DNA of 64,000 nt from Vasconcelosia minhoensis LEGE 07310. Its GTDB lineage: Bacteria; Cyanobacteriota; Cyanobacteriia; Phormidesmidales; Phormidesmidaceae. Below are positions 1 through 64,000 of this stretch, piece after piece (position 1 is the stretch's first letter; each line of letters opens with the position of its first letter). The DNA lies in contig NZ_JADEXG010000016.1 of NCBI RefSeq assembly GCF_015207255.1, positions 1 to 64,000 of the forward strand, given 5' to 3'. The notes under the pieces were generated by a model. The model saw only the letters and a program-made list of their open reading frames with translations. It was not told the DNA's origin and did no database searches. A program made the translations under genes and the position numbers.

Positions 1-473
1 GGAGCGGGCCGGCCAACCGGGGGGCTGACAGGGAGGTTGGACGCCGGTTGGGGGCGGGCCGGCAAGTCCGACTTGGGCGGACGCGGCGGAATCACCAGCC
101 GCTGCGGCTGAGCAGGCACAAACGCTTCTGGAGCGGCGGCTTCAAAATCTTCGTCAAAGTCATCAAGGCTATCTCTGAAGTCGGGATTTAGGGCCTGTTC
201 GACGTCTGAGGCGGGCTCTGGATCTGAGCACCAGGGTGAAGGCAGCGGTTCAAACGGCGGTGCCGATCGGCCTGAGCTAGCCTGGTCTGAAGCCGCCGAG
301 TCGGGGCCGCGGTCGCTAACCCAGCGCTTTTGATGGAGCATCCGTAGGTCTAGCTCTCTGCTGGGTTTGGGTGGAATCAATAATGTCTTTTTGAGCTTCT
401 GTTTATCAAAAGACGTATCGGCAAAAGCAGCGAAGAACTGATCGAGGTCGACTTTTTCACTTTTTTCCTGCAT
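1..473 (-). CDS. Proline-rich acidic hypothetical protein (C-terminus beyond left edge)
   Basis: An open minus-strand frame runs from ATG at 473 to the window edge without a stop, so only the first 157 or so residues are visible. The start (MQEKSEKVDLDQFF) follows a GAGG about 11 bases upstream. The first 40 residues could be helical. After that the chain becomes rich in Pro, Ser, Asp and Glu (stretches such as DDFDEDFEAAAPEAF and PPRPPKSDLPARPQPA), typical of an intrinsically disordered linker. I do not recognise a family. It may be the N-terminal tail of a larger protein whose folded domain lies outside the window. No function is assigned. Confidence 0.6.
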   Translation of the reverse strand, partial: MQEKSEKVDLDQFFAAFADTSFDKQKLKKTLLIPPKPSRELDLRMLHQKRWVSDRGPDSAASDQASSGRSAPPFEPLPSPWCSDPEPASDVEQALNPDFRDSLDDFDEDFEAAAPEAFVPAQPQRLVIPPRPPKSDLPARPQPASNLPVSPPVGRPA

Positions 474-626
474 GAGAGATATACCTCAATAGCAAAACCG
501 GAGACCGTTGAGCAATCTGTTATGATGCCCAATTTCGCCTGAGATTCAGCTGAGGTCAATAAGGGAGAAAGCCTCTATTGAACAGGTGTTCGGCCCGCTC
601 AATCGGGTCGCTCGCCCGCCGATCGG

Positions 627-668
627 GGGTGACGTCCCTGATCGGCGGGGTGACGTCCCTGATCGGCG
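627..668. repeat. 21-bp tandem duplication (2 copies)
   Basis: The unit gggtgacgtccctgatcggc+g occurs twice without interruption, at 627-647 and 648-668. The edges hold an inverted GCCGATC / GATCGGC pair, so the array can also fold. As 21 is a multiple of three, the duplication would add VTSLIGG twice to the overlapping reading frame, but that frame has no other support as a gene. Confidence 0.85.
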
Positions 669-745
669 GAGGGCTAAATTATTTCCCTGAATTTAACCCA
701 TGGATCGGGTTTGTCAAGGGGTTATTTTTCCGGACGGGGCCAATT

Positions 746-775
746 TTGACTGTAAAGAGGAATAGCCCTCATAAG
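746..775 (+). promoter_or_regulatory. Possible sigma-70 type promoter
   Basis: TTGACT (746-751, five of six matches to the -35 consensus) is followed after 18 bases by CATAAG (770-775, four of six matches to -10). It would start a transcript just before the small ORF at 800. This is a pattern match only. Confidence 0.25.
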
Positions 776-799
776 TACCTAAATTTAGACACCACACCC

Positions 800-982
800 A
801 TGCCACAGCCATCCCCCAGCGCATCCAAAACCGTACTGAATTTTCCCAAGCGGCGGAGTTCTCCCCAGCCCGTAGAAGACTTCTGCAAGGTCCAGCCGCA
901 GCTGCTCAGGATTTTGCATTCGCTCAGTCAGCTTGAGCAAAGCCGGTGCGGTGCGCTCCGAGGTCGGGCTTCAGGGCGGTAG
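800..982 (+). CDS. Possible small hypothetical protein (60 aa)
   Basis: Sixty codons from ATG 800 to TAG 982, giving a basic peptide (MPQPSPSASKTVLNFPKRR...) with a Cys-containing middle. The frame is open further upstream to 578, but that part contains the 21-bp duplication and looks non-coding. There is no good ribosome binding site. A promoter-like pair lies at 746-775. No family is recognised; it may be a relic or a chance ORF. Confidence 0.25.
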   Translation: MPQPSPSASKTVLNFPKRRSSPQPVEDFCKVQPQLLRILHSLSQLEQSRCGALRGRASGR

Positions 983-1001
983 CGCCAGTTTATCAGGCCC
1001 A

Positions 1002-1027
1002 GTTGTCAAATCCGGTTGTCAAATCCG
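1002..1027. repeat. 13-bp tandem duplication (2 copies)
   Basis: GTTGTCAAATCCG is repeated directly at 1002-1014 and 1015-1027. It lies in the spacer between the small ORF and the insertion sequence. Nothing indicates a function. Confidence 0.8.
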
Positions 1028-1167
1028 GTCCTTAGGCTCAGCGGCCAGACCAGCGACCCGGCTAAGCTGACCCGGCCTCGGGCCGGTTAGGGACGTGCAT
1101 GTTAATAACGTACCAGCCATCCGCGCCGGAGCCCACTCTTCGAGAAGAGCAAGCTCTACATCCCCAG

Positions 1168-1190
1168 CCCTTCTCCCGAGGGGAGAAGGG
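1168..1190. repeat. REP-like hairpin (10-bp stem)
   Basis: CCCTTCTCCC (1168-1177), GAG loop, GGGAGAAGGG (1181-1190): a perfect 10-bp stem. A second, similar hairpin (CCCTCTCCC / GGGAGAGGG) begins at about 1206 and resumes at 2728 because the insertion sequence splits it. Together they look like a twin-hairpin repetitive extragenic palindrome. Confidence 0.7.
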
Positions 1191-1211
1191 AGCCGGGTTC
1201 AAAGTCCCTCT

Positions 1212-1220
1212 CCCCCCGGG
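1212..1220. repeat. Left target-site duplication of the IS (CCCCCCGGG)
   Basis: The 9-mer directly abuts the left inverted repeat and is identical to 2722-2730. It is the loop and centre of the interrupted hairpin. Confidence 0.85.
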
Positions 1221-2721
1221 CTATCCATTACGCAAAAGTCGCTGTGATGGGGACAGGACTAGCGTTTGGCGGCGAGTTGCGCGCCTTCGAGCAGATGATG
1301 GAGCACCCCCAAGCCGCGCCAAAGCGTCTTCAAGCCCGGTTCCCCATCTCCCTTGCGAGCTAAGAAGCCACCGAGTTGGGCAATCCAGCGCACCGCCTGA
1401 CGGATAGTAGGCGGCTTTTTGGAACGGTTTTTGGGCTCGAACCGACGCCTGAGCAATCGCCATTCGGCGGTTTGCAGGATGGCGTCACAAGCGTCATCTG
1501 GGGCAACTCTGGCGTGGTAAGTCAGCCACATCAGACGCCAAGCCACAATCGAGTAAGTCGCCAAGGCATTGCACAACCGCTCCGCTGTTTCGAGCTGGAG
1601 CTGCTCAATCCGGCAGCCGCTTTTGAGCGTAAAGTGAAAGCGCTCAATTAGCCAGCGCCGACTGTACCAGCGCACACACTGACAGGCTTGCTCAAAGGTC
1701 TCAACCGGCAGGGTGGTCAGCAACATCCAGCGAATCGGTTGGCTGCCATCGGCGGGGGGCTGAGTTTCTTCTGCGAGCACCGCATTGAGCTGAACGGGCT
1801 GGGCGGCTGGGGCTTGCTTGCCATTGCGAGGCACCGCAATGGTCAGCGTCATCGCCCGCAGGGTCAAGGTGGCCTGACGAGCCGGGCGCTGCGGATTCCT
1901 GGCGACTTCAACGCTCAGCTGTCCCTGGATGGGCGCTTGCGCCAGGGTGGGGATAAGATAACCCAGTTCACCCTCGACTTTCCGATTGTGGGCTGCCCGA
2001 ATCAGCAGTTCGCTGTGCGCGCGCCGGGGTTGGACAAACAGGTCATAGATATCGGCCTCTCGGTCTCCCACATGCACCAGACAAACGCTATCGTCAACCC
2101 CCGGCTCGGCTGCCGTCAGCGTATCTAGCCAGCGCTGACTCTCTTTCTCACCGGTCGGCCTTTGTCGCCGAGACTGCCGTTTACCCGCCCGTTCCGCTCG
2201 GCTCCAAGTGTGCTGATGCAGCACGCCTAACGGCTCACCGTCTCCACTGACCGCAAAGCAGCTATGCACTTTGATGCCCTGCTGCTGGGTCTGGCAGATG
2301 AACCCTAAGCCGCTGGTCTGCTGCAAACTGCTAAAGTCTAAGTCTGTCGTATCTTGAATCGCCAGCACAACGCGCTCGGCATTGACTCGGGCGACGACGC
2401 TGGGACGATGACTGGCCAAAATTTGTCTGGCTTGGATGCGCGGGTTGGACCAAAAGCGATAGATGCTCTGGCTTTTGGAAGCCTGCTGCGTCGCTTGCGG
2501 CACGCTATCGTTGGGATGTTCGCTCAATGCCCGCAAGGTCTCTCGCAGCCGCTTGGCGTGGCGAAAGTCCTCGAAGGAAAAACGATGGATTTCTTAGCTG
2601 ACCCAATCGCGCATCTCAATTACCCTCGATAAAAACGGGAACGCTTTCTGCTAAACTCGCACAATCGCTGCCTCAAGTCTATGCCCTGCAACTCTTCTAC
2701 ATACTTCTGCGTAATGGATAG
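1221..2721. mobile_element. IS4-family insertion sequence, 1501 bp, with 9-bp target repeats
   Basis: The ends are inverted repeats: CTATCCATTACGCAAAAGT at 1221-1239, and on the other strand from 2721 the same 19 bases with one change (A to G at position 15). They are flanked by identical 9-mers CCCCCCGGG at 1212-1220 and 2722-2730, which I read as the target-site duplication; 9 bp is usual for IS50-like members of the IS4 family. The element carries one transposase gene on the minus strand. Removing the element and one 9-mer restores a hairpin, CCCTCTCCC-CCC-GGGAGAGGG, so it inserted into the centre of a palindromic repeat. Confidence 0.9.
1259..2614 (-). pseudogene. IS4-family (IS50-like) transposase with in-frame stop at codon 7
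   Basis: A DDE transposase that cuts and joins the ends of the surrounding insertion sequence. The open part (2536-1259, 425 codons from a TTG) shows the family layout: first Asp in IQDTTDLDF, second in HVGDREADIYD, and the Y-2-R-3-E-6-K signature in YSRRWLIERFHFTLK. The natural start appears to be ATG 2614 (MRDWVS), but the seventh codon is TAA (2594-2596). After it the frame continues as EIHRFSFEDFRHAKRLRE, which matches the usual N-terminal region. The gene is therefore probably disabled unless translation restarts at the TTG at 2536, which would skip the N-terminal DNA-binding part. The intact ends and target repeats suggest a recent insertion. Confidence 0.85.
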
Positions 2722-2730
2722 CCCCCCGGG
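2722..2730. repeat. Right target-site duplication of the IS (CCCCCCGGG)
   Basis: The 9-mer directly abuts the right inverted repeat and is identical to 1212-1220. Confidence 0.85.
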
Positions 2731-2825
2731 AGAGGGATTTAGGGTGAGGGCGAACCGGTACGCTATTTAATTGCCAGTCCCTTAGCCTAATCGGCCCGCC
2801 AAAGGCCGGCCGTCAGACCTATCCA

Positions 2826-4445
2826 TCAAAGGCTGCTACCGACGGTCGCTTGCGCCCGCTGAGGGTGCAGAGACTGGCCTTGCTGAAGAGCGCTGTAGAG
2901 TCGGTTGAGGGCATTCACATAGGCATCGGCAGAGGCGACGACGATATCGGTGTTGGCGGCATGGCCCGCATAAATGCGGTCTTTGTGGCGCAGCCGGATA
3001 GTGACCTCACCCATGGCATCAATGCCGGCGGTGACTGACTGAACGGAGAACTCAATCAGGTCGTTGGGAATATCGACGACGCGGTTGATCGCTTTGTAGA
3101 CCGCATCGACGGGGCCGGTACCGATGGCCGCATCCATCAGTTCTTCGCCGTCTGGAGTGCGCAGCGTGACGGTGGCGGTAGGACTGGCACTGCTGCCGCA
3201 GGAGACCTGCACCAGGGCTAGCTTAAAGTGCTCGGCGACTTGGAGGGTCTCGTCGTTGACGATCGCTTCCAGATCGCGATCGCTGATCTCCTTCTTCTTG
3301 TCGGCAATCTCCTTGAACCGCAGAAAGGCCCGATTCAGCTCTTGCTCGCTTAGCTCAAAGCCTAGCTCCTTCAGTCGCGAGCGAAAGGCATTGCGGCCCG
3401 AGAGCTTGCCCAAGACGATCTGATTTTGGTTCAGGCCGATCAGCTGCGCATCCATAATTTCATAGGTCAGCCGATTTTTCAGCACCCCGTCCTGGTGGAT
3501 GCCCGACTCGTGGGCAAAGGCATTGGCGCCGACGATGGCCTTGTTGGGCTGCACCAACATTCCCGTTAGGTTAGAGACCAGTCGGGAAGACTTATAGATT
3601 TCCTGCGTATTGATCTGGGTCAGCGGCGCTTCCGACTCGGCGGGGCGGCCGAGGAAGGGATTGTAGTATTGCCGCCGCACGTGCAGCGCCATCACCAGCT
3701 CCTCCAGGGCAGCGTTACCGGCTCGCTCGCCGATGCCGTTGACGGTACATTCCAGCTGCCGAGCGCCGTTTTCCACCGCGGCTAGAAAATTGGCGACCGC
3801 CAGGCCCAGGTCATTGTGGCCATGGACGGAGATCACCGCCTGGTCAATATTCGGCACGTTTTCGCGGATGCCGTGAATTAAATGGCCAAATTCGCGCGGG
3901 GTGAGGTAGCCAACCGTATCGGGAATATTCACCGTGGTCGCACCGGCCGCGATCGCGGCCTCCAGCACCTGGTAGAGGAATTCGGGCTGCGACCGGCCCG
4001 CATCCTCAGGGGAAAACTCAACGTCCTCTACGAAGCTTTTGGCCAGGGCGACCATTTCCTGGGTAATGGCCAGTACCTCATCCCGCGACTTTTTGAGCTT
4101 GTAGCGCAGGTGAATATCGGAGGTGGCAATGAAGGTATGGATGCGCCCTTTGGCGGCTGGGGCGAGCGATCGGGCCGCCGCTTCGATATCTGGTCGGGTG
4201 GCCCGGGCCAGGCCGCAGATGACCGGCCCCTCCGGCGTGCCCACCTCTGCTGCAATCCGCTGCACTGCCTCAAAGTCGCCTGGGCTGGCAAAGGGGAACC
4301 CCGCCTCGATGATATCCACCCGCAGCCGGGCCAGCTGCCGGGCCACTGCCAGCTTTTCATCAACGTTCATGGTCGCCCCGGGCGACTGTTCGCCGTCCCG
4401 CAGCGTAGTGTCAAAAATTAAGACCCGATCTGGCTGTGTGCTCAT
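2826..4445 (-). CDS. leuA: 2-isopropylmalate synthase
   Basis: First committed step of leucine synthesis: acetyl-CoA plus 2-oxoisovalerate gives 2-isopropylmalate in the cytoplasm. The protein has 539 residues, as expected for the long cyanobacterial/bacterial form. The N-terminal TIM barrel opens with [13 protein letters not shown] (residues 11-23). Metal-binding His208 and His210 lie in SVHGHNDLG, and NGIGERAGN follows at about 236-244. The C-terminal third (about 400-539) is the leucine-sensing regulatory domain, ending with a linker rich in Ser and Gln. It starts at ATG 4445 and faces away from the signalling gene at 4667, with 221 bases between them. It is a stand-alone leu gene, which is common in cyanobacteria. 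Confidence 0.95.
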
Positions 4446-4666
4446 GGTGTTCTCGGTATGTAATCGCTACCTTCTATTTTAAGGCCGTCTTTGATCAACC
4501 TTGATTATCCTTAGCATCAGGGGCTATCCGTAGAATTGCGATGGGGCTGATACGATTTTCAGCGCCGCTGGGCACCCTTATATATGTATAGGGGCAAAAA
4601 TAGCGATGTAGCTTCTACGACTGAGCCGTCTGTCCCTATATCAGTCGCCCACACACCTAAAAGCCT

Positions 4667-7393
4667 ATGAGCGCCTGGTCTCGAATCGCTAACTTTCTAC
4701 CCCGCACGGCGGCAGGTCAGCAGCGCGGGCAACAAGCTAACCCCACCGCTGACCCAGCCATGTCCTCGCTCGACTGGGCTTCGTGCCGATCGCAGGCGGC
4801 CCAGTTCCAGCTGCTGAGGACGTTGGTCTTGAGAATTGGTGCAGCAGCCGACTTAGGAACGGCTTTGGGCAATGTGATTGAGGCGGTGTCTCAGGCTCAG
4901 GGCTGGCAGTATGGGGAAGCCTGGATGCCCGTTCAAAACCAGGGTATTCTCACTTTGATGACGGCTTTGTCCAACCTGACCGGTCCGGCTTCAGCTCACT
5001 TTGACTCGGCTCAGTTTGGCGAGCGCAGCCAGCAGTTGACCCTTCCGCTAAATGTCGGGATTCCAGGTCGGGTTTGGGCTAGCCAGCAGCCCGAATGGCA
5101 GGAAGATGTTTCCGCGGTTTCAGAGAGTCTTTCCCGCCGACGCCAGCTGGCAATTGACTGCGGCGTCAGAGCTGCGTTGGGGGTACCGCTGGTAGACGGC
5201 GATCGCACCCTAGCCGTGCTCGTTTTCTTTAGCACAGCGGCCATGCCCGAAGATCGCCAAGCGATCGAGACCATTACCGCCATTTCGCCCCAGCTGGGCC
5301 AGCTGATTCAGCAAAAGCAGGCACAGGTTTCCCTGCGCCAGAGCGAAGAGCGGTTCGAAGCGTTTATGAACAACAGCCCGACAATCGCCTTTATGAAGGA
5401 TGAAGCCGGGCGCTATGTCTACGCTAACCAGACCTGGAAGTCTCAGTTTCTACTTGAGCCCAAAGAGCTGCTGCACAAGACTGACTTTGAGCTTCTACCG
5501 CTCGAGATTGCTCAGCAGATTTATGAAAACGACCGCACCGTTCTCGCCCAAGACCACCCCCAGCAGCTGATTGAGTCTGTCCCCATGCCAGACAGCACGA
5601 TGCACGACTGGCTGACCGTCAAGTTTCCTTTCACCGATCAGCAGGGCCAGCGGTTTATTGGTGGCGTCACCTTTGATATTACCCAGCGCAAGCAGCTTGA
5701 GCAGGCTCTGATGAGAGAAAAGGAGCTGGCCCAGGTGACGCTCCGCTGCATTGGCGAAGCGGTAATCACAACCGATGCCCAGGGGCATATTCAATATCTC
5801 AACCCGGTCGCCGAGAAGCTGACCGGCTGGTCTCAGGTTGCGGCTCAGAAGCGGCGGATTACCGATGTCTTGCACATTTTGCATGAAACCAGCCGAGCGC
5901 CGGTGGCTAATCCAGTGCTGAGGTCTCTACAGACCGGCCAAACTGCTGCCCTCGACCCGGAAACGGTACTGATCTCCCGTGATCATCAGGAATTGGCCAT
6001 TCAGGATTCGACCGCGCTGATTAAGGCAGAGGATGGCGAGATTTTAGGCGCTGTGATGGTCTTTTATGACGCCAGCCAAACCCGTCATCTATCCCGCCGC
6101 CTGTCCTGGCAGACCAGCCACGATGGGCTCACCGGCCTGATTAACCGACAGGAATTTGAAGCCCGTTTGGAACAGGCTGTCCTCGGGGCACAGCATCAGC
6201 GTCAAAACCATACGCTGTGCTATTTAGACTTAGATAATTTCAAAATTGTCAATGACACCTGCGGTCGGATAGCGGGCGACCAGCTATTGCAGGACGTGGC
6301 AACCTTACTGCTGGCTCAGATCCGCTCTAGCGACATCCTAGCTCGGCTGGGGGGAGATGAGTTTGGTCTCCTATTGCGTCACTGCTCACCCGAGCAGGCC
6401 GCCCAGATTGCCCAAAATCTCAAATCGAAGCTTCAAGCCCATCGCTTTACCTGGCTGGAAAGAACGTTTGCCGCCAGCGTTAGTATTGGCATGACCGCGG
6501 TGACAGCTGAGGCGGAGAACGCTGCCAGCTTGCTGAGTGACGCCGATGCAGCCTGCTTTACGGCTAAGCAAAAGGGACGCGATCGCATTCATCTCCACTG
6601 CTCCCAGGATAGCGACCTCTGCCAGCATCGCGGCGAAGTCCGGTGGGCAGCGAGGATTGTCGAAGCCCTGGAGGCCGATCAGTTTTGCCTTTACTATCAG
6701 CCGATAGTGGCGGTTACGCCGGCAGTCGCAGGCGGCGAGCATTACGAGGTCTTGCTGCGGCTACGAGACCCCAGCGGCCAGATTATTTTACCTAGCGAAT
6801 TTATCCCAGCCGCCGAGCGCTATCACCTGATGCATCGGATCGACCGCTGGGTGATTCAAACCCTATTCGCCACTCAAAGAGACCATTATCAAAGCGTCTG
6901 GGCAGCTTCCCAGACCCAGCCTAGCAGCTATCTCTACGCGATCAATCTCTCGGGCGCCAGCATCAACGATGAATTTATGGGCTTTCTCACCGAACAGTTT
7001 ACAGAACATCAGATTCCGCCAGGGCTGATCTGTTTTGAAATTACAGAAACCGCGGCGATTTCAAATCTCTCCCAGGCCGTCCAGCTGATCGACAATCTCA
7101 GAGCCCTGGGCTGCCGGTTTGCCCTAGACGATTTTGGCAGCGGCATGTCTTCGCTGGCCTACCTCAAAACGCTGCCGATTGACTACCTCAAAATCGATGG
7201 TAGCTTCATCCGCCAGATCGTAGACAGCCCAATCGATGCGGCTATGGTTCAGGCGATTCAACAGATCGGGCAGGAAATGGGAATACAGACCATTGCCGAA
7301 TTTGTTGAAAATGAGGCGATTTTCGACAAGCTAAAAGCGATTGGTATCGACTATGTCCAGGGCTATGGGATGGGTCATCCCCAAATCCTCTGA
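4667..7393 (+). CDS. GAF-PAS-PAS-GGDEF-EAL signalling protein
   Basis: A cytoplasmic 908-residue protein predicted to make and/or break cyclic di-GMP. Domains in order: GAF (about 50-220), PAS (about 225-345, MNNSPTIAFMKDEAGRYVYAN), second PAS (about 350-475, ITTDAQGHIQYLNPVAEKLTGWS), GGDEF (about 480-645) and EAL (about 655-905). The cyclase motif is intact (GGDEF at about 562). The phosphodiesterase signature is EVL instead of EAL (Glu at 694), while DDFGSGMSS, LKIDGSFI and AEFVE are conserved. Glu is the catalytic residue, so the Ala to Val change need not abolish activity. No membrane segment or signal peptide is visible, so it should sense an internal signal. It is monocistronic. Confidence 0.92.
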   Translation: MSAWSRIANFLPRTAAGQQRGQQANPTADPAMSSLDWASCRSQAAQFQLLRTLVLRIGAAADLGTALGNVIEAVSQAQGWQYGEAWMPVQNQGILTLMTALSNLTGPASAHFDSAQFGERSQQLTLPLNVGIPGRVWASQQPEWQEDVSAVSESLSRRRQLAIDCGVRAALGVPLVDGDRTLAVLVFFSTAAMPEDRQAIETITAISPQLGQLIQQKQAQVSLRQSEERFEAFMNNSPTIAFMKDEAGRYVYANQTWKSQFLLEPKELLHKTDFELLPLEIAQQIYENDRTVLAQDHPQQLIESVPMPDSTMHDWLTVKFPFTDQQGQRFIGGVTFDITQRKQLEQALMREKELAQVTLRCIGEAVITTDAQGHIQYLNPVAEKLTGWSQVAAQKRRITDVLHILHETSRAPVANPVLRSLQTGQTAALDPETVLISRDHQELAIQDSTALIKAEDGEILGAVMVFYDASQTRHLSRRLSWQTSHDGLTGLINRQEFEARLEQAVLGAQHQRQNHTLCYLDLDNFKIVNDTCGRIAGDQLLQDVATLLLAQIRSSDILARLGGDEFGLLLRHCSPEQAAQIAQNLKSKLQAHRFTWLERTFAASVSIGMTAVTAEAENAASLLSDADAACFTAKQKGRDRIHLHCSQDSDLCQHRGEVRWAARIVEALEADQFCLYYQPIVAVTPAVAGGEHYEVLLRLRDPSGQIILPSEFIPAAERYHLMHRIDRWVIQTLFATQRDHYQSVWAASQTQPSSYLYAINLSGASINDEFMGFLTEQFTEHQIPPGLICFEITETAAISNLSQAVQLIDNLRALGCRFALDDFGSGMSSLAYLKTLPIDYLKIDGSFIRQIVDSPIDAAMVQAIQQIGQEMGIQTIAEFVENEAIFDKLKAIGIDYVQGYGMGHPQIL

Positions 7394-7531
7394 CAACAGC
7401 TGAAGCAGCTCTCTCGTCGAGCTTTTGCTCAATAGAGCAGCGGCCCAGTTTGACAATTGTTCAGTTTGAGCTTGAGCTAAGCCCCCCAATTCACTATTCT
7501 CAGGGGAATGCGAACTCAGCGGGAACGGGCC

Positions 7532-8944
7532 ATGTCTCAGGTGCTCATTCAGAACGGACGGGTGGTTACGGCGGTGGACGACTACCGGGCCGATATTCTC
7601 ATTCAGGACGGCCGGATCGAGGCGATCGCGCGTCATCTGGATGTCCCTGACGCCGTTATTCACGATGCCGCTGGTCTGCTGGTGCTGCCCGGCGGTATCG
7701 ACGTACACACCCACATGGAAGGTCCCCAAGGCCCCGCCGTCAACTGTGATACCTACGCGACCGGTACTCGCTCAGCGGCCTTTGGCGGCACCACAACGAT
7801 GATTGACTTCGCCTATCAGAACAAAGGTGACAGCGCTAGACAAACCCTCGATCGGCGGCTGGCTTTGGCTGAGCCTCAGGTCTGCATCGACTACAGCTTT
7901 CACCTGATTCTCACCGATGTCACCCCCGCCGTGCTCAGCGAGCTGCCTGGGCTAATCCAAACCGACGGCATCTCCAGCTTTAAGATGTTTATGGCCTATC
8001 CCGAAACCCTGATGGTGGATGATGCCGATATTTTCCGCACCATGCACAAGGTCGGCGAGCACGGCGGCATGGTCAACCTGCATGCTGAAAACGGTGGTGT
8101 CATCCAGGTGCTGATTGAAGAAGCGCTGGCCCAGGGACACACCTCGCCGAAGTACCACGCCCTAACCCGGCCCCGGCTGATGGAAGCCGAAGCCACCCAC
8201 CGGGCTATCCGGCTGGCCGAGCTGGCCGAGCTGCCGGTCTATATCGTCCATCTGTCAGCCCCGGAAGCGTTGGAAACGGTGGTACAGGCACGCGATCGCG
8301 GCATTCCCGCCTTTGCTGAAACCTGCCCCCACTACCTGTTTTTAGACGAGCAGGAATATGACCGGCCCGGCTTTGAGGGGGCTAAATATGTGATGACGCC
8401 GCCGCTGCGGCCGGCCGACTGCCAGCATCATCTCTGGCGCGGTCTGCGGTTTGACGACCTGCAAATTATCGCCACCGACCACTGCCCCTTTTGCTTTAAT
8501 GAGCAGCCCCTCGGCCTGAAATATTCTAAGCAGCTCGGGGCTGACAGCTTCGCTCAAATTCCCAACGGTGCGCCCGGGGTGGAACTGCGGCTGATGCTGC
8601 TCTATGACGGCGGCGTCCGGCCCGGCAAAATTTCGCTCAACCGCTTTGTCCAGCTGACGGCCACCGCCCCGGCCAAGATGTTTGGCCTGTTTCCCCGTAA
8701 GGGCACGATTGCCGTCGGCAGCGACGCCGATATCGTGCTGTTTGACCCGGAGCAGCGGCATACTCTCAGCGCTGCGGCCCATCATTCGCAGGTGGACTAC
8801 AGCCTGTTTGAAGGGCGCCAGATCGTCGGTAAAGTCGCTAAGGTGTTCAGCCGCGGCGAGCTAATTGTAGACGGCGATCGCTGGCTGGGGAAATCCGGCC
8901 AGGGCCAATTCCAAAAGCGCGCCGCCTCAGGTCGGATTTTATGA
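7532..8944 (+). CDS. Dihydropyrimidinase / D-hydantoinase
   Basis: Amidohydrolase that opens the ring of dihydropyrimidines or 5-substituted hydantoins, in pyrimidine breakdown. The binuclear zinc site is complete: HTH (His59, His61), the lysine that becomes carboxylated (Lys151 in FKMFMAYP), His184 (NLHAENG), His240 (IVHLSA) and Asp316 (ATDHCPF). I prefer ATG 7532 (MSQVLIQNGR, 470 residues), where homologous proteins begin and a GGGAACGGG precedes; an in-frame ATG lies 24 bases upstream at 7508. No other pyrimidine-degradation gene is adjacent, so the true substrate could be a different cyclic amide. Hydantoinase and phenylhydantoinase are alternatives. Confidence 0.88.
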   Translation: MSQVLIQNGRVVTAVDDYRADILIQDGRIEAIARHLDVPDAVIHDAAGLLVLPGGIDVHTHMEGPQGPAVNCDTYATGTRSAAFGGTTTMIDFAYQNKGDSARQTLDRRLALAEPQVCIDYSFHLILTDVTPAVLSELPGLIQTDGISSFKMFMAYPETLMVDDADIFRTMHKVGEHGGMVNLHAENGGVIQVLIEEALAQGHTSPKYHALTRPRLMEAEATHRAIRLAELAELPVYIVHLSAPEALETVVQARDRGIPAFAETCPHYLFLDEQEYDRPGFEGAKYVMTPPLRPADCQHHLWRGLRFDDLQIIATDHCPFCFNEQPLGLKYSKQLGADSFAQIPNGAPGVELRLMLLYDGGVRPGKISLNRFVQLTATAPAKMFGLFPRKGTIAVGSDADIVLFDPEQRHTLSAAAHHSQVDYSLFEGRQIVGKVAKVFSRGELIVDGDRWLGKSGQGQFQKRAASGRIL

Positions 8945-8982
8945 GCGCCCCGGCCTAAACGCTTCTCCTTATAAGCTTCTCC

Positions 8983-9022
8983 TTAATAAAATAAATAAAA
9001 TGAGCAGCTCGACTGGAGCTGC
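8983..9022 (-). terminator. Rho-independent terminator for the 9067-9426 gene
   Basis: On the minus strand GCAGCTC (9022-9016), a five-base loop and GAGCTGC (9010-9004) form a stem. It is followed by a T-rich tract (complement of the A/T run at 8983-9001). It sits just past the stop of the minus-strand gene. Confidence 0.6.
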
Positions 9023-9066
9023 CCATTGCTAGAACTGAATTTAGAAGAACCGATTCGGGCTCAGGG

Positions 9067-9426
9067 TTAGCGTTTGCCGGTGACCGATTCCAGTGCTTCC
9101 TGAACCTGTTCTGAGACGGCCTCAGCGGAGGAATTCTCCGGACGATTCATACTTTCAACGTTGGCTTTACCCTGGACTTCGTTCAGGCCCTCGTTGGCTT
9201 TTTTCTGGACTTCGCCCATCTTTCGAGGGCCGCCCTTGACCGATTCCTGGGATTCCTTGAAGACTCCCTCGAGGGGCTCTTCGCCACTGGCGGGGTGGCT
9301 GGGAGCGCTACCAATCGCCAGCGCTGGCGCCGCACTGACAAAGAATAGCAGCACAAAGGTAAACGCGATCGCCAATACTCGAAGGTTTTTCCAGAGGTTA
9401 GAAATAGATAGGTTTAAAGGGGTCAT
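9067..9426 (-). CDS. Small secreted stress-type protein (CsbD-like repeats)
   Basis: A 119-residue protein starting at ATG 9426 (MTPLNLSISNLWKNLRV), chosen because GGAG lies 7 bases upstream; an in-frame start 12 codons earlier lacks this. A hydrophobic segment at about residues 14-33 ends in APALAIG, a signal peptide or anchor. The mature part is charged and helical, with CsbD-like words (VQKKANEGLNEVQGKANVE). Similar small proteins in cyanobacteria are annotated as low-temperature-induced or hypothetical; their role is not established. It is first of three consecutive minus-strand small genes (with 9494 and 9866), which suggests shared regulation. Confidence 0.65.
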   Translation of the reverse strand: MTPLNLSISNLWKNLRVLAIAFTFVLLFFVSAAPALAIGSAPSHPASGEEPLEGVFKESQESVKGGPRKMGEVQKKANEGLNEVQGKANVESMNRPENSSAEAVSEQVQEALESVTGKR

Positions 9427-9493
9427 AGGTTTTCTCCAATACATAGAGTTGAAAGAACACAACGGCTAGCGCGATCGCTCGGGCATCAAGCCG

Positions 9494-9781
9494 CTATTTG
9501 AATCGGGCCGCCGCACTGTCAAAAGCGCTTTTCAGTTCGCTGACGGCAGTATCTAGGCCACCCATAATATCTTGCCAGGCGTCGTCGCTAGCGCTTTTGA
9601 AGTCTTGTAAATTTTGCTGGATGGCATCTCGCTTTTGGTCCAGCATTTTGAGCTGCTGATCATATTGAGTTTGGGTCTCAGCGGTAGCCTCAGCCGCCTT
9701 GGCCTTGAGTTCTGCAAAGCGAGCATCGAGCTGGTCGAGCTGAGCCCTGATTTTTTGCTCACGCGCTTGTTTGGTATCCAT
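9494..9781 (-). CDS. Small coiled-coil protein (95 aa)
   Basis: Soluble, highly charged protein (MDTKQAREQKIRAQLDQLDARF...) that reads as one long heptad-repeat helix over residues 5-65, with a short amphipathic tail (DTAVSELKSAFDSAAARFK). The start ATG 9781 has an AGGAGAGG sequence upstream. There is no signal peptide. It lies between two secreted CsbD-like small proteins on the same strand. I do not recognise a characterised family; an assembly or stress-protection role is only a guess from context. Confidence 0.6.
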   Translation of the reverse strand: MDTKQAREQKIRAQLDQLDARFAELKAKAAEATAETQTQYDQQLKMLDQKRDAIQQNLQDFKSASDDAWQDIMGGLDTAVSELKSAFDSAAARFK

Positions 9782-9865
9782 ATGTCCTCTCCTCCTGAAT
9801 TGCCGACCGGCGATTGCAGGATTAACAGCGCCTATATTCTACCGGCTGAGGCCGATGGACCGAAT

Positions 9866-10294
9866 CTACTGACCGAAGAAATCTTTGACGGAGTCAGTGA
9901 AGTTTTCTACCGCATTCTCAGTCCGATCGCCTGCCTTATCTGCGGCCTCTTTAACGTTGCCGGCTCCCTGGCGCAGTTTACCTTTAGCCTGGTCGGCCGC
10001 GCCCTCTAGCTGACCTGACTTATCATCGACGGCGTCGCTCATAGTCCGTTTGGCCGCCCCGGCGCTCTCCTGCATTTGACCTTTGATCTGATCGGCCGCC
10101 CCGGCGCTAGTCATGCGGTCAAACTCGGCCTCAGCCCGGGATTGAATCACGTCGGTGGCGTTGTCTGCGGCTATCGCGGGGGCAGACAGGATACCCAATC
10201 CCATAATCAGCGCAACCAGACTGAGGCAGGTTGCCCGAAAGACGGTTCGGCTAAAAGCGACTGTAGCTCGCAAAGAAATATAAAGAAATTTCAT
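9866..10294 (-). CDS. Secreted CsbD-like protein
   Basis: A 142-residue protein with a basic N-terminus, a hydrophobic stretch at about 20-38 and a signal-peptidase type end (SAPAIAAD). The mature chain contains CsbD-family words in tandem: ADQIKGQMQESAGAAKRTM, SGQLEGAADQAKGKLRQGA and NVKEAADKAGDRTENAVE. CsbD proteins in other bacteria accumulate in general stress; the cyanobacterial exported versions have no defined function. Start ATG 10294. It is likely in the same transcriptional direction and group as the two small genes downstream, with the promoter in the 10295-10700 interval. Confidence 0.7.
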   Translation of the reverse strand: MKFLYISLRATVAFSRTVFRATCLSLVALIMGLGILSAPAIAADNATDVIQSRAEAEFDRMTSAGAADQIKGQMQESAGAAKRTMSDAVDDKSGQLEGAADQAKGKLRQGAGNVKEAADKAGDRTENAVENFTDSVKDFFGQ

Positions 10295-10700
10295 GGGGTT
10301 GATTCCTAAATGGTTTAGAACTTGACTTCAGATATACCGCGCTCCTTCCCCACCTCAAATCAATCTCGCGGCGGATCTTGCCACGAGTGACGGCCTCAAA
10401 AATCAGTCAATAGGCAGAAACTTCACTGCCCAGTGAGCGCCGAACGCCACCCGTCCCTCGCTAGCAACGGGCAGATATGCGCCCTGGTCGAACCGTGGGT
10501 TCCGCCCAGGGAGTGATGAGCCGTTAGCAGCCAAATGCCATGATTGCTGGATGCATTTAGCTTATCCGGTTCGGTTCGGCTGCGAGTGGACTAAAAAGGC
10601 CCGTCAGGTCTGACGGCTGAGATCGCTCGCTTGGCGACGTATCTTCCCGCTTGATGGCCGTCAGTGCTTAAGTCTCAATCGGGGCCAGCCACATATAGAC
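10295..10700. other. Intergenic region with several short hairpins
   Basis: About 400 bases between divergent genes. It holds a nested hairpin (10482-10511: CCCTGG-GAACC / GGTTC-CCAGGG) and a 16-base inverted repeat CCGTCAG-GT-CTGACGG (10601-10616) whose half-site CCGTCAG recurs at about 10659. No protein gene or tRNA was seen. It should contain the two divergent promoters, and may contain an operator or a small RNA. Confidence 0.4.
10601..10616. promoter_or_regulatory. Inverted repeat, candidate operator
   Basis: CCGTCAG, two bases, CTGACGG forms a 7-bp inverted repeat about 85 bases before the DUF2294 gene. A further CCGTCAG half-site lies at about 10659. The symmetry and position suit a dimeric regulator; the regulator is unknown. 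Confidence 0.3.
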
Positions 10701-11174
10701 ATGACTTCCGCAATGACCTCTTTAGATAATTCACCGCCAGACTACCCGACCGCCGGACAGCTCGAGCGAACGCTGTCGCAGAAAATTCAGGCCCTTTATC
10801 GCGACCAGCTGGGGCACCAGCCTAGTAAGGTGACTTGCCAGTTTTTCGGCACCCAGCTAGTCATCGTCTTAGAAAGCTCAATTACGCCGCTCGAGCAGCG
10901 CCTCAATCAGGCGGGCCAGGCTGACTTAGCTAGGCAGGTGCGTCACCAGCTCAGCCAGATCATGAAGCCGCTAGTTGGGGCAACTGTAGAAGCGGTGAGC
11001 CAGGTTAGCGTGACCGAGGTTTTGAGCGATGCGTCTCTAACGACCGGACGGACTGGCATCATCGCCAGTCTGGAAGACACGCCCTTAGTGCGCAACCCTG
11101 AGGCGATTCCTAAAATTAAGCGGAGTCGGCTGAAGTTGGCTGAGCCAAATGCAGACCTAGACCTGAGCTCTTAA
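10701..11174 (+). CDS. DUF2294 / MpsC-family protein
   Basis: A 157-residue soluble protein (or 153 from ATG 10713). Residues about 15-120 carry the DUF2294 (Na-translocating MpsC-like) pattern: QLERTLSQKIQALYRDQLGH, a β-rich GTQLVIVLESSITPLEQ segment, and VRHQLSQIMKPLVGATVEAV. The tail is basic then acidic. The family was named after a staphylococcal membrane-potential system, but most members are uncharacterised small proteins found beside envelope or stress genes. In cyanobacteria they are common and of unknown role. It stands alone. Confidence 0.7.
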   Translation: MTSAMTSLDNSPPDYPTAGQLERTLSQKIQALYRDQLGHQPSKVTCQFFGTQLVIVLESSITPLEQRLNQAGQADLARQVRHQLSQIMKPLVGATVEAVSQVSVTEVLSDASLTTGRTGIIASLEDTPLVRNPEAIPKIKRSRLKLAEPNADLDLSS

Positions 11175-11429
11175 GGCCTGAGTCGAGCGACTCAAGCAGC
11201 GGTGAGCAATTCCGTCTACAGAACGATGCATCCATCGCCGCCGATACGCTCTAATAGATATCGGTCAAAACTCATTTTTTAACGCTTGGCCACTGCTGCC
11301 GCAGCGCTGTGCAAATGAAGCCTTTGGAGCTTTTTGCTGAGCGACTTCTCCAGCGTGAGCCGCTATGTCAGAATCTCTACTGAGAGAAAACTACCGTTTA
11401 CAGCCATCCATAGGGGTGGTAAAGCCGAT

Positions 11430-12218
11430 ATGACTATCGAACTTAAGGAAGATATCGCTTATATCCTGCTTAAAAAATTAGATGAGGGCAAAGCTCAGCC
11501 CGACTCAGCCCAGACCCTTACGCTAGATGACTTTGCCGGTCGTGAAACCAGTCCCACCGAGGTGATGGCCCACCTAGACTATCTCAACCAGAAAGGCTAT
11601 GTAGAAGCTGAATTCAGCGGTGATGCCTACGCGGCCAAGGGGCCCAATCCGGCTCCGGCGATGGTGACAATCCAGTCGGCTCAGCTGACCGATCGGGGCT
11701 CCCAACTGCTAGCAAAAATGAATGAGAAGATGCCTGATACTATGCGCAGCGGCCCCAGTACGCCGATCTCGTCTGAGAATATGTCCTTCCTCGAAAAGGT
11801 CATGCTCAAGGGCCACATTGCCGACGTTTTTGATGCCAGAGACATCAGCGAAGTGATCTTCCGGACCATGCGCGACCTGATGACGACCGAAGCCTCTAAG
11901 CAGGTCGAAAGCGAGCTGCATGAGGAGTCGCTGCCCAGCACCGATGAAAAGACCCTGCAAAACGAGGTAGCCGAGCTCTGGCGCGATACCAATCCGCTGG
12001 TTCGCTTCTTGAGCAATGTCCGCCCGCCGCTCAAGTTCGACGCCGATACCTTCATTTTTCGCGTCCAGCAAGAGGCCGGCCTGCCTAAAGATACCGGACC
12101 TAAAACGGTGATTACTGCCGTGTTCTCAGCGACCAAAGAAGAGCTTTCTCAAGACAGAATTACCAAAATCGCCGGATTTTTGCCGGGAGAAATTCGCGAA
12201 ATGTGGGAATCAGCTTAG
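11430..12218 (+). CDS. DUF2267-domain protein
   Basis: A 262-residue protein. I chose ATG 11430 (MTIELKEDIAYILLKKLDEG), which has GGGGTGG upstream; the frame is open back to 11334 but the extra residues look non-coding. The first 100 residues resemble a winged-helix-like segment (LDYLNQKGYVEAEF...). The C-terminal 130 residues carry the DUF2267 pattern (ISEVIFRTMRDLMTTEASKQVESEL, ELWRDTNPLVRFLS, ITKIAGFLPGEIREMW). DUF2267 proteins are widespread in stress gene neighbourhoods and have no assigned biochemical activity. A small acidic protein gene follows after 83 bases with its own strong ribosome binding site. Confidence 0.75.
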   Translation: MTIELKEDIAYILLKKLDEGKAQPDSAQTLTLDDFAGRETSPTEVMAHLDYLNQKGYVEAEFSGDAYAAKGPNPAPAMVTIQSAQLTDRGSQLLAKMNEKMPDTMRSGPSTPISSENMSFLEKVMLKGHIADVFDARDISEVIFRTMRDLMTTEASKQVESELHEESLPSTDEKTLQNEVAELWRDTNPLVRFLSNVRPPLKFDADTFIFRVQQEAGLPKDTGPKTVITAVFSATKEELSQDRITKIAGFLPGEIREMWESA

Positions 12219-12301
12219 TCTGAATGCTCAGTTGGAAAAGCTTCAGCCCATTTTACTTATGCCCGATTAGATCCATCACTTAGTAGCCTATAGGAGGTTC
12301 C

Positions 12302-12610
12302 ATGGAACAGCCCAATCGTCATTCTGACAGTCGAAAAGTCAACCACGTTAAACCGCAGGAGAAGCCGACCGATACGGTTAATCCTGGCGACCAGATTGAC
12401 CCGACCGACTCTAAAGAGGAGAAAGACGAGCAGATCGCGGTCGAATACGACGACGCCACCGGCAACCGGGTCGCAGTGCCCACCTATTTTGAGGTAGAGG
12501 GCGAAGACGGCCAGAAAAAAGAGCTGCACCACGTCGAAGAAGCCGAAGAAATCTCGGACGTGATTCGTCAGGCTAGAACGGACGAAGACGGCGATCGCAC
12601 TTGGCGGTAA
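12302..12610 (+). CDS. Small acidic hypothetical protein (102 aa)
   Basis: Starts at ATG 12302 behind a strong Shine-Dalgarno AGGAGG, which supports real translation. The chain is very hydrophilic and acidic (PTDSKEEKDEQIAVEYDD), with a short β-like core (NRVAVPTYFEVEGEDGQKKEL) and an acidic C-terminus. There are no membrane segments or cysteines. I do not recognise a family. It lies between the DUF2267 gene and an MscS channel, and a perfect 32-bp palindrome follows its stop. Confidence 0.6.
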   Translation: MEQPNRHSDSRKVNHVKPQEKPTDTVNPGDQIDPTDSKEEKDEQIAVEYDDATGNRVAVPTYFEVEGEDGQKKELHHVEEAEEISDVIRQARTDEDGDRTWR

Positions 12611-12629
12611 GCTAGCTAGGGAATCAGTC

Positions 12630-12661
12630 AAATAGGGTATGGGCTAGCCCATACCCTATTT
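12630..12661. terminator. Perfect 32-bp palindrome, probable bidirectional terminator
   Basis: AAATAGGGTATGGGCT (12630-12645) is followed immediately by its exact reverse complement (12646-12661), with no loop and CTAG at the centre. The A-rich and T-rich edges give a T-tail in both orientations. It lies 20 bases after the small acidic gene and 35 bases before the mscS start. Confidence 0.65.
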
Positions 12662-12695
12662 AGTTATGTTTAGCCTCTAGGAGGTAAAGGTCTCT

Positions 12696-13586
12696 ATGAA
12701 TGCGCTGATCGAGAAAATTCAGGCGAGTCTGCTAGATCTGGTCGGTGAAGCGGTTAAGATTTTGCCGGGACTGGTGTTGGCACTGGTTATCTTGCTGCTG
12801 ACTCGATTTGCTGCGAATCTAGCTCGCAGAGCGGCGCGCAAGGTTGGACAAAGAGCCCTCAATAGCCTATCTCTACAGTCTTTAGTGGTGCATACCGCTT
12901 TTGTCGCAACCTGGATAGTGGGAATCATTCTAGCCTGCATTTTGGCCTTTCCAGGATTTAACTTAGCCAGCGTCGTGGCGCTGCTGGGACTGGGCTCCGT
13001 CGCCGTTGGCTTTGCTTTCCAAGACATCTTCAAAAACTTTCTAGCCGGGGTGCTGCTGCTGCTGCAAGAGCCGTTCTCAATCGGCGATCAGATCATCGTT
13101 AGCGACTTTGAAGGTACCGTCGAAGAAATTGCCCTGCGCTCGACCCAGATCCGGACCTATGCCGGGGAGCAGGTGGTGATGCCCAACTCGATCGTGTTTA
13201 CCAGTCCGGTCCAGGTGCTAACTGCCCGGCCCCAGCGCCGTACTGACCTGGCGATTGGAGTAGACTACAATACGCCCCTGCCCAAGGCGGTAGACGTCCT
13301 TTTTCAAGCAGTTCAGACGGTTGATGAAGTGGGCCAGACGCCCTCACCCGAGATTGATATCGTCGGTTTTGGCGACAGCTCTATTGACCTGATGGTGCGC
13401 TACTGGACCCAGCCCGAGATGAAGGTGGTGCGGCGGGTTCGCACGCAGGTGATGATTGCGCTCAAGCAGGCCTGCGATGCTGCCGATATCAATATTCCTT
13501 ACCCCATTCGCACGCTGTATTACTACAATCAAGAGAAGTTTAATGATTACTTAACCAACGACGCTCATTCTGCCAGCGGCGAATAG
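12696..13586 (+). CDS. MscS-family small-conductance mechanosensitive channel
   Basis: Membrane channel that opens under tension and releases ions and solutes on osmotic down-shock. 296 residues. It has three hydrophobic helices (about 18-45, 63-85, 88-110). The third is Gly/Ala-rich (LLGLGSVAVGFAFQDIFKNFLAG), the pore-lining TM3 signature, followed by the β-domain (PFSIGDQIIVSDFEGTVEEIALRSTQI) and the α/β C-terminal vestibule ending IPYPIRTLYYY. This is the short, core-domain form. AGGAGG lies 11 bases before ATG 12696. The lipid-kinase gene follows on the same strand after about 50 bases, so the two may be co-transcribed. Confidence 0.93.
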   Translation: MNALIEKIQASLLDLVGEAVKILPGLVLALVILLLTRFAANLARRAARKVGQRALNSLSLQSLVVHTAFVATWIVGIILACILAFPGFNLASVVALLGLGSVAVGFAFQDIFKNFLAGVLLLLQEPFSIGDQIIVSDFEGTVEEIALRSTQIRTYAGEQVVMPNSIVFTSPVQVLTARPQRRTDLAIGVDYNTPLPKAVDVLFQAVQTVDEVGQTPSPEIDIVGFGDSSIDLMVRYWTQPEMKVVRRVRTQVMIALKQACDAADINIPYPIRTLYYYNQEKFNDYLTNDAHSASGE

Positions 13587-13637
13587 CCTTTTCCCCAATT
13601 TTTATTGCAGCCTTATGCTTGCGCCAATCTGCACCCT

Positions 13638-14627
13638 ATGACCCGCTCTGCCTTTCTCATTTTCAACCCGGCTGCCGGTCAGGGCAATGCTGAAACCGAT
13701 CTGGCATTCATCAAATCACAGCTTGAGCCCGTCTTCGACCTCGGCGTGCATGAAACCCAGCCCGATACAGACGCCAGCCAGCTGGCGCATCTGGCAATTG
13801 AGCAGGGGGCTGAGGTGATCATTGCTTCGGGGGGGGACGGGACGGTCTCCGCGGCGGCCGCCGCGGTGATTGGCTCGGGGATTCCTTTTGGGGTGCTGCC
13901 TCGGGGCACAGCCAACGCCTTTGCCAATGCGCTCAAAATTCCGACGGGGCTGGCCCAGGCCTGTGAAACGCTGCTCGACGGCATGGAATATACGGTGGAC
14001 GTAGCCACCTGCAACGGTAAGCCGATGCTGCTGCTGGCGGGTATCGGGTTTGAAGCCGAGGTGGTGAAGTTGGCCGATCGCCAGTCAAAGGACCGTTTTG
14101 GGCTGCTGGCCTACGTCCTAGGTGGCGTCCGCGAGCTGCGCAATCTGGAGAAATTCCATGCTGAAATCGATACCGATGAGAATCTAGTTGAAGTGACCGC
14201 CGTTGCCATTACGGTGGCCAATGCCGCGCCGCCCAGCTCTATTTTGGCCCAGGGACCGGCCCAGGTCGTCGCCGATGACGGTTTGCTCGATGTCACCATC
14301 GTCTCAGCTGAGGGCATGACCAACGCGATCGCGAGCGCCTATGACCTGTTTCGCTCTGCCCTCAACGGCGATGCGGCTTCCCATCGCGACATTGGCTATC
14401 TGCAAAGCCGGTCGATTACGATTCGGACCGAACCGCCCCAGCCGATTGTGCTTGACGGCGAGCTGATTGGCGAAACGCCGGTTGAAATTAAGTGCATTCC
14501 CCAGGGGCTGACGGTAATCGTGCCCCAGCAGTCAGGCAAACCGGCGAGCGAAAGGCTGGAGGGCCTGCCTGATTTGAAGGTGACGCCGAAGCTGAAGGCG
14601 CCTGAGGCAGAGGAAAATCAGGACTAG
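13638..14627 (+). CDS. Diacylglycerol/lipid kinase (YegS/DgkB family)
   Basis: Phosphorylates diacylglycerol or another membrane lipid with ATP. Residues 5-15 carry the nucleotide-loop FLIFNPAAGQGN, and about 65-105 hold the kinase motif GGDGTVSAAAAAVIG...GVLPRGTANAFANAL. The C-terminal β-sandwich domain contains DGELIGETPVEI. I prefer ATG 13638 (MTRSAFLIFNP, 329 residues), because the 11 codons before it are not conserved-looking. It is downstream of the mechanosensitive channel in the same direction. The lipid substrate cannot be told from sequence. The C-terminal 30 residues are a charged tail. Confidence 0.88.
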   Translation: MTRSAFLIFNPAAGQGNAETDLAFIKSQLEPVFDLGVHETQPDTDASQLAHLAIEQGAEVIIASGGDGTVSAAAAAVIGSGIPFGVLPRGTANAFANALKIPTGLAQACETLLDGMEYTVDVATCNGKPMLLLAGIGFEAEVVKLADRQSKDRFGLLAYVLGGVRELRNLEKFHAEIDTDENLVEVTAVAITVANAAPPSSILAQGPAQVVADDGLLDVTIVSAEGMTNAIASAYDLFRSALNGDAASHRDIGYLQSRSITIRTEPPQPIVLDGELIGETPVEIKCIPQGLTVIVPQQSGKPASERLEGLPDLKVTPKLKAPEAEENQD

Positions 14628-14659
14628 GTGCGGGTGAGACGGTAGGATAGCGGCTGACG

Positions 14660-16311
14660 CTACTCTTGGCTGCTGAGCACCGTACAGTTGCGGCCTGCTG
14701 CCTTGGCCTGGAACAAAGCCACATTCGCGGCTTTTAGCACCTCGTCGGCGGTTGTCCCGGCTTCGGGGTAGGAGGCCACACCCAGAGAAATTGTAATGCA
14801 TTTGCCGCCCGGGGCCGGAAGATGCTGAATCTTTTGACGAATGGTTTCGGCCTTGCGGTAGGTAATCTGCTTGGGCGCACCCGGCATAATCAGCACAAAT
14901 TCTTCGCCGCCGTAGCGGCAGCCACATCTTCGCCGGCTCGGGTGATATCGGTCAGCAGGCTGCCCAGGGTGCGCAGTACGGTATCGCCGGCCTCGTGACC
15001 AAACTCGCTGTTGAACTGCTTGAAGTGATCGACATCCATAAAAATTACGCCTACCGTAGCGGGCGGTTCGCCTTCCGGCAGCTGATGATTTTTGCGCTCG
15101 GCACTCGCGATCGCGCGTTCTAGCATTTCATCTAAAAAGCGCCGGTTATAGATGCCGGTATTGGCATCGTGAAAGCTGAGATACTCGAGCTCTGACTGTA
15201 GGTGCAGCACCGCCAGCGGCAGCGCAATCTGCGGGGCCAGGGCCGAAATTGTCGCCCGCTGGGCCAGCGGCACCCGGGTGAGGTGAATGACCCCAATCGT
15301 CTGCTCGTGGGCCTGTAGGCGTAGACACATCATCTCGGTTGGCACGCCCTGGGGATGGAGCTGCTGGCAGAGCCGACAGGGCAGCCGAAAGGCGCTGCGC
15401 CTGCGCCTCGCCCCGGCGCAGCGCCCAGCATTCCCTTGGCGAACAGTTTCCTCTGGCGTTCAGGTCCCCTACCTGGACGGTCGGCGCCATCTGGTCGCGG
15501 GAACTGTTGATTTCGTAGAGGACACTGGCACTGCCCGGCAGCAGAAAGGTCAGAAAGGACTGCAAAATTCGTAGGCTTCGTCGGAGGTGCGGCAGGTCAG
15601 CAGATGGCTGCTCAGGTCCTGCTCCAGCTCGATGGTTTGCAGCTGCTAGTTGAGCTGGAGCAGGACCTGCCTTTGTTTTTGCTGGTGCCGGTCGGTGCGC
15701 CAGGAAAATAGAATGACAATGCCCAACCCGGCAAAAATAATGCCAGACGCCATGGTCCCCTGTCGATTGGCATGGTCGCGGCGTAGCTGCAGCAGCCTTT
15801 TTTCCTCCTGCAGAATCGCCCCGAGCCGCCTTTGGACCTCATCACTGAATAAAAGCACCTGCTGTTCGGTCGCTACCGTAGCCGGATTGTTCTGGACTGC
15901 GCGAATCAGCGCCTGCTTTTGCGCCAGGTGCCGCTCTAGGCTGGTTTTGAGGTCGTTTATGCGCTGCTGCTGGCTGCGATTATCGACGGTTTGCCGCTGG
16001 AGCAGATCGACCTGCACGGTCGCGGCGTCGATGTGCTGAAGGTATCTAGTCAGCGCTTCTGAGTCCTGGTCGGTCAAGAAAATCTGGAACTGGGTCTGGC
16101 TGCTGAGCAAGCTGAACTCGATTTGCTGTATCGTCTCCAGCACCTCAAAGGTATGGTTTACCCAAAACCGGGCCTGGCGTACGGTAACTTGGGCAAAAAC
16201 GGTCAGTATCGAGACCAGCGCCAGCCCTAGCCAGACAGCAGTTTGGCTGTTCAGCCGCGGCGAGAGAAATTTGCGGCATGTCTTGGCAAATTTAAAATGA
16301 ATTGCACCCAT
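14660..16311 (-). pseudogene. Decayed CHASE3-GAF-GGDEF diguanylate cyclase
   Basis: Remains of a membrane-bound c-di-GMP synthase. From ATG 16311 an intact N-terminus gives a TM helix, a CHASE3 sensor (FWVNHTFEVLETIQQIEFSLLSSQ...) and a second TM, then stops at TAG (about 15648, after LLQLN). Translation past the stop reads on (QLQTIELEQDLSSHLLTCRTSDEAYE), then a lost base shifts the frame at about 15570. The GAF part follows (SFLTFLLPGSASVLYEINSSRDQ, ECWALRRGE). Another shift at about 15385-15400 leads to QGVPTEMMCLRLQAHEQTIGVIHL and the cyclase domain. A third shift at about 14922 splits VA from CRYGGEEFVLIMPG. Four lesions argue for a true pseudogene, although sequencing error could explain some of them. 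The GGEEF motif itself is preserved. Confidence 0.85.
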
Positions 16312-16380
16312 GGTGTTTGGCGATCGCGTTATCCCGGTTCTAGGCTTCCCAACCGCCGAAGCAGGGCGACATCACAGCGG

Positions 16381-17613
16381 CTACTGCACCTGAAACCGGG
16401 CTAGCTCAGTCTGCTGGTAGTAGTGCCGCAGAATCTGGTCATAGCTCCAGCCCTGGTCGGCTAGGCCGCGAGCCCCCCACTGGCTGAGGCCAATACCATG
16501 GCCATAGCCGCCGCCGGTGGCGGTAATGAGGTCGGACTCGGGATGATATTCCAAACTGAACCGGGTGCTGCGCAGGCCGAGCTTTTGCCGCAGTTCGCTA
16601 CCGCGCAGGGTGACTGCGCCATCCTCGCCCTCAATCTCCATCGATACAATCCGGCCCCAGCTGGTGCGGCGGGGGTCACCCAGCTCGGTCACCAGACCAA
16701 TATCGCCGATTCGCGTGCTAAAGTCTGCTCGCGAAAAGGACTCCAGCCACTGAAACACAGGCGCACCTTGGTCGTAGTCTGGGACTCCCCTTAGGTAGGG
16801 CACATCGCTGCTCCAGATTTCACCCGCGTTCTCCGTGTGGCCCCCTGACGAAGAATGAAAAACCGCTTCAATAATTTGGCCGCTGTAGGTCAGCACCTGC
16901 CCCGCTGTCGCATCGACCGCCGCCACCGTTGACGGGGCCTCCTGGGCAACGCCGCCATAGACCTGGTAGGCATCGGTGCCGCCCAGGTCATAGAGCGGAT
17001 TCTTAGCCCGCTGCTGCTTATAAAGGGCATAGGAACGAGCCGCAACCGCCTGCGCCTGGAGGGCCGCCTGGGGCCAGCTGGTGAGCATTTCACTGCCGAC
17101 CACGCTGTAGAGATAGCGTTCAAGATCGACATAGTTAATTGCCGTCAGACCGTCCGCCGTCGGCACCACCCGCACCCGGCCCCGATACCATTTGCCGCCA
17201 ATCCAGACCAGGCCGTCAGTCTCCGGCTCTAGCCAAAAGGCACTGGACTCGGCCAGCTCATCTGCACCGGCCTCATCCTCGCGGGCGGTCAGCGCTAGCT
17301 CTCCATCGTCTGCGGTCACCGTAATGCTCTGAAGGCCGGGCAGCTGATAAATGGCCTGTCCGGTGCCGTCGCGAATGATCCCAGGCGTGGAGCTGCCAAT
17401 GTCGATTTGCTCCAGTTCCTGGACAACCGCGACGCGCAGCTCTAGCGCCGCCTGAGCTGGCAGCACCAGCAGCAGCCAAACCGTCAGCGAGCCGAGCCAG
17501 CGCCATCCCCAGCGCCATGGGTAGCGATACTCAAGCAGCCAGTGTTTCTGAAACTTTAAAACAGCAGTCATAGGCTCAGGCAGGGACTGTACAGCAGCAG
17601 GTTGAACTGTCAA
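16381..17613 (-). CDS. SpoIID/LytB-domain protein (cell-wall associated)
   Basis: A 410-residue exported or anchored protein. A hydrophobic segment (WLGSLTVWLLLVLPAQAALEL, about 40-60) acts as signal peptide or anchor. From about 165 on it carries the SpoIID/LytB domain: INYVDLERYLYSVVGSEM, WPQAALQAQAVAARSYAL, FHSSSGGHTENAGEIW and GGGYGHGIGLSQWGARGLA. SpoIID of spore formers is a lytic transglycosylase that strips glycan chains, and LytB modifies amidases; cyanobacterial versions are thought to act on peptidoglycan. The start may be ATG 17613 or 17571 (MTAVLKFQKHW). The next gene upstream on the same strand is an amidase-glucosaminidase, which supports a cell-wall role. Confidence 0.88.
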   Translation of the reverse strand: MTVQPAAVQSLPEPMTAVLKFQKHWLLEYRYPWRWGWRWLGSLTVWLLLVLPAQAALELRVAVVQELEQIDIGSSTPGIIRDGTGQAIYQLPGLQSITVTADDGELALTAREDEAGADELAESSAFWLEPETDGLVWIGGKWYRGRVRVVPTADGLTAINYVDLERYLYSVVGSEMLTSWPQAALQAQAVAARSYALYKQQRAKNPLYDLGGTDAYQVYGGVAQEAPSTVAAVDATAGQVLTYSGQIIEAVFHSSSGGHTENAGEIWSSDVPYLRGVPDYDQGAPVFQWLESFSRADFSTRIGDIGLVTELGDPRRTSWGRIVSMEIEGEDGAVTLRGSELRQKLGLRSTRFSLEYHPESDLITATGGGYGHGIGLSQWGARGLADQGWSYDQILRHYYQQTELARFQVQ

Positions 17614-17691
17614 AGACTACCCTAAAAAATGACAAAAGTTGAAGCGATTTCTAGACATTTAGGGCCAGTTTCAAGTTTGGTTTGAGCTGGG

Positions 17692-19056
17692 TTACAGAAT
17701 GCTGGCCGACTCATAGAGCCGACGCAGGGTGGCTAGAATCTTCTGACCATATTGGGGGTCGGCAGCCCAGCGCCCGCTCAGCTGTCCGACTAGGGGAGCG
17801 ACACCCCGGGTGACAAAGTTAAATCGCGGATCGACCAGCTCCTGCACCAGGGGCTCGATGCTGGCATAGGCTTTGAGGTGCTGGATGTGCGCGCGAACGC
17901 CAATCCGAGCGCTGGGAAATGAGGCCCCTGCCGAACCGCCACCGACCGCACCGATCCCGGCAAAGTTATTCTGCGTCGCCTTGATGTCGCCGCCAAAGCG
18001 GAGAAACCCTGTCTCAACACACATCTGGCAGAAGGCAATATCGTGGTCTACACCCTCGATCGCACCTTCATCCCGGTAGAGCTTGGCAATTTCGGGAAAG
18101 AGCTGTAGGGCGCCTTCATGATTGGATTTCAGGAACATAATCAGCTGCACCTCGGAGGTGTTGCCCGGCCCCATAATCCGATCCATTAGGCCGGGGCAGA
18201 TGCGCAGCTTTGAGAGCGATCGCAGCAGCACCGTTCGGGTGGTACTATCCCACCCCACCGACACATTGAAGTCTCGCAGGTCAATCGCTTTGATATAGAC
18301 CACGTTGCGATAGCGGATACGGCGAATGTTGGGCTGTTCGGTGAGATCAACCCCCAGCCGGTCGGCCAGGTCAATCGGCACATAGGCATTGTTCTGGACG
18401 ATGATGGCCTTTTCGTCATAGGCGCCGCCGTTAATGCTGATGCTGACCTCGGGCAGGTCGGACTGCGAGCCTGGGGCGGTAGGCGACTGGCCCGACACGG
18501 CCCGGCTCCAGGCAGCCAGACCGTCGGCCAGCCCCAGGGCAACTTCGCGGCGGCGGCCCTGCAGCAGCTTCAGGTCGTCGGGATTAGTCAGGTAGCCCAG
18601 CTCGATTAGCAGCGAGGGCGGCGCCACCTGTCGGCAAAAGGCCAGCCGCCCTACGCCCGCCGCCGTGTCGGGCTTGACGCCCCGGTTGGGCAGCTGCGGC
18701 ACTCGGCGCAGCAGGGCCAGCAGCAGCAGCTCGGCATGGGTACGGCGGGCGTCATTATTGGTGATGTAGTAGACGCTCGCGCCTCGCGCGGCTGAGTTGC
18801 CAAATTCGCTGCTGTGAATTTCTAGGGCGACGTCATCGGTGCGGGCTCGACCGTTGATCCAGGCAATACTCTGGGCCAGGCTGAGGTCGTCGGGCACTGA
18901 GAGGACTTCAAAGCCGCGCGATCGCAGCTCTGGCACCACCAAATCACGCACCTTGATCATCTCCTGAGCTTCTGTCGTCCCCTGCACCGTAGCGCCCGTA
19001 TCTCTGACACCATTCTCAAAACCGCCATGGCCGGCTGAGATAAAAATCTTTCCCAT
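17692..19056 (-). CDS. N-acetylmuramoyl-L-alanine amidase with C-terminal glucosaminidase domain
   Basis: Bifunctional peptidoglycan hydrolase of about 454 residues from ATG 19056 (MGKIFISAGHGG). The N-terminal Amidase_3 domain (1-185) has the zinc ligands His (SAGHGG), Glu (GTTEAQEM), His (LEIHSSEF) and the catalytic Glu (LLIELGYLTN). The middle (about 205-285) resembles a copper-amine-oxidase-like wall-binding domain (ISINGGAYDEKAIIVQNNAYVPIDLAD). The C-terminal 150 residues match glucosaminidases (AFCQMCVETGFLRFGGDIKA, NNFAGIGAVGGG, DPRFNFVTRG, GRWAADPQYGQKI). No classical signal peptide is visible. The pairing with the SpoIID-like gene downstream suggests joint wall turnover. Confidence 0.88.
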   Translation of the reverse strand: MGKIFISAGHGGFENGVRDTGATVQGTTEAQEMIKVRDLVVPELRSRGFEVLSVPDDLSLAQSIAWINGRARTDDVALEIHSSEFGNSAARGASVYYITNNDARRTHAELLLLALLRRVPQLPNRGVKPDTAAGVGRLAFCRQVAPPSLLIELGYLTNPDDLKLLQGRRREVALGLADGLAAWSRAVSGQSPTAPGSQSDLPEVSISINGGAYDEKAIIVQNNAYVPIDLADRLGVDLTEQPNIRRIRYRNVVYIKAIDLRDFNVSVGWDSTTRTVLLRSLSKLRICPGLMDRIMGPGNTSEVQLIMFLKSNHEGALQLFPEIAKLYRDEGAIEGVDHDIAFCQMCVETGFLRFGGDIKATQNNFAGIGAVGGGSAGASFPSARIGVRAHIQHLKAYASIEPLVQELVDPRFNFVTRGVAPLVGQLSGRWAADPQYGQKILATLRRLYESASIL

Positions 19057-19224
19057 CACTGTGCGCCCCAAAAAGCAAGCCGAAACGCAGGTACTATAAC
19101 CGCTTTCCGCGCGGTTTTACAGAAAACTTGGCTTGCGGGTATTTTCCTGAGTTTTCGTCAGGATACCGTAATTTCTGGCGGAATTTGCCCGGGCTGAGGT
19201 CCTGTGCCTGCTGCCTGGGGCCGG

Positions 19225-19557
19225 CTAGCTTTCAGAGTCGGCAGACTGCCGATCCAGCAGCTTTTTAATCACCAGCTGCAAGCCCAAGGCAAACAGCCCC
19301 AGGGCGGCGATGCCGAAAACGCCCGCCCCCAGGGCCACGATGCCCGTCACCAAAGTCCTCACTGCAGCCGATAGGTTAACCACCGTAGGATTGTCCGACG
19401 TCACCGGCTTATTCGCAAAGGTTGAGGCTACCGACAGGGTGAGCCGATAGGCCAGGATCGCCAGACTGCCAGCCACCAGGCTGCCGGTAAAGCAGCGCAG
19501 GGGCGTGGTGGGCAGGGCCTCAGTCAGGGCCGGATCGGCGGATTCGGGCGGAGCCAT
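19225..19557 (-). CDS. DUF3082-family membrane protein
   Basis: A 110-residue protein with two hydrophobic helices (about 25-48, LVAGSLAILAYRLTLSVA; and about 70-98, LVTGIVALGAGVFGIAALGLFALGLQLVI). This matches the two-helix DUF3082 proteins found in cyanobacteria and plastids, whose function is unknown. It starts at ATG 19557 with an acidic Pro-rich N-terminus and ends with a charged tail. It is divergent from the queuosine-precursor transporter gene, with 55 bases between. Confidence 0.7.
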   Translation of the reverse strand: MAPPESADPALTEALPTTPLRCFTGSLVAGSLAILAYRLTLSVASTFANKPVTSDNPTVVNLSAAVRTLVTGIVALGAGVFGIAALGLFALGLQLVIKKLLDRQSADSES

Positions 19558-19612
19558 AGCAGGTTGACAGCTAGAATAAAACCGTTCCTTCAGAATAACG
19601 CTTCAGCTGCCC

Positions 19613-20299
19613 ATGCGAGCCTTTAAGCACCTCGACGCGATTACCGTCCTCTTTGTCACCGTCCTGCTGATCTCCAACGTCGCCTCGACTAAAATTGTCG
19701 ATTTTGGCTTCTTCACCTTCGACGGGGGGACGCTGCTGTTTCCTCTCAGCTACATCTTCGGCGACATTTTGACCGAGGTCTATGGCTATGGGCGATCGCG
19801 CCGGGTGATCTGGATGGGGTTTGCGGCAGCGCTGCTGATGTCAGCTACCTTTATGCTGGTCGGGGCACTGCCGGCGGCGAGCGACTGGCCCAATCAAGAG
19901 GCCTATGAGAAGATTTTGGGGCTGACGCCGCGAATTGTGCTGGCCAGCCTGATTGCCTACTTTGCTGGCGAATTTTCTAACTCGCTGATTTTAGCCAAGC
20001 TGAAAATTGCCACCCGGGGGCGCTGGCTCTGGCTGCGGACGATTAGCTCCACCCTAGTCGGCCAGGTGCTAGATACGGCATTGTTTATCCTGATTGCCTT
20101 CTGGGGCATTTTCCCCGCCGAGCTCATCGCCGTTCTGGTGATTTCGAACTATCTCTTTAAGTGCGGCGTCGAAATTTTGTTCACGCCCTTTACCTACTGG
20201 CTTACGGGCTGGCTGAAGCAGCAGGAGCAAGAAGACTACTACGACACCCAGACCGACTTCAACCCGTTTCACCTACCCGGTCGGCGAACGGTGTCTTAG
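19613..20299 (+). CDS. Queuosine precursor transporter (YhhQ/VUT family)
   Basis: Inner-membrane carrier that imports a 7-deazaguanine precursor (preQ0/preQ1 or queuine) used to modify tRNA. 228 residues with about six helices. Family features visible are ISNVASTKIVDFG near the start, LLFPLSYIFGDILTEVYGYGRSRRVIW (30-60) and FAGEFSNSLILAKLK (about 120-135). The last 25 residues are a hydrophilic tail. The start codon ATG 19613 is close to the divergent DUF3082 gene. rsmA begins 19 bases downstream, so the two may form a transcription unit concerned with RNA modification. Confidence 0.9.
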   Translation: MRAFKHLDAITVLFVTVLLISNVASTKIVDFGFFTFDGGTLLFPLSYIFGDILTEVYGYGRSRRVIWMGFAAALLMSATFMLVGALPAASDWPNQEAYEKILGLTPRIVLASLIAYFAGEFSNSLILAKLKIATRGRWLWLRTISSTLVGQVLDTALFILIAFWGIFPAELIAVLVISNYLFKCGVEILFTPFTYWLTGWLKQQEQEDYYDTQTDFNPFHLPGRRTVS

Positions 20300-20318
20300 C
20301 CGTTTGGCAGGTTGCTAA

Positions 20319-21149
20319 ATGACCCCTCGTCCCCGCAAACGGCTAGGCCAGCACTGGCTACGCAGCGAGCCAGTGCTGGCTCAGATTGTGCAAGCCGCTG
20401 AGCTGGATGGGCGCGATCGCGTTTTAGAAATTGGTCCTGGCCAGGGCGTCCTTACCCAGCGGCTGCTGTCTGCCGCAGCAGCCGTCGTCGCCGTCGAGAT
20501 CGACCCCCAGCTCTGTCAAACGCTGGAAAATCGCTTTGCGGGTCCCCTGTTTCACTTGATCCAGGCCGACTTTTTAGACCTCGACCTGGCCGCCGCTCTG
20601 GCCGATTTTCCTAGCTTTCAGCCGCTTAATAAAGTCGTCGCCAATATCCCTTACTACATCACCGGCCCCATTTTAGAAAAGCTGCTGGGTACGATTAAAC
20701 AGCCGCGCTACCCAGCCTTTGACAGTATCGTTTTGCTGGTGCAAAAAGAAATTGCTGACCGCCTCTGCGCCCGGCCCGGCACCAAAGCCTGCGGCGCGCT
20801 AACCGTGCGGCTACAGTACCAGGCCGACTGCGAAGTCATCTGCGCCGTCCCAGCCAAAGCCTTCTACCCACCGCCCCGAGTCGAATCCGCAGTGGTGCGG
20901 CTGCGCCCTCGCCCCTTTCCTCTACCGGTGCAAGACCCCGCCCGGCTCGATCAGCTGCTCAAGCTCGGCTTCGGCCAAAAGCGCAAAATGCTGCGCAACA
21001 CCCTCCAACCCCTAGTAGACCGCGAGCAGCTGATGCAAATTCTCTCAGCCCTCGGCCAAAACCCCCAGGCCCGAGCCGAAAACCTCAGCGTCACCGACTG
21101 GGTCAAGCTCACCAACCAGCTTATTCAGAATCCCCAAATAATCGAGTGA
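20319..21149 (+). CDS. rsmA: 16S rRNA (A1518/A1519) dimethyltransferase
   Basis: Also called KsgA; uses S-adenosylmethionine to dimethylate two adenines near the 3' end of 16S rRNA during small-subunit maturation. 276 residues, normal length. Motifs: KRLGQHWL at the N-terminus (residue 7 on), SAM loop VLEIGPGQGVLT (about 36-47), acidic VAVEIDPQL, and catalytic NIPYYI (about 109-114). The C-terminal helical domain ends with GFGQKRKMLRNTL. The gene starts 19 bases after the queuosine-precursor transporter. In many bacteria ispE follows rsmA; it does not here. Confidence 0.96.
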   Translation: MTPRPRKRLGQHWLRSEPVLAQIVQAAELDGRDRVLEIGPGQGVLTQRLLSAAAAVVAVEIDPQLCQTLENRFAGPLFHLIQADFLDLDLAAALADFPSFQPLNKVVANIPYYITGPILEKLLGTIKQPRYPAFDSIVLLVQKEIADRLCARPGTKACGALTVRLQYQADCEVICAVPAKAFYPPPRVESAVVRLRPRPFPLPVQDPARLDQLLKLGFGQKRKMLRNTLQPLVDREQLMQILSALGQNPQARAENLSVTDWVKLTNQLIQNPQIIE

Positions 21150-21217
21150 TGCTCTGACCTGCGGATTATGGGCCAGGGTTCCATAATGAGTAACTGTAGA
21201 AAAGTTTCTGCAGGACA

Positions 21218-21462
21218 ATGCGATCGCAAAAATGGCTCCTCTTCGGACTGGCTCCGGTGCTGCTGGCAATTGTCAGCCTAAAAAAGCAGTGAGCGATCGC
21301 CATCAGCTGGCCGCTGCCAGCCTTGTACCTGAAACAAAAACAGATTGGTCGCTGGGCGATCGCTATGACCCGACCCAAGCGGTCAAAGACCTCCAGCTGG
21401 TTTGGCAAGCGGACTTTGGTGAAGCAGCCCAGACGGGGAAAGTCGTCTACGTAGACGAATAA
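21218..21462 (+). CDS. Small membrane-anchored protein split by a -1 frame change at A AAA AAG
   Basis: From ATG 21218 (AGGA five bases upstream) the zero frame encodes MRSQKWLLFGLAPVLLAIVS, a single hydrophobic helix, then LKKQ and TGA at 21290. The sequence CTA AAA AAG at 21278-21286 is a heptamer of the type used for -1 frameshifting. In the -1 frame reading continues as KAVSDRHQLAAASLVPETKT and on to VVYVDE, stop at 21462, giving about 80 residues: an N-terminal anchor plus a 55-residue soluble tail. The alternative is a one-base loss in the A run (pseudogene or sequence error). No family is recognised. Confidence 0.45.
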
Positions 21463-21491
21463 AAAAAGCAGCCAGTACGGATACTGACTGC
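21461..21491 (-). terminator. Rho-independent terminator for the PEP-CTERM gene
   Basis: On the minus strand GCAGTCAGTA (21491-21482) and TACTGGCTGC (21477-21468) form a 10-bp stem with one wobble pair and a 4-base loop, followed by seven T. It lies 30 bases past the stop of the minus-strand gene. Confidence 0.75.
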
Positions 21492-21521
21492 CCGAGGAGA
21501 ACTTTGAGCGTAACGGCTTGC

Positions 21522-22241
21522 CTAGATCGTTTGCGGAACAGCCGCTCCCTCAGATTTTCGCTTGATTGTGTAGCCCGCCCCGACTGCGAACAGGCCCAGG
21601 GCCATTAGCACGGCCGGTTCAGGAACATCAGCCGACGGCTCCTGGGGGTCGAGCAGGGTACCAACAACGCCAGCTAGCTTAGTGCTGCCTTCGCGATTAT
21701 TTCCAGTGCCGACGCTGGTGGCCCGAATGCCCCAACTCATGCCCGCAAAGTCCTTAAGCGTCAGGGCCTGACCGTCTCTGCGGGTAAAGGTCCAGGACGT
21801 AGATTGAATATCGTCTTTGCCAATGCCTTTAGTCCCGATTTCAATCCCACCGTCGCAGCCGCCGGTCGGAGAGCAGGGATTCTGATTTGAATCGCCCCCT
21901 ACGAGCCTTACGTTTTTACCAACTGTGTCAACGCTGTTGGCTAAAAACTTGGATTCCCCAACACCGGCACCTTTGTTAACCAGACCCAGAGACGGCAGGA
22001 TGGACTCATTAGCGACGTTAAAAAAGATACCCTGCAGGTCGGCCAGCGCGACGCTCCTATCAACATCAACTTTGACATCGATATTGCTGCCATTTTCTAG
22101 AAGCCAGACATCGACTTTGGCATTGTCTCCGGTGAAGGGAGATAGGGAAAAATTCAGCGAAGCGGCCTGGGCCGGTGTAGCCATCAGGGTTGCAAGCCCG
22201 GACACTGTGACAGCGGCTAAGAGCTGCAATGGGTGTTTCAT
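21522..22241 (-). CDS. Exported PEP-CTERM protein
   Basis: A 239-residue secreted protein. The signal peptide spans 1-26 (LLAAVTVSGLATLMATPAQA). The body is β-rich with many Gly, Ser and Asn and one disulfide-like pair (NPCSPTGGCDGG). The C-terminus is the PEP-CTERM sorting tag: VPEPAVLMALGLFAVGAGYT followed by IKRKS, that is, PEP motif, helix and basic cluster. Such proteins are processed by an exosortase and linked to extracellular polymer. No exosortase gene is in the window. The conserved body resembles cyanobacterial PEP-CTERM proteins that have no known function. Confidence 0.85.
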   Translation of the reverse strand: MKHPLQLLAAVTVSGLATLMATPAQAASLNFSLSPFTGDNAKVDVWLLENGSNIDVKVDVDRSVALADLQGIFFNVANESILPSLGLVNKGAGVGESKFLANSVDTVGKNVRLVGGDSNQNPCSPTGGCDGGIEIGTKGIGKDDIQSTSWTFTRRDGQALTLKDFAGMSWGIRATSVGTGNNREGSTKLAGVVGTLLDPQEPSADVPEPAVLMALGLFAVGAGYTIKRKSEGAAVPQTI

Positions 22242-22467
22242 TTACACATCCTCCAAAGGTCTTCCAAAACATGGTGAATAGAGGACCCTGAACGTCCTTT
22301 GCCAAGCTGAGAATATCGCGCGGCCAGCGATCGGCAAGCCGCACAGACAGTATTCATCTATACCTAAATTAAGGATTGTCTACGGGCAATGGCCTCCGTA
22401 TCTACACGGTTAATCTCTTAAGGAGTTGGTGAAGCTGAACCGAACGCTTTACCGCTCTTTCATTGAC

Positions 22468-23436
22468 TTATTCAAACGGGGTGACCTCGCCTCCTAACGC
22501 CTGCACAATGGTTTGAGTATTGGCCGCCATCATCCGAAGGTAGCTATCGCCGGCGCTGCCAGCCGGGCCGATGGAGTCCGAGTACAGCTGAGCTGGGGCC
22601 AGTTCCACATTGGCTTCCTCAGCAACGGTGCGAATCAGCTGGGGGTTAATCGTTGTCTCAGCAAAAATCGCCGGGATTTGGGCAACCTTCACCGCTTCAA
22701 CCAGCCGCTGCACGGTCTGGGCACTGGGCTGCTCTTCGGTACTGATGCCGATTAGGGTGCCAATGATGTCAAGGTCGTAGGCGCTGGCGTAGTACTGAAA
22801 AGCATCGTGGGTGGTGACCAATTTGCGGCGTTCAGCCGGAATCGTCTCAGTCTGCGCGATAATCCAGCCGTCTAGCTCGGTTAGCGCTGCCGTCAGCCGG
22901 TCGGCATTTTCGCGGTAGGTGGCCTCAGAGTCCGGGTCGAGGGCGATCAGGGCATCGCGAATCGCGGCAACCATCGCGATCGCGTTTTCCACATCGCCCC
23001 AAACGTGAGGGTCTGGCTCGGTCTGGCCCTGGTATTCATAGTCCAGCGGGGTGACCACCTCACCGACAGCCAGCTTCTCGGCGTCAACTCCCGCTCCGTC
23101 AATTAGCCGAATCAGGCCAGGCTCCAGGTTGAACCCGTTATAGAAAATCAGGTCAGCCTGCTCTAGGGCGACCGTATCCTGAGGGACTGGCTCATAAATG
23201 TGGGGATCGTCGCCGGGCTGGAGCAGGCCGGTGAGCTGAATTTCTTCGCCCCCGACGGACTGAGCAAGGTCAGCCAAAATCGTGCTGGTGGCGACGACCT
23301 GCGGCAGATTGGCAGATAAATCCTGAGCAGCCTGAGGGTTGCAGCCGGTCAGATACAGACCCAGGGAAAGCGCTCCCACCAAACTGAGGCCGCTATAGAT
23401 AGGTCTGAAGCAATGTTGATAATCCATACAATACAA
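22468..23436 (-). CDS. mntC: Metal ABC transporter substrate-binding lipoprotein (manganese type)
   Basis: Periplasmic cluster A-I binding protein that captures Mn2+ (or Zn2+) for the MntAB importer encoded divergently. 322 residues. It has a lipobox LYLTGC near residue 32. Likely metal ligands: His in DPHIYEP, His in DPHVWGD, Glu in FAETTINP, Asp in LYSDSIG. The long His-rich loop typical of zinc ZnuA proteins is absent, which favours manganese. Start ATG 23436, with another at 23427. The 96-bp shared promoter region with the ATPase gene holds two 22-bp direct repeats, probable operator sites. Confidence 0.87.
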   Translation of the reverse strand: MYCMDYQHCFRPIYSGLSLVGALSLGLYLTGCNPQAAQDLSANLPQVVATSTILADLAQSVGGEEIQLTGLLQPGDDPHIYEPVPQDTVALEQADLIFYNGFNLEPGLIRLIDGAGVDAEKLAVGEVVTPLDYEYQGQTEPDPHVWGDVENAIAMVAAIRDALIALDPDSEATYRENADRLTAALTELDGWIIAQTETIPAERRKLVTTHDAFQYYASAYDLDIIGTLIGISTEEQPSAQTVQRLVEAVKVAQIPAIFAETTINPQLIRTVAEEANVELAPAQLYSDSIGPAGSAGDSYLRMMAANTQTIVQALGGEVTPFE

Positions 23437-23454
23437 TCGACTGATTTTTTAGAT

Positions 23455-23523
23455 TTTTCATAATTCTTTCATTTTTAAACCGTATACTGTTTTCATAATC
23501 CTTTCATTTTTCTTTTCATTTTT
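23455..23523. promoter_or_regulatory. Direct repeats in the mntC / mntAB divergent promoter
   Basis: TTTTCATAATTCTTTCATTT+TT occurs at 23455-23476 and again at 23490-23511 with a single change (T to C), 35 bases apart. A third partial copy TTTTCATTTTT ends at 23523. Between the two lies TATACT (23483-23488), a -10-like box. Manganese-responsive regulation by a two-component repressor (ManS/ManR) is known for mnt operons of other cyanobacteria; that these repeats are its sites is inference. Confidence 0.6.
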
Positions 23524-23532
23524 AATTTCGAT

Positions 23533-24330
23533 ATGGATATTCAACCCGCCTACTGCTCCCTTCCCAGACCTGGACTACGGCTCGTCAACAGCCAATTTCC
23601 GACGCTGAAACCCGTTTCAATTAGCGGCCTCAGCGTTTACTATCAGCAGCTGCTGGCGCTCGATCAGATTTCGGCGGAGTTTTATCCAGGGCGGGTTACC
23701 GGCATTATCGGCCCTAACGGTGCAGGCAAAAGCACGCTGCTTCAGGCCATGCTGGGTCTGATTCCCACTGCCAGCGGCACGGTTCGGTTTGGCTCTCAAA
23801 CCCTGGCAGACCAGCGCCATCAGGTGGCCTACGTACCGCAGCGAAGTCAGATTGACTGGCTCTACCCGGCTACGGTTTGGGATGTGGTGCTCATGGGTCG
23901 AGTGCAGAAGACGGGCTGGTTCCGGCGGTTTTCCGCTGCCAGCCGACAGCAGGCTAGGGCAGCGCTAGAGCGGGTTGGCATGGCCGAGCTGCGCAATCGC
24001 CCCATCGGTCAGCTATCCGGGGGGCAGCAGCAGCGAGTGTTTTTAGCCCGCTCTCTGGCTCAGGAAGCCGATGTTTTCTGCTTTGATGAACCGTTTGTTG
24101 GGGTCGATCAGAAAACCGAAACGGTTCTATTCGAGATTTTTCATGAGCTGGCCGATGCGGGCAAGACTGTGATTGTGGTCAACCATGACCTGGGCGAGGC
24201 GATTACGAACTTTGACGACCTCCTCTTACTGAACCGTAGCCTGATTGCCAGTGGCCCCCGGCAGCAGGTGCTGAATCAGGAGAATTTGCGCCACGCCTAT
24301 GGCGGTACGGTGAGTTTCTATGCGGCCTGA
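23533..24330 (+). CDS. mntA: Metal ABC transporter ATP-binding protein
   Basis: Cytoplasmic ATPase subunit powering Mn/Zn uptake. 265 residues: Walker A GIIGPNGAGKSTLLQ (about 57-71), Q-loop VPQRSQ, signature LSGGQQQRVFLAR and Walker B VFCFDEPFVG, then the H-loop VVNHDL. The N-terminal 25 residues precede the usual start of the domain, so the true start could be later, but ATG 23533 is the first. It is divergent from mntC and overlaps the permease gene by 11 bases (24320-24330), showing translational coupling. Confidence 0.9.
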   Translation: MDIQPAYCSLPRPGLRLVNSQFPTLKPVSISGLSVYYQQLLALDQISAEFYPGRVTGIIGPNGAGKSTLLQAMLGLIPTASGTVRFGSQTLADQRHQVAYVPQRSQIDWLYPATVWDVVLMGRVQKTGWFRRFSAASRQQARAALERVGMAELRNRPIGQLSGGQQQRVFLARSLAQEADVFCFDEPFVGVDQKTETVLFEIFHELADAGKTVIVVNHDLGEAITNFDDLLLLNRSLIASGPRQQVLNQENLRHAYGGTVSFYAA

Positions 24331-25180
24331 TCGGGTGATGGAGCTAGTTCGGGCTTTGGTGGAGCCGTTGCAGTATGGGTTTATGCAGCGATCGCTGATG
24401 ACCGCTGTCTTAGTCGGGCTGATCTGTGCGGTGGTGGGCAGCTACCTGATGGTGCAGCGGCTGGCGCTGCTGGGGGATGCAATTAGCCATTCGGTGCTGC
24501 CGGGGCTAGCGGTGGCCTTTGTGCTGGGGATTAACCTCAGCCTGGGTGCCTTTATCGCGGGAATTTTGAGTACGCTGGCGATTGCCTGGATTCGGACGCG
24601 ATCGCCTCTTAAGGAAGATGCTGCGATGGGAATTGTCCTATCGGCCTTTTTTGCCCTGGGCGTCACCTTAATTACGCTGATTCAGAAGAATAACAAGATC
24701 GACCTCAACCATTTTTTATTCGGCAATATTTTGGGGGTAACCGCAGCCGACGTCCGCGATACGGTCGTTATTGCCGGAATTGTTGTGCTGGTCGTCTTTG
24801 CACTTTATAAGGAGCTGCTGTTCTACACCTTTGACCCTTTGGGGGCTCAGGCGGTGGGGCTGCCGGTGAACCGACTCAACTTTGGCCTGATGGCGCTGAT
24901 TGCCCTAACGGTGGTCGCCAGCCTCAAAGTGGTGGGCGTGGTGCTGGTGCTCTCACTACTGATTACGCCGGGGGCGACGGCCTACCTGCTAGTACCACGA
25001 CTGCATCAGGTGATGCTTTTAGGCGCGGCAATCGGAATTGTTTCCAGTATTAGCGGCATGTATTTGAGCTACTGGTTTAACCTGCCCTCTGGTCCAGCCA
25101 TTGTCCTAGTCACCTCTGGACTGTTTTTCCTCTCGCTGCTGCTGCGCCCACAGTCTGGTCTATGGCAGCTCAAGCCCTGA
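24320..25180 (+). CDS. mntB: Metal ABC transporter permease
   Basis: Membrane subunit of the MntCAB importer. 286 residues (280 if ATG 24338 is used), eight or nine helices. Family features: LVGLICAVVGSYLMVQRLALLGDAISHSVLPGLA near the N-terminus, RSPLKEDAAMGIVLSAFFALG (ATPase-coupling loop), and VVGVVLVLSLLITPGATAYLL. It overlaps the end of the ATPase gene, and the partner binding protein is divergent. Manganese is favoured over zinc from the binding protein. Confidence 0.9.
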   Translation: MRPDRVMELVRALVEPLQYGFMQRSLMTAVLVGLICAVVGSYLMVQRLALLGDAISHSVLPGLAVAFVLGINLSLGAFIAGILSTLAIAWIRTRSPLKEDAAMGIVLSAFFALGVTLITLIQKNNKIDLNHFLFGNILGVTAADVRDTVVIAGIVVLVVFALYKELLFYTFDPLGAQAVGLPVNRLNFGLMALIALTVVASLKVVGVVLVLSLLITPGATAYLLVPRLHQVMLLGAAIGIVSSISGMYLSYWFNLPSGPAIVLVTSGLFFLSLLLRPQSGLWQLKP

Positions 25181-25333
25181 TAGTTGTCAGACCAGTATGG
25201 ATCGAGGCGCCGCCAGGCACTCGATATTGCACGCCCGATATACTGTCAGATCGATCGAGTTGAAGCGATTTCCAGCGATTCTGTATGATGGCCTGAGTAC
25301 CTTGCTCGCAGCGCTATAACGCCTGGCATCATC

Positions 25334-28300
25334 ATGGATACGCGCAGAGCTTCCGAATCTGGCCTGATCCTGATTGACAGAGCCAGACGCCGCCTCGGCT
25401 GGAATAAGTCTGGGGAAGCTTGGTGCCAGGCGGCCTATACCTCGCGCTCTACCCTGAACCGCTTCTGGAGTAGGCAACCGATTCGTCAGGATGCTTTTGT
25501 CGCGATCTGTAGCGCAGTCGGCGTGAGCTGGGAGCAGGTGGTGGCGACTGCCGCTGAGGCGCCAACCCCAGACCTCGCGCCGCCTGGGCCTGCGGGACGA
25601 CAGGATTGGGGTGAAGCCCCGGACATTCCGCTATTTTGCGGACGGCACCCGGAGTTAGCCACCCTGGAGCAGTGGGCCGGGCGAGATCGCTGCCGTCTAA
25701 TCCTAATTTCAGGCATGGGCGGCATGGGTAAAACGGCGCTAGCGATCAAATCAGCGCAGCAGCTCACCTGCCAAACCACCATCCCCATATTTGACCAGAT
25801 GATCTGGCGCAGCCTCCGCAATGGCCCCCCCTTAGACAGGCTTCTGACCGAACTCATTCAAATTCTGGCTGAGCAGCAGGCGGCAGACCTAGCGACTAGC
25901 CTGAGCGGTAAACTGGCGCGGCTGCTGGACGACCTCCGCCGGTACCGCTGCCTGCTGATCTTAGACAATGCCGAAGCGATTTTACAGAGCCGCGATCGCC
26001 AGGGCAGCTACCGACCGGGCTACGAAGGCTACGAACAGCTATTTCAAGCCATCGGCGATACTGACCACAGCAGCTGCCTCTATCTGACGTCGCGCGAAAA
26101 GCCCAAAGGGCTAGCCGCCTTGGAAGGAGATACCCTGCCCGTTCGCTGTTTGCAGCTCAGCGGCCTGCCAGAAACTGCGGTGCAGACCCTCTTTAAAGCC
26201 AAAGGGACTTTCACGGGCACCGAGACGGCCTGGAGCCGGATTGGCCAACGCTATGGCGGCAACCCCCTAGCACTGAAAATCGCCGCCTCCGCGGTCAAAG
26301 ACCTATTCGAGGGTAACCTTAATCATTTCCTAGCTTTCCTGGCCGAGCACGCCTTTATTTTTGACGATATACGCGACCTGCTAGCGCAGCAGTTCTCGCG
26401 GCTGCCGCCTTTGGAACAGACGCTGATGTACTGGCTGGCAATCAGCCGCGAGCCGATTACGCTGGCCACCCTTCAGGCTAAGTTACTGATTCCGGTAGCC
26501 CCAAGCGAACTGCTAAAGGCCCTGGCCGCTTTACAAAATCGGTCGCTGATCGAGAAGAAACGCGATCGCTACACCCAGCAGCCTGTCATCATGGAGTTTG
26601 TCTCAGCGGTGCTGATTGAGCAGGTCTGCACAGAGCTTGAGTCGGGACAGATTGCCCTGCTCAAAAGCCATGCCCTGATCGAGGCCCGAGCCAAAGACTA
26701 TGTTCGCGAGACGCAGAGCCGCTTTATTCTTCAGAGGGTTGTGGACGGCCTGACCGTCAGGCTGGGTTCTCTACGTCAGCTAGAAGCAAAAATACAGGCT
26801 GTTCTAACGCAGCTGAGGACGACCCGAGACCGGAATGCGGCCAAGCCTCACTTCTGCTCTCAAGAGATAGGCTACGCCTGTGGCAATTTGATTAATCTGC
26901 TCAGCCAAATGCAGGCCGACCTGAACGGCTACGACTTTTCTGGAATGCCCGTGTTCGAGGCTAATCTACAGGGGATAAATCTCCACCAGGTCAATTTCTC
27001 CAGGGCTGAGCTGGGCCGGGCTGTCTTTACCGAAACCTTGGGGAATGTGCTCTCCGCTGCTTTCAGTCCAGACGGGCAGCTGCTGGCCACCTGTGACACA
27101 GACTGTCAGATTCGGCTTTGGCAAGTGCAAACGGGCCAGCTGCGGCTGATCTGCCGGGGGCATTCAAACTGGGTGCGCTCGGTGGCGTTTAGTCCAGACG
27201 GTCAAACCCTCGTTAGCGGCGGGGCGGACCAAACCGTCCGCTGCTGGGAGGTCGCAACCGGGCGCTGTTTGAGCCTGGGCCGGGGTCACAGGGGGGAAGT
27301 TTATGCTGTGGCCTTCAGCCCTCAAGGGCATCAGCTCGCTAGCAGCAGTGGGGATGGCACGCTGAGGCTCTGGAATCGAGACAGTGGACAATGCGGTCGG
27401 ATCTTTAGCGGCCACAGCAGCTGGGTGCGCTCGGTCGTCTTTAGCCCGGACGGTCGGACCTTAGCCAGCGGCAGTGACGACCAGACGCTGAAGCTGTGGG
27501 ACTGTCAGACCGGGCACTGTTTACAGACGCTGACCGGCCATGGCAGCTGGGTGCGTTCGGTGGCCTTTAGCCCAGAAGGCCAAACGCTTGCCAGTGGCAG
27601 TGGCGATCGCACCCTCAAGCTGTGGGACTACCAGACTGGTCGCTGCCTGAAGACCTACAGCGGGCACAGCGATGGCGTCTATTCGATTGCCTTTAGCCGA
27701 GACGGGGCGCAGCTGGTTAGCGGCAGCGGTGACCATACGGCCAAGCTCTGGGATCGGGCCACCGGACAATGTCTGAAAACCCTCAGTGGCCATTGCAATC
27801 AGATTAACGCGGTGGCCCTCAGCCCGGATGGCCAGACCCTTGCCTGCGTTAGCCTAGACCAAACGGTGAAGCTCTGGGACGCCCAAAGCGGGAACTGCTT
27901 TAAAACCTGGCAGAGTCACACGGATTGGGCTTTTCCGGTTGCGATCGCGCCTGCCGCTCAGCTGTCAGCTGCCGCTCACCTAGAATCTGCCGATAACCTA
28001 CTGATTACCGGCAGCAGCGATCGCAGTATTCGCCTCTGGAATATTGAAACCGGCAAAAACTTCAGCACCTTACAGGGACACACCGACCAGGTATTTTCCC
28101 TCTCCGTCAGCGCGGCTAGTCAGCGGCTGGCCAGTGGCGGCACCGACCGCACTGTGCGGCTATGGTCGCTCAGCAGCGGGCAATGCCTCAGAACTTTACA
28201 GGGCCACCGCGACTGGGTGCGCACGGTTGCTCTGAGCTCGGATGGCAGCTTTCTAGTCAGCGGTAGCGATGACCAAACCATCCGGTTTTGGGACGTCAAC

Positions 28301-28933
28301 ACCGGGCAATGCCTGAAAACGTTAAACGACGGCGGACAGGTCTACTCGATTGCCCTCAGCCGCGATGCCACCACCCTGGCCAGCGGCAGTACCGATCCAA
28401 CCGTCAGGCTGTGGGATGTCGAGACCGGCTGCTGTATTAAAACTTTTGTGGGGCATACCAATCGCGTTTTCTCAGTCGCGCTTAGCCCAGATGGCCAGAC
28501 CCTGGCCAGCGGTAGCACTGACTGCACTATTCGGCTGTGGAATACTGCCACCGGGCAGTGCCTACGCACCCTGGCCGGACATGAGAACTGGGTCTTTTCG
28601 GTGGCTATCAGTCCAAATGGGAAACGGCTCGCTAGCGCCGCCCACGACCAAACCATGAGAGTTTGGAATCTGACGACGGGTGAATGCCTTCATGTTTGTC
28701 GGGGCCATACTCATCTGGTTAGCTTTGTCCGGTTTAGCTCTAGCGGCAAACGCATAGCCAGCGGCTCTCAGGATCAGACCGCTCGTCTCTGGGATGCCGA
28801 AACCGGGCATTGCCTGCAAGTATTCCGGGCAAACCGGCTCTACGAGGGCATGAACATTACTGGAGCTCAGGGTTTGACCCAGGCCCAGCGGGATACGTTG
28901 GCGGCGCTGGGCGCAGTGGACTATCAGCTTTAG
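25334..28933 (+). CDS. HTH / NB-ARC / WD40 STAND protein with 14 blades
   Basis: A 1199-residue signalling ATPase of the STAND class. Residues 1-70 form a helix-turn-helix-like domain (LGWNKSGEAWCQAAYTSRS). Next come an NB-ARC ATPase with Walker A GMGGMGKT (127-134), Walker B CLLILDNAEAI (206-216), the LTSREKPKG sensor and YGGNPLALKI (GxP); a helical region; a short pentapeptide-like bridge (NLQGINLHQVNFSRAELGRA, about 545-570); then 14 WD40 repeats of about 42 residues (575 to about 1165), and a conserved tail YEGMNITGAQGLTQAQRDTLAALGAV. Fourteen blades fit two seven-bladed propellers. STAND proteins act as triggered switches; roles range from development to phage defence. Adjacent genes (mnt operon, RTX protein) give no clear partner, so function is open. 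Confidence 0.92.
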   Translation: MDTRRASESGLILIDRARRRLGWNKSGEAWCQAAYTSRSTLNRFWSRQPIRQDAFVAICSAVGVSWEQVVATAAEAPTPDLAPPGPAGRQDWGEAPDIPLFCGRHPELATLEQWAGRDRCRLILISGMGGMGKTALAIKSAQQLTCQTTIPIFDQMIWRSLRNGPPLDRLLTELIQILAEQQAADLATSLSGKLARLLDDLRRYRCLLILDNAEAILQSRDRQGSYRPGYEGYEQLFQAIGDTDHSSCLYLTSREKPKGLAALEGDTLPVRCLQLSGLPETAVQTLFKAKGTFTGTETAWSRIGQRYGGNPLALKIAASAVKDLFEGNLNHFLAFLAEHAFIFDDIRDLLAQQFSRLPPLEQTLMYWLAISREPITLATLQAKLLIPVAPSELLKALAALQNRSLIEKKRDRYTQQPVIMEFVSAVLIEQVCTELESGQIALLKSHALIEARAKDYVRETQSRFILQRVVDGLTVRLGSLRQLEAKIQAVLTQLRTTRDRNAAKPHFCSQEIGYACGNLINLLSQMQADLNGYDFSGMPVFEANLQGINLHQVNFSRAELGRAVFTETLGNVLSAAFSPDGQLLATCDTDCQIRLWQVQTGQLRLICRGHSNWVRSVAFSPDGQTLVSGGADQTVRCWEVATGRCLSLGRGHRGEVYAVAFSPQGHQLASSSGDGTLRLWNRDSGQCGRIFSGHSSWVRSVVFSPDGRTLASGSDDQTLKLWDCQTGHCLQTLTGHGSWVRSVAFSPEGQTLASGSGDRTLKLWDYQTGRCLKTYSGHSDGVYSIAFSRDGAQLVSGSGDHTAKLWDRATGQCLKTLSGHCNQINAVALSPDGQTLACVSLDQTVKLWDAQSGNCFKTWQSHTDWAFPVAIAPAAQLSAAAHLESADNLLITGSSDRSIRLWNIETGKNFSTLQGHTDQVFSLSVSAASQRLASGGTDRTVRLWSLSSGQCLRTLQGHRDWVRTVALSSDGSFLVSGSDDQTIRFWDVNTGQCLKTLNDGGQVYSIALSRDATTLASGSTDPTVRLWDVETGCCIKTFVGHTNRVFSVALSPDGQTLASGSTDCTIRLWNTATGQCLRTLAGHENWVFSVAISPNGKRLASAAHDQTMRVWNLTTGECLHVCRGHTHLVSFVRFSSSGKRIASGSQDQTARLWDAETGHCLQVFRANRLYEGMNITGAQGLTQAQRDTLAALGAVDYQL

Positions 28934-28971
28934 CGGGTTCACTGCGCCGGACATCAGCCTGGTGACTCGCC

Positions 28972-31485
28972 CTAGACGGCCACAAAGCTACTCTCTGTCA
29001 GCGACGTTGCCTGAACGCCATTGAGCACAGCCAAGGTTTCATCCCCAAAGCGGATTTGATTATCCAAGAACGAAAGCTGACCAAAGCTAAGGCCATCGGC
29101 CAGGCCGATCAGGTCAATACCCTGCTCAAAGTCTACGATTGTGTCTGTTCCTTCTCCAGCTGCGAGGACAAAGGTGTCACGGCCCGCACCGCCCGAAAAG
29201 TCATCGCCCTGGAGCCGGTCATGGCCCAGACCGCCGCGCAGCAGATCGTCGCCATCGTCGCCAAAGAGCTGGTCATCGCCGTCGTCGCCAAAGAGCTGGT
29301 CATTGCCGCCCTTGCCACCAATCCGGTCGTTCCCAGCACCGCCATAGAGAATGTCATCGCCGCCAACGCCCACCTGCGGATTGCGATTATTCAGGTCGCC
29401 TCGGAGCACGTCATCGCCCGCTCCACCGTAGACCGTATCATTGCCCAGGCCGCCGGCGAGAATATCATTGCCGCCGCCGCCTTCGATAGTGTCGTCACCT
29501 AAGCCGCCGTCAATCACGTCCTCACCGCCCAAGTCAGCCAGCTGATTGACCGTAATCCGCAGCAGCGGCTCGTTGCCCCCATTGCGGGTGAAGTCGCCCA
29601 GCACCGGGTCGATGACTGCGCCAGAGGCTGTGATGCCGCCCAGGATATTCACAGGCGTTCCATTGGGATTGCCCTCAGACCCGTTGAAGCCGGGGTGCTG
29701 AACCACCACGCCATTCTCAGGTGTCCCTTCATCCAGCATGGTTTGGTTGAGGAAGGCAGCACCTAGCTCGGTATTGGCTTCAGTCCCAGCATCCAGGACC
29801 TCGTTGCCAAACCGCTCAATCGTAATCGGCCCGAGAAAATTGCCGTCTGCATCAAAGATCGGCTCTCCCAGCGGGTCGCCCGTCGTCGCTAAAAACGCAT
29901 CGTTGGACGGAATCACCATCGTCCCCCAGGTAAAGAACTGGGTGGCCGCAGGATCATCCACATCCAGGATAATCTGAGCCGTCTCGCCTGGGTCAATCGG
30001 TCCGGGCACGCCCTCATTGCCAAAAATGGTGCCATCGATGCCACCAACGCCGAGCTGCTCAGCCACAAACTCGGCTGAAATTGCTGCAACGGTGCCGTCT
30101 TCTGCCAGGCGCTCCAGTCCTTGACGAGCGGGGCCATTGCGATCGTAGAGGTCGAAGGTGCCGTCATGGACGCCTAGCCAGAGTGGCGTATAGAAGGTCC
30201 CGCCTTCCGGCTGTAGATTTTCTACGGTGAAGACTAGGGCCGTTCCGCCGCCTATCTCATCGCCGCGCAGCACGTCATCGCCGTCGCCGCCGAAGATAGT
30301 ATCATCCCCGCTCGCGCCAGCAATCAGGTTAGCGGCTGCGTCACCCGTAAGCTTGTCATCGCTACCGGAACCGGTGAGATTTTCAATATTGCTCAAGCTG
30401 TCCGTCATTTTGCCTGCCGGGGTGTTGTAGCTGGCGGTACCCTGGGTCAGGTCTGCCGTGACGGCAAAGGGAATGTCGCTAAAGTCGGCGGTGTCTATAC
30501 CATTACCGCCGTTGAGCACATCGCTACCGCCGCCGCCGCGCAGGGTATCGTCGCCTTCATTGCCGTTCAGCACGTCGTCACCGCCGCCGCCGGCTAGCAG
30601 GTCATCACCGTCACCGCCGTCGAGTACGTTGTCATTGCCATCGCCAAACAGCTGATCGTCATTGGGGCTGCCGGTCAGGTTTTCGATATCAATCAGGCTA
30701 TCGATGACGGTGACGCCGGGCGCGGGCGAGTAGCTGGCCTGTCCCTGACCTAAAACGGCCGTCACCGGGGCACCAATATTGCTAAAGCTAGCAGTGTCGA
30801 TGCCGGGGCCGCCATCGTTGATATCAGAACCGCCGCCGCCAATCAGCAGGTCGTCTCCCTCTAAGCCTCGTAGGGCATCATCACCGCCTAAGCCATCGAG
30901 GATGTCATCGCCGGGTGTTCCCAGTAGCTCTTCCGGATTATCTGTGCCCACAATCGGCGGATTCCCACCTAAAAACTGGCCGCGAATGGCCCCAGCTGGG
31001 AAATCGTTGGTGTGAACATTCCAGTAGAGCGGAATATCGGTACCGGGTGCAGCGTTCTGAATGCCGTCGGCAAACTGACTGATTGGCAGACTGGCTGGGT
31101 CGCTTTCGTCCCAAACCCCGCGAATCGTAGTGGAGCCGTCAGGATGAGTTATGAAGGTAATGTCGTCGGCATCCTGGCCGTTAAACTCGGGACCGGCCAG
31201 GTTAATATCGATCAGGCCCAGAGCAATGGGGCCGTTTTCGCCCCGATCGCCATTGTGAATATGCAAACCGATGACGTCGTCTCCAGTATCGGGCGTTTGC
31301 GGCGTGCCGTCGCCAATAAAGGCACCAAAGTCCGCTCCAGAAACGGTTAGCCTATAGCCCAGACTCTCTCCGCCATCGCCCAAAATGGCACGGTCGGTCC
31401 CCGTGGCTTGAGGATCGCCTTCGGCAACTTCTTGAGCACCGTCTAAGACAGATACGGCTTGAGCAAAAGGGTCAACTACAGACAT
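28972..31485 (-). CDS. RTX protein with CHRD and spondin-N domains
   Basis: A large (837 aa) acidic, probably extracellular protein. No signal peptide. Order: CHRD domain (about 10-170: LGYRLTVSGADFGAF, GLHIHNG, AGAIRGQFLGG); first block of GGxGxDxLx calcium-binding RTX repeats (about 180-400); a spondin-N-like domain (about 410-640: VFTVENLQPEGGTFYTPLWL, FTWGTMVIPSNDAF); a second RTX block (about 650-770); then a C-terminal cap (FVLAAGEGTDTIVDFEQGIDLIGLADGLSFGQL) of the type used for type I secretion. RTX repeats fold with calcium outside the cell. The operon at 34072-39416 encodes a fitting exporter. CHRD and spondin domains are usual in adhesive or matrix proteins, so a surface or matrix role is inferred. 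Confidence 0.88.
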   Translation of the reverse strand: MSVVDPFAQAVSVLDGAQEVAEGDPQATGTDRAILGDGGESLGYRLTVSGADFGAFIGDGTPQTPDTGDDVIGLHIHNGDRGENGPIALGLIDINLAGPEFNGQDADDITFITHPDGSTTIRGVWDESDPASLPISQFADGIQNAAPGTDIPLYWNVHTNDFPAGAIRGQFLGGNPPIVGTDNPEELLGTPGDDILDGLGGDDALRGLEGDDLLIGGGGSDINDGGPGIDTASFSNIGAPVTAVLGQGQASYSPAPGVTVIDSLIDIENLTGSPNDDQLFGDGNDNVLDGGDGDDLLAGGGGDDVLNGNEGDDTLRGGGGSDVLNGGNGIDTADFSDIPFAVTADLTQGTASYNTPAGKMTDSLSNIENLTGSGSDDKLTGDAAANLIAGASGDDTIFGGDGDDVLRGDEIGGGTALVFTVENLQPEGGTFYTPLWLGVHDGTFDLYDRNGPARQGLERLAEDGTVAAISAEFVAEQLGVGGIDGTIFGNEGVPGPIDPGETAQIILDVDDPAATQFFTWGTMVIPSNDAFLATTGDPLGEPIFDADGNFLGPITIERFGNEVLDAGTEANTELGAAFLNQTMLDEGTPENGVVVQHPGFNGSEGNPNGTPVNILGGITASGAVIDPVLGDFTRNGGNEPLLRITVNQLADLGGEDVIDGGLGDDTIEGGGGNDILAGGLGNDTVYGGAGDDVLRGDLNNRNPQVGVGGDDILYGGAGNDRIGGKGGNDQLFGDDGDDQLFGDDGDDLLRGGLGHDRLQGDDFSGGAGRDTFVLAAGEGTDTIVDFEQGIDLIGLADGLSFGQLSFLDNQIRFGDETLAVLNGVQATSLTESSFVAV

Positions 31486-31984
31486 GGAATTTCTCCTAAG
31501 TTGTTAAATAAACAGAATTGAAACAAACTGCACTGCTCCGCCGGATCTGCCAACCCCCGATCCCTTGAGAAAATTTCTCGCTGTTTTCTAGACAGACGAA
31601 CTTCTCTAGCTGCCATGCCTATTGCAATAGCAGCAGTCAAAACCACTGAATCCAGTGATCTAGAACTCGAGTTATTTGAGTAATCTGGTCAGATTAAAGC
31701 GGGCATGCGCTCAATGGATTGCGATGCCTAAACATCTCATTCCCAACTTAGCGGGTCTAGCAAGCCTGGCTGCCCCAGTTTTTGTCTCAGTTTTTACTCA
31801 ATGCACAAAATGAGGCAAAAATTTTCTCTCTTTTTGTCTCATTATTTCAGCTTTTAGCGAAGCCGTCGGCAAATTTTAAGGTCTTTCTCAGGATAATCTC
31901 ACTTTACTATAGCATTCTCTTCGAAAGTGCGATCGCACTTTTATCCCGGCCTCCATGGAGCTGACTGCCTCAACTTGAGGACTT
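31486..31984. other. AT-rich intergenic region with a 13-bp stem hairpin
   Basis: About 500 bases, clearly more AT-rich than its surroundings, upstream of the RTX gene. It holds a strong hairpin at 31809-31843 and two direct copies of TTTTTGTCTCA (31779-31789, 31831-31841). No coding pattern was recognised. It must contain the RTX promoter. Confidence 0.4.
31809..31843. terminator. Hairpin with T-run, candidate terminator or attenuator
   Basis: AATGAGGCAAAAA (31809-31821), 9-base loop, TTTTTGTCTCATT (31831-31843): 13 paired positions with one G-U wobble. Each arm carries a five-base A or T run. No upstream coding gene uses it as an obvious end, so it may belong to a small transcript. Confidence 0.4.
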
Positions 31985-32224
31985 ATGAGGACTTATCAAG
32001 AGGCTGATTGTGAATGCGACTTCTATGCTGTTGAAGTCTTTGAAAGCACCTTGCATAAGGTAGGACGTGACTTTTTTGAATTCGTTCAAGGGTTTTATGT
32101 CGGCACCCAAATGGACGAATTTCCAGAGCTGTTGCGCATCATGATGGCTGACGACCGGCAAGCCCGTGAGGATTGGGAAAAGGAGCGACATCCGGGCGTC
32201 TTCTCGCCGATGCGGTCGTACTAA
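31985..32224 (+). CDS. Small hypothetical protein (79 aa)
   Basis: From ATG 31985 with GAGG five bases upstream, giving an acidic 79-residue protein (MRTYQEADCECDFYAVEVFESTL...MDEFPELLRIMMADDRQARED). It has a mixed helical/β look and two Cys close together. The codon pattern is acceptable and it lies free between genes. I do not recognise a family; it may be a fragment of a larger ancestral protein. A 10-bp duplication (gaggacttat) sits at its start. Confidence 0.35.
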   Translation: MRTYQEADCECDFYAVEVFESTLHKVGRDFFEFVQGFYVGTQMDEFPELLRIMMADDRQAREDWEKERHPGVFSPMRSY

Positions 32225-32378
32225 AAAGGGAGTGGATCGGGACTGACGATTTGGGCAGCGTGAGTTCTTCAAAGCGGTAGCCATAGCCAAACTCTGCAAG
32301 GATTTCTCGGGTGGGATAGTTGAGTTCGGATTACAATTACAGGCAGTATTAAACCGCGATCCTGCCCTCCCAACCGCC

Positions 32379-34010
32379 ATGACTACCACCGTCTCCAAAA
32401 CTGAAATTAAGCAGGCCGTCGAGCATCGTCGCAATTTTGCGATTATTTCTCACCCCGACGCGGGTAAGACGACGCTGACCGAAAAGCTGCTACTGTACGG
32501 CGGGGCAATTCACGAGGCGGGAGCCGTCAAGGCGCGACGGGCGCAGCGCCATGCCGTGTCGGACTGGATGGAACTAGAGCAGCAGCGGGGCATTTCGATT
32601 ACCTCAACCGTGCTCCAGTTTCTCTATCGGGACTACTGGATCAACCTGCTGGATACCCCTGGTCACCAGGACTTTAGCGAAGATACCTACCGCACGCTGG
32701 CGGCGGCGGATAACGCGGTGATGCTCGAAGACGCGGCCAAGGGGCTGGAGCCGCAGACGCGCAAGCTGTTTGAGGTTTGCCGGATGCGGGATATGCCAAT
32801 TTTTACCTTCTTTAATAAGCTAGACCGGCCCGGTCGCGAACCGCTAGAGCTGCTGGATGAGATTGAGCAGGAACTGGGTCTGATGACCTACGCGGTGAAC
32901 TGGCCGGTGGGGATGGGCGATCGGTTTAAGGGCGTCTTTGACCGGCGCCAGCGGCAGTTTCATCTGTTTGAGCGGTCGGCCCACGGCAGCAAGGAAGCCC
33001 GCGATACGGTGATTGATCTGGGTGACCCGCAGATTGAGCAGCTGATTGGCCCAGAGCTGTACTATCAGTTCAAAGAGGAACTGGAGGTGCTGGATGAAGT
33101 CGGCCCCGAGCTAGACCTCGACGCGGTCCATGCCGGACAGATGACGCCGGTTTTCTTTGGCAGCGCCATGACTAACTTTGGCGTCGAGCTCTTTTTGGAA
33201 GCGTTTTTAGACTATGCCCTCAAGCCCAACCCGCGAGAAAGCACCCTTGGCCCCGTGCCGCCGACGCGAGAAGACTTTTCCGGCTTTGTGTTTAAGCTCC
33301 AGGCAAATATGGATCCTCGGCATCGCGATCGCGTTGCCTTCATCCGGGTCTGCTCAGGCAAATTTGAGAAAGATATGGTGGTCAGCCACGCCCGCACGGG
33401 GAAGCAGGTGCGCCTATCCCATCCCCAAAAGCTGTTTGGCCAGGGACGCGAGTCTTTGGATGATGCCTACCCAGGCGACGTGATCGGCCTGAATAACCCC
33501 GGCGTCTTTGCGATTGGCGACACCATTTATCAAGGCGAAAAGCTGGAGTACGAAGGTATCCCTTTCTTCTCACCAGAGATGTTTGCCTACCTGAAGAATC
33601 CCAATCCCTCCAAATTTAAGCAGTTTCGTAAGGGCGTAGCCGAGCTGCGCGAGGAAGGCGCCGTCCAGATTATGTATTCGGCTGACGAGTCTCGCCGCGA
33701 CCCGATCCTAGCGGCGGTGGGCCAGCTCCAGTTCGAAGTGGTCCAGTTTCGCCTGCAGCAAGAGTACAACGTCGAGACCCTGCTAGAAATGCTGCCCTAT
33801 AGCGTTGCCCGCTGGGTGGGGGGCGGCTGGGATGCGCTCAAGCAGGCGAGCCGACTGTTCAATACGGTGACGGTTAAGGACAGCTACGGTCGCCCGGTGC
33901 TGCTCTTTAAAAACGAATGGAACTGTCAGCAGGTGGAAAGTGAGCATCCCAAGCTTAAGCTGAGCTCGACTGCCCCGGTGGTATCCGGGATGGAGCCCGA
34001 GGACGTTTGA
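32379..34010 (+). CDS. prfC: Peptide chain release factor 3
   Basis: GTPase that recycles release factors 1 and 2 from the ribosome after stop-codon recognition. 543 residues, standard length. G motifs: G1 [15 protein letters not shown] (residues 25-39), G2 with [12 protein letters not shown]3 LDTPGHQDF (about 92-100), G4 NKLDR (about 147-151). Domains II and III follow, with the family words [19 protein letters not shown] and [29 protein letters not shown] 32379 lies after a roughly 150-base spacer. It is convergent with the HlyD-like gene. It acts in the cytoplasm and has no functional link to the flanking secretion genes. Confidence 0.97.
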
Positions 34011-34071
34011 GCTCGCAATCCCTGAAGCTCGCGGCAGTCAGGTAGCGGACCATAGGCCCGAGCTAATCTCC

Positions 34072-35607
34072 TTAACCACCCGAGGTAAAGTTGTCCCGCT
34101 TGCGCACAAACAGATCGGTAAAGAAGGTAATCACCCGCCGCTTGCGTAGCTTAATGCTGGCGCTGACCGACATGCCCGAACGCAGCTCCAGATCTTGGCC
34201 ATTCGTCAGCAGGGTCTGATCGTTCAGGTCAATCTCGGCTGGAAAGCGATAAAACTGAAAAACCTCATCCGGCGGCAGCGCATCAGAGCCGATGCTGACA
34301 ATCTCGCCGTCCACATCGCCAAATTCGCTGTAGGGAAAAGCGTCAATGCGCACATCCACTTCTTGACCTATCTTGACAAAGCCGATGTCTTTGTTGGGAA
34401 TATAAACCCGGGCGACCAGTGAATCCAGCGGCACAATCTCGAGAATCGGTTCCGTGGTGTTCGCGACATAGCCGGGGCGATTGGCTTTGAGGTTGAAGAC
34501 CGTGCCATCGACTGGAGACTTCAGTACCTGATATTTCAGGGTTTGCTCCAGCTGGCTGATCTGGCTATTCAGCTCTTCCACCTGCTGGTCGTTTTGGATA
34601 ATCCGCTGGGTTAGCTGGCTGTCAATTTCAGCAATTTTCTGGTTATTGACTGCAATCCGCTCCTGTAGCGTCTCCGCCGACTCAAAGCCGGTGCGAGTGA
34701 CCTCCTGCTCTGCCTGAGCAATTTGAAATCGGAGTCGGTCTAGCTCTTCCCGCAGCGTATTCACCCGAGTGCGGCTATTGCTGACCTCCTGCTGCTGCTG
34801 GAGATAAGCGAGCTCTTCCACCGCGCCTTCCTCATTCAGCCGCCGGTAGCGGCCTAAGATATCCTGATTGATCGCCAGCTCGCTATTGGCATTCTCTAGC
34901 TGAGCCTGGGTTTGAGCCAGCTGTTCGCGGTACTGACTGGCCTGCAGCGCATTGATATTCTGCTGCGAACCTAACCTCGACTGAGCTGCCCTAAAGCGCT
35001 CCACCTGTTCTGGACTCAGGCCCTCGGTGTTGCCGCTAATTTGAGCGCGGTAAACCCGATTGCTCGCCTGAAGCTCAGCGCGATCGCGCCCGCCCTGGAG
35101 CAAATCGACCGAGATTGAGCTGGGCACGCTGCCCGGCGTCTGACCCGCTAAGATCGCTCGGTAGTAGTCATTTTCTGCCGTCAGCCGCTGCCGAATTTCT
35201 CGATTAGCCTGGAGCTCGGCCTGAGCTGCTGTCTGGTCTAGCGTCGCCACCGGCTGACCCGCCTCAACCACTTCGCCCTCCTCAACCAAGATTTCTTCAA
35301 TCACGCCGCCAACGGGCGCCTGCACCTGCTGCACGACGCCCTCGGGCTCCAGCTTGCCTTGGGCCGGCACGGTTTCCTCGACCTGGGCGACAAAAGCCCA
35401 GGTTACCGACGCCACCGTTACCCCAATTAGGGTATAGACAATCGCCCGGGACCACTTGGGCGACTGGCGCAGGATCACCGGTTGCTCAAACGGCTGCTGG
35501 GCTGGAATTGGGCTGACCACGTTGGGCGTAGGAGAATCGGCCTGAGCTGAGCCGCTGGCCCCATTCGTCCCATGGGTTGAATGGCCGTTACGAAAAGTCT
35601 GAGTCAT
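34072..35607 (-). CDS. HlyD-family periplasmic adaptor (membrane fusion protein)
   Basis: Joins the inner-membrane ABC transporter to an outer-membrane channel in type I secretion. 511 residues. There is one transmembrane helix near 53-72 (AIVYTLIGVTVASVTWAF), a biotinyl-lipoyl-like piece (EGVVQQVQAPVGGVIEEI, about 82-99), long coiled-coil hairpins rich in Gln and Glu (about 130-350), the second half-lipoyl motif (LKSPVDGTVFNLKANRPGYV) and a β-barrel C-terminal domain. Six bases separate it from the ABC transporter gene upstream, so it is the third gene of a parvulin-ABC-HlyD operon. No outer-membrane TolC-like gene is in the window. Confidence 0.93.
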   Translation of the reverse strand: MTQTFRNGHSTHGTNGASGSAQADSPTPNVVSPIPAQQPFEQPVILRQSPKWSRAIVYTLIGVTVASVTWAFVAQVEETVPAQGKLEPEGVVQQVQAPVGGVIEEILVEEGEVVEAGQPVATLDQTAAQAELQANREIRQRLTAENDYYRAILAGQTPGSVPSSISVDLLQGGRDRAELQASNRVYRAQISGNTEGLSPEQVERFRAAQSRLGSQQNINALQASQYREQLAQTQAQLENANSELAINQDILGRYRRLNEEGAVEELAYLQQQQEVSNSRTRVNTLREELDRLRFQIAQAEQEVTRTGFESAETLQERIAVNNQKIAEIDSQLTQRIIQNDQQVEELNSQISQLEQTLKYQVLKSPVDGTVFNLKANRPGYVANTTEPILEIVPLDSLVARVYIPNKDIGFVKIGQEVDVRIDAFPYSEFGDVDGEIVSIGSDALPPDEVFQFYRFPAEIDLNDQTLLTNGQDLELRSGMSVSASIKLRKRRVITFFTDLFVRKRDNFTSGG

Positions 35608-35613
35608 GGCAAA

Positions 35614-38600
35614 TTATTCTCCCTGCTGTTGATAGAGACAGTAGTAGCGGCCCTTGAGGTCGAGCAGCTCTTGGTGAGTGCCGGACTCCACCACGCCGCC
35701 GCGATCCATCACTAGGATGCGTTCGGCTTTACGAATGGTGCTGAGCCGGTGAGTAATAAAGAAAACGGTGCGCCCCTGGGCCCAATGCATCAGGTTCTGG
35801 CAGACCTGGGCCTCGGTGTCATAGTCGAGAGCGCTGGTGGCCTCGTCGAGAATGAGCAGGCGGGGATTTTGCAGGATGGTGCGCGCGATCGCGATTCGCT
35901 GCCGCTGGCCGCCCGAAAGCGACGAGCCACGCTCACCCACCCGAGTATTGTAGCCCACCGGCAAATCCATAATAAACTCGTGGGCGCAGGCAATCTTCGC
36001 CGCTTCCAGAATCGACTCGGTATCGGCGTCGGGATGGGTCAAGGCAATGTTGTCCTGAATTGTGCCCTCAAACAGCAGGCTGTCCTGCGGCACAATCCCC
36101 ACCTGCCGCCGCAGCGAATAGAGCTCTACCTTACTGATGTCGTACTGGTCGATCAGGATCCGCCCCGACTCGGGATTGTACAGCCGCGGCAGCAGCTTCA
36201 TCAGCGTACTCTTACCCGAGCCGCTCTGCCCCACCACGCCGGTAAACTGCCCCGCCGGAAACTCCAGGTTGATGTTTACCAGCTGCATTGGGCCAGAGGG
36301 CGCGAACCGGAAGGAGATATTTTCGTAGCGTACGGTGCCTTTAATATCCGGCATCGGAATCTGGCTGCGGTTTTCGGCCTCCTGCTCCTGGGGATGGTCC
36401 AGAATGTCGCTCAGCCGCTCCAGCGAGAGCCCCGTTTCCTGAAAGTTTTGCCAGAGCTGGGTCAGCCGCAGCAGCGGCGCGGTGACGTAACCGGCAATGA
36501 TCCGAAAGGCAATCAGCGCCCCCAGGGTCATCTTGCCGTCGAGGACTAGGTAGGCTCCGACCCACAGCACCAGCAGCCCCGAGAGCTTATTCAAAAAGCT
36601 GCTCGCCGACCCTGCCGTTGTTGAAGTGAGCACCGTCTTAAACCCGTCGCTGACGTAGCGGGCGTAGCGCTCCTGCCATTTCCAGCGGGTTTTGAGCTCG
36701 ATGTTCTGCGCCTTGACGGTCTGGATTCCTGACAGCGCCTCGACTAAAAATGACTGGGTTTCAGCATTGCGCTCCGCCTTGGCCCGCAGCTGCCGCCGCA
36801 CGATTGGCGAAACCCCCAGCGTCAGCACCACAAACAGCGGGATCGTCGCCAGCGCCACCACCGTCAGCTTGACGCTGTAAACCAGCATCACCACGATATA
36901 GACGACGGAGAACATGGCGTCCAGTACCACCGTCAGCGCTGTGCCGGTGAGAAACTGGCGAATATTCTCCAGCTCGTTCACCCGGCTAGACAGTTCCCCC
37001 ACCGGGCGACGGTCAAAATAGCGCAGCGGCAGCCGCAGCAGGTGGTCAATAATTTCCGAGCCGAGGGCCATGTCGATGCGATTGGTCGTATCGACAAACA
37101 GATAGGTGCGCAGGCTGGTTAAAATGGCTTCAAAAATTGCCACAATCACCAGAAAAATGCCTAGCACATGCAGCGTATCGGCGCTGTTCTGAACAATGAC
37201 CCGGTCGATGATCACCTGCACCATCAGCGGGTTTGCCAGGCCAAATACCTGTACAAACAGCGAAGCTATCAGCACCTCGGTTAGCACCCAGCGGTACTTT
37301 TTCAGCGACGGCAAAAACCAGCTCAGGCCAAAGCGCTGCTGCGGCGTTTGCTCCGTTGCTTCGAGCAGCAGGATCTCGCCCTCTGCGCCCCAAATTTCTT
37401 CAAAGGCCTGGGGCGAATGGCGAATGATACCGCGCTCTGAAGGTACGCCCAGAATGTACTCCCGGGGCGTCGCCTTATAGATCACCGCAAAGCTATCGCG
37501 CCATTTAATCAGCGCTAGCTTCGGCAGCCGCCCAATCGACGACGCCGGAATCATTGCCAGCTGCGGCTTTAGCCCTTGCAGGTCGGCTACCGCCCCACAA
37601 GCTCCCAGAGAAAGCTGGCCCAGCCGCGCTTTCTGATTGGTCAATACCTTCCGCACCACGTCCCGCTTAAACGGCATGTTGAAATGCTTGGCCAGCATAT
37701 TGAAGCAGGCCAGAGCCGCATCAACTTCACCGCGACCGCGGACATGGGGATAGCTGACGGTGGTGTCAGAGCGTAAGGCCGTCTCGGCGTAGGGCGGCGT
37801 TTCGGCCGTTACTTCAGGTGCGTAGGGAATGTCTTCCGACGCCGGGGCGTCGCTCCCAGCCGGGTCTGAGACTTCGACCCCGGTGAGACTTCCACCCGAA
37901 CTGGCGGGCTGAGTCCGCCGCCGGTCTAGTTCCGCTTCGGCGTCCTGCAGCGTCCGCAGCCTGATCCCTACCATCCTGACGGCCGTCTGGCAGTTAAAGG
38001 ACTCGGGTAGCGCTGCCGGATCGAGCCAGCTGCCGACCGGGTAGCCCGCTACGTCACCACCGCTCACCCCCCAAACCCAACCGCGGACTAACCGGGTGGC
38101 CGGTACCGTCCCGCGCTCTAGCTGACAGACCTGGGCCTCCGCGGTCGCCTGGCGGGCGCGCTCGAGCAAATTTTCGACGCTGCGAGCCTGGTTTTTGAAA
38201 TACTGGCCCATCAGCTCATAGAGCTCAGGCAGATGGGCTGAGGCGAAAATGGCCTCGGCAAACTCGGGATAGGCAGCGATCAGCTGATTGACCGTGCTCA
38301 CTGGCACCGTGATCGCAGTCACCTCAGAAGAGGCGATCGCGCTTTCGCAGGCCACCCCGCGCACCATTCCGGCCAGCCCCAGGATCGCCCCCGGCGCCAG
38401 CAGGGTCAGCGTCACCGGGTTCTGGGTGTAGGGATCGTAGCCGAGCAGTCGCGCCTGTCCCTCGATTAGCACAATGAGCTGGTAGGGCAGGGTTTCTCGG
38501 CGCAAAATGGGCTGACCAATCCGGTAGCGCAGCCGCTGGCTATTGGCCGCGAGCTGTTCTAGGGCTTCGACCGGCAGCCGGTCGAAGGGTGCGATCGCGC

Positions 38601-38655
38601 CCAGACCCTGCGCAATTGAAAGATCGGCAATCTCTGAAAAGTCGGTGTAAGTCAT
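35614..38655 (-). CDS. Type I secretion ABC transporter with cNMP-like and degenerate C39 domains
   Basis: Inner-membrane ATPase exporter of 1013 residues from ATG 38655 (MTYTDFSEIADLS); the frame is open 30 codons further, but that part overlaps the upstream gene. Order: cyclic-nucleotide-binding-like domain (about 15-150), linker, C39 peptidase-like domain (about 300-440), six-helix ABC membrane domain (about 455-750), and nucleotide-binding domain with GVVGQSGSGKSTL, LSGGQRQRIAIAR and LLILDEATSALD. In the C39 part the catalytic Cys of the usual D-C-G-x-x-C pattern is replaced (DAALACFNM). This is the HlyB-like situation, where the domain binds but does not cut the substrate. It fits export of an uncleaved RTX protein such as the one at 28972. 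Confidence 0.93.
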   Translation of the reverse strand: MTYTDFSEIADLSIAQGLGAIAPFDRLPVEALEQLAANSQRLRYRIGQPILRRETLPYQLIVLIEGQARLLGYDPYTQNPVTLTLLAPGAILGLAGMVRGVACESAIASSEVTAITVPVSTVNQLIAAYPEFAEAIFASAHLPELYELMGQYFKNQARSVENLLERARQATAEAQVCQLERGTVPATRLVRGWVWGVSGGDVAGYPVGSWLDPAALPESFNCQTAVRMVGIRLRTLQDAEAELDRRRTQPASSGGSLTGVEVSDPAGSDAPASEDIPYAPEVTAETPPYAETALRSDTTVSYPHVRGRGEVDAALACFNMLAKHFNMPFKRDVVRKVLTNQKARLGQLSLGACGAVADLQGLKPQLAMIPASSIGRLPKLALIKWRDSFAVIYKATPREYILGVPSERGIIRHSPQAFEEIWGAEGEILLLEATEQTPQQRFGLSWFLPSLKKYRWVLTEVLIASLFVQVFGLANPLMVQVIIDRVIVQNSADTLHVLGIFLVIVAIFEAILTSLRTYLFVDTTNRIDMALGSEIIDHLLRLPLRYFDRRPVGELSSRVNELENIRQFLTGTALTVVLDAMFSVVYIVVMLVYSVKLTVVALATIPLFVVLTLGVSPIVRRQLRAKAERNAETQSFLVEALSGIQTVKAQNIELKTRWKWQERYARYVSDGFKTVLTSTTAGSASSFLNKLSGLLVLWVGAYLVLDGKMTLGALIAFRIIAGYVTAPLLRLTQLWQNFQETGLSLERLSDILDHPQEQEAENRSQIPMPDIKGTVRYENISFRFAPSGPMQLVNINLEFPAGQFTGVVGQSGSGKSTLMKLLPRLYNPESGRILIDQYDISKVELYSLRRQVGIVPQDSLLFEGTIQDNIALTHPDADTESILEAAKIACAHEFIMDLPVGYNTRVGERGSSLSGGQRQRIAIARTILQNPRLLILDEATSALDYDTEAQVCQNLMHWAQGRTVFFITHRLSTIRKAERILVMDRGGVVESGTHQELLDLKGRYYCLYQQQGE

Positions 38656-38663
38656 CGTGCAAA

Positions 38664-39416
38664 CTATGTAACGGGCATAGGAGAGGGGTCGGGGGTAGAG
38701 GTCATGACCTCCATGGGCGTTTCCTGGAGCTGCTGCCGCAGCCATTCTTGAAAGAGCTCATCGAGCAGCCGCTGCCGCGTCGCCTCGTCCATCTGGGCGG
38801 GAACAAACTTTTCCAGTCGGGCAATCACCAGCCATTCGCCAATTGGGGTCGGTGCCCAGAGCTGGCCCGGCTGACTGACGGAGAGCATCTGCGCTAGGAC
38901 GGGATGCGGCACACTGAGTTCCACCGGGCCAATCAGCCCGCCGGTTTGCGCCTCCTGCCCCTCAGCATACTGCCGCGCCAGTTCGGCGAACGAGTCGCCG
39001 TCATCGCTAATCCGGAAGTAGAGCTCCTGAGCCAGGCTGGCATCCTGTGTCCGAATCAGGGAATAGAGCACCCGGTCCAGGCTGGCTTTTCGCTGCAGGA
39101 AATAGGATTCGAGCTGCGACCCCCAGTTTTCTTCCTTGAAATGGCTGAGCCGCTCTTCATAGACCAGCTGGTCTAGCAGCTGATCTAACGTCAGCTGTTG
39201 CTGCTGCAGCCACTCCTGCTGGTCCGCCTCGGTCAGGAGCTGATGATTTTGGCAAAATGACCGATAGACCTGCTCCGGGTCGCATTCAACGGGCGCGATC
39301 GCGGTTTCTATAATCAGCCGCTGTGCCAGCTGCGGAATCATCTGATACTGCGTCAGCTTCTCCAGCAGTGCTGGTGCATCTAGCTGTGTTTGCCCAATTC
39401 GAAGTACTGGCCCCAT
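38664..39416 (-). CDS. Parvulin-type peptidyl-prolyl isomerase / SurA-like chaperone
   Basis: A 250-residue helical protein with a parvulin-like domain (about 120-205: ASLAQELYFRISDDGDSFAELARQYAEG, GGLIGPVELSVPHPVLAQML, LWAPTPIGEWLVIARLE). It has no signal peptide and ends eight bases before the ABC transporter start. In cyanobacteria such isomerase genes often sit first in operons with a C39/ABC transporter and HlyD protein. It probably helps keep the exported protein unfolded or folds it at the membrane. Start ATG 39416. The 52-bp palindrome lies just upstream. Confidence 0.82.
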   Translation of the reverse strand: MGPVLRIGQTQLDAPALLEKLTQYQMIPQLAQRLIIETAIAPVECDPEQVYRSFCQNHQLLTEADQQEWLQQQQLTLDQLLDQLVYEERLSHFKEENWGSQLESYFLQRKASLDRVLYSLIRTQDASLAQELYFRISDDGDSFAELARQYAEGQEAQTGGLIGPVELSVPHPVLAQMLSVSQPGQLWAPTPIGEWLVIARLEKFVPAQMDEATRQRLLDELFQEWLRQQLQETPMEVMTSTPDPSPMPVT

Positions 39417-39482
39417 GTCCTAACTTTTTTTGATGATTGCTAACGTTCAGCGTTCCCGGATTGGAATACAAATCAACTTTAC

Positions 39483-39534
39483 ATAGTGCTGGGTGAATTG
39501 GCCATTCTAGAATGGCCAATTCACCCAGCACTAT
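39483..39534. terminator. Perfect 52-bp palindrome, probable terminator
   Basis: Arm ATAGTGCTGGGTGAATTGGC plus CATTCT (39483-39508) is followed without any loop by its exact reverse complement (39509-39534), centre CTAG. It sits between the end of the sugar-binding lipoprotein gene (39688, minus strand) and the start of the secretion operon (39416, minus strand). There is no long T-run, so simple intrinsic termination is not certain; a cruciform or protein site is possible. Confidence 0.55.
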
Positions 39535-39687
39535 CCCTGCTCCCTAGCAGCACTGGCAGCACTCAAAGGGGCCCATAATCTCTATCTGAGTTTTCTTAGA
39601 AAAGTCCGCTCAGATTATCTCAAAAAGGTGAAATTCTAGGGTTAACACAGGGATAAAGATTCAGAATCGTTGAAAGTTTAACGATCC

Positions 39688-40995
39688 TCAGCGGGCATCC
39701 CACTCCGCTGCTGCGTCCTCAACCGCCTGATCGACCGTCTTTTCCGCTAGCATGGCAGCCTGCAGGTTGTCATAGACAATTTTTTGCAATTCCTTAATAT
39801 CTTCCATCGCGGGAATCAGCACTTCGGCATTAGCGAGCTGGTTGGCACTGACCGAGCGAGCCAGCTCAACCGGTGAGGCATCGGCGGGCAGATCGGTAAA
39901 ATAGCTATCTTCCGTCGCGGCAATGGTAGAAGGCAGCACGTTCGCCGCTTTGGCAAAAGCCAGCTGATTTTCGTCATTGGTAACGTAGAGGGCAAACTTC
40001 AGCGCTGCCTCCGGCACGTCAGTCGAGCGCGGAATCACCAAATTCATCACCGCTACGTTGGTCTTGCCCGTGCTGCCGCTGATCTGGGGCGCTACCGCTG
40101 TCGCCTCCGCAATGTCGGGTGCATTTTTGGCGATCGCGTCCAAAAACTCAGCCCCCGATGCCAGAATCGCCGTTTCTCCAGCCTGATAGAGCTCAATGGC
40201 GCGGCGATGTCCCTGAGTCAAAACTTCCCGCGGCAGCAGCTCCTGCTGATATAGATCTGTCCAGTATTGAAAAACGGCCCGGCCGGCCGGCGTATTAAAC
40301 GCCGCATTGCCTTCCTGATCGACCAGGGGTACGCCCATCTGGACAAAGGACTGCATCACATCCGCGGCGTCATCGGGCACAAAGCTGATAAAAAAGGCAT
40401 GCTTACCCGTCTCCGCTTTAATCTGCTTTGCCACTTCAGCAAGTTCTGCAAAAGTCGCTGGCGGGTCACTGATGCCCGCTGCCTGAAAAATATTTTGGTT
40501 GTAAAGCGTCACTCGGGCGGTTAAATACCAGGGCAGCCCAAAGCTTTCATTGGCCAGCGTGCTGGCCTGCCAAATCTTCGGCAGGTAAACTGCCTTTTGC
40601 TCTGCTGAAACGGCCTCATTGAGCGGCAGCCAAGCGTTGCGGCTAGCCAGCTGGGAGGCAAAATCTGGGTTGAGATTGACGACGTCTGGCGCCGTATTCG
40701 CTGACACTGCCGTCAGCACCTTGCTCTGCATATCAGCCCAGGGGACATCGACCCAGTTCACCGTAATATCAGCATTCTCAGCCTCAAAGTCGGCAATCAG
40801 CTGATTGAAGTAGTCGGTAAACTTAGGCTGAAGCTGCATCGTCCAGAACTCGACCGTCTGGGTGCCGGACTGCTCATCCCCTGCGGCTGTTTCATTAGCC
40901 GATCGAGAACCGCTGCTACAGCTTGCCAAAATGGCGATCAGGCTGCCGACTAGCACCAGCGCCAAAAATTTTCTCCAGTGGCGAAACGGATTCAT
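39688..40995 (-). CDS. Extracellular solute-binding lipoprotein, family 1 (sugar type)
   Basis: Periplasmic binding protein of an ABC importer for sugars or polyol-like solutes. 435 residues. Signal peptide with lipobox (AILASC, cleavage before Cys26). The mature protein starts with a Ser/Glu-rich linker, then VEFWTMQLQPKFTDYFNQLIADFE, the ABC sugar-binding family-1 pattern, and later NVAVMNLVIPRSTDVPEAALKF. No permease or ATPase genes flank it, so its partners lie elsewhere. The exact sugar is unknown; glucosylglycerol, maltose-type and glycerol-3-phosphate binders are all in this family. An 8-bp inverted repeat lies upstream at 41024-41048. Confidence 0.87.
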   Translation of the reverse strand: MNPFRHWRKFLALVLVGSLIAILASCSSGSRSANETAAGDEQSGTQTVEFWTMQLQPKFTDYFNQLIADFEAENADITVNWVDVPWADMQSKVLTAVSANTAPDVVNLNPDFASQLASRNAWLPLNEAVSAEQKAVYLPKIWQASTLANESFGLPWYLTARVTLYNQNIFQAAGISDPPATFAELAEVAKQIKAETGKHAFFISFVPDDAADVMQSFVQMGVPLVDQEGNAAFNTPAGRAVFQYWTDLYQQELLPREVLTQGHRRAIELYQAGETAILASGAEFLDAIAKNAPDIAEATAVAPQISGSTGKTNVAVMNLVIPRSTDVPEAALKFALYVTNDENQLAFAKAANVLPSTIAATEDSYFTDLPADASPVELARSVSANQLANAEVLIPAMEDIKELQKIVYDNLQAAMLAEKTVDQAVEDAAAEWDAR

Positions 40996-41655
40996 AGCAA
41001 GACTTTAGGGTGAAGGGCAGTCAGGTTCGCGAAAGCGGGCCGCGAACCCCGCCCGACGGCCGCCGGGCGAAGCCCATTATAGGCAATTGTCGCGCCGACC
41101 TCAATTATCCCAACTTGACTGAGGCTTGCGTTAGTTTGTTTCAGCTCATGGGCAGGTTATATCACCGGCATAGCTAAGCAGCGTCAACCGCAATGTCCCG
41201 GAAAAGCTGACTCGTTTTCCCGGCGTTTTCGATGAAGTTTTGAAATCGCATTGGGGATGACGGGGGATATAGGCTTTGTCGCAGGTAAGAATGACGACTC
41301 CGTAATTCTACCGAACTTTATCCCTTGCCCCTCCCAATCTTTCCTAGATCGGGTAATATCGCTCGTAAAAAAGTACACCCCCAGTTCACACCTTTTGCGA
41401 GGGCTTTTTGCAGATATTTATGGGCTTTTACCCATTCCTGTTTCCTTCTTCATCGAGAATGAGGAAAATCCGTAAAAAACCGTTGTTTAAACCTAATTTT
41501 GGGCAAAATACTCTCGGTTCCAATTCTGGCGGTCTCAACTCTGGCGGTTCTGGCTCGGGCCGGTTCTGACGCTATGCCAAAACGTCGTGGGCCAGATCCA
41601 AGCCAAAGCTGAATCCGTAGTTTAAGGGCTCGGGTTTTGCCGCGATCGCAACTGG
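40996..41655. other. Intergenic region without recognised genes
   Basis: About 660 bases. Apart from the inverted repeat at 41024-41048, no coding or RNA pattern convinced me. Short reading frames on both strands here have no ribosome binding site or conserved look. The right part contains degenerate copies of CTCTGGCGGT (about 41520-41560) just before the minisatellite. The base composition is slightly AT-richer than in the genes. Confidence 0.4.
41024..41048. promoter_or_regulatory. Inverted repeat upstream of the solute-binding gene
   Basis: GGTTCGCG (41024-41031), 9 bases, CGCGAACC (41041-41048). It lies 29 bases ahead of the start codon at 40995, in the leader region. It could be a repressor operator or an RNA hairpin. 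Confidence 0.4.
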
Positions 41656-41785
41656 CTGACTTCTCTGGCTGACTTCTCTGGCTGACTTCTCTGGCTGACT
41701 TCTCTGGCTGACTTCTCTGGCTGACTTCTCTGGCTGACTTCTCTGGCTGACTTCTCTGGCTGACTTCTCTGGCTGACTTCTCTGG
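41656..41785. repeat. 13-bp minisatellite, ten identical copies
   Basis: CTGACTTCTCTGG is repeated ten times in perfect tandem (41656-41785), ending 36 bases before the pilM start codon. As 13 is not a multiple of three and the unit has no stop codons in any minus-strand frame, all three minus frames read a 13-residue period (SQRSQPEKSAREV); these are not genes. The exactness suggests recent slippage growth. Confidence 0.95.
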
Positions 41786-41821
41786 CCAAATTCCCAAATC
41801 TTCCGTGGGCGGACAATTACT

Positions 41822-42904
41822 GTGAACAATTTAAAGTCTTTATTTTCTAGAAAACCGCCTGGGGTCGGGGTAGAGCTGACGCCTGAGCGAGTCAATATTG
41901 CCCGCCTGCGTCGGCAGGGACAAAAGCTCCAGCTAGAGACGCTCTACTCGGCAGAAATTCCTGAAGGCATTTTTGAAGAGGGTCAGATTGTCGATAGTAG
42001 TGAGATGGCCGCGGTAATCCAGTCTGCCCTGAGTGAAAGCAAGCTCAAGGCCAAGCGAGTGACCTCAGCTATTCCCGGCCGGGCGATTACCCGCGTGATT
42101 CCAGTGCCTTCAGAGCTAGACGATGCTGAATTGCGGGAAATGGTGCTCAACCAAGAGGCCAGCCTGTACCTGCCCTTTCCCCGCGAAGAAGCAGACGTGG
42201 ACTACCAAAAGCTGGGCTTTTTTGTCGATGAGGATGGGATAGAAAAGGTTCAGGTGCTGCTAGTCGCTGTTAAGAAAGGCATCACCGATACCTATGCCGA
42301 AACCTTTGCCCAGGCCGGGCTGACGCTAGATATTTTAGAAACCTCTAACTTTGCCCTGATTCGGACGATTCGCGAGCAGCTGAGGCAGTTTACCTCGCAA
42401 GAATCGGCGGCGATTGTCGATATCCAATTTGAAAGTACTGAAATTTCAATTGTGGTAGACGGCATTCCCCATTTTTCTCGCACCGTGCCGATTGGTACCT
42501 TCCAAATTCAAAGCGCCCTGAGTCGGGCCATGAACTTACCGCCCAATCGTAACACCGACCTGATCCAAGGTATGGCCGTACCTGCCGCCGCTGCTCGGGC
42601 GGGCGGCGGCAACCCCGGCACCACCGCGATGCTGCGAATCCTGGGCGAGCTGTCAGATGAGCTGCGGCGCTCGATCGACTTTTATCTGAATCAAAGCGCA
42701 AATATCGAGGTGACGCAGCTGCTGCTGGCAGGGCCGGGTGGCGCCATCGGTCAGCTTGACGAATTTTTTACCCAGCGGCTCAACCTGCCGGCTAGCCTAA
42801 TTGACCCGATTACGGCGCTATCGCTGGAGGTCAGTGAAGATATTTCCCCGGCCCAGCGGCCGGGACTGGCTACTGTACTGGGTTTAGGCCTTCGAGAGGT
42901 ATAG
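41822..42904 (+). CDS. pilM: Type IV pilus assembly protein PilM
   Basis: Cytoplasmic actin-like ATPase that docks the N-terminus of PilN under the inner membrane. 360 residues from GTG 41822. Features: N-terminal GVGVELTPERVNIARLRRQG (residues 14-33), EMVLNQEASLYLPFPREEADVDY, AAIVDIQFESTEISIVVDG (phosphate-1 type) and LLLAGPGGAIGQLDEFF. It opens the pilMNOQ operon, with pilN 3 bases after its stop. The 13-bp minisatellite occupies its upstream region, where the promoter should be. Confidence 0.95.
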   Translation: MNNLKSLFSRKPPGVGVELTPERVNIARLRRQGQKLQLETLYSAEIPEGIFEEGQIVDSSEMAAVIQSALSESKLKAKRVTSAIPGRAITRVIPVPSELDDAELREMVLNQEASLYLPFPREEADVDYQKLGFFVDEDGIEKVQVLLVAVKKGITDTYAETFAQAGLTLDILETSNFALIRTIREQLRQFTSQESAAIVDIQFESTEISIVVDGIPHFSRTVPIGTFQIQSALSRAMNLPPNRNTDLIQGMAVPAAAARAGGGNPGTTAMLRILGELSDELRRSIDFYLNQSANIEVTQLLLAGPGGAIGQLDEFFTQRLNLPASLIDPITALSLEVSEDISPAQRPGLATVLGLGLREV

Positions 42905-42907
42905 AAC

Positions 42908-43717
42908 ATGTACGGCGTTGATATCAATTTTCTAAACGATCGCGGCGTTCGACCGGTCGAGGTACGCTCCAGTAAGCTGGCGGCTCCCCGTCCGACCAGC
43001 GATCGCAAGCCCCTGATGCTCGGCCTAGTCGTTGCCATGGCTGCCCTGGGGGCGCTTGGCGGCGCTTGGCTGGTCTTGCAACAGCAGCAGCGCGGCCTGC
43101 TGGCTCAGCAGGCTGACCTGACGGCACAGCTTCAGGCACTCGAGGCCGAGATTGGCCAGATCGAAACGATTCGACAGCAGACCCAGGCCATCCGAGACGA
43201 AAGCCAGGCGCTGGCTTCAGTTTTTGAACGGATTCGACCCTGGTCAGCGATCGTGCAGGATATCCAGAATCGGATTCCAACTCGCACGCAGATTACTTCA
43301 ATTACTCAGACAGCGCCGCCAGCAGCAACAGCGGCACCGGCAGAAGCGACAGCGGCACCGGCAGAAGGACAAGTGATTGCCCCAGCTGCCTCACCCGCGG
43401 GCGGGTTGGAAATTTCCGGCAACGCCTGCTCCTTTGACGATGTCAATGACTTTCTGCTAACGCTGCAAAACTCTCCGTTCCTGGTTGGACCCACCGTCCA
43501 GATTACGGAAGCAACGCTCAGTGAACCCATCCCGGGTCGCTGCCCCGGCGATCCGGTCAACGGTCAGCCCCTAGCCCTGGCCGAATATACGATTACCGGC
43601 GACATCCAGAGCATTCCGGCGGCTGAACTACTGGCAGAACTCAATAAGCAGCAGGAGCCGACCGGCCTAGCTGCCCGCATTCAAGCCCTTCAAGAAACAG
43701 GAATAGTCGCGCAATGA
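42908..43717 (+). CDS. pilN: Type IV pilus assembly protein PilN
   Basis: Bitopic inner-membrane protein of the pilus alignment complex. 269 residues: the short cytoplasmic PilM-binding motif MYGVDINFLNDR, a single helix at about 37-58 (LMLGLVVAMAALGALGGAWLVL), a coiled coil (about 60-100) and a periplasmic ferredoxin-like fold. A low-complexity insert PPAATAAPAEATAAPAEGQ (about 137-155) encodes a small direct repeat. It overlaps pilO by 4 bases (ATGA at 43714-43717), indicating coupling. Confidence 0.92.
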   Translation: MYGVDINFLNDRGVRPVEVRSSKLAAPRPTSDRKPLMLGLVVAMAALGALGGAWLVLQQQQRGLLAQQADLTAQLQALEAEIGQIETIRQQTQAIRDESQALASVFERIRPWSAIVQDIQNRIPTRTQITSITQTAPPAATAAPAEATAAPAEGQVIAPAASPAGGLEISGNACSFDDVNDFLLTLQNSPFLVGPTVQITEATLSEPIPGRCPGDPVNGQPLALAEYTITGDIQSIPAAELLAELNKQQEPTGLAARIQALQETGIVAQ

Positions 43718-44541
43718 GCAGCATCAGCGGAGATTATATTAACGACGATTTCGATGCCGGTCCGGTCTATCCAGAAGTCTTTGGCGTCGAGATGACACCC
43801 CAGATCTTAGGCGCTTTAGCCGCAGTCGCGGGCGTTGCCCTGGCGGGGTTTGCCTTTGTGCGATTTGTTCTCCCCGTCTACCAGACGAATCAGACCATTC
43901 GCGCTGATATCAATGATAAAAACAGCCAGCTCGCGAGTCAGGCCGAGCAGATTGCCGCAGCCGAGCAGGCCAACGCCGAGCTAGAGCAAGCCCTGGAACA
44001 GCGCCGCACAGTCTATTCGCTGTTTGCCAGTGAGAGCACGATGGATACGCTGCTGCTAGACCTCAACCAGCGGGTCAAGAGCAGCAATGCCGCCCTCGGT
44101 AGCGTTCGCAATCAGGTCAGCAGTCGCGGTATTCCACCGCTGCTGCTAGAAGCCCAGCTGCAAAATTTCAGTCCCGAAGGTGAAACCGTCATCAGCGACG
44201 GCTCTCTGGGCGATGGCGTCAACGGCAAGCTCAAGCGCGATACCTACACGATTGAGTTTCGCGGTGACTTTGCCCAAACCGAAGCCATTCTCAGAAATAT
44301 TGAGCGGCTAGAGCCGCTGCTGCTGTTTCGTGAATTCACGATTGAAAGTGAAGAACCCATTGCTGAAACGGTGATTGGCGCCAATGGCCAGGTCGTTGCT
44401 CAGCCCAAGATTCCCATCGTCACCAGCTTCCAAATTGATGCCCTGATTCCCACCACGGCCCCCGACGAGCTGCCGACCATTGCTCCGCCCCCCGATCCCG
44501 CTGCCCCGGTTGATGGAGCAGTCCCGGCTGAGGGCGGCTAG
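43714..44541 (+). CDS. pilO: Type IV pilus assembly protein PilO
   Basis: Partner of PilN in the inner-membrane alignment platform. 275 residues: a cytoplasmic N-terminus (40 residues), a helix at about 30-53 (ILGALAAVAGVALAGFAFVRFVLP), a Gln/Glu/Ala coiled coil (60-100) and a periplasmic domain with YTIEFRGDFAQTEAILRNIERLEPLLLFREFTI. The last 35 residues are a Pro/Ala-rich tail. There is no pilP gene, as usual in cyanobacteria. The start overlaps the pilN stop. pilQ follows after 108 bases. Confidence 0.9.
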   Translation: MSSISGDYINDDFDAGPVYPEVFGVEMTPQILGALAAVAGVALAGFAFVRFVLPVYQTNQTIRADINDKNSQLASQAEQIAAAEQANAELEQALEQRRTVYSLFASESTMDTLLLDLNQRVKSSNAALGSVRNQVSSRGIPPLLLEAQLQNFSPEGETVISDGSLGDGVNGKLKRDTYTIEFRGDFAQTEAILRNIERLEPLLLFREFTIESEEPIAETVIGANGQVVAQPKIPIVTSFQIDALIPTTAPDELPTIAPPPDPAAPVDGAVPAEGG

Positions 44542-44649
44542 TTAACCCATCCGCCCCCAATCAAGCCGATTTCAACACCTATTCTTGGCGCCCGGTGTCA
44601 TCCCCCGGCGTCCATCCAATATCCTGCCTAGATTGTGAAGGAGTGAACT

Positions 44650-46788
44650 GTGAAACGTCGTTTTAAATTTGGTAGCTTAATGGCTGGTGGGGCGCTGATG
44701 GCCCTGATGTCGCAGCCCGCATCGGCCGCAACTGTGATTAAGGGCATTGCCCTCGACCAGACTGAGAAAGGGCTTGAGCTGTCTTTAAAGACTGCTGGTG
44801 ACGACGCCGAAATCTTTTCAGCTCGCCAGGGTAAAACCCTTCAGGCTGACATTACTAACGCCCGGCTAGATCTGCCCTGGGGCAAGCGCTATCAGCGGGC
44901 CAACCCCGCCCCTGGCATTGCCGCCATTCAGCTAGAGGCGCTGGAGGGCGATCGCGTCCGCCTGACCGTAACCGGCACCCAAACCGCGCCGATCAGCGAT
45001 TTCCAGAAAAGCGCCGACAAGGGCCTGCAGGTGAGCTTGGATACCCGTCCCAACGCCACCGCTCGCCGGACTACGCTACCGGCCCGGCTGCAAACTGTCC
45101 CCGCCCAGGAGCTGGCCCAGGCGAACCCCGAAGCCGATCGGGAAGAAGACGCAGCGCCCGAAGTGCTAATTCCCAATCCGCCAGTGACCATCGATGGAGC
45201 CCCGGCAACGCCTCCCATTCTAAATGCGCCGCCGCCTTTCCTACCCCGAGCCGTTGCTCCCCCCGTTGGCGACATCTCGATTTCCGAAATCGATTCCAGC
45301 CTAGACCTGATTAATCTGGGCACCACTGAGCGCGTCCCTCGGCTAGTCCTACGGGATGCTTCCGCCCGCGAAGTGCTTTCCCTGCTGGCTCGGGCGGCTA
45401 ACCTCAACCTGGCCTTCACGAATACCAATGCCGAAGAAGAAAGTACTGAAGTGCGGGTTTCGCTCGATATCCAGGACGAGCCGGTACAGGACGTCTTCAA
45501 CTATGTACTGCAAATTTCTGGCTTAGAGGCTAACCGAGTTGGCAGGACCATTTTTGTCGGCACGAGACTTCCCAATGCGGCTCGCAACGTCATGACGCGG
45601 AGTATTCGACTAAATCAGGTTGATGTAGCCACTGCGCTCAACTTTCTAGTTGCTATGGGCGCAGAGAGTGCAGTTTCTCGGGAGCGATTGGTCACCAGCG
45701 TTAATGCGGTCGAGGTTGGTGACGGGGTTGCGACTACCGACACCCAAACGACGACTGAGGCCAGACTTGAGAATCAGCGCATCGACTATGCAGACTCTAT
45801 CCCGCTGCTGAGGGGCCTGCAGGTGATTGGCGATGAGCGCACCAACTCAGTAACACTGGTTGGGACACCTAGGCAGGTGCAAATTGCTACAGCTCAGCTG
45901 ACTCAGATCGATCTGCGGCGGCGGCAGGTGGCGATTAACGTGCGGGTTATTGACGTTGATTTGAGCGCGATCGACGCATTGGGGACTAGCTTTTCCTTTG
46001 GCGTAGACGATGCTAGCTTCCTCAGTACAAACGGGGTAGGTGTATTCAACTTTGGCGATAGGACTCCAGCTAACAGTGGCGTTTCAGCGTCTCAGGTCGG
46101 ACGAGGGGTTGCCAACTTATTCGGACTCACTAATCCAGTAAGCTTTGTTACCGATTTTCTGCTCCAGCTTCAGGCGGTAGTAACCAACGGTCAGGCTAAA
46201 ATTGTCACTGACCCGACTTTGGTAGTTCAGGAAGGTCAAACAGCCGCAGTTCAACTAACCCAAGAAGTTGTCACCAATGTCACTGAGACAGTAGAAACCA
46301 CTGATGCAGGCATCATTAGAACTACGACATTTGAAAAAGAAGCCGCTGGTCTCAATCTCCAGATTCAGGTCGAGCGAGTGGATGATAATGGATTCGTTGC
46401 CCTATCTGTTGCTCCCTCCATTTCGGCTCCGACCGATACCTTTAATACCGGGACCGGGACGACAGCCGTTCTGCTGGCTGAGCGGCAGCTTTCTTCAGGA
46501 CTAATTCGCGTTCGGGACGGTCAGACTCTGATTTTATCAGGCATCATTCAGGAAAGCGATCGCGTCACGACCTCGAAAGTCCCCATTTTGGGAGATATTC
46601 CGCTGCTGGGGGCGCTATTTAGAAGCACCAATCGTACTAACGAGCGGCAGGAGCTAATCGTCTTGCTGACGCCACAGATCATCGACGACTCTGACCAGAG
46701 TGCGTTTGGCTATAGCTATACGCCTGGCGAAGACGTGCAGCAGCTTCTAGATCGACGCCAGAACCCTGGGCAGCAGCCGAATCGGTAG
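44650..46788 (+). CDS. pilQ: Type IV pilus secretin PilQ
   Basis: Outer-membrane secretin ring through which the pilus leaves the cell. 712 residues: a signal peptide (to about 26, SQPASAA), an AMIN domain (about 27-125) for wall or envelope anchoring, a Pro/Asp-rich linker, N0/N1 STN-like domains (LVLRDASAREVLSLLARAANLNLAF) and the secretin core (about 420-680) with VPILGDIPLLGALFRSTNRTNERQELIVLLTPQII. The last gene of pilMNOQ; the start ATG is actually GTG 44650, after a GAAGGAGTG ribosome binding site. A strong terminator follows at 46846-46890. Confidence 0.95.
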   Translation: MKRRFKFGSLMAGGALMALMSQPASAATVIKGIALDQTEKGLELSLKTAGDDAEIFSARQGKTLQADITNARLDLPWGKRYQRANPAPGIAAIQLEALEGDRVRLTVTGTQTAPISDFQKSADKGLQVSLDTRPNATARRTTLPARLQTVPAQELAQANPEADREEDAAPEVLIPNPPVTIDGAPATPPILNAPPPFLPRAVAPPVGDISISEIDSSLDLINLGTTERVPRLVLRDASAREVLSLLARAANLNLAFTNTNAEEESTEVRVSLDIQDEPVQDVFNYVLQISGLEANRVGRTIFVGTRLPNAARNVMTRSIRLNQVDVATALNFLVAMGAESAVSRERLVTSVNAVEVGDGVATTDTQTTTEARLENQRIDYADSIPLLRGLQVIGDERTNSVTLVGTPRQVQIATAQLTQIDLRRRQVAINVRVIDVDLSAIDALGTSFSFGVDDASFLSTNGVGVFNFGDRTPANSGVSASQVGRGVANLFGLTNPVSFVTDFLLQLQAVVTNGQAKIVTDPTLVVQEGQTAAVQLTQEVVTNVTETVETTDAGIIRTTTFEKEAAGLNLQIQVERVDDNGFVALSVAPSISAPTDTFNTGTGTTAVLLAERQLSSGLIRVRDGQTLILSGIIQESDRVTTSKVPILGDIPLLGALFRSTNRTNERQELIVLLTPQIIDDSDQSAFGYSYTPGEDVQQLLDRRQNPGQQPNR

Positions 46789-47144
46789 AGCCTAGACTGC
46801 TGCAATCGCAACCAGGTTCCGGTTATATTGCCTTTGGGCTGGACCAAAAAATCCTGAAATCCTTATCTCAAAGGGATTTCAGGATTTTTTTATGTCGCAA
46901 AATCGGAGCAAAATGGCGATTTGCGTACGTGAAGTTTCCTAAAAATCCCTGAAATCCATAGAAAATCAAGGTTTTATCGATCAATATGTGCTGAGTACCC
47001 CTTAGAATAAGTCAGTAAAAATATGAGGTTTCAAGGGTTTCAGCCATTCGCTGACCATTGGCCTTGTGCAGTCTAGAGGTTTACCTTAGCTGAGTAGACC
47101 TCCCCTTGCTGATTTACTGAATACCATCCCAAGAGGAGATAAGT
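46789..47144. other. Spacer pilQ-hup: terminator and HU promoter region
   Basis: Beyond the terminator, the remaining roughly 250 bases hold no reading frame of interest and are AT-richer. An AAGAGGAG ribosome binding site ends the region before the HU gene. Confidence 0.4.
46846..46890 (+). terminator. Rho-independent terminator after pilQ
   Basis: AAAAAATCCTGAAATCC (46846-46862) and GGATTTCAGGATTTTTT (46874-46890) form a 17-bp stem with an 11-base loop and a T-run. It ends the pilMNOQ transcript. A similar word, CCCTGAAATCC, recurs at about 46945. Confidence 0.9.
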
Positions 47145-47420
47145 ATGAATAAAGGTGAGCTTGTCGATACGGTAGCTGAAAAGGCTGCTGTCACTAAAAA
47201 GCAGGCTGACGCTGTGATCACAGCGGCCGTCGAAGCGATTATGGAAGCGGTCTCCAATGGCCAGAAAGTAACCCTGGTTGGATTTGGTTCATTTGAGCCG
47301 CGCGATCGCAAACAGCGTGAAGGCCGCAATCCCAAAACGGGTGACACCATGATGATTCCGGCCACCACCGTGCCCGCTTTCTCAGCCGGAAAGCAGTTCA
47401 AAGAGATGGTTGCCAAATAA
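47145..47420 (+). CDS. hup: HU-type DNA-binding protein
   Basis: Small nucleoid protein that bends and packages DNA. 91 residues, complete family pattern: MNKGELVDTVAEKAAVTKKQAD, GQKVTLVGFGSFEPRDRKQREGRNPKTGDTM (β-arm with conserved Arg, Pro) and the terminal KQFKEMV. The ribosome binding site AGAGGAG lies 7 bases before ATG 47145. It stands alone with its own upstream region; the aminotransferase gene follows after 6 bases. Confidence 0.97.
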   Translation: MNKGELVDTVAEKAAVTKKQADAVITAAVEAIMEAVSNGQKVTLVGFGSFEPRDRKQREGRNPKTGDTMMIPATTVPAFSAGKQFKEMVAK

Positions 47421-47426
47421 AGCCAC

Positions 47427-48539
47427 TTGTCACGTTCACCCTTTGAACCCGCTCATGGGGGCAACCTAGTTTGGGCCGCTCGGCTTGCGCGCTGTGCTCC
47501 CCATGAGCTACTCGATTTTTCTGCTAGCATCAGTCCGCTTGGGCCGCCGCCATCCGTCTTGGCAGCAATCCAGGCGGCTTTTTCATCTTTGACGGCCTAC
47601 CCTGACCCCAGGTATCAGGCCCTTTGCCAGCAGCTCGCCCGGGTGCATGAAATCGACGCCGACTGGGTTCTACCCGGGAATGGCGCGGCAGCGCTGCTGA
47701 CCTGGGCCGGTCGCGAGCTCGCCCAGCATCCTTGCTGGCTGCTGACTCCCGCCTTTAGCGACTATGCTCGGGCCGTCGCTGCCTTTGCCGGGCAAGTGAT
47801 TGAAGTTCCCCTTCAGCAGCAGCATTGGCCGACCGACCCGGACTGGGCCGCCGCGCTCACGGCCGCTATCCCAGCGGGGACAGACCTGAGCCAATGTAGT
47901 CTGCTGCTGAATAATCCCCACAATCCAACCGGCGCACTGCTCAGCCGGGAAGCGATTCGACCTTTTTTAGAGACCTTTGGCCTGGTCGTGGTCGATGAAG
48001 CCTTTATGGACTTTCTGCCCCCCTCCCAGCAGCAAAGCCTGATTGCTTGGGTCGAAAGCTTCCCCAATTTAGTCGTCCTGAGATCGCTGACCAAGTTCTA
48101 CAGCCTGCCGGGCCTACGGATGGGCTATGCCGTTGCCCATCCCCACCGGCTGCGACGCTGGCAGCAATGGCGCGATCCCTGGTCCGTCAATACATTGGCC
48201 GCCGCCGCCGCGATCGCGGCCCTCCAGGACACCGACTTCCAGCAGCAGACCTGGGACTGGCTGGGAGTGGCAAAACCAGACCTATACGCTGGGCTCGCAG
48301 CGCTGCCGGGCCTATCCCCACGACCCGGCAGCGCTAATTTTCTGCTGGTAGACTGCGACTGCCCTAGCCCTAAGCTGCAAAAGCAGCTGCTGATCCGGCA
48401 TAGAATCTATATTCGGGACTGTAGCAGCTTTGCTGAAATCGGCGATCGCGCCTTCCGGGTTGCGGTTAAGACCGGTGCCGACCATCAGCGGCTGCTCGCA
48501 GGGCTGGCTGATGTTTTGAGTGATGGAGTGATGGAGTGA
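47427..48539 (+). CDS. Threonine-phosphate decarboxylase-like / aminotransferase class I-II (CobD/HisC type)
   Basis: PLP enzyme of fold type I. 370 residues, start TTG 47427. The N-terminal HGGNLVWAARLA and DFSASISPLGPP are typical of CobD/CobC proteins, which make (R)-1-amino-2-propanol phosphate for the cobalamin nucleotide loop. The PLP lysine is in SLTKFYSLPGLRMGY. HisC-like histidinol-phosphate aminotransferases are close relatives, so CobD is a family-level call. Its C-terminus is odd: the final codons and stop (GVME, TGA) lie in an 8-bp tandem array (48521-48552) that can change the end of the protein. Confidence 0.82.
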   Translation: MSRSPFEPAHGGNLVWAARLARCAPHELLDFSASISPLGPPPSVLAAIQAAFSSLTAYPDPRYQALCQQLARVHEIDADWVLPGNGAAALLTWAGRELAQHPCWLLTPAFSDYARAVAAFAGQVIEVPLQQQHWPTDPDWAAALTAAIPAGTDLSQCSLLLNNPHNPTGALLSREAIRPFLETFGLVVVDEAFMDFLPPSQQQSLIAWVESFPNLVVLRSLTKFYSLPGLRMGYAVAHPHRLRRWQQWRDPWSVNTLAAAAAIAALQDTDFQQQTWDWLGVAKPDLYAGLAALPGLSPRPGSANFLLVDCDCPSPKLQKQLLIRHRIYIRDCSSFAEIGDRAFRVAVKTGADHQRLLAGLADVLSDGVME

Positions 48540-48552
48540 TGGAGTGATGGAG
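48521..48552. repeat. 8-bp tandem repeat, four copies, spanning a stop codon
   Basis: TGATGGAG occurs four times in direct tandem at 48521-48552, overlapping the last codons and TGA stop (48537-48539) of the aminotransferase gene. Gain or loss of a unit changes reading frame and so the C-terminus. Confidence 0.9.
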
Positions 48553-48572
48553 TGGGGAGTCGGGAAAACTGA

Positions 48573-49982
48573 ATGGTGGACTATGACCTGGTGATTTTGG
48601 GAGGGGCTCCAGAGGGGCGCATTGCTGCCCTGACGGCCACTGCTATGGGGGCAAGGGTTGCCCTGGTCGAGCCGCCCGGCCGCTGGCAGCAGCAGCGCCA
48701 GACCGACTATTTACTCCAGGGGCTGCGGCAGGTGGGTCAGCAGCGGCAGTCAGCGGCAGCTGCGTTTTGGAGTCAGTCCGGCGGTGGGTCACTGGACTGG
48801 TCTCGGCTGCTGCGGTGGAGCGCGATCGCGGCAGAATCGGAGGCATCTATCGTCTCTGCCGCTGTCCTGGGCGCGCGGGGCGTAGACCTGATTCTAGCGC
48901 CACCCGTCCAACTTGCCAGCAGCCCGTCAGTGCGAGTCGCCACCCAGCAGCGACGACTGTTGGGTCGCGGCCTGCTGATTGCAACCGGCACCGTCCCTGA
49001 TTATCCCAACCCCAACCGTCAGGCAGCGCTCAGCGGTGCTCCCGACTGCCTCTATCAGCATTCGGCCCTACCCCAGCGGATCGCTATCTTTGGCGGTTCT
49101 CTAACCGCCTTAGCCTGGGCTCAGGCGCTTCGTGCGGCAGGGGCTGAGGTCTCGCTCATTGCACCGCGACTGCTGCCCGGTGAAGACAGCGATATTCGTC
49201 GGCTGCTGCTGGGTCAGCTGACGGCGGAAGGCATCGGCGTAACGCCGTCCAGCAGCGCAGAGAAAGCTGAGAGACAGCTCTCGCTGCACATTCAAAAGCC
49301 ACCTCCGGACTGCTGTCTGGTCCTATCCCCTCAGCAGGTCGCCTGGTCCCAGCAGCTCGCCGCCGCTGGCATCCCATTGCAGACCGGCAGACTATGTGTC
49401 AACCGCTATCTGCAGACGGCCCAGTCCCGAGTCTTCGCCTGCGGCTCTGTACTCGGCGGCCTCGACCATTCCGCCCTGGCCGCTTTGGAAGCCGAAACCG
49501 CAGTCCACAATGCCCTCTTTTGGCCTCGCCGGACCATCCAATACCAAACCTTTCCCTACAGCAGCCAAACCCAGCCAACCGTGGGTCGCGTCGGTCTGAC
49601 AGAAGTCCAGGCCCGCCAGCGGTATGGCGGCGAAGTCCAGGTTTTGACCGCCAGCGCCGCCAATGCCGCTAGCCTGAACGCAGAAATTCCCCATCCGTCC
49701 TTTTGTAAACTGATCTGCTTAGAGAATGGCCGACTGCTCGGGGCGCACCTGCTCGGGGTCGGGGCTGGGGAAGTCGCCTACGGCCTGGCTTTGTGGCTGA
49801 AGTCCGGGACCAGCGTCGATCGCCTGCCTAGCCGCTGGGCTCACTTCGAGGCGCTATCTCCGACGCTAACCAGCCTGCTTCAGCGGGCCGTCAGCCAGCG
49901 CCGTCAGGCCCGTTGGCAAATCGGCAGCTGGCGCCGAGACAGCGCCGAGAATTGGTTTAACTGGCGTCGCAGCCGGCTGTAA
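48573..49982 (+). CDS. FAD-dependent pyridine-nucleotide oxidoreductase lacking the redox disulfide
   Basis: A flavoprotein of 469 residues in the disulfide-reductase fold: FAD-binding LVILGGAPEGRIAALTATAMGARVALVE (5-32), NAD(P)-binding IAIFGGSLTALAWAQALRAAGAEVSLI (about 170-196), VFACGSVLGG (second FAD contact), and a C-terminal dimerisation domain (FPYSSQTQPTVGRVGLTE, ENGRLLGAHLLGVGAGE). The usual redox CxxxxC after the first motif is missing: there PGRWQQQRQTDYLLQG appears. The enzyme is therefore likely not a disulfide or mercuric reductase; its substrate is unknown. ATG 48573. It follows the aminotransferase gene on the same strand and is convergent with dcd. Confidence 0.8.
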   Translation: MVDYDLVILGGAPEGRIAALTATAMGARVALVEPPGRWQQQRQTDYLLQGLRQVGQQRQSAAAAFWSQSGGGSLDWSRLLRWSAIAAESEASIVSAAVLGARGVDLILAPPVQLASSPSVRVATQQRRLLGRGLLIATGTVPDYPNPNRQAALSGAPDCLYQHSALPQRIAIFGGSLTALAWAQALRAAGAEVSLIAPRLLPGEDSDIRRLLLGQLTAEGIGVTPSSSAEKAERQLSLHIQKPPPDCCLVLSPQQVAWSQQLAAAGIPLQTGRLCVNRYLQTAQSRVFACGSVLGGLDHSALAALEAETAVHNALFWPRRTIQYQTFPYSSQTQPTVGRVGLTEVQARQRYGGEVQVLTASAANAASLNAEIPHPSFCKLICLENGRLLGAHLLGVGAGEVAYGLALWLKSGTSVDRLPSRWAHFEALSPTLTSLLQRAVSQRRQARWQIGSWRRDSAENWFNWRRSRL

Positions 49983-49988
49983 GCGAGC

Positions 49989-50588
49989 TTAGATTCTGGC
50001 TAGGGTCACCGCTTCCGGCTGGTCCTGGTATTTCCCCCGGCGGGTGTCGTAGCAGACCTGGCAGGGCTCGCCTTCTAAAAAGAGCAGCTGCACTACGCCC
50101 TCATTGGCATAAATCCGGCAGTCGGCGCTAGAGGAATTGGAAAATTCTAGGGTCAGATAGCCGCGCCAGCCCGCTTCCGCCGGCGTCAGGTTAGCGATAA
50201 TGCCGCAGCGGGCATAGGTGCTCTTACCGATGCAGATCGTCGTAATGTTATTGGGAATTTGCAGTCGCTCTAACGCGACACCTAAGCCGTAGGAGTGGGC
50301 AGGGAGAATGAAGTAGCTGCCGTTCTCATCCTGCTTCAGCTCGGTGGGCTCAAGATTACCAGGATTAAAGTTTTTGGGGTCAATCACCGTGCCGGGGACA
50401 TGGCGAAAAATCCGAAACTCCCGTGGCGAGAGGCGAATATCGTAGCCGTAGGAGGAAAGCCCGTAGCTGATCACAGGCGTTTCAGCGGGACCGCTAGATA
50501 GCTGCACGCGGCGAATTAGGCTGGGCTCGAACGGCTGAATCATGCCCTTCGCAGCTGAGGTCTGAATCCAGGCATCGTTTTTAATCAT
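49989..50588 (-). CDS. dcd: dCTP deaminase
   Basis: Deaminates dCTP to dUTP for thymidylate synthesis. 199 residues. The catalytic and binding segments are SSYGYDIRLSPREF (residues about 45-58), GKSTYARCGIIANLTPAEAGWRGYLTLEFSNSS (about 121-153, containing the Ser-x-x-Ala-Arg and Glu active-site pair), and YANEGVVQLLFLEGEPC. ATG 50588. It is convergent with the flavoprotein gene (6 bases between stops), so it is a separate unit. Confidence 0.93.
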   Translation of the reverse strand: MIKNDAWIQTSAAKGMIQPFEPSLIRRVQLSSGPAETPVISYGLSSYGYDIRLSPREFRIFRHVPGTVIDPKNFNPGNLEPTELKQDENGSYFILPAHSYGLGVALERLQIPNNITTICIGKSTYARCGIIANLTPAEAGWRGYLTLEFSNSSSADCRIYANEGVVQLLFLEGEPCQVCYDTRRGKYQDQPEAVTLARI

Positions 50589-50647
50589 GGCGAGGTCTCT
50601 ACTAGGTGTATGGGGCTGGGCTGGACAGGCTGCTTCGCAAAATGGCG

Positions 50648-51205
50648 CTACAGCAGATAGTTACGGCGAAACTCGGTGACTTGGTCTGCGATCGCAATCA
50701 GCGAATCGGGCATCTGCGGACCGGTCAGCACCACTTCAATCTGAGGCGGTCGTTCCTTCAGAAAAATCAGCACTTCATTTTCTGTCAGCAGGCCAAACTC
50801 GAGCGCCAGGCTCAGCTCGTCTAGCACCACCAGGCCGTATTTTCCCTGCTCAACGGCGGTTTGGGTGTGCTGCCAGAGGTCTAGCAGGGCGACCTCAGCC
50901 TCGGCGGGCACCTCAGGCCCGCTGATACAGCCGGGATAGTCGCAGCGCAGCCAGGTTAGATTTTGCCCCATCTGCGTCGGCTGCGTCGGCCCTTGACCAA
51001 TGCCGCCTTTAAGAAACTGTACAATCAGCACGGGTAGCCCCTGCTCGGCAGCCCGCAGCGCCTGCACCATCACGTTTGTAAAAAAGCTGCGGTGGGGCGA
51101 AGTAAAGACCTGAACCGTGCCCTCGATGGTGTGCAACAGCGGATGCCGACGAATCTTAGTGGGCGGTGAGCTGGCTCCAGACAAGGCCCTAAGCTGTGAG
51201 ACCAT
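50648..51205 (-). CDS. CobO/BtuR-like P-loop family protein without Walker A
   Basis: A 185-residue protein with the fold of cob(I)yrinic acid a,c-diamide adenosyltransferases, which adenosylate corrinoids using ATP. Matching segments: IEGTVQVFTSP, ALRAAEQGLPVLIVQFLKGG, LLDLWQHTQTAVEQGKYGLVVLDELSLALEFGLL (Walker-B-like DE), and the C-terminal LTGPQMPDSLIAIADQVTEF. At the place of the ATP-binding GDGKGKTTAA, the sequence reads SPHRSFFTN, with no Gly-Lys-Thr. It may have lost catalytic activity or bind a different ligand. Alternatively it is a cyanobacterial subfamily of unknown role. ATG 51205. Confidence 0.72.
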   Translation of the reverse strand: MVSQLRALSGASSPPTKIRRHPLLHTIEGTVQVFTSPHRSFFTNVMVQALRAAEQGLPVLIVQFLKGGIGQGPTQPTQMGQNLTWLRCDYPGCISGPEVPAEAEVALLDLWQHTQTAVEQGKYGLVVLDELSLALEFGLLTENEVLIFLKERPPQIEVVLTGPQMPDSLIAIADQVTEFRRNYLL

Positions 51206-51395
51206 AGCGGCTTGTGGCGAATAACGCCCTAAATATAGCGTATTTTTGCCTTAGAAAATCATGATTGCGCTAGATATCGAAATGTAATACAAATGTTTTA
51301 TTAACTTAGTCTAACCCTAAAAGCTCATCCTTTGCTTGCGTAATGCCGTTAGCGTCTGCCTGTATGGTGAATGTAAACTTTATCCCTGAACTCCC

Positions 51396-52124
51396 ATGAC
51401 CTGGCAGCGTCCCGATGGTCGTCAACCCGACGAACTGCGACCGTTTCGATTTGAGCGGCAGTTTACCCGATATGCAGCGGGCTCAGTCCTGACCCACTGC
51501 GGCAATACCCAAGTGCTCTGCACCGTATCGGTAGAGTCCGGCGTCCCCCCGTTCCTGGAAGGCAAGGGCCGGGGCTGGCTGACGGCAGAATATCGGATGC
51601 TGCCCAGCGCCACCCAGTCGCGTAAAGAGCGAGAATTCACGCGGCTTTCGGGGCGAACCCAGGAAATTCAGCGGCTGATTGGCCGCAGCCTGCGCGCGGC
51701 TTTGAACATGAAAGCCCTAGGCGAACGCACCCTGACCGTCGATGCCGATGTCCTCCAGGCCGATGGCGGCACAAGGACGGCGGCGATTACCGGTGGATAT
51801 GTGGCTTTGGAGGACGCGATCGCGGCTCTCCTAAAAGCAGGCGACCTCGTCACCTCACCCATACAGCATCAGATCGGCGCCATCTCTGTCGGTCTGCTGG
51901 AGGGCCAGCCGCTGCTCGATCTCAACTACCCCGAAGACCTGGCCGCCGACATTGACTTTAACGTCGTGATGACCGGTCAGCGCCAGTTCATCGAAGTTCA
52001 GGGTACCGCCGAGGCCAACAGCTTTAGCCGCGAGCAGCTGAATCAGATGCTAGACTGCGCCGAAAAAGGTATCGGAGACCTGCTTAAGCTCCAGCAAGCG
52101 GCTTTGGCTGACGGCAGTTCATAG
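51396..52124 (+). CDS. rph: Ribonuclease PH
   Basis: Phosphorolytic 3'-5' exoribonuclease trimming tRNA precursors. 242 residues, normal length. Features: [38 protein letters not shown] (residues 4-41), [38 protein letters not shown] (about 115-134) and [29 protein letters not shown] 51396. Divergent from the CobO-like gene, with a 190-base promoter interval that is AT-rich. Confidence 0.97.
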
Positions 52125-52253
52125 ACCCAAAGGAAAACCCGGATTAAACAGCGTCTTTATGTCTTTAGGAAGAGGGAAGGATTGACCGTTTGTGGGAATA
52201 AAGCCGCTTTACTTTCGTTTATATTGGTAATTGCAGACATCGACAAGGAGTTA

Positions 52254-52820
52254 ATGGATAACCAACTCAATAACAAAAAGATTGCAATTCTCACTACCAA
52301 TGGATTTGAACAGGTAGAGCTGACGAGTCCACGTGAAGCATTACAAAGTGCCGGTGCCCAAGTGCATATCGTCTCCCCTCAAAGCGATCGGGTACAGGGC
52401 TGGAACCACTACGATAAGGCCGACATATTCGAAGTAGACGTGCCGCTCAGTCAGGCAAATGCTGGAAACTATGATGCATTGCTCTTGCCCGGTGGAGTCG
52501 CCAACCCCGACCAGCTGCGAGTAGATCAGCAGGCGGTTCAATTCATTCGAGCCTTTGCCGACGCAGGCAAGCCGATTGCGGCCATTTGCCACGGCCCCTG
52601 GACGCTGATTGAAGCAGGCATTGTCAAGGGTCGCCAGGTTACTTCCTACCAGTCGATCAAGACTGATTTGCAGAATGCGGGTGCTCACTGGGTTGACCAG
52701 GAAGTTGTCATTGATAACAATTTGATTACTAGCCGCAATCCGGGCGACCTATCTGCCTTCAACCGCGCGATTGTTGATGGCTTTGCTGCCGGTCGGAAGC
52801 GAGAGTTGCAGATGGCATAG
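52254..52820 (+). CDS. DJ-1/PfpI family protein
   Basis: A 188-residue protein with the class I glutamine amidotransferase-like fold: KKIAILTTNGFEQVELTSPREAL (start), LLLPGGVANPDQLR, the nucleophile elbow AAICHGPW (Cys-His, about 118-125) and VIDNNLITSRNPGDL. The family includes stress proteins, proteases and deglycases; the GxxE Glu that poises the Cys is in FEQVELTSP. I chose ATG 52254 because AAGGAG precedes it by a few bases; the frame is open back to 52182. A strong terminator follows at 52846-52875. Confidence 0.9.
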   Translation: MDNQLNNKKIAILTTNGFEQVELTSPREALQSAGAQVHIVSPQSDRVQGWNHYDKADIFEVDVPLSQANAGNYDALLLPGGVANPDQLRVDQQAVQFIRAFADAGKPIAAICHGPWTLIEAGIVKGRQVTSYQSIKTDLQNAGAHWVDQEVVIDNNLITSRNPGDLSAFNRAIVDGFAAGRKRELQMA

Positions 52821-52845
52821 TGCCTCAATAACAATCTGGCTTGAG

Positions 52846-52885
52846 AAGCAGGGATGGATATATCCATCCCTGCTTTTTGTTGTTT
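52846..52885 (+). terminator. Rho-independent terminator (perfect 30-bp palindrome + T-rich tail)
   Basis: AAGCAGGGATGGATA (52846-52860) is followed directly by its reverse complement (52861-52875), then TTTTGTTGTTT. It terminates the DJ-1/PfpI transcript. It has the same loopless design as the palindromes at 12630 and 39483. Confidence 0.85.
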
Positions 52886-52996
52886 GCAGATAGAAGAATC
52901 GAGCCCTATAGCTGCTAACTCTTCTCCAGCGGTGACGCGGCCGCTATGTTAGATTGAATCTATTGGATTATTCCTGCCGCTATGCTGGAGAGCGCC

Positions 52997-53698
52997 ATGA
53001 CGAGCGCAGCTGATCTCAACCTCGATGTCGATTATCCCGAATCGGATGGTAAGCCGATGGCCGAGAGCGACTATCAGCGACCCTACATCGCCTACGGCAC
53101 CGAAATACTCAACATCTTCTTTGCCGACCAGCCTCAGGTCTATGTCTCTGGAAATCTGCTGATCTACTACGAAGAAGGGAATCCCAAAGCCTGCGTCGCT
53201 CCCGATGTCTTCGTTGTCCTGAATCGGCCCAAGGGCAAGCGCAAGTCCTACAGGACCTGGCAGGAAAACAACCAGTACCCTAGCTTCATTTTAGAGATCA
53301 CCTCAAAATCTACCATCAGCGAAGACCAGGGCACCAAGCGAGGGCTCTACGCCTTTTGGGGCGTGCCTGAATACTTCCAGTACGACCCCAGCGCCGACTA
53401 TCTAGAGCCGCCGCTCCAGGGCCACCGGCTGGTAGAGGGCAACTATCTACCCATACCCGCTACGCCGCTACCCCAAGGCGGTCTATCTATCACCAGCAGC
53501 GTTTTGGGGCTAGAGCTGCGTTTAGAGCAGGGAGAGCTCCGCTTCTACAACCCGGCGACGGGAAAGAAGCTGCTCAGCCATGCCGAGTCTGAAGCCGCCC
53601 GGCAAACTGCTGAAGCCGCTCGGCAGGTAGCTCAGGACCGAGCAGAGCAGTTGGCAGCCCGGTTACGGAGTTTAGGGATTGACCCTGATTCGGTGTAG
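52997..53698 (+). CDS. Uma2-family putative endonuclease
   Basis: Restriction-endonuclease-like protein of unknown biological role, extremely common in cyanobacteria. 233 residues from ATG 52997 (or 238 from ATG 52982). PD-(D/E)XK features: ACVAPDVFVVLN (Asp) and SFILEITSKSTISEDQGTKRGLYAFWGVPEYFQYDP (Glu-x-x-Ser-Lys). The C-terminus is a coiled coil rich in Ala, Glu and Gln (ESEAARQTAEAARQVAQDRAEQ). It is an isolated gene; a second, divergent Uma2 protein is at 59930. Confidence 0.88.
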   Translation: MTSAADLNLDVDYPESDGKPMAESDYQRPYIAYGTEILNIFFADQPQVYVSGNLLIYYEEGNPKACVAPDVFVVLNRPKGKRKSYRTWQENNQYPSFILEITSKSTISEDQGTKRGLYAFWGVPEYFQYDPSADYLEPPLQGHRLVEGNYLPIPATPLPQGGLSITSSVLGLELRLEQGELRFYNPATGKKLLSHAESEAARQTAEAARQVAQDRAEQLAARLRSLGIDPDSV

Positions 53699-53891
53699 CC
53701 GGTTCAGCAGACTTCCTTTACTTTAGTGGGGGCACCCCTGTCAGCGCCTTTGAAAGTCCAGATCTGGCAGACGACAAGAGGGGTTCTGCCAGCCTTGCGA
53801 TATGTGAACAGAGCCGCTTGACCACGCTGCATCTTTGCAAGAATGAAAAGCAGTGAATTGACCATGCTCTGAACTCAAGGAAGACTGCGCT

Positions 53892-55418
53892 ATGAAACTG
53901 GCCTATTGGATGTATGCAGGTCCCGCCCATATTGGCACCCTCCGCATTGCCAGTTCCTTTAAGAACGTTCACGCCATCATGCACGCGCCGCTGGGAGATG
54001 ACTACTTCAACGTGATGCGTTCGATGCTGTCTCGCGAACGTAACTTTACCCCAGTCACCACCAGCGTCGTCGATCGCAACGTGCTCGCTCGAGGATCGCA
54101 GGAAAAGGTAATCGATAATATCACCCGCAAGGATACCGAAGAGGCTCCCGACCTAATCGTGCTGACGCCGACCTGCACTTCCAGCATTTTGCAAGAGGAC
54201 CTGCAAAATTTCGTCGAGCGGGCCCAGCTCGATGCCCAGGGCGATGTCATGCTGGCAGATGTCAACCACTACCGGGTGAACGAGCTCCAGGCTGCTGACC
54301 GTACGCTCCAGCAGATTGTGCAGTACTACCTGGCAAAGGCGCAGAAGAAAGGCGAGCTGCCCGGGGATAAGACTGAGCAGCCCTCGGTCAATATCATCGG
54401 CATGACGACGCTGGGCTTCCACAACAACCATGATGCGACCGAACTGAAGCGCCTGATGGCAGAGCTGGGCATTCAGGTGAATCAAGTGATGCCGGAAGGG
54501 GCGTCGGTCAAAAATCTGAAAAACCTGACCCGGGCCTGGTTTAACCTGGTGCCCTACCGCGAGATTGGGCCGCTGACGGCGCAGTACCTCCAGTCAGAAT
54601 TCGACATGCCCTACGTGGACATTACGCCGATGGGCATCATCGACACCGCTCGCTGTATTCGGGCCATCCAGAAGGTGCTCAACCAGCAGGGCGCTAGCGC
54701 CGACTACGAGCAGTACATCGACAACCAAACCCAGTTTGTTTCCCAGGCGGCCTGGTTCTCACGCTCGATTGACTGCCAAAACCTCACTGGCAAGCGGGCA
54801 GTTGTCTTTGGCGACAGCACCCACGCTGCTGCTATTACCAAGATTTTGGCTCGCGAGATGGGCATTAAGGTGGTGCTGGCGGGCTCCTACTGCAAGTATG
54901 ATACCGACTGGTTTACGCAGGAAGTAGGCGAATACTGCGATGAAGTGCTGATCAGCGAAGACCACGGCGCGATCGCGGATAAGATTGCCCAGCTCGAACC
55001 GGCGGCGATCTTTGGCACTCAAATGGAGCGGCATGTGGGCAAGCGGTTGGATATTCCCTGCGGCGTCATCGCCGCGCCGATTCACGTCCAGAATTTTCCC
55101 GTGGGCTATCGGCCTTTCCTGGGCTATGAGGGGGCCAACCAGGTGGTGGACCTGATCTACAACTCCTTTACGCTGGGGATGGAAGACCATCTGCTGGAGA
55201 TCTTCGGCGGCCATGATACCAAGGAAGTCATCACCAAGACGGTCTCTGCCGAGTCTGACCTGAGCTGGAGCAAGGATGGGCTAGCCGAGCTGAATAAGAT
55301 TCCAGGCTTTGTGCGGGGCAAGGTAAAGCGGAATACGGAGAAATTTGCCCGCGATCGCGGCTTCTCAGAAATCACCGCTGAAGTCCTCTACGCCGCTAAA
55401 GAAGCCGTCGGCGCATAG
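53892..55418 (+). CDS. chlB: Light-independent protochlorophyllide reductase subunit B
   Basis: Subunit of the nitrogenase-like dark-operative enzyme (ChlL-ChlN-ChlB) that reduces ring D of protochlorophyllide to chlorophyllide. 508 residues, normal length. The N-terminus [20 protein letters not shown] and Asp36 (PLGDDYF) agree with the known B subunit, in which Asp36 helps bind the [4Fe-4S] cluster together with Cys of ChlN. The terminal helical domain with [39 protein letters not shown] is typical. chlL and chlN are not in this window. No clear promoter was identified in the 190 bases upstream. Confidence 0.98.
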
Positions 55419-55530
55419 GCCCGGAATCTTCCTTAAGACAGTTAACCTTTCTTAATATTTTTCATAGCTTGGGAAATGACGTTTCGACTTGCTTTGCGGT
55501 AGGCCAATCGCCCACCGGCAAGCCAGCCGC

Positions 55531-56439
55531 ATGACCCAAGCTTTCTACCAGCGACTTTTACCGCCGCCGCAAAACTGGCTTTACCAAAAATTTCTTCAGG
55601 CCGTTATCTATCCCAGCGTTTGGGTGGCAGGTGCGATCGCGTCTCTGGTTCCCTTCGTCCAAACGACGTTGGGGCTGCCGTTTAGCTGGGCCGCGGTCGC
55701 CCTGATCTTTGCTGCCGCGCTGCTGCCCTACAACCTCGACCGGGTGGCCGATTCCTTTGTTCAGAAAATTCCTGACCGACAGGCACAGTCCTTTTTTCGT
55801 CAGCCAGGGGTCCTGCTGATTTTGCTGGCCGCCGCGATCGCGACCGGAATTTTGCTGTACCAGGCTCCCATAGCGGTGCGCTGGGTCAGCCTGGCCGGGC
55901 TGCTGCCGCTGCTGTACGGACTGCCATTGCTGCCCCTACGTCTGGGAGAACAGTGGCGCTGGTATCGGGTCAAGGATATTCCCGGGGCGAAGGCTTGGAT
56001 CGTCTGCGGTACGATTGCCTACGCCGTTGTCGCGGTGCCGCTGGCCTACGCGGGTCAGCCGCTGAGCGGGTCTGCTGTAATAACCGCCATGTTCTTGCTG
56101 ATATTTGTCGGTTCTAATTCCCACGCCTTCGACATTCGGGATATTGAGTCTGACCGCGAGAAAGGCGTATCGACGCTGCCGGTAATGGTCGGGGTCGGTG
56201 GTACCCGGATCACGCTGACGGTGCTAAATCTAGCGGCTTTGGCGCTATTGGCCAGCGGCTGGATTCTAGGCTGGGCCGGGCCGGGCGCTGCGATCGCAAT
56301 TCCCCTTACCCTGATTACCCTGACCTATATCTGGACGCTCAACCCCCAAACACCTCGCCATGCCTACAACATTTGGATTGACGGCGTCTTATATCTGCCG
56401 GCTCTGCTAACCTGGATGATCTCTGGGCTGGGAAGCTAA
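55531..56439 (+). CDS. UbiA-family prenyltransferase-like membrane protein
   Basis: About 302 residues from ATG 55531 (the frame is open 14 codons further up). Eight or nine helices. The two Asp-rich motifs are YNLDRVAD (about 72-79) and DIRDIESDREKG (about 205-216), which bind the prenyl diphosphate through Mg2+. It is a diverged relative of 4-hydroxybenzoate and chlorophyll synthase type enzymes; the acceptor is unknown. The next gene starts on its stop (TAATG), showing tight coupling to the glycosyltransferase. It follows chlB after about 110 bases. Confidence 0.72.
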   Translation: MTQAFYQRLLPPPQNWLYQKFLQAVIYPSVWVAGAIASLVPFVQTTLGLPFSWAAVALIFAAALLPYNLDRVADSFVQKIPDRQAQSFFRQPGVLLILLAAAIATGILLYQAPIAVRWVSLAGLLPLLYGLPLLPLRLGEQWRWYRVKDIPGAKAWIVCGTIAYAVVAVPLAYAGQPLSGSAVITAMFLLIFVGSNSHAFDIRDIESDREKGVSTLPVMVGVGGTRITLTVLNLAALALLASGWILGWAGPGAAIAIPLTLITLTYIWTLNPQTPRHAYNIWIDGVLYLPALLTWMISGLGS

Positions 56440-57173
56440 TGGCCAATGTTTCCATCATCATTCCAGCGCTGAACGAAGCAGGCTGTTTGGAGCGGACCCT
56501 GAGGCAGCTCAGCATTCTCAATCCCGCCGCCCAAGAAATTATTCTGGTCGATGGGGGCAGTCAGGATCAGACGGTCGCCATCGCTGAAGCGGCGGGGATT
56601 CAAGTCGCTCATTGTGACTGGGCATCGCGATCGCGCCAGATGAATTTAGGCGCTGCCCAGGCGACTGGCGACTACCTATGTTTTCTACATGCCGATACGC
56701 TGGTTCCCGATGACCTGGTAGATATTATTGACAAAACGTTGGCTGAATCCGCGATCGCCTGCGCTGGCCTGATTTCTCTGATGACCGGCCCGACTCAAAC
56801 CCGCTGGGGTATCTCGCTCCATAATCTCTTAAAAACCCACTATGCACCGCTGCTGTTTCGGCCGCATCTCTATTTCTACCAGGGCCTGCGGCTCCTGTTC
56901 GGCGACCAGGCCATGTTCTGCCGTCGTCAGGATTTCTTAGACTGCGGTGGCTTTAACGCTGCCCTACCGATTATGGAAGAAGCCGACCTCTGCCTGCGCC
57001 TGAATAGCTACGGTCACATTCGTCAGGTGAATCGTACTGTCCGTTCTTCAGACCGACGGGTAGCCCAATGGGGATCGCTCAAAGCTCACCTGACCTATCT
57101 AAAAATTGGCTTACTCTGGGGGCTAGGCGTCCCTGCTACACAGCTTAAGCCGTTTTACCCAGACATTCGCTAA
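56439..57173 (+). CDS. Family 2 glycosyltransferase (TIGR04283-like)
   Basis: A 244-residue GT-A enzyme: MANVSIIIPALNEAGCLERTL (1-21), LVDGGSQDQTVAIAEAAG, ASRSRQMNLGAAQATGDYLCFLHADTLVPDD with the metal-binding Asp-x-Thr region, and a C-terminal part with LFGDQAMFCRRQDFLDCGGF. These are the features of the TIGR04283 group, associated with arsenosugar biosynthesis in some bacteria. Whether this one acts on arsenosugars is not shown here: no ArsM-type gene is adjacent. Its start ATG overlaps the stop of the UbiA-like gene. Confidence 0.75.
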   Translation: MANVSIIIPALNEAGCLERTLRQLSILNPAAQEIILVDGGSQDQTVAIAEAAGIQVAHCDWASRSRQMNLGAAQATGDYLCFLHADTLVPDDLVDIIDKTLAESAIACAGLISLMTGPTQTRWGISLHNLLKTHYAPLLFRPHLYFYQGLRLLFGDQAMFCRRQDFLDCGGFNAALPIMEEADLCLRLNSYGHIRQVNRTVRSSDRRVAQWGSLKAHLTYLKIGLLWGLGVPATQLKPFYPDIR

Positions 57174-57394
57174 AAGAAATTCGGTCTTGGTCGAAAGAAC
57201 CACACAGTATTGCGGAATCTTTTACATCGTCACAATTTCTTAAGCTGTTTTGTGAGTTGTCAAGCTCAGCCCGTATGGTTAATTATATGCTGAGTATTTA
57301 TACGCAACCGAGTCAGTGAGCCTTTGCCTTTAGTGGTTCCAAGCGGCTCCAACGGCTCAGCATGAGTCCCATTTTTCTGTAAGGATAATAAAAC

Positions 57395-58135
57395 ATGGCG
57401 CTACCGCTCCTAAGCTATCCCACGACTAGCCAAAACCAGCGCGTCAACGGCTTTGAAATTCCCGGCGACGAGCAGCCCTGGCAGTACTGCACCGAGACTG
57501 GACGAGACCGATTAGAGATGGATGCCCTGATTATGGCGGCCTACCGTCGGATTTTCAACGAGCAGCAGGTGCTTGATAACAATCGCGAACCGATACTGGA
57601 ATCTCAGCTCCGCTCAGGGCAGCTGACGGTACGCGACTTTATCCGCGGGCTGCTGCTATCGGAGACCTTTCGGCGGCGTAACTACGACTGCAACAACAAC
57701 TATCGCTTTGCCCAGATGTGCATTCAGCGCGTACTGGGCCGCGACATCTACGACTCGCGGGAGCAGCTGGCCTGGTCTACCGTAATTGCGACCCAGGGGC
57801 TGGCCGGGTTCATTGATAGGCTGCTCAATAGCGAGGAATATTTAGAAAATTTTGGCACCGATACCGTCCCCTATCAGCGGCGGCGATCGCTACCCCACCG
57901 CGAAATTGGCCAGCTGCCCTTTGAGCGGATGCCGCGCTACGGGGCGGACCATCTGTCTCAGCTGGAGGCGTTGGGCAATGACTTTTCCCGCGATCGCGAC
58001 CTCTCCACCCCCGCTAAGCTACCACCCGACCCCGTACTCAAAATCGGCGCGGCGATTACTATTTTCGGAGCTCTGGCGCTGACCAGCGGTATCATTGCAG
58101 TCGTCCTATCCTGGTTCGGCTGGATTAAGATCTAG
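57395..58135 (+). CDS. cpcL: Phycobilisome rod linker with C-terminal membrane helix (CpcL/CpcG2 type)
   Basis: A 246-residue linker. Residues 1-190 form the phycobilisome linker domain ([94 protein letters not shown]). The C-terminus has one long hydrophobic helix ([29 protein letters not shown], about 214-242). The membrane tail identifies the CpcL form, which carries rod-type phycobilisomes to photosystem I, not the core-joining CpcG1. AAGGATAA lies just before ATG 57395. It is single, away from cpc genes. Confidence 0.9.
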
Positions 58136-58566
58136 GCGAAGCTGAAGTGCGGGGATGTAAGCCATGCGGTTCGCATTCTCGCACTGCCCTACCCTAGGTC
58201 ATTATCAAAACTAGAAAGCCAGACTACGCTGCTCGGACTAGGGACTGGGCCTCATCTTCGGTATATTGAGGCTCATCGGTACTTTGGTCCCATTTTTAGG
58301 GTGGTTTTGAGATGGCGAAAACCGACCTCAGCGGCGTGCCACCGCCAGCCATAGAGCCGAGCTAAGTGCTTGGCGGTAGAGAGTGGTCGCCGCGATTTTT
58401 CCTCTCTTTTTGAAGAATCCAATTAAAGTCATTCACTAGAACTCAGGGTAAGCGCATCTCGATTGCTATTGACAAATGACCTCTGCCCTGAACTTACCGA
58501 CAAGCGCCCTACCCAGCCCTTGTAGTATGGTAAATGCCTGGCTTTTGGGTAAAAGTTGCTGCCTGG
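58136..58566. other. Intergenic region, no gene recognised
   Basis: About 430 bases between cpcL and the Nramp-like gene (convergent). A short hairpin GGTTTT / AAAACC (58302-58307, 58318-58323) lies in the middle, and AGAGAG / CTCTCT with a T-run at about 58378-58415 suggests a weak terminator. No RNA gene was identified. Confidence 0.35.
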
Positions 58567-59823
58567 CTACAGCTGAATAAACTCGACGCCGAGAAAGACC
58601 AGGCTGAAGCCAAGTAAATACAAGAAACCGAGGGTGGCCCAGCGAACCAGCCAGGGTCGGGGCTGCTGTTCGTCTGGCAGCGTCTGAATACAGCGAATAT
58701 TCAGCCAGGCATAGTAGGGCGCAGCGACAAAAGCGATAATGGTGATAGTGTCGATCAGCAGATTGAACCCGGCTGAAAAGGCGACGAGTAGCAGCATGGC
58801 TAGGCTGCTGATGAGTAGCGTCAGGCCGTTTTTGAGCTGGGGCTGCTTTTGCAGCGGTGAATAGAGTTCGCCCAGTCCGGCGGCCAGGGTACGGGGGAAG
58901 GCATCGACGACGGTGAAGGTCGTGGAAAAAATGGCCGCGATCGCGCACACCCCCACCACCGGCGCCGCCCATTCGCCAATCGAAGTCGTATACATGCCGA
59001 TCAGCTGTCCGGCAAACTCGGCCGGCGTATCGGCCAGCAGCCTGCCCTGGAGCGTCATTGTGCCCAGGGCCAGAAATAGGCAGGCCAGAATCACCGTCAG
59101 GCTGTAGCCCACGTTGAAATCAAAGCTGGCTGATTCCGCCGTCCAGGGCTGGCCGCTGTCTTCGGCATCGGACTGCACCCAAAGCGACTGCCAGACCGAC
59201 AGCTCCAGGCCGCCCGGCATCCAGCCCATGAAGGCAACGATAAACGGTAGGGCCGACCAGGAGAAGGGAGAGGGTTTGGGGGTGGCGGACGCAATTTCAA
59301 ACGCGGGCTGAGCCACTACAGCCATCACCACCGCCGCGACCGTTGCCACCGATAGCAGGATCACACAGGATTTAGTAATCCGCTCAAACCAGCGATAGCG
59401 CCCCACCGCAATCAGCCCCCAGCACACTAGCAGCACCAACCCTGACAGTAGGGTCGCCGACACCTGCGGCAGCCACAGATACTGCACCAGCATCGCCGCA
59501 ATAAAGGCATCTACGGCGAAGCTGCCCACCGCCGTGACGCTGTTTAGCAGCAGAAAGGGCACCAAATATCGCCGTCCCATCTGCCGATAGGCCTGTACTA
59601 GGTTATTTCCAGTCGCCGCCGCATAGCGATGGCCATATTCGTAAAAGGGATACTTGAGCAGATTCGCCAGCAGCACAAACACCAGCGCCCCCCAGCCGTA
59701 AAGCGCGCCCGCCCGCGTACTCTGAACCAGGTGCGATACCCCAATTGCCGCCCCCGCCATCAGCAGCCCCGGACCGAGCTGAGTTAGCGATCGCTTTCTA
59801 AGTGCTTCTACAGCAGATGACAT
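58567..59823 (-). CDS. Nramp-like transporter without the canonical metal motifs
   Basis: A membrane protein of about 418 residues from ATG 59823 (or 59844), with 10-11 helices in the LeuT-like Nramp fold (LGPGLLMAGAAIGVSHLVQST; MQFN-like helices; FSTTFTVVDAFPRTLAAGL). In Nramp metal transporters TM1 carries DPGN and TM6 carries MPHN. Here those positions read GVSH and MPGG (WMPGGLEL). The manganese/iron site is thus altered; related groups transport magnesium or have unknown cargo. Gene is convergent with cpcL. Confidence 0.8.
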   Translation of the reverse strand: MSSAVEALRKRSLTQLGPGLLMAGAAIGVSHLVQSTRAGALYGWGALVFVLLANLLKYPFYEYGHRYAAATGNNLVQAYRQMGRRYLVPFLLLNSVTAVGSFAVDAFIAAMLVQYLWLPQVSATLLSGLVLLVCWGLIAVGRYRWFERITKSCVILLSVATVAAVVMAVVAQPAFEIASATPKPSPFSWSALPFIVAFMGWMPGGLELSVWQSLWVQSDAEDSGQPWTAESASFDFNVGYSLTVILACLFLALGTMTLQGRLLADTPAEFAGQLIGMYTTSIGEWAAPVVGVCAIAAIFSTTFTVVDAFPRTLAAGLGELYSPLQKQPQLKNGLTLLISSLAMLLLVAFSAGFNLLIDTITIIAFVAAPYYAWLNIRCIQTLPDEQQPRPWLVRWATLGFLYLLGFSLVFLGVEFIQL

Positions 59824-59929
59824 GCTTGATATGTAGCTCCACATTTAGAATCTCACAGACCTATCGCTTTGCTGGGCAATAGCGTCCTTGGGATTGCGCA
59901 GGTATGGTCGCCAAAGCAAGAAAATACGG

Positions 59930-60574
59930 TCAGCTTTGAAATTGCGCCATCAGCCATGCCATCGTAGCCGACTGAGTTTCCTGACGGCTGCGCTGCAGGG
60001 CCTGAGTCAGCATATCGAGCTGTAGGCCAGGTAGTGCCTGCGACTGACGGATGCGACGACTGCTGCCGTCGGCGGTGACGGAGAATGCCAGAATATTTGT
60101 GGTCTGCACATCTACAATCCAATATTCTGGAATCCGCAGATCTTCATACTGGAGACGCTTTGCCCCCTGATCGTCCGACAAAGAGGGGTCTGAAATTTCT
60201 ATCACCAGATTGGGACAGGGATAGCTATCCAAATCGACCACGCGGGTTCCCCAGGGAATGGCTTCGGCATTGTCCCCGATATAGTAAGAAGCATCGGGCT
60301 GAAACTCGTCTCGTCCAGCTTTGCGATAAGAGCAGCCATCATGCCCATTGAGAGGAATCCTCCGCAGGGTCGCATATAGGCCCAAACTTGCGATGATGAT
60401 GGTATGGACTCTGGCATGGTCAGCGCCTGTAGCCATGGGTTCAAATCGCATCCTGGACTGATAGTAGTAGCCTTTGAGTTTGGCAGATGCTGGATCGTCA
60501 GCAAGGTTGACAAATTCGTCCCAGGCGGCTGGCAGCCAGGTTTCGAGCGGAATTTGGATTTCTAGCTGGGTCAT
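59930..60574 (-). CDS. Uma2-family putative endonuclease
   Basis: A second Uma2 protein of 214 residues, start ATG 60574 (MTQLEIQIPLETWLPAAWD); the frame is open upstream but that part is not conserved-looking. Features: FQPDASYYIG (Asp), NLVIEISDPSLSDDQGAKRLQYEDLRIPEYWIVDV (Glu core) and a C-terminal helical tail. It belongs to the same broad family as 52997-53698 but is clearly diverged. The family is often encoded in many copies in cyanobacteria and its role is unknown. Confidence 0.85.
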   Translation of the reverse strand: MTQLEIQIPLETWLPAAWDEFVNLADDPASAKLKGYYYQSRMRFEPMATGADHARVHTIIIASLGLYATLRRIPLNGHDGCSYRKAGRDEFQPDASYYIGDNAEAIPWGTRVVDLDSYPCPNLVIEISDPSLSDDQGAKRLQYEDLRIPEYWIVDVQTTNILAFSVTADGSSRRIRQSQALPGLQLDMLTQALQRSRQETQSATMAWLMAQFQS

Positions 60575-60827
60575 TGCACTGGCCTTTGCTAATGGAAATG
60601 GCGGTAAGCGTAGCCATGCTGGAGGCGATCGCGTTTCTCCCATTCTACAAAGCAGCTTCTTATCTTGACAGGAAGGCGCTTTCCCGCTTAAGACACGCAT
60701 ATCGCTCCGCTGTAGTTTATCCCCAGCTCGCAGAGGATCAGTTGCGCGATGGACTTTCTTGGGAAATTGCAGCAGCAGGTAGCGATGGAAATGATTATTA
60801 TGATTCCACATTATGCATCGTCATGAC

Positions 60828-63800
60828 TCAGCGTTTAGCGACCGGCTCAACCCCTTCCAGATCTTGATCGGCAGCTTCGTAGAGGGCTTGCAGGCGTCCC
60901 AAGGTATCCTCATCGGCATCCCAGAGACCACGGCTGTTCGCTTCGATCATTCGCCCGACGATGTTGCGGAAGGCTTCGGGATTCGCTGCGCGGAGCTTTT
61001 GAGCCATGGCTGCGTCAAGGGCGTAGGTACCCGCTGCCTGGTCGTAGACCCAGCCATCCTTGAAATTTACCGTGCCGCCCCAGCCGACCAGAGCGGTGAG
61101 GCGCTGGGAAATTTCGTAGGCTCCGCCGGAACCCTGGTCGGCCATTGCTTCGGCCCATTTGGGATTTAGCAGCTTGGTACGATACTCCATTCGCAGTAGG
61201 TCTTCCAGCTTTCGGGGTGTCGTGTCCTTCGAGAAGCTTTCCACAAAGCTGGCGCTGACCCGCTGGCCCTGACGGCTCTCGGCGGCCTGCTTGAGCGCGC
61301 CGGTGTTAGCGTAGTATTCCTGAATATCGGTCAGACCGTACTCTACTGAGTCAATTTGCTGAACGATTTGGCTGGTACTGCCGAGCAGCGTATTCAAGAT
61401 TTCAGGGCGGGCCTGGCCCTTGTCCTGACGACCGTAGCTGAAGACATTGCGATCGCGCCAGGTATCCCCCAACTCTGCCGCCGTCTCCCAATTGGAATCC
61501 ACTACCCGGTCATTCACCAGTGAACCATAGTCGCCAGAAGGATTCGAAAACAGCCGTGCGGTCGGATTTTCGACGCCCTGTTCTTGCAGGGCGAGAGCGT
61601 GTTTGCGAATGAAGTTTTGCTCAGGCGGCTCATCAGCCTCTGCCGCGCGGCGGAACAGATCGTCAAGCAGCTCGATGATATTCACAAAGCTGTCGCGAAA
61701 GATGCCGGAGAGGTTAGCCAGAATGTCAATTCGGGGATGACCTAAACTGTCGAGCGATCGCAGCTGGTAGCGGACAATTCGCCCAGTACCTTCTTTGATG
61801 GGTTCAGCCCCGACCAGCTCCAGCAAGATGCCCAGCGACTCTCCCCGGGTTTTAATCGCGTCCAGCCCCCAGAGCATGACGGCTACGGTTTCGGGATACT
61901 GGTCCTTTTCGGCTAAATGCTGATTGATTAAATTGCGGGCAATGGCGCGACCGCGCTCGTAGGCGGCGGGTGAGGGCATTCGATAGGGATCTAGGGCGTG
62001 AATGTTGCGACCGGTGGGCAGGACGCCGGGGCCGTCGCGCAGCAGATCGCCGCCGGGGGCGGGGGGAATGTATTCGCCGTTCAGACCCCGCAGCAGATTG
62101 GTTAGCTCGTCGGTGGTTTGGGCAAGACAGTCGCGGATTGCGATCGCTTCCTCAATCAATTCTTCAGAGACTGAAGGATAACGCTGGCGAACCTTGCTGC
62201 GGTCGTCACCGACCGCGATCGCGTCAATCACCGCTGCCGCCAGCCGCTCGTCAAAATAGGCGCTGAGGTAGCCTTGCAGCTGCTCGGGATGAGGAGCCTG
62301 GCCCAGGACGTGGAGGCCGCTGGAGAACAGTCGATTTTCTAACACCTGGAGATACTCATACAGTTCCAGAAAGTAGGGTTGGAGCACATTTGGGCTAAAC
62401 ATTCGGGCGTTCTCTAGCGTAAATTCCATCCCAGCTTCCCGAGCGGGAGAGAAGTGGCAGTCGGCCTCTAACCCGCTATCAACAATTTTTTGCAGGATGG
62501 CGTCTTTCAGAACAGCATTCTTCTGAGGGTCTTCGCGATATTCTGCAATCAGCTCCCTCAGGGCCATCAGCTCTTTATATAGCCCAGCCCGACCGTAGGG
62601 AGGAACATTGTGAGAGATCAGTACGCCGTAGCCGCGACGCTTGGCTAGGATTGATTCGGACGGATTGTTTGCGGCATAGATATAGAGGTTTGGCAGGTTG
62701 CCCAGAAGAATATCGGACCAGGAATAGCCGGTGTTCCCCAGAGGCGAACCCGGCAGCCATTCTGCCGTGCCGTGCATCCCAAAGTGAACGATTGCGTCGG
62801 CCTGAAACTCGTTTTGCAGCCAGGTATAGAACGCGGCGTACTGCGGATGGGGCGTCAGGTCGCGCTCAAACATCAGCCGCATCGGATCGCCTGCAAGACC
62901 CAGCGGTGGCTGTACCGCAATCCAGACATTGCCGAGCCGCACCCCGCCCAGCAGAAAATCGTCGCCGAAGGTCTTCAGCCCGGTCTGGGTGAGCGACTGC
63001 CACTGATGCTTAATTTTATGGGTCTTGAGATAGCCCAGCCAGGTTTCTAGCGTACGCACGTTGACCGTTTCTGGAATCACGGGCGAATCCGCCGTGGGGT
63101 AAGCCTGATCGGCGTTTTTTACCCATTCCACCAGGGTTTCACCGTCTTCCGGCAGGTCACCAACGGTATAGCCAGCGGCCTTGAGGGATTTGAGAACGTG
63201 CAGCAGCGACTGGGGCACGTTCAGCAAAGCTGCCGTCCCGGTAGCGCCATAACCGGGGGGAAAGCCATAGAGAATAATGGCGACTCTGCGTTCGGAAATG
63301 GGTTTCTGTCGCAGCTGAATCCACTGCCTAATGCGTCCGGTGAGGCGCTTAACTCGTTCGGGGATGAGATAGATGCGATCGCCCACCAGTCCACCCAGCG
63401 GTATCGGATCAATCGCTCCGTCCAGTTCAGGCAGCGCATAGAGCACCACGCTTTGCAATCCGCCAATCCCTTGACGGGTCCAGGAGTGAATGTCCTGAAT
63501 CAGCAGCGGGGCCGCGACAAAGTAGGGTACATTTTTGGCATTGAGAATGCGCTGGGCAACCGCCACCTGCCGACCCGCCGCCATCGAGCCGGCGGGTCCA
63601 CCGACTAGGGGAAAGCCAATCGTGGAGACAATCGCGTCAACGCTCACAGCATCGGCGGAAAGGGAGGGAAATTCCGTCTTGCCCTGAGCTCTTTGAGTCT
63701 GCTCGTGGGCAGTGGTAAGGAGATCGCGGACGGCGACATGGGCCTCTACGCCGTTGATGAAGATTGGCAGGGGAATCAGGCCAGCGGATTCGAAGGCGCG

Positions 63801-64000
63801 GATCAGCTCGGGGATGTAGGGCTGTTGGGTGATGACATGTTTGCGGTAGAGGAGGAGGGCAACGGTGGAGGTAGAGGGTAGAGGGTGGAGAGTGGAGGGC
63901 GGAGGGGTGGATGGGTTTGTAGCGCAGGCAGGGAGACCCTGCCTGCGCAGCGAAGTTAATCGGGAGTGGGTGGTTTGGTACCAGGTGAGGTATTTCTGAG
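60828..64000 (-). CDS. chlH: Magnesium chelatase subunit H (N-terminus beyond right edge)
   Basis: Large porphyrin-binding subunit that inserts Mg2+ into protoporphyrin IX with ChlI and ChlD, committing it to chlorophyll. The visible 1057 codons run off the window; the frame is open across 63648-64000 (YRKHVITQQPYIPELIRAFE, FINGVEAHVAVRDLL). Conserved blocks: DAIVSTIGFPLVGGPAGSM, ILYGFPPGYGATGTAALLN, HFGMHGTAEWLPGSPLGNTGY, and FKDGWVYDQAAGTYALDAAM near the C-terminus. The protein is not CobN (which has similar size) because the ChlH-type segments match. A Pro/Ser/Thr-rich stretch (about 63870-63930) interrupts the usual sequence before YRKHVIT; its DNA carries a perfect hairpin. chlI and chlD are not in the window. 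Confidence 0.95.
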   Translation of the reverse strand, partial: QKYLTWYQTTHSRLTSLRRQGLPACATNPSTPPPSTLHPLPSTSTVALLLYRKHVITQQPYIPELIRAFESAGLIPLPIFINGVEAHVAVRDLLTTAHEQTQRAQGKTEFPSLSADAVSVDAIVSTIGFPLVGGPAGSMAAGRQVAVAQRILNAKNVPYFVAAPLLIQDIHSWTRQGIGGLQSVVLYALPELDGAIDPIPLGGLVGDRIYLIPERVKRLTGRIRQWIQLRQKPISERRVAIILYGFPPGYGATGTAALLNVPQSLLHVLKSLKAAGYTVGDLPEDGETLVEWVKNADQAYPTADSPVIPETVNVRTLETWLGYLKTHKIKHQWQSLTQTGLKTFGDDFLLGGVRLGNVWIAVQPPLGLAGDPMRLMFERDLTPHPQYAAFYTWLQNEFQADAIVHFGMHGTAEWLPGSPLGNTGYSWSDILLGNLPNLYIYAANNPSESILAKRRGYGVLISHNVPPYGRAGLYKELMALRELIAEYREDPQKNAVLKDAILQKIVDSGLEADCHFSPAREAGMEFTLENARMFSPNVLQPYFLELYEYLQVLENRLFSSGLHVLGQAPHPEQLQGYLSAYFDERLAAAVIDAIAVGDDRSKVRQRYPSVSEELIEEAIAIRDCLAQTTDELTNLLRGLNGEYIPPAPGGDLLRDGPGVLPTGRNIHALDPYRMPSPAAYERGRAIARNLINQHLAEKDQYPETVAVMLWGLDAIKTRGESLGILLELVGAEPIKEGTGRIVRYQLRSLDSLGHPRIDILANLSGIFRDSFVNIIELLDDLFRRAAEADEPPEQNFIRKHALALQEQGVENPTARLFSNPSGDYGSLVNDRVVDSNWETAAELGDTWRDRNVFSYGRQDKGQARPEILNTLLGSTSQIVQQIDSVEYGLTDIQEYYANTGALKQAAESRQGQRVSASFVESFSKDTTPRKLEDLLRMEYRTKLLNPKWAEAMADQGSGGAYEISQRLTALVGWGGTVNFKDGWVYDQAAGTYALDAAMAQKLRAANPEAFRNIVGRMIEANSRGLWDADEDTLGRLQALYEAADQDLEGVEPVAKR
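63922..63948. repeat. Perfect 12-bp hairpin inside chlH
   Basis: GCGCAGGCAGGG (63922-63933), AGA, CCCTGCCTGCGC (63937-63948). On the coding (minus) strand, the neighbouring 63860-63910 is a low-complexity purine/pyrimidine tract encoding Pro, Ser and Thr. Together these look like a repeat element inserted in frame into a linker of ChlH. Confidence 0.8.

Follow-up and report, generated by a model that had tools for sequence, protein, structure and literature searches.

A perfect 13-bp tandem array in the probable 5′ leader of a cyanobacterial pilM-N-O-Q operon, most likely a near-neutral minisatellite

Introduction

Ten error-free copies of a 13-bp unit stand directly before pilM in the 64,000-nucleotide stretch of Vasconcelosia minhoensis LEGE 07310 DNA analyzed here (the window). 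A previous sequence-only reading proposed that such an array could tune pilus expression by phase or level variation. The question is therefore whether the number of copies has a route to the expression of pilM, and what kind of repeat this array is.

Extent, Purity, and Uniqueness of the Array

TRF analysis of the window placed the array at 41652–41786 (no strand assigned), with the unit CTGGCTGACTTCT, a period of 13, 10.4 copies, 100% match, and a score of 270. It consists of CTGGCTGACTTCT repeated ten times plus the 5-bp remainder CTGGC, and the ten perfect repeats previously noticed at 41656–41785 are this same array in a different phase. Between its final base and the GTG start codon of pilM at 41822 there are 35 bp. 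The longest run of bases identical to the base 13 positions away was 122 in the array, compared to best runs of 9–11 at any period of 5–30 in ten simulated Markov sequences (64 kb each, with the dinucleotide make-up of the window); the array is far beyond chance expectation.

When a two-unit pattern was searched through the 5.26-Mb genome (161 contigs) with 3 mismatches allowed, the sole site was this array. It was also the top-scoring array with three or more copies in approximately 1.04 Mb sampled from its own genome, comprising the window and 0.98 Mb of further sequence taken in stretches. Its length and purity are exceptional by the standards of the sampled genome, which counts against reading it as an ordinary repeat; perfect arrays elsewhere in the genome adjoin unrelated genes. 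The runner-up, six copies of a 14-bp unit (L143, 15285–15368), lies 122 bp upstream of a DnaJ-like ORF, and an aldehyde-dehydrogenase-like gene carries a near-perfect 17-bp unit in 5.1 copies at its 3′ end (L140, 4617–4702). Within the window, a perfect 8-bp repeat, GAGTGATG, in 4.6 copies (48518–48554) spans the stop codon of an aminotransferase gene (47427–48539) and stops 18 bp short of the ATG of the following gene.

The copy number might partly be a product of assembly, the true array being longer or of mixed length. Assembly from short reads can render repeat arrays incorrectly (PMC6868369). The genome is a draft in the 161 contigs given above, and the 135 bp of the array fall just under the 140 bp from which 127-base words would start to repeat (by arithmetic, with the word size assumed). 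However, the array lies within an 89-kb contig without a break, and such an error would alter only the count and not remove the array. We consider this somewhat unlikely, and it is compatible with the explanation preferred below.

Gene Setting and Relatives

The gene downstream of the array (41822–42904, plus strand, GTG start) had been called pilM, and the Pfam match to PF11104 (PilM_2; E value, 8.8e-39) bears this out. It leads a pilM-N-O-Q operon that continues on the plus strand with pilN (42908–43717; PF05137), a probable pilO (43714–44541), assigned by its position between pilN and pilQ, with a PilO Pfam match absent, and pilQ, encoding a secretin with an AMIN domain (44650–46788; PF00263 and PF11741). 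The divergent neighbor on the minus strand (39688–40995) encodes a solute-binding lipoprotein (PF01547; E value, 1.5e-43), and the intergenic region between the two genes measures 826 bp from start to start. PilM relatives with 69–84% identity were present in 52 of the 56 other genomes of the family, the closest being those of Leptothoe, Adonisia, and Leptolyngbya PCC 7375 (82–84%), and the host is a Leptothoe-related cyanobacterium.

Promoter-Like Elements Upstream of pilM

The regions 100–700 bp before pilM were compared among 80 pilM relatives (L039–L118). These regions contained at most two conserved elements, and both were present in 37 of the 80. The distal element, around TTGTGTGTAATATCGCTGGT, was found 225–695 bp before pilM in 43 relatives, and the proximal element, AAATTGTGTACCATGCGTTAGCA, was strong in most relatives and stood mostly 100–200 bp before the gene. 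In the window, the distal promoter-like element is CGGGTAATATCGCTCGTAAAAAA (41350–41372, plus strand), which aligned with the copies of the Leptothoe/Adonisia group at 22/23 identity (E values, 4e-6 to 2e-4). A local alignment of the window to the proximal region of the relatives was dropped in favor of this match. Most Leptothoe-group relatives carry the distal element 440–490 bp before pilM. Since it persists beside differing upstream neighbors (purT, a solute-binding protein, a NurA-like gene, and a histidine kinase, as named by reading the ORFs), the element seems to be tied to pilM and not to the neighboring gene.

The pilM-Q operon of Nostoc punctiforme is among the most sigJ-dependent genes, and the J-Box GGGaAtacT, in which GGG, A, and T are named the most conserved positions, is the extended -10 of SigJ promoters (PMC6495340). 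The distal element of the window includes GGGTAATAT (41351–41359), which carries the GGG, A, and T of this consensus, a likeness to the J-Box only. Both conserved elements resemble the J-Box and may be regarded as candidate promoters. The proximal motif AAATTGTGTACCATGCGTTAGCA was undetected in the window, where its best score was no better than that of shuffles, and it has apparently been lost, diverged, or replaced there. A weak candidate for a proximal J-Box-like site is GGGCAAAAT (41501–41509, plus strand), which agrees with the J-Box at 6/9 positions (consensus from PMC6495340), with the strongly conserved ones matched, and looks by eye like GGGCAATCT of Phormidesmis-type loci.

With either candidate site, the leader would be approximately 305–455 nt long, and the array is downstream of both. 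A consensus scan found no promoter flanking the array and none downstream of it. Because the distal promoter-like element is upstream of the array, the array most likely sits in the 5′ leader rather than in the promoter, and its earlier assignment to the leader region of pilM holds. Degenerate, older-looking 15-bp repeats, CGGTTCCAATTCTGG, CGGTCTCAACTCTGG, and CGGTTCTGG (41515–41553, plus strand), were read in the same leader.

Predicted Effect of Copy Number and Repeats in the Leaders of Relatives

A leader of variable length could act as a rheostat, in which the count of unstructured 13-nt units alters the stability or translation of the pilM mRNA and slippage produces graded pilus levels. 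The array stands in the probable leader near the start codon of pilM, and slippage is possible because its copies are perfect. Predicted opening energies at the pilM start also go in this direction: over 0 to 20 copies they remained between 10.8 and 9.3 kcal/mol for a transcript from 41516 (10.6 to about 9.3 from the lowest to the highest copy number) and between 11.2 and 8.8 kcal/mol for one from 41367 (10.6 to 8.8), with a drop of approximately 1–2 kcal/mol between 0 and 10 copies. However, the predicted effect is small and nearly flat above approximately eight copies. A modest tuning effect of copy number is possible according to these models, and an on/off switch is not predicted. The RNA of the array folded no better than shuffles, with positive fold z-scores, and had no match in Rfam, and a structured RNA was rejected on these grounds. 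Rho is generally absent from cyanobacteria, and Rho-dependent termination was put aside for this reason.

The unit CTGGCTGACTTCT was absent from the pilM leader site in the relatives examined and is lineage-specific. Some relatives have different arrays in the corresponding leader, which would favor an effect of leader length: 7-bp arrays are found at about -64 to -13 of pilM in three Moorena genomes, and in L043 and L044 the region from about -255 to -39 holds arrays whose units, 24 and 25 bp long, contain a TTAGGC-nnn-GCCTAA-type palindrome. The 24-, 25-, and 7-bp units are mutually unrelated. Nevertheless, pilM leaders are not enriched in repeats; in the last 300 bp before pilM of 75 relatives, repeats covered 3.7% versus 4.2% of the other non-coding DNA of these loci (ratio, 0.85; 95% CI, 0.43–1.6). 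A repeat hot spot at pilM leaders was rejected on this count, and since the coverage is not above that of other non-coding DNA, the leader seems to tolerate arrays without attracting them. We therefore regard graded control by leader length as unlikely. The further proposal, that a hypermutable rheostat sets pilM-Q output and hence motility or DNA uptake among the cells of one population, with the Leptothoe-relative and Moorena arrays as independent inventions, is very unlikely.

Two further features were observed in these leaders. The arrays of L043 and L044 displace both promoter-like elements upstream by approximately 120–230 bp compared to sister genomes. In L040, L041, L042, and L044, a 16-bp duplication at -29 to +3 of pilM spans the ribosome site and the start codon, and in L040 it leaves a tiny upstream frame, GTG ACC GGA TAA, directly before the real GTG.

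Alternatively, a regulator of pilM that binds RNA or DNA could use the repeats as its sites. The array offers ten identical sites near the start codon, and a role of this type has been suggested for the TAACTGA repeats found close to start codons (PMC4679880). A unit 12/13 identical to CTGGCTGACTTCT also occurs in 3.3 copies in G035, a genome of another genus of the same family (L139, 1492–1534). That copy, however, lies in a different intergenic region, near tatC, and the unit is found at the pilM site in no relative examined and is unique within its own genome. Furthermore, a period of 13 bp is not in register with the turn of the DNA helix, and proteins bound to successive units would not be aligned on one face. 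A regulatory role of this kind is quite improbable.

Reading Frames Through the Array

On the plus strand, every unit contains a TGA and lacks a start codon, and TGA occurs in all three frames of the array. The sole upstream ORF that reaches into the array ends at 41672, and no reading frame in the window that starts before the array continues through it into pilM. For these reasons, a change in copy number could not shift the frame into pilM. It would likewise leave promoter spacing unaffected, because the array lies downstream of the promoter-like elements and its length exceeds that of a core spacer. Read on the minus strand, the array is stop-free in all frames and has no start codon. The two ORFs on that strand (115 and 107 aa) gave no match in Pfam and were rejected as genes, being open only through the repeat; the earlier view that these frames mimic a gene without being one was confirmed.

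Comparison With Known Repeat Systems

Tandem repeats next to surface-structure genes are known from Haemophilus hifA/hifB and Neisseria nadA, where they change promoter spacing or regulator sites (PMC3899988). Like these, the pilM array is a tandem repeat preceding a surface-structure gene, but it is downstream of a conserved promoter-like element that lies approximately 280 bp before it, whereas phase variation by promoter spacing calls for a repeat between or beside the promoter elements. Classical phase variation through promoter spacing or a frame shift, although the usual mechanism for bacterial repeats beside pilus and surface genes (review PMC3899988), is extremely unlikely here and largely refuted by the sequence, as 135 bp far exceeds the length of a -35/-10 spacer, the conserved element is upstream with no flanking promoter in the scan, and no frame traverses the array.

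Cyanobacterial heptamer repeats, including TAACTGA, form intergenic tandem arrays, some of them just before start codons, and have followed strain-specific paths (PMC4679880). The array shares with them its tandem, intergenic arrangement before a start codon. It differs in that its unit is 13 bp and not 7 bp and in that it occupies one genomic locus instead of the many loci of a dispersed family, and it does not belong to the heptamer class of short tandem repeats (STRR).

The closest counterparts are the bacterial intergenic minisatellites and VNTR loci, which are perfect head-to-tail arrays of 10–25 bp units, non-coding, lineage-specific, and likely generated by slippage or recombination. 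Its 13-bp unit, present in 10.4 copies at 100% match, places the array within the definition of at least three head-to-tail copies of approximately 9 bp or more. Variation from strain to strain is a trait of VNTR loci, whereas this array is known from one genome, its genus being represented by one genome in the comparison.

Conclusion

Taken as a whole, the array is probably an ordinary bacterial minisatellite in the pilM-N-O-Q leader, grown by slippage or recombination, transcribed, and with little or no effect on pilM. It looks recently expanded. Replication slippage or recombination would have lengthened it within the long 5′ leader of the operon. Transcription would begin upstream of it, most likely from the J-Box-like (SigJ-type) extended -10 at 41351–41359 with a start near 41367, and perhaps from a second start near 41516, and the array would be transcribed as a weakly structured spacer. 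That it is near-neutral is the most likely state of affairs, argued from missing signals, and a neutral or weakly tuning minisatellite is the best reading of the locus. The proposal that the array tunes pilus expression by phase or level was not supported, considering the promoter-like element upstream of it, the lack of a frame into pilM, a predicted start access that barely depends on copy number, and leaders that are not enriched in repeats.

The main present use of the array is as a strain-typing marker. Of greater value is a by-product, the conserved promoter-like pair before pilM across filamentous cyanobacteria, which provides a testable map of what drives the operon. Were pilus levels to change with copy number, the array would give filamentous cyanobacteria a simple means of generating differences in motility from cell to cell.
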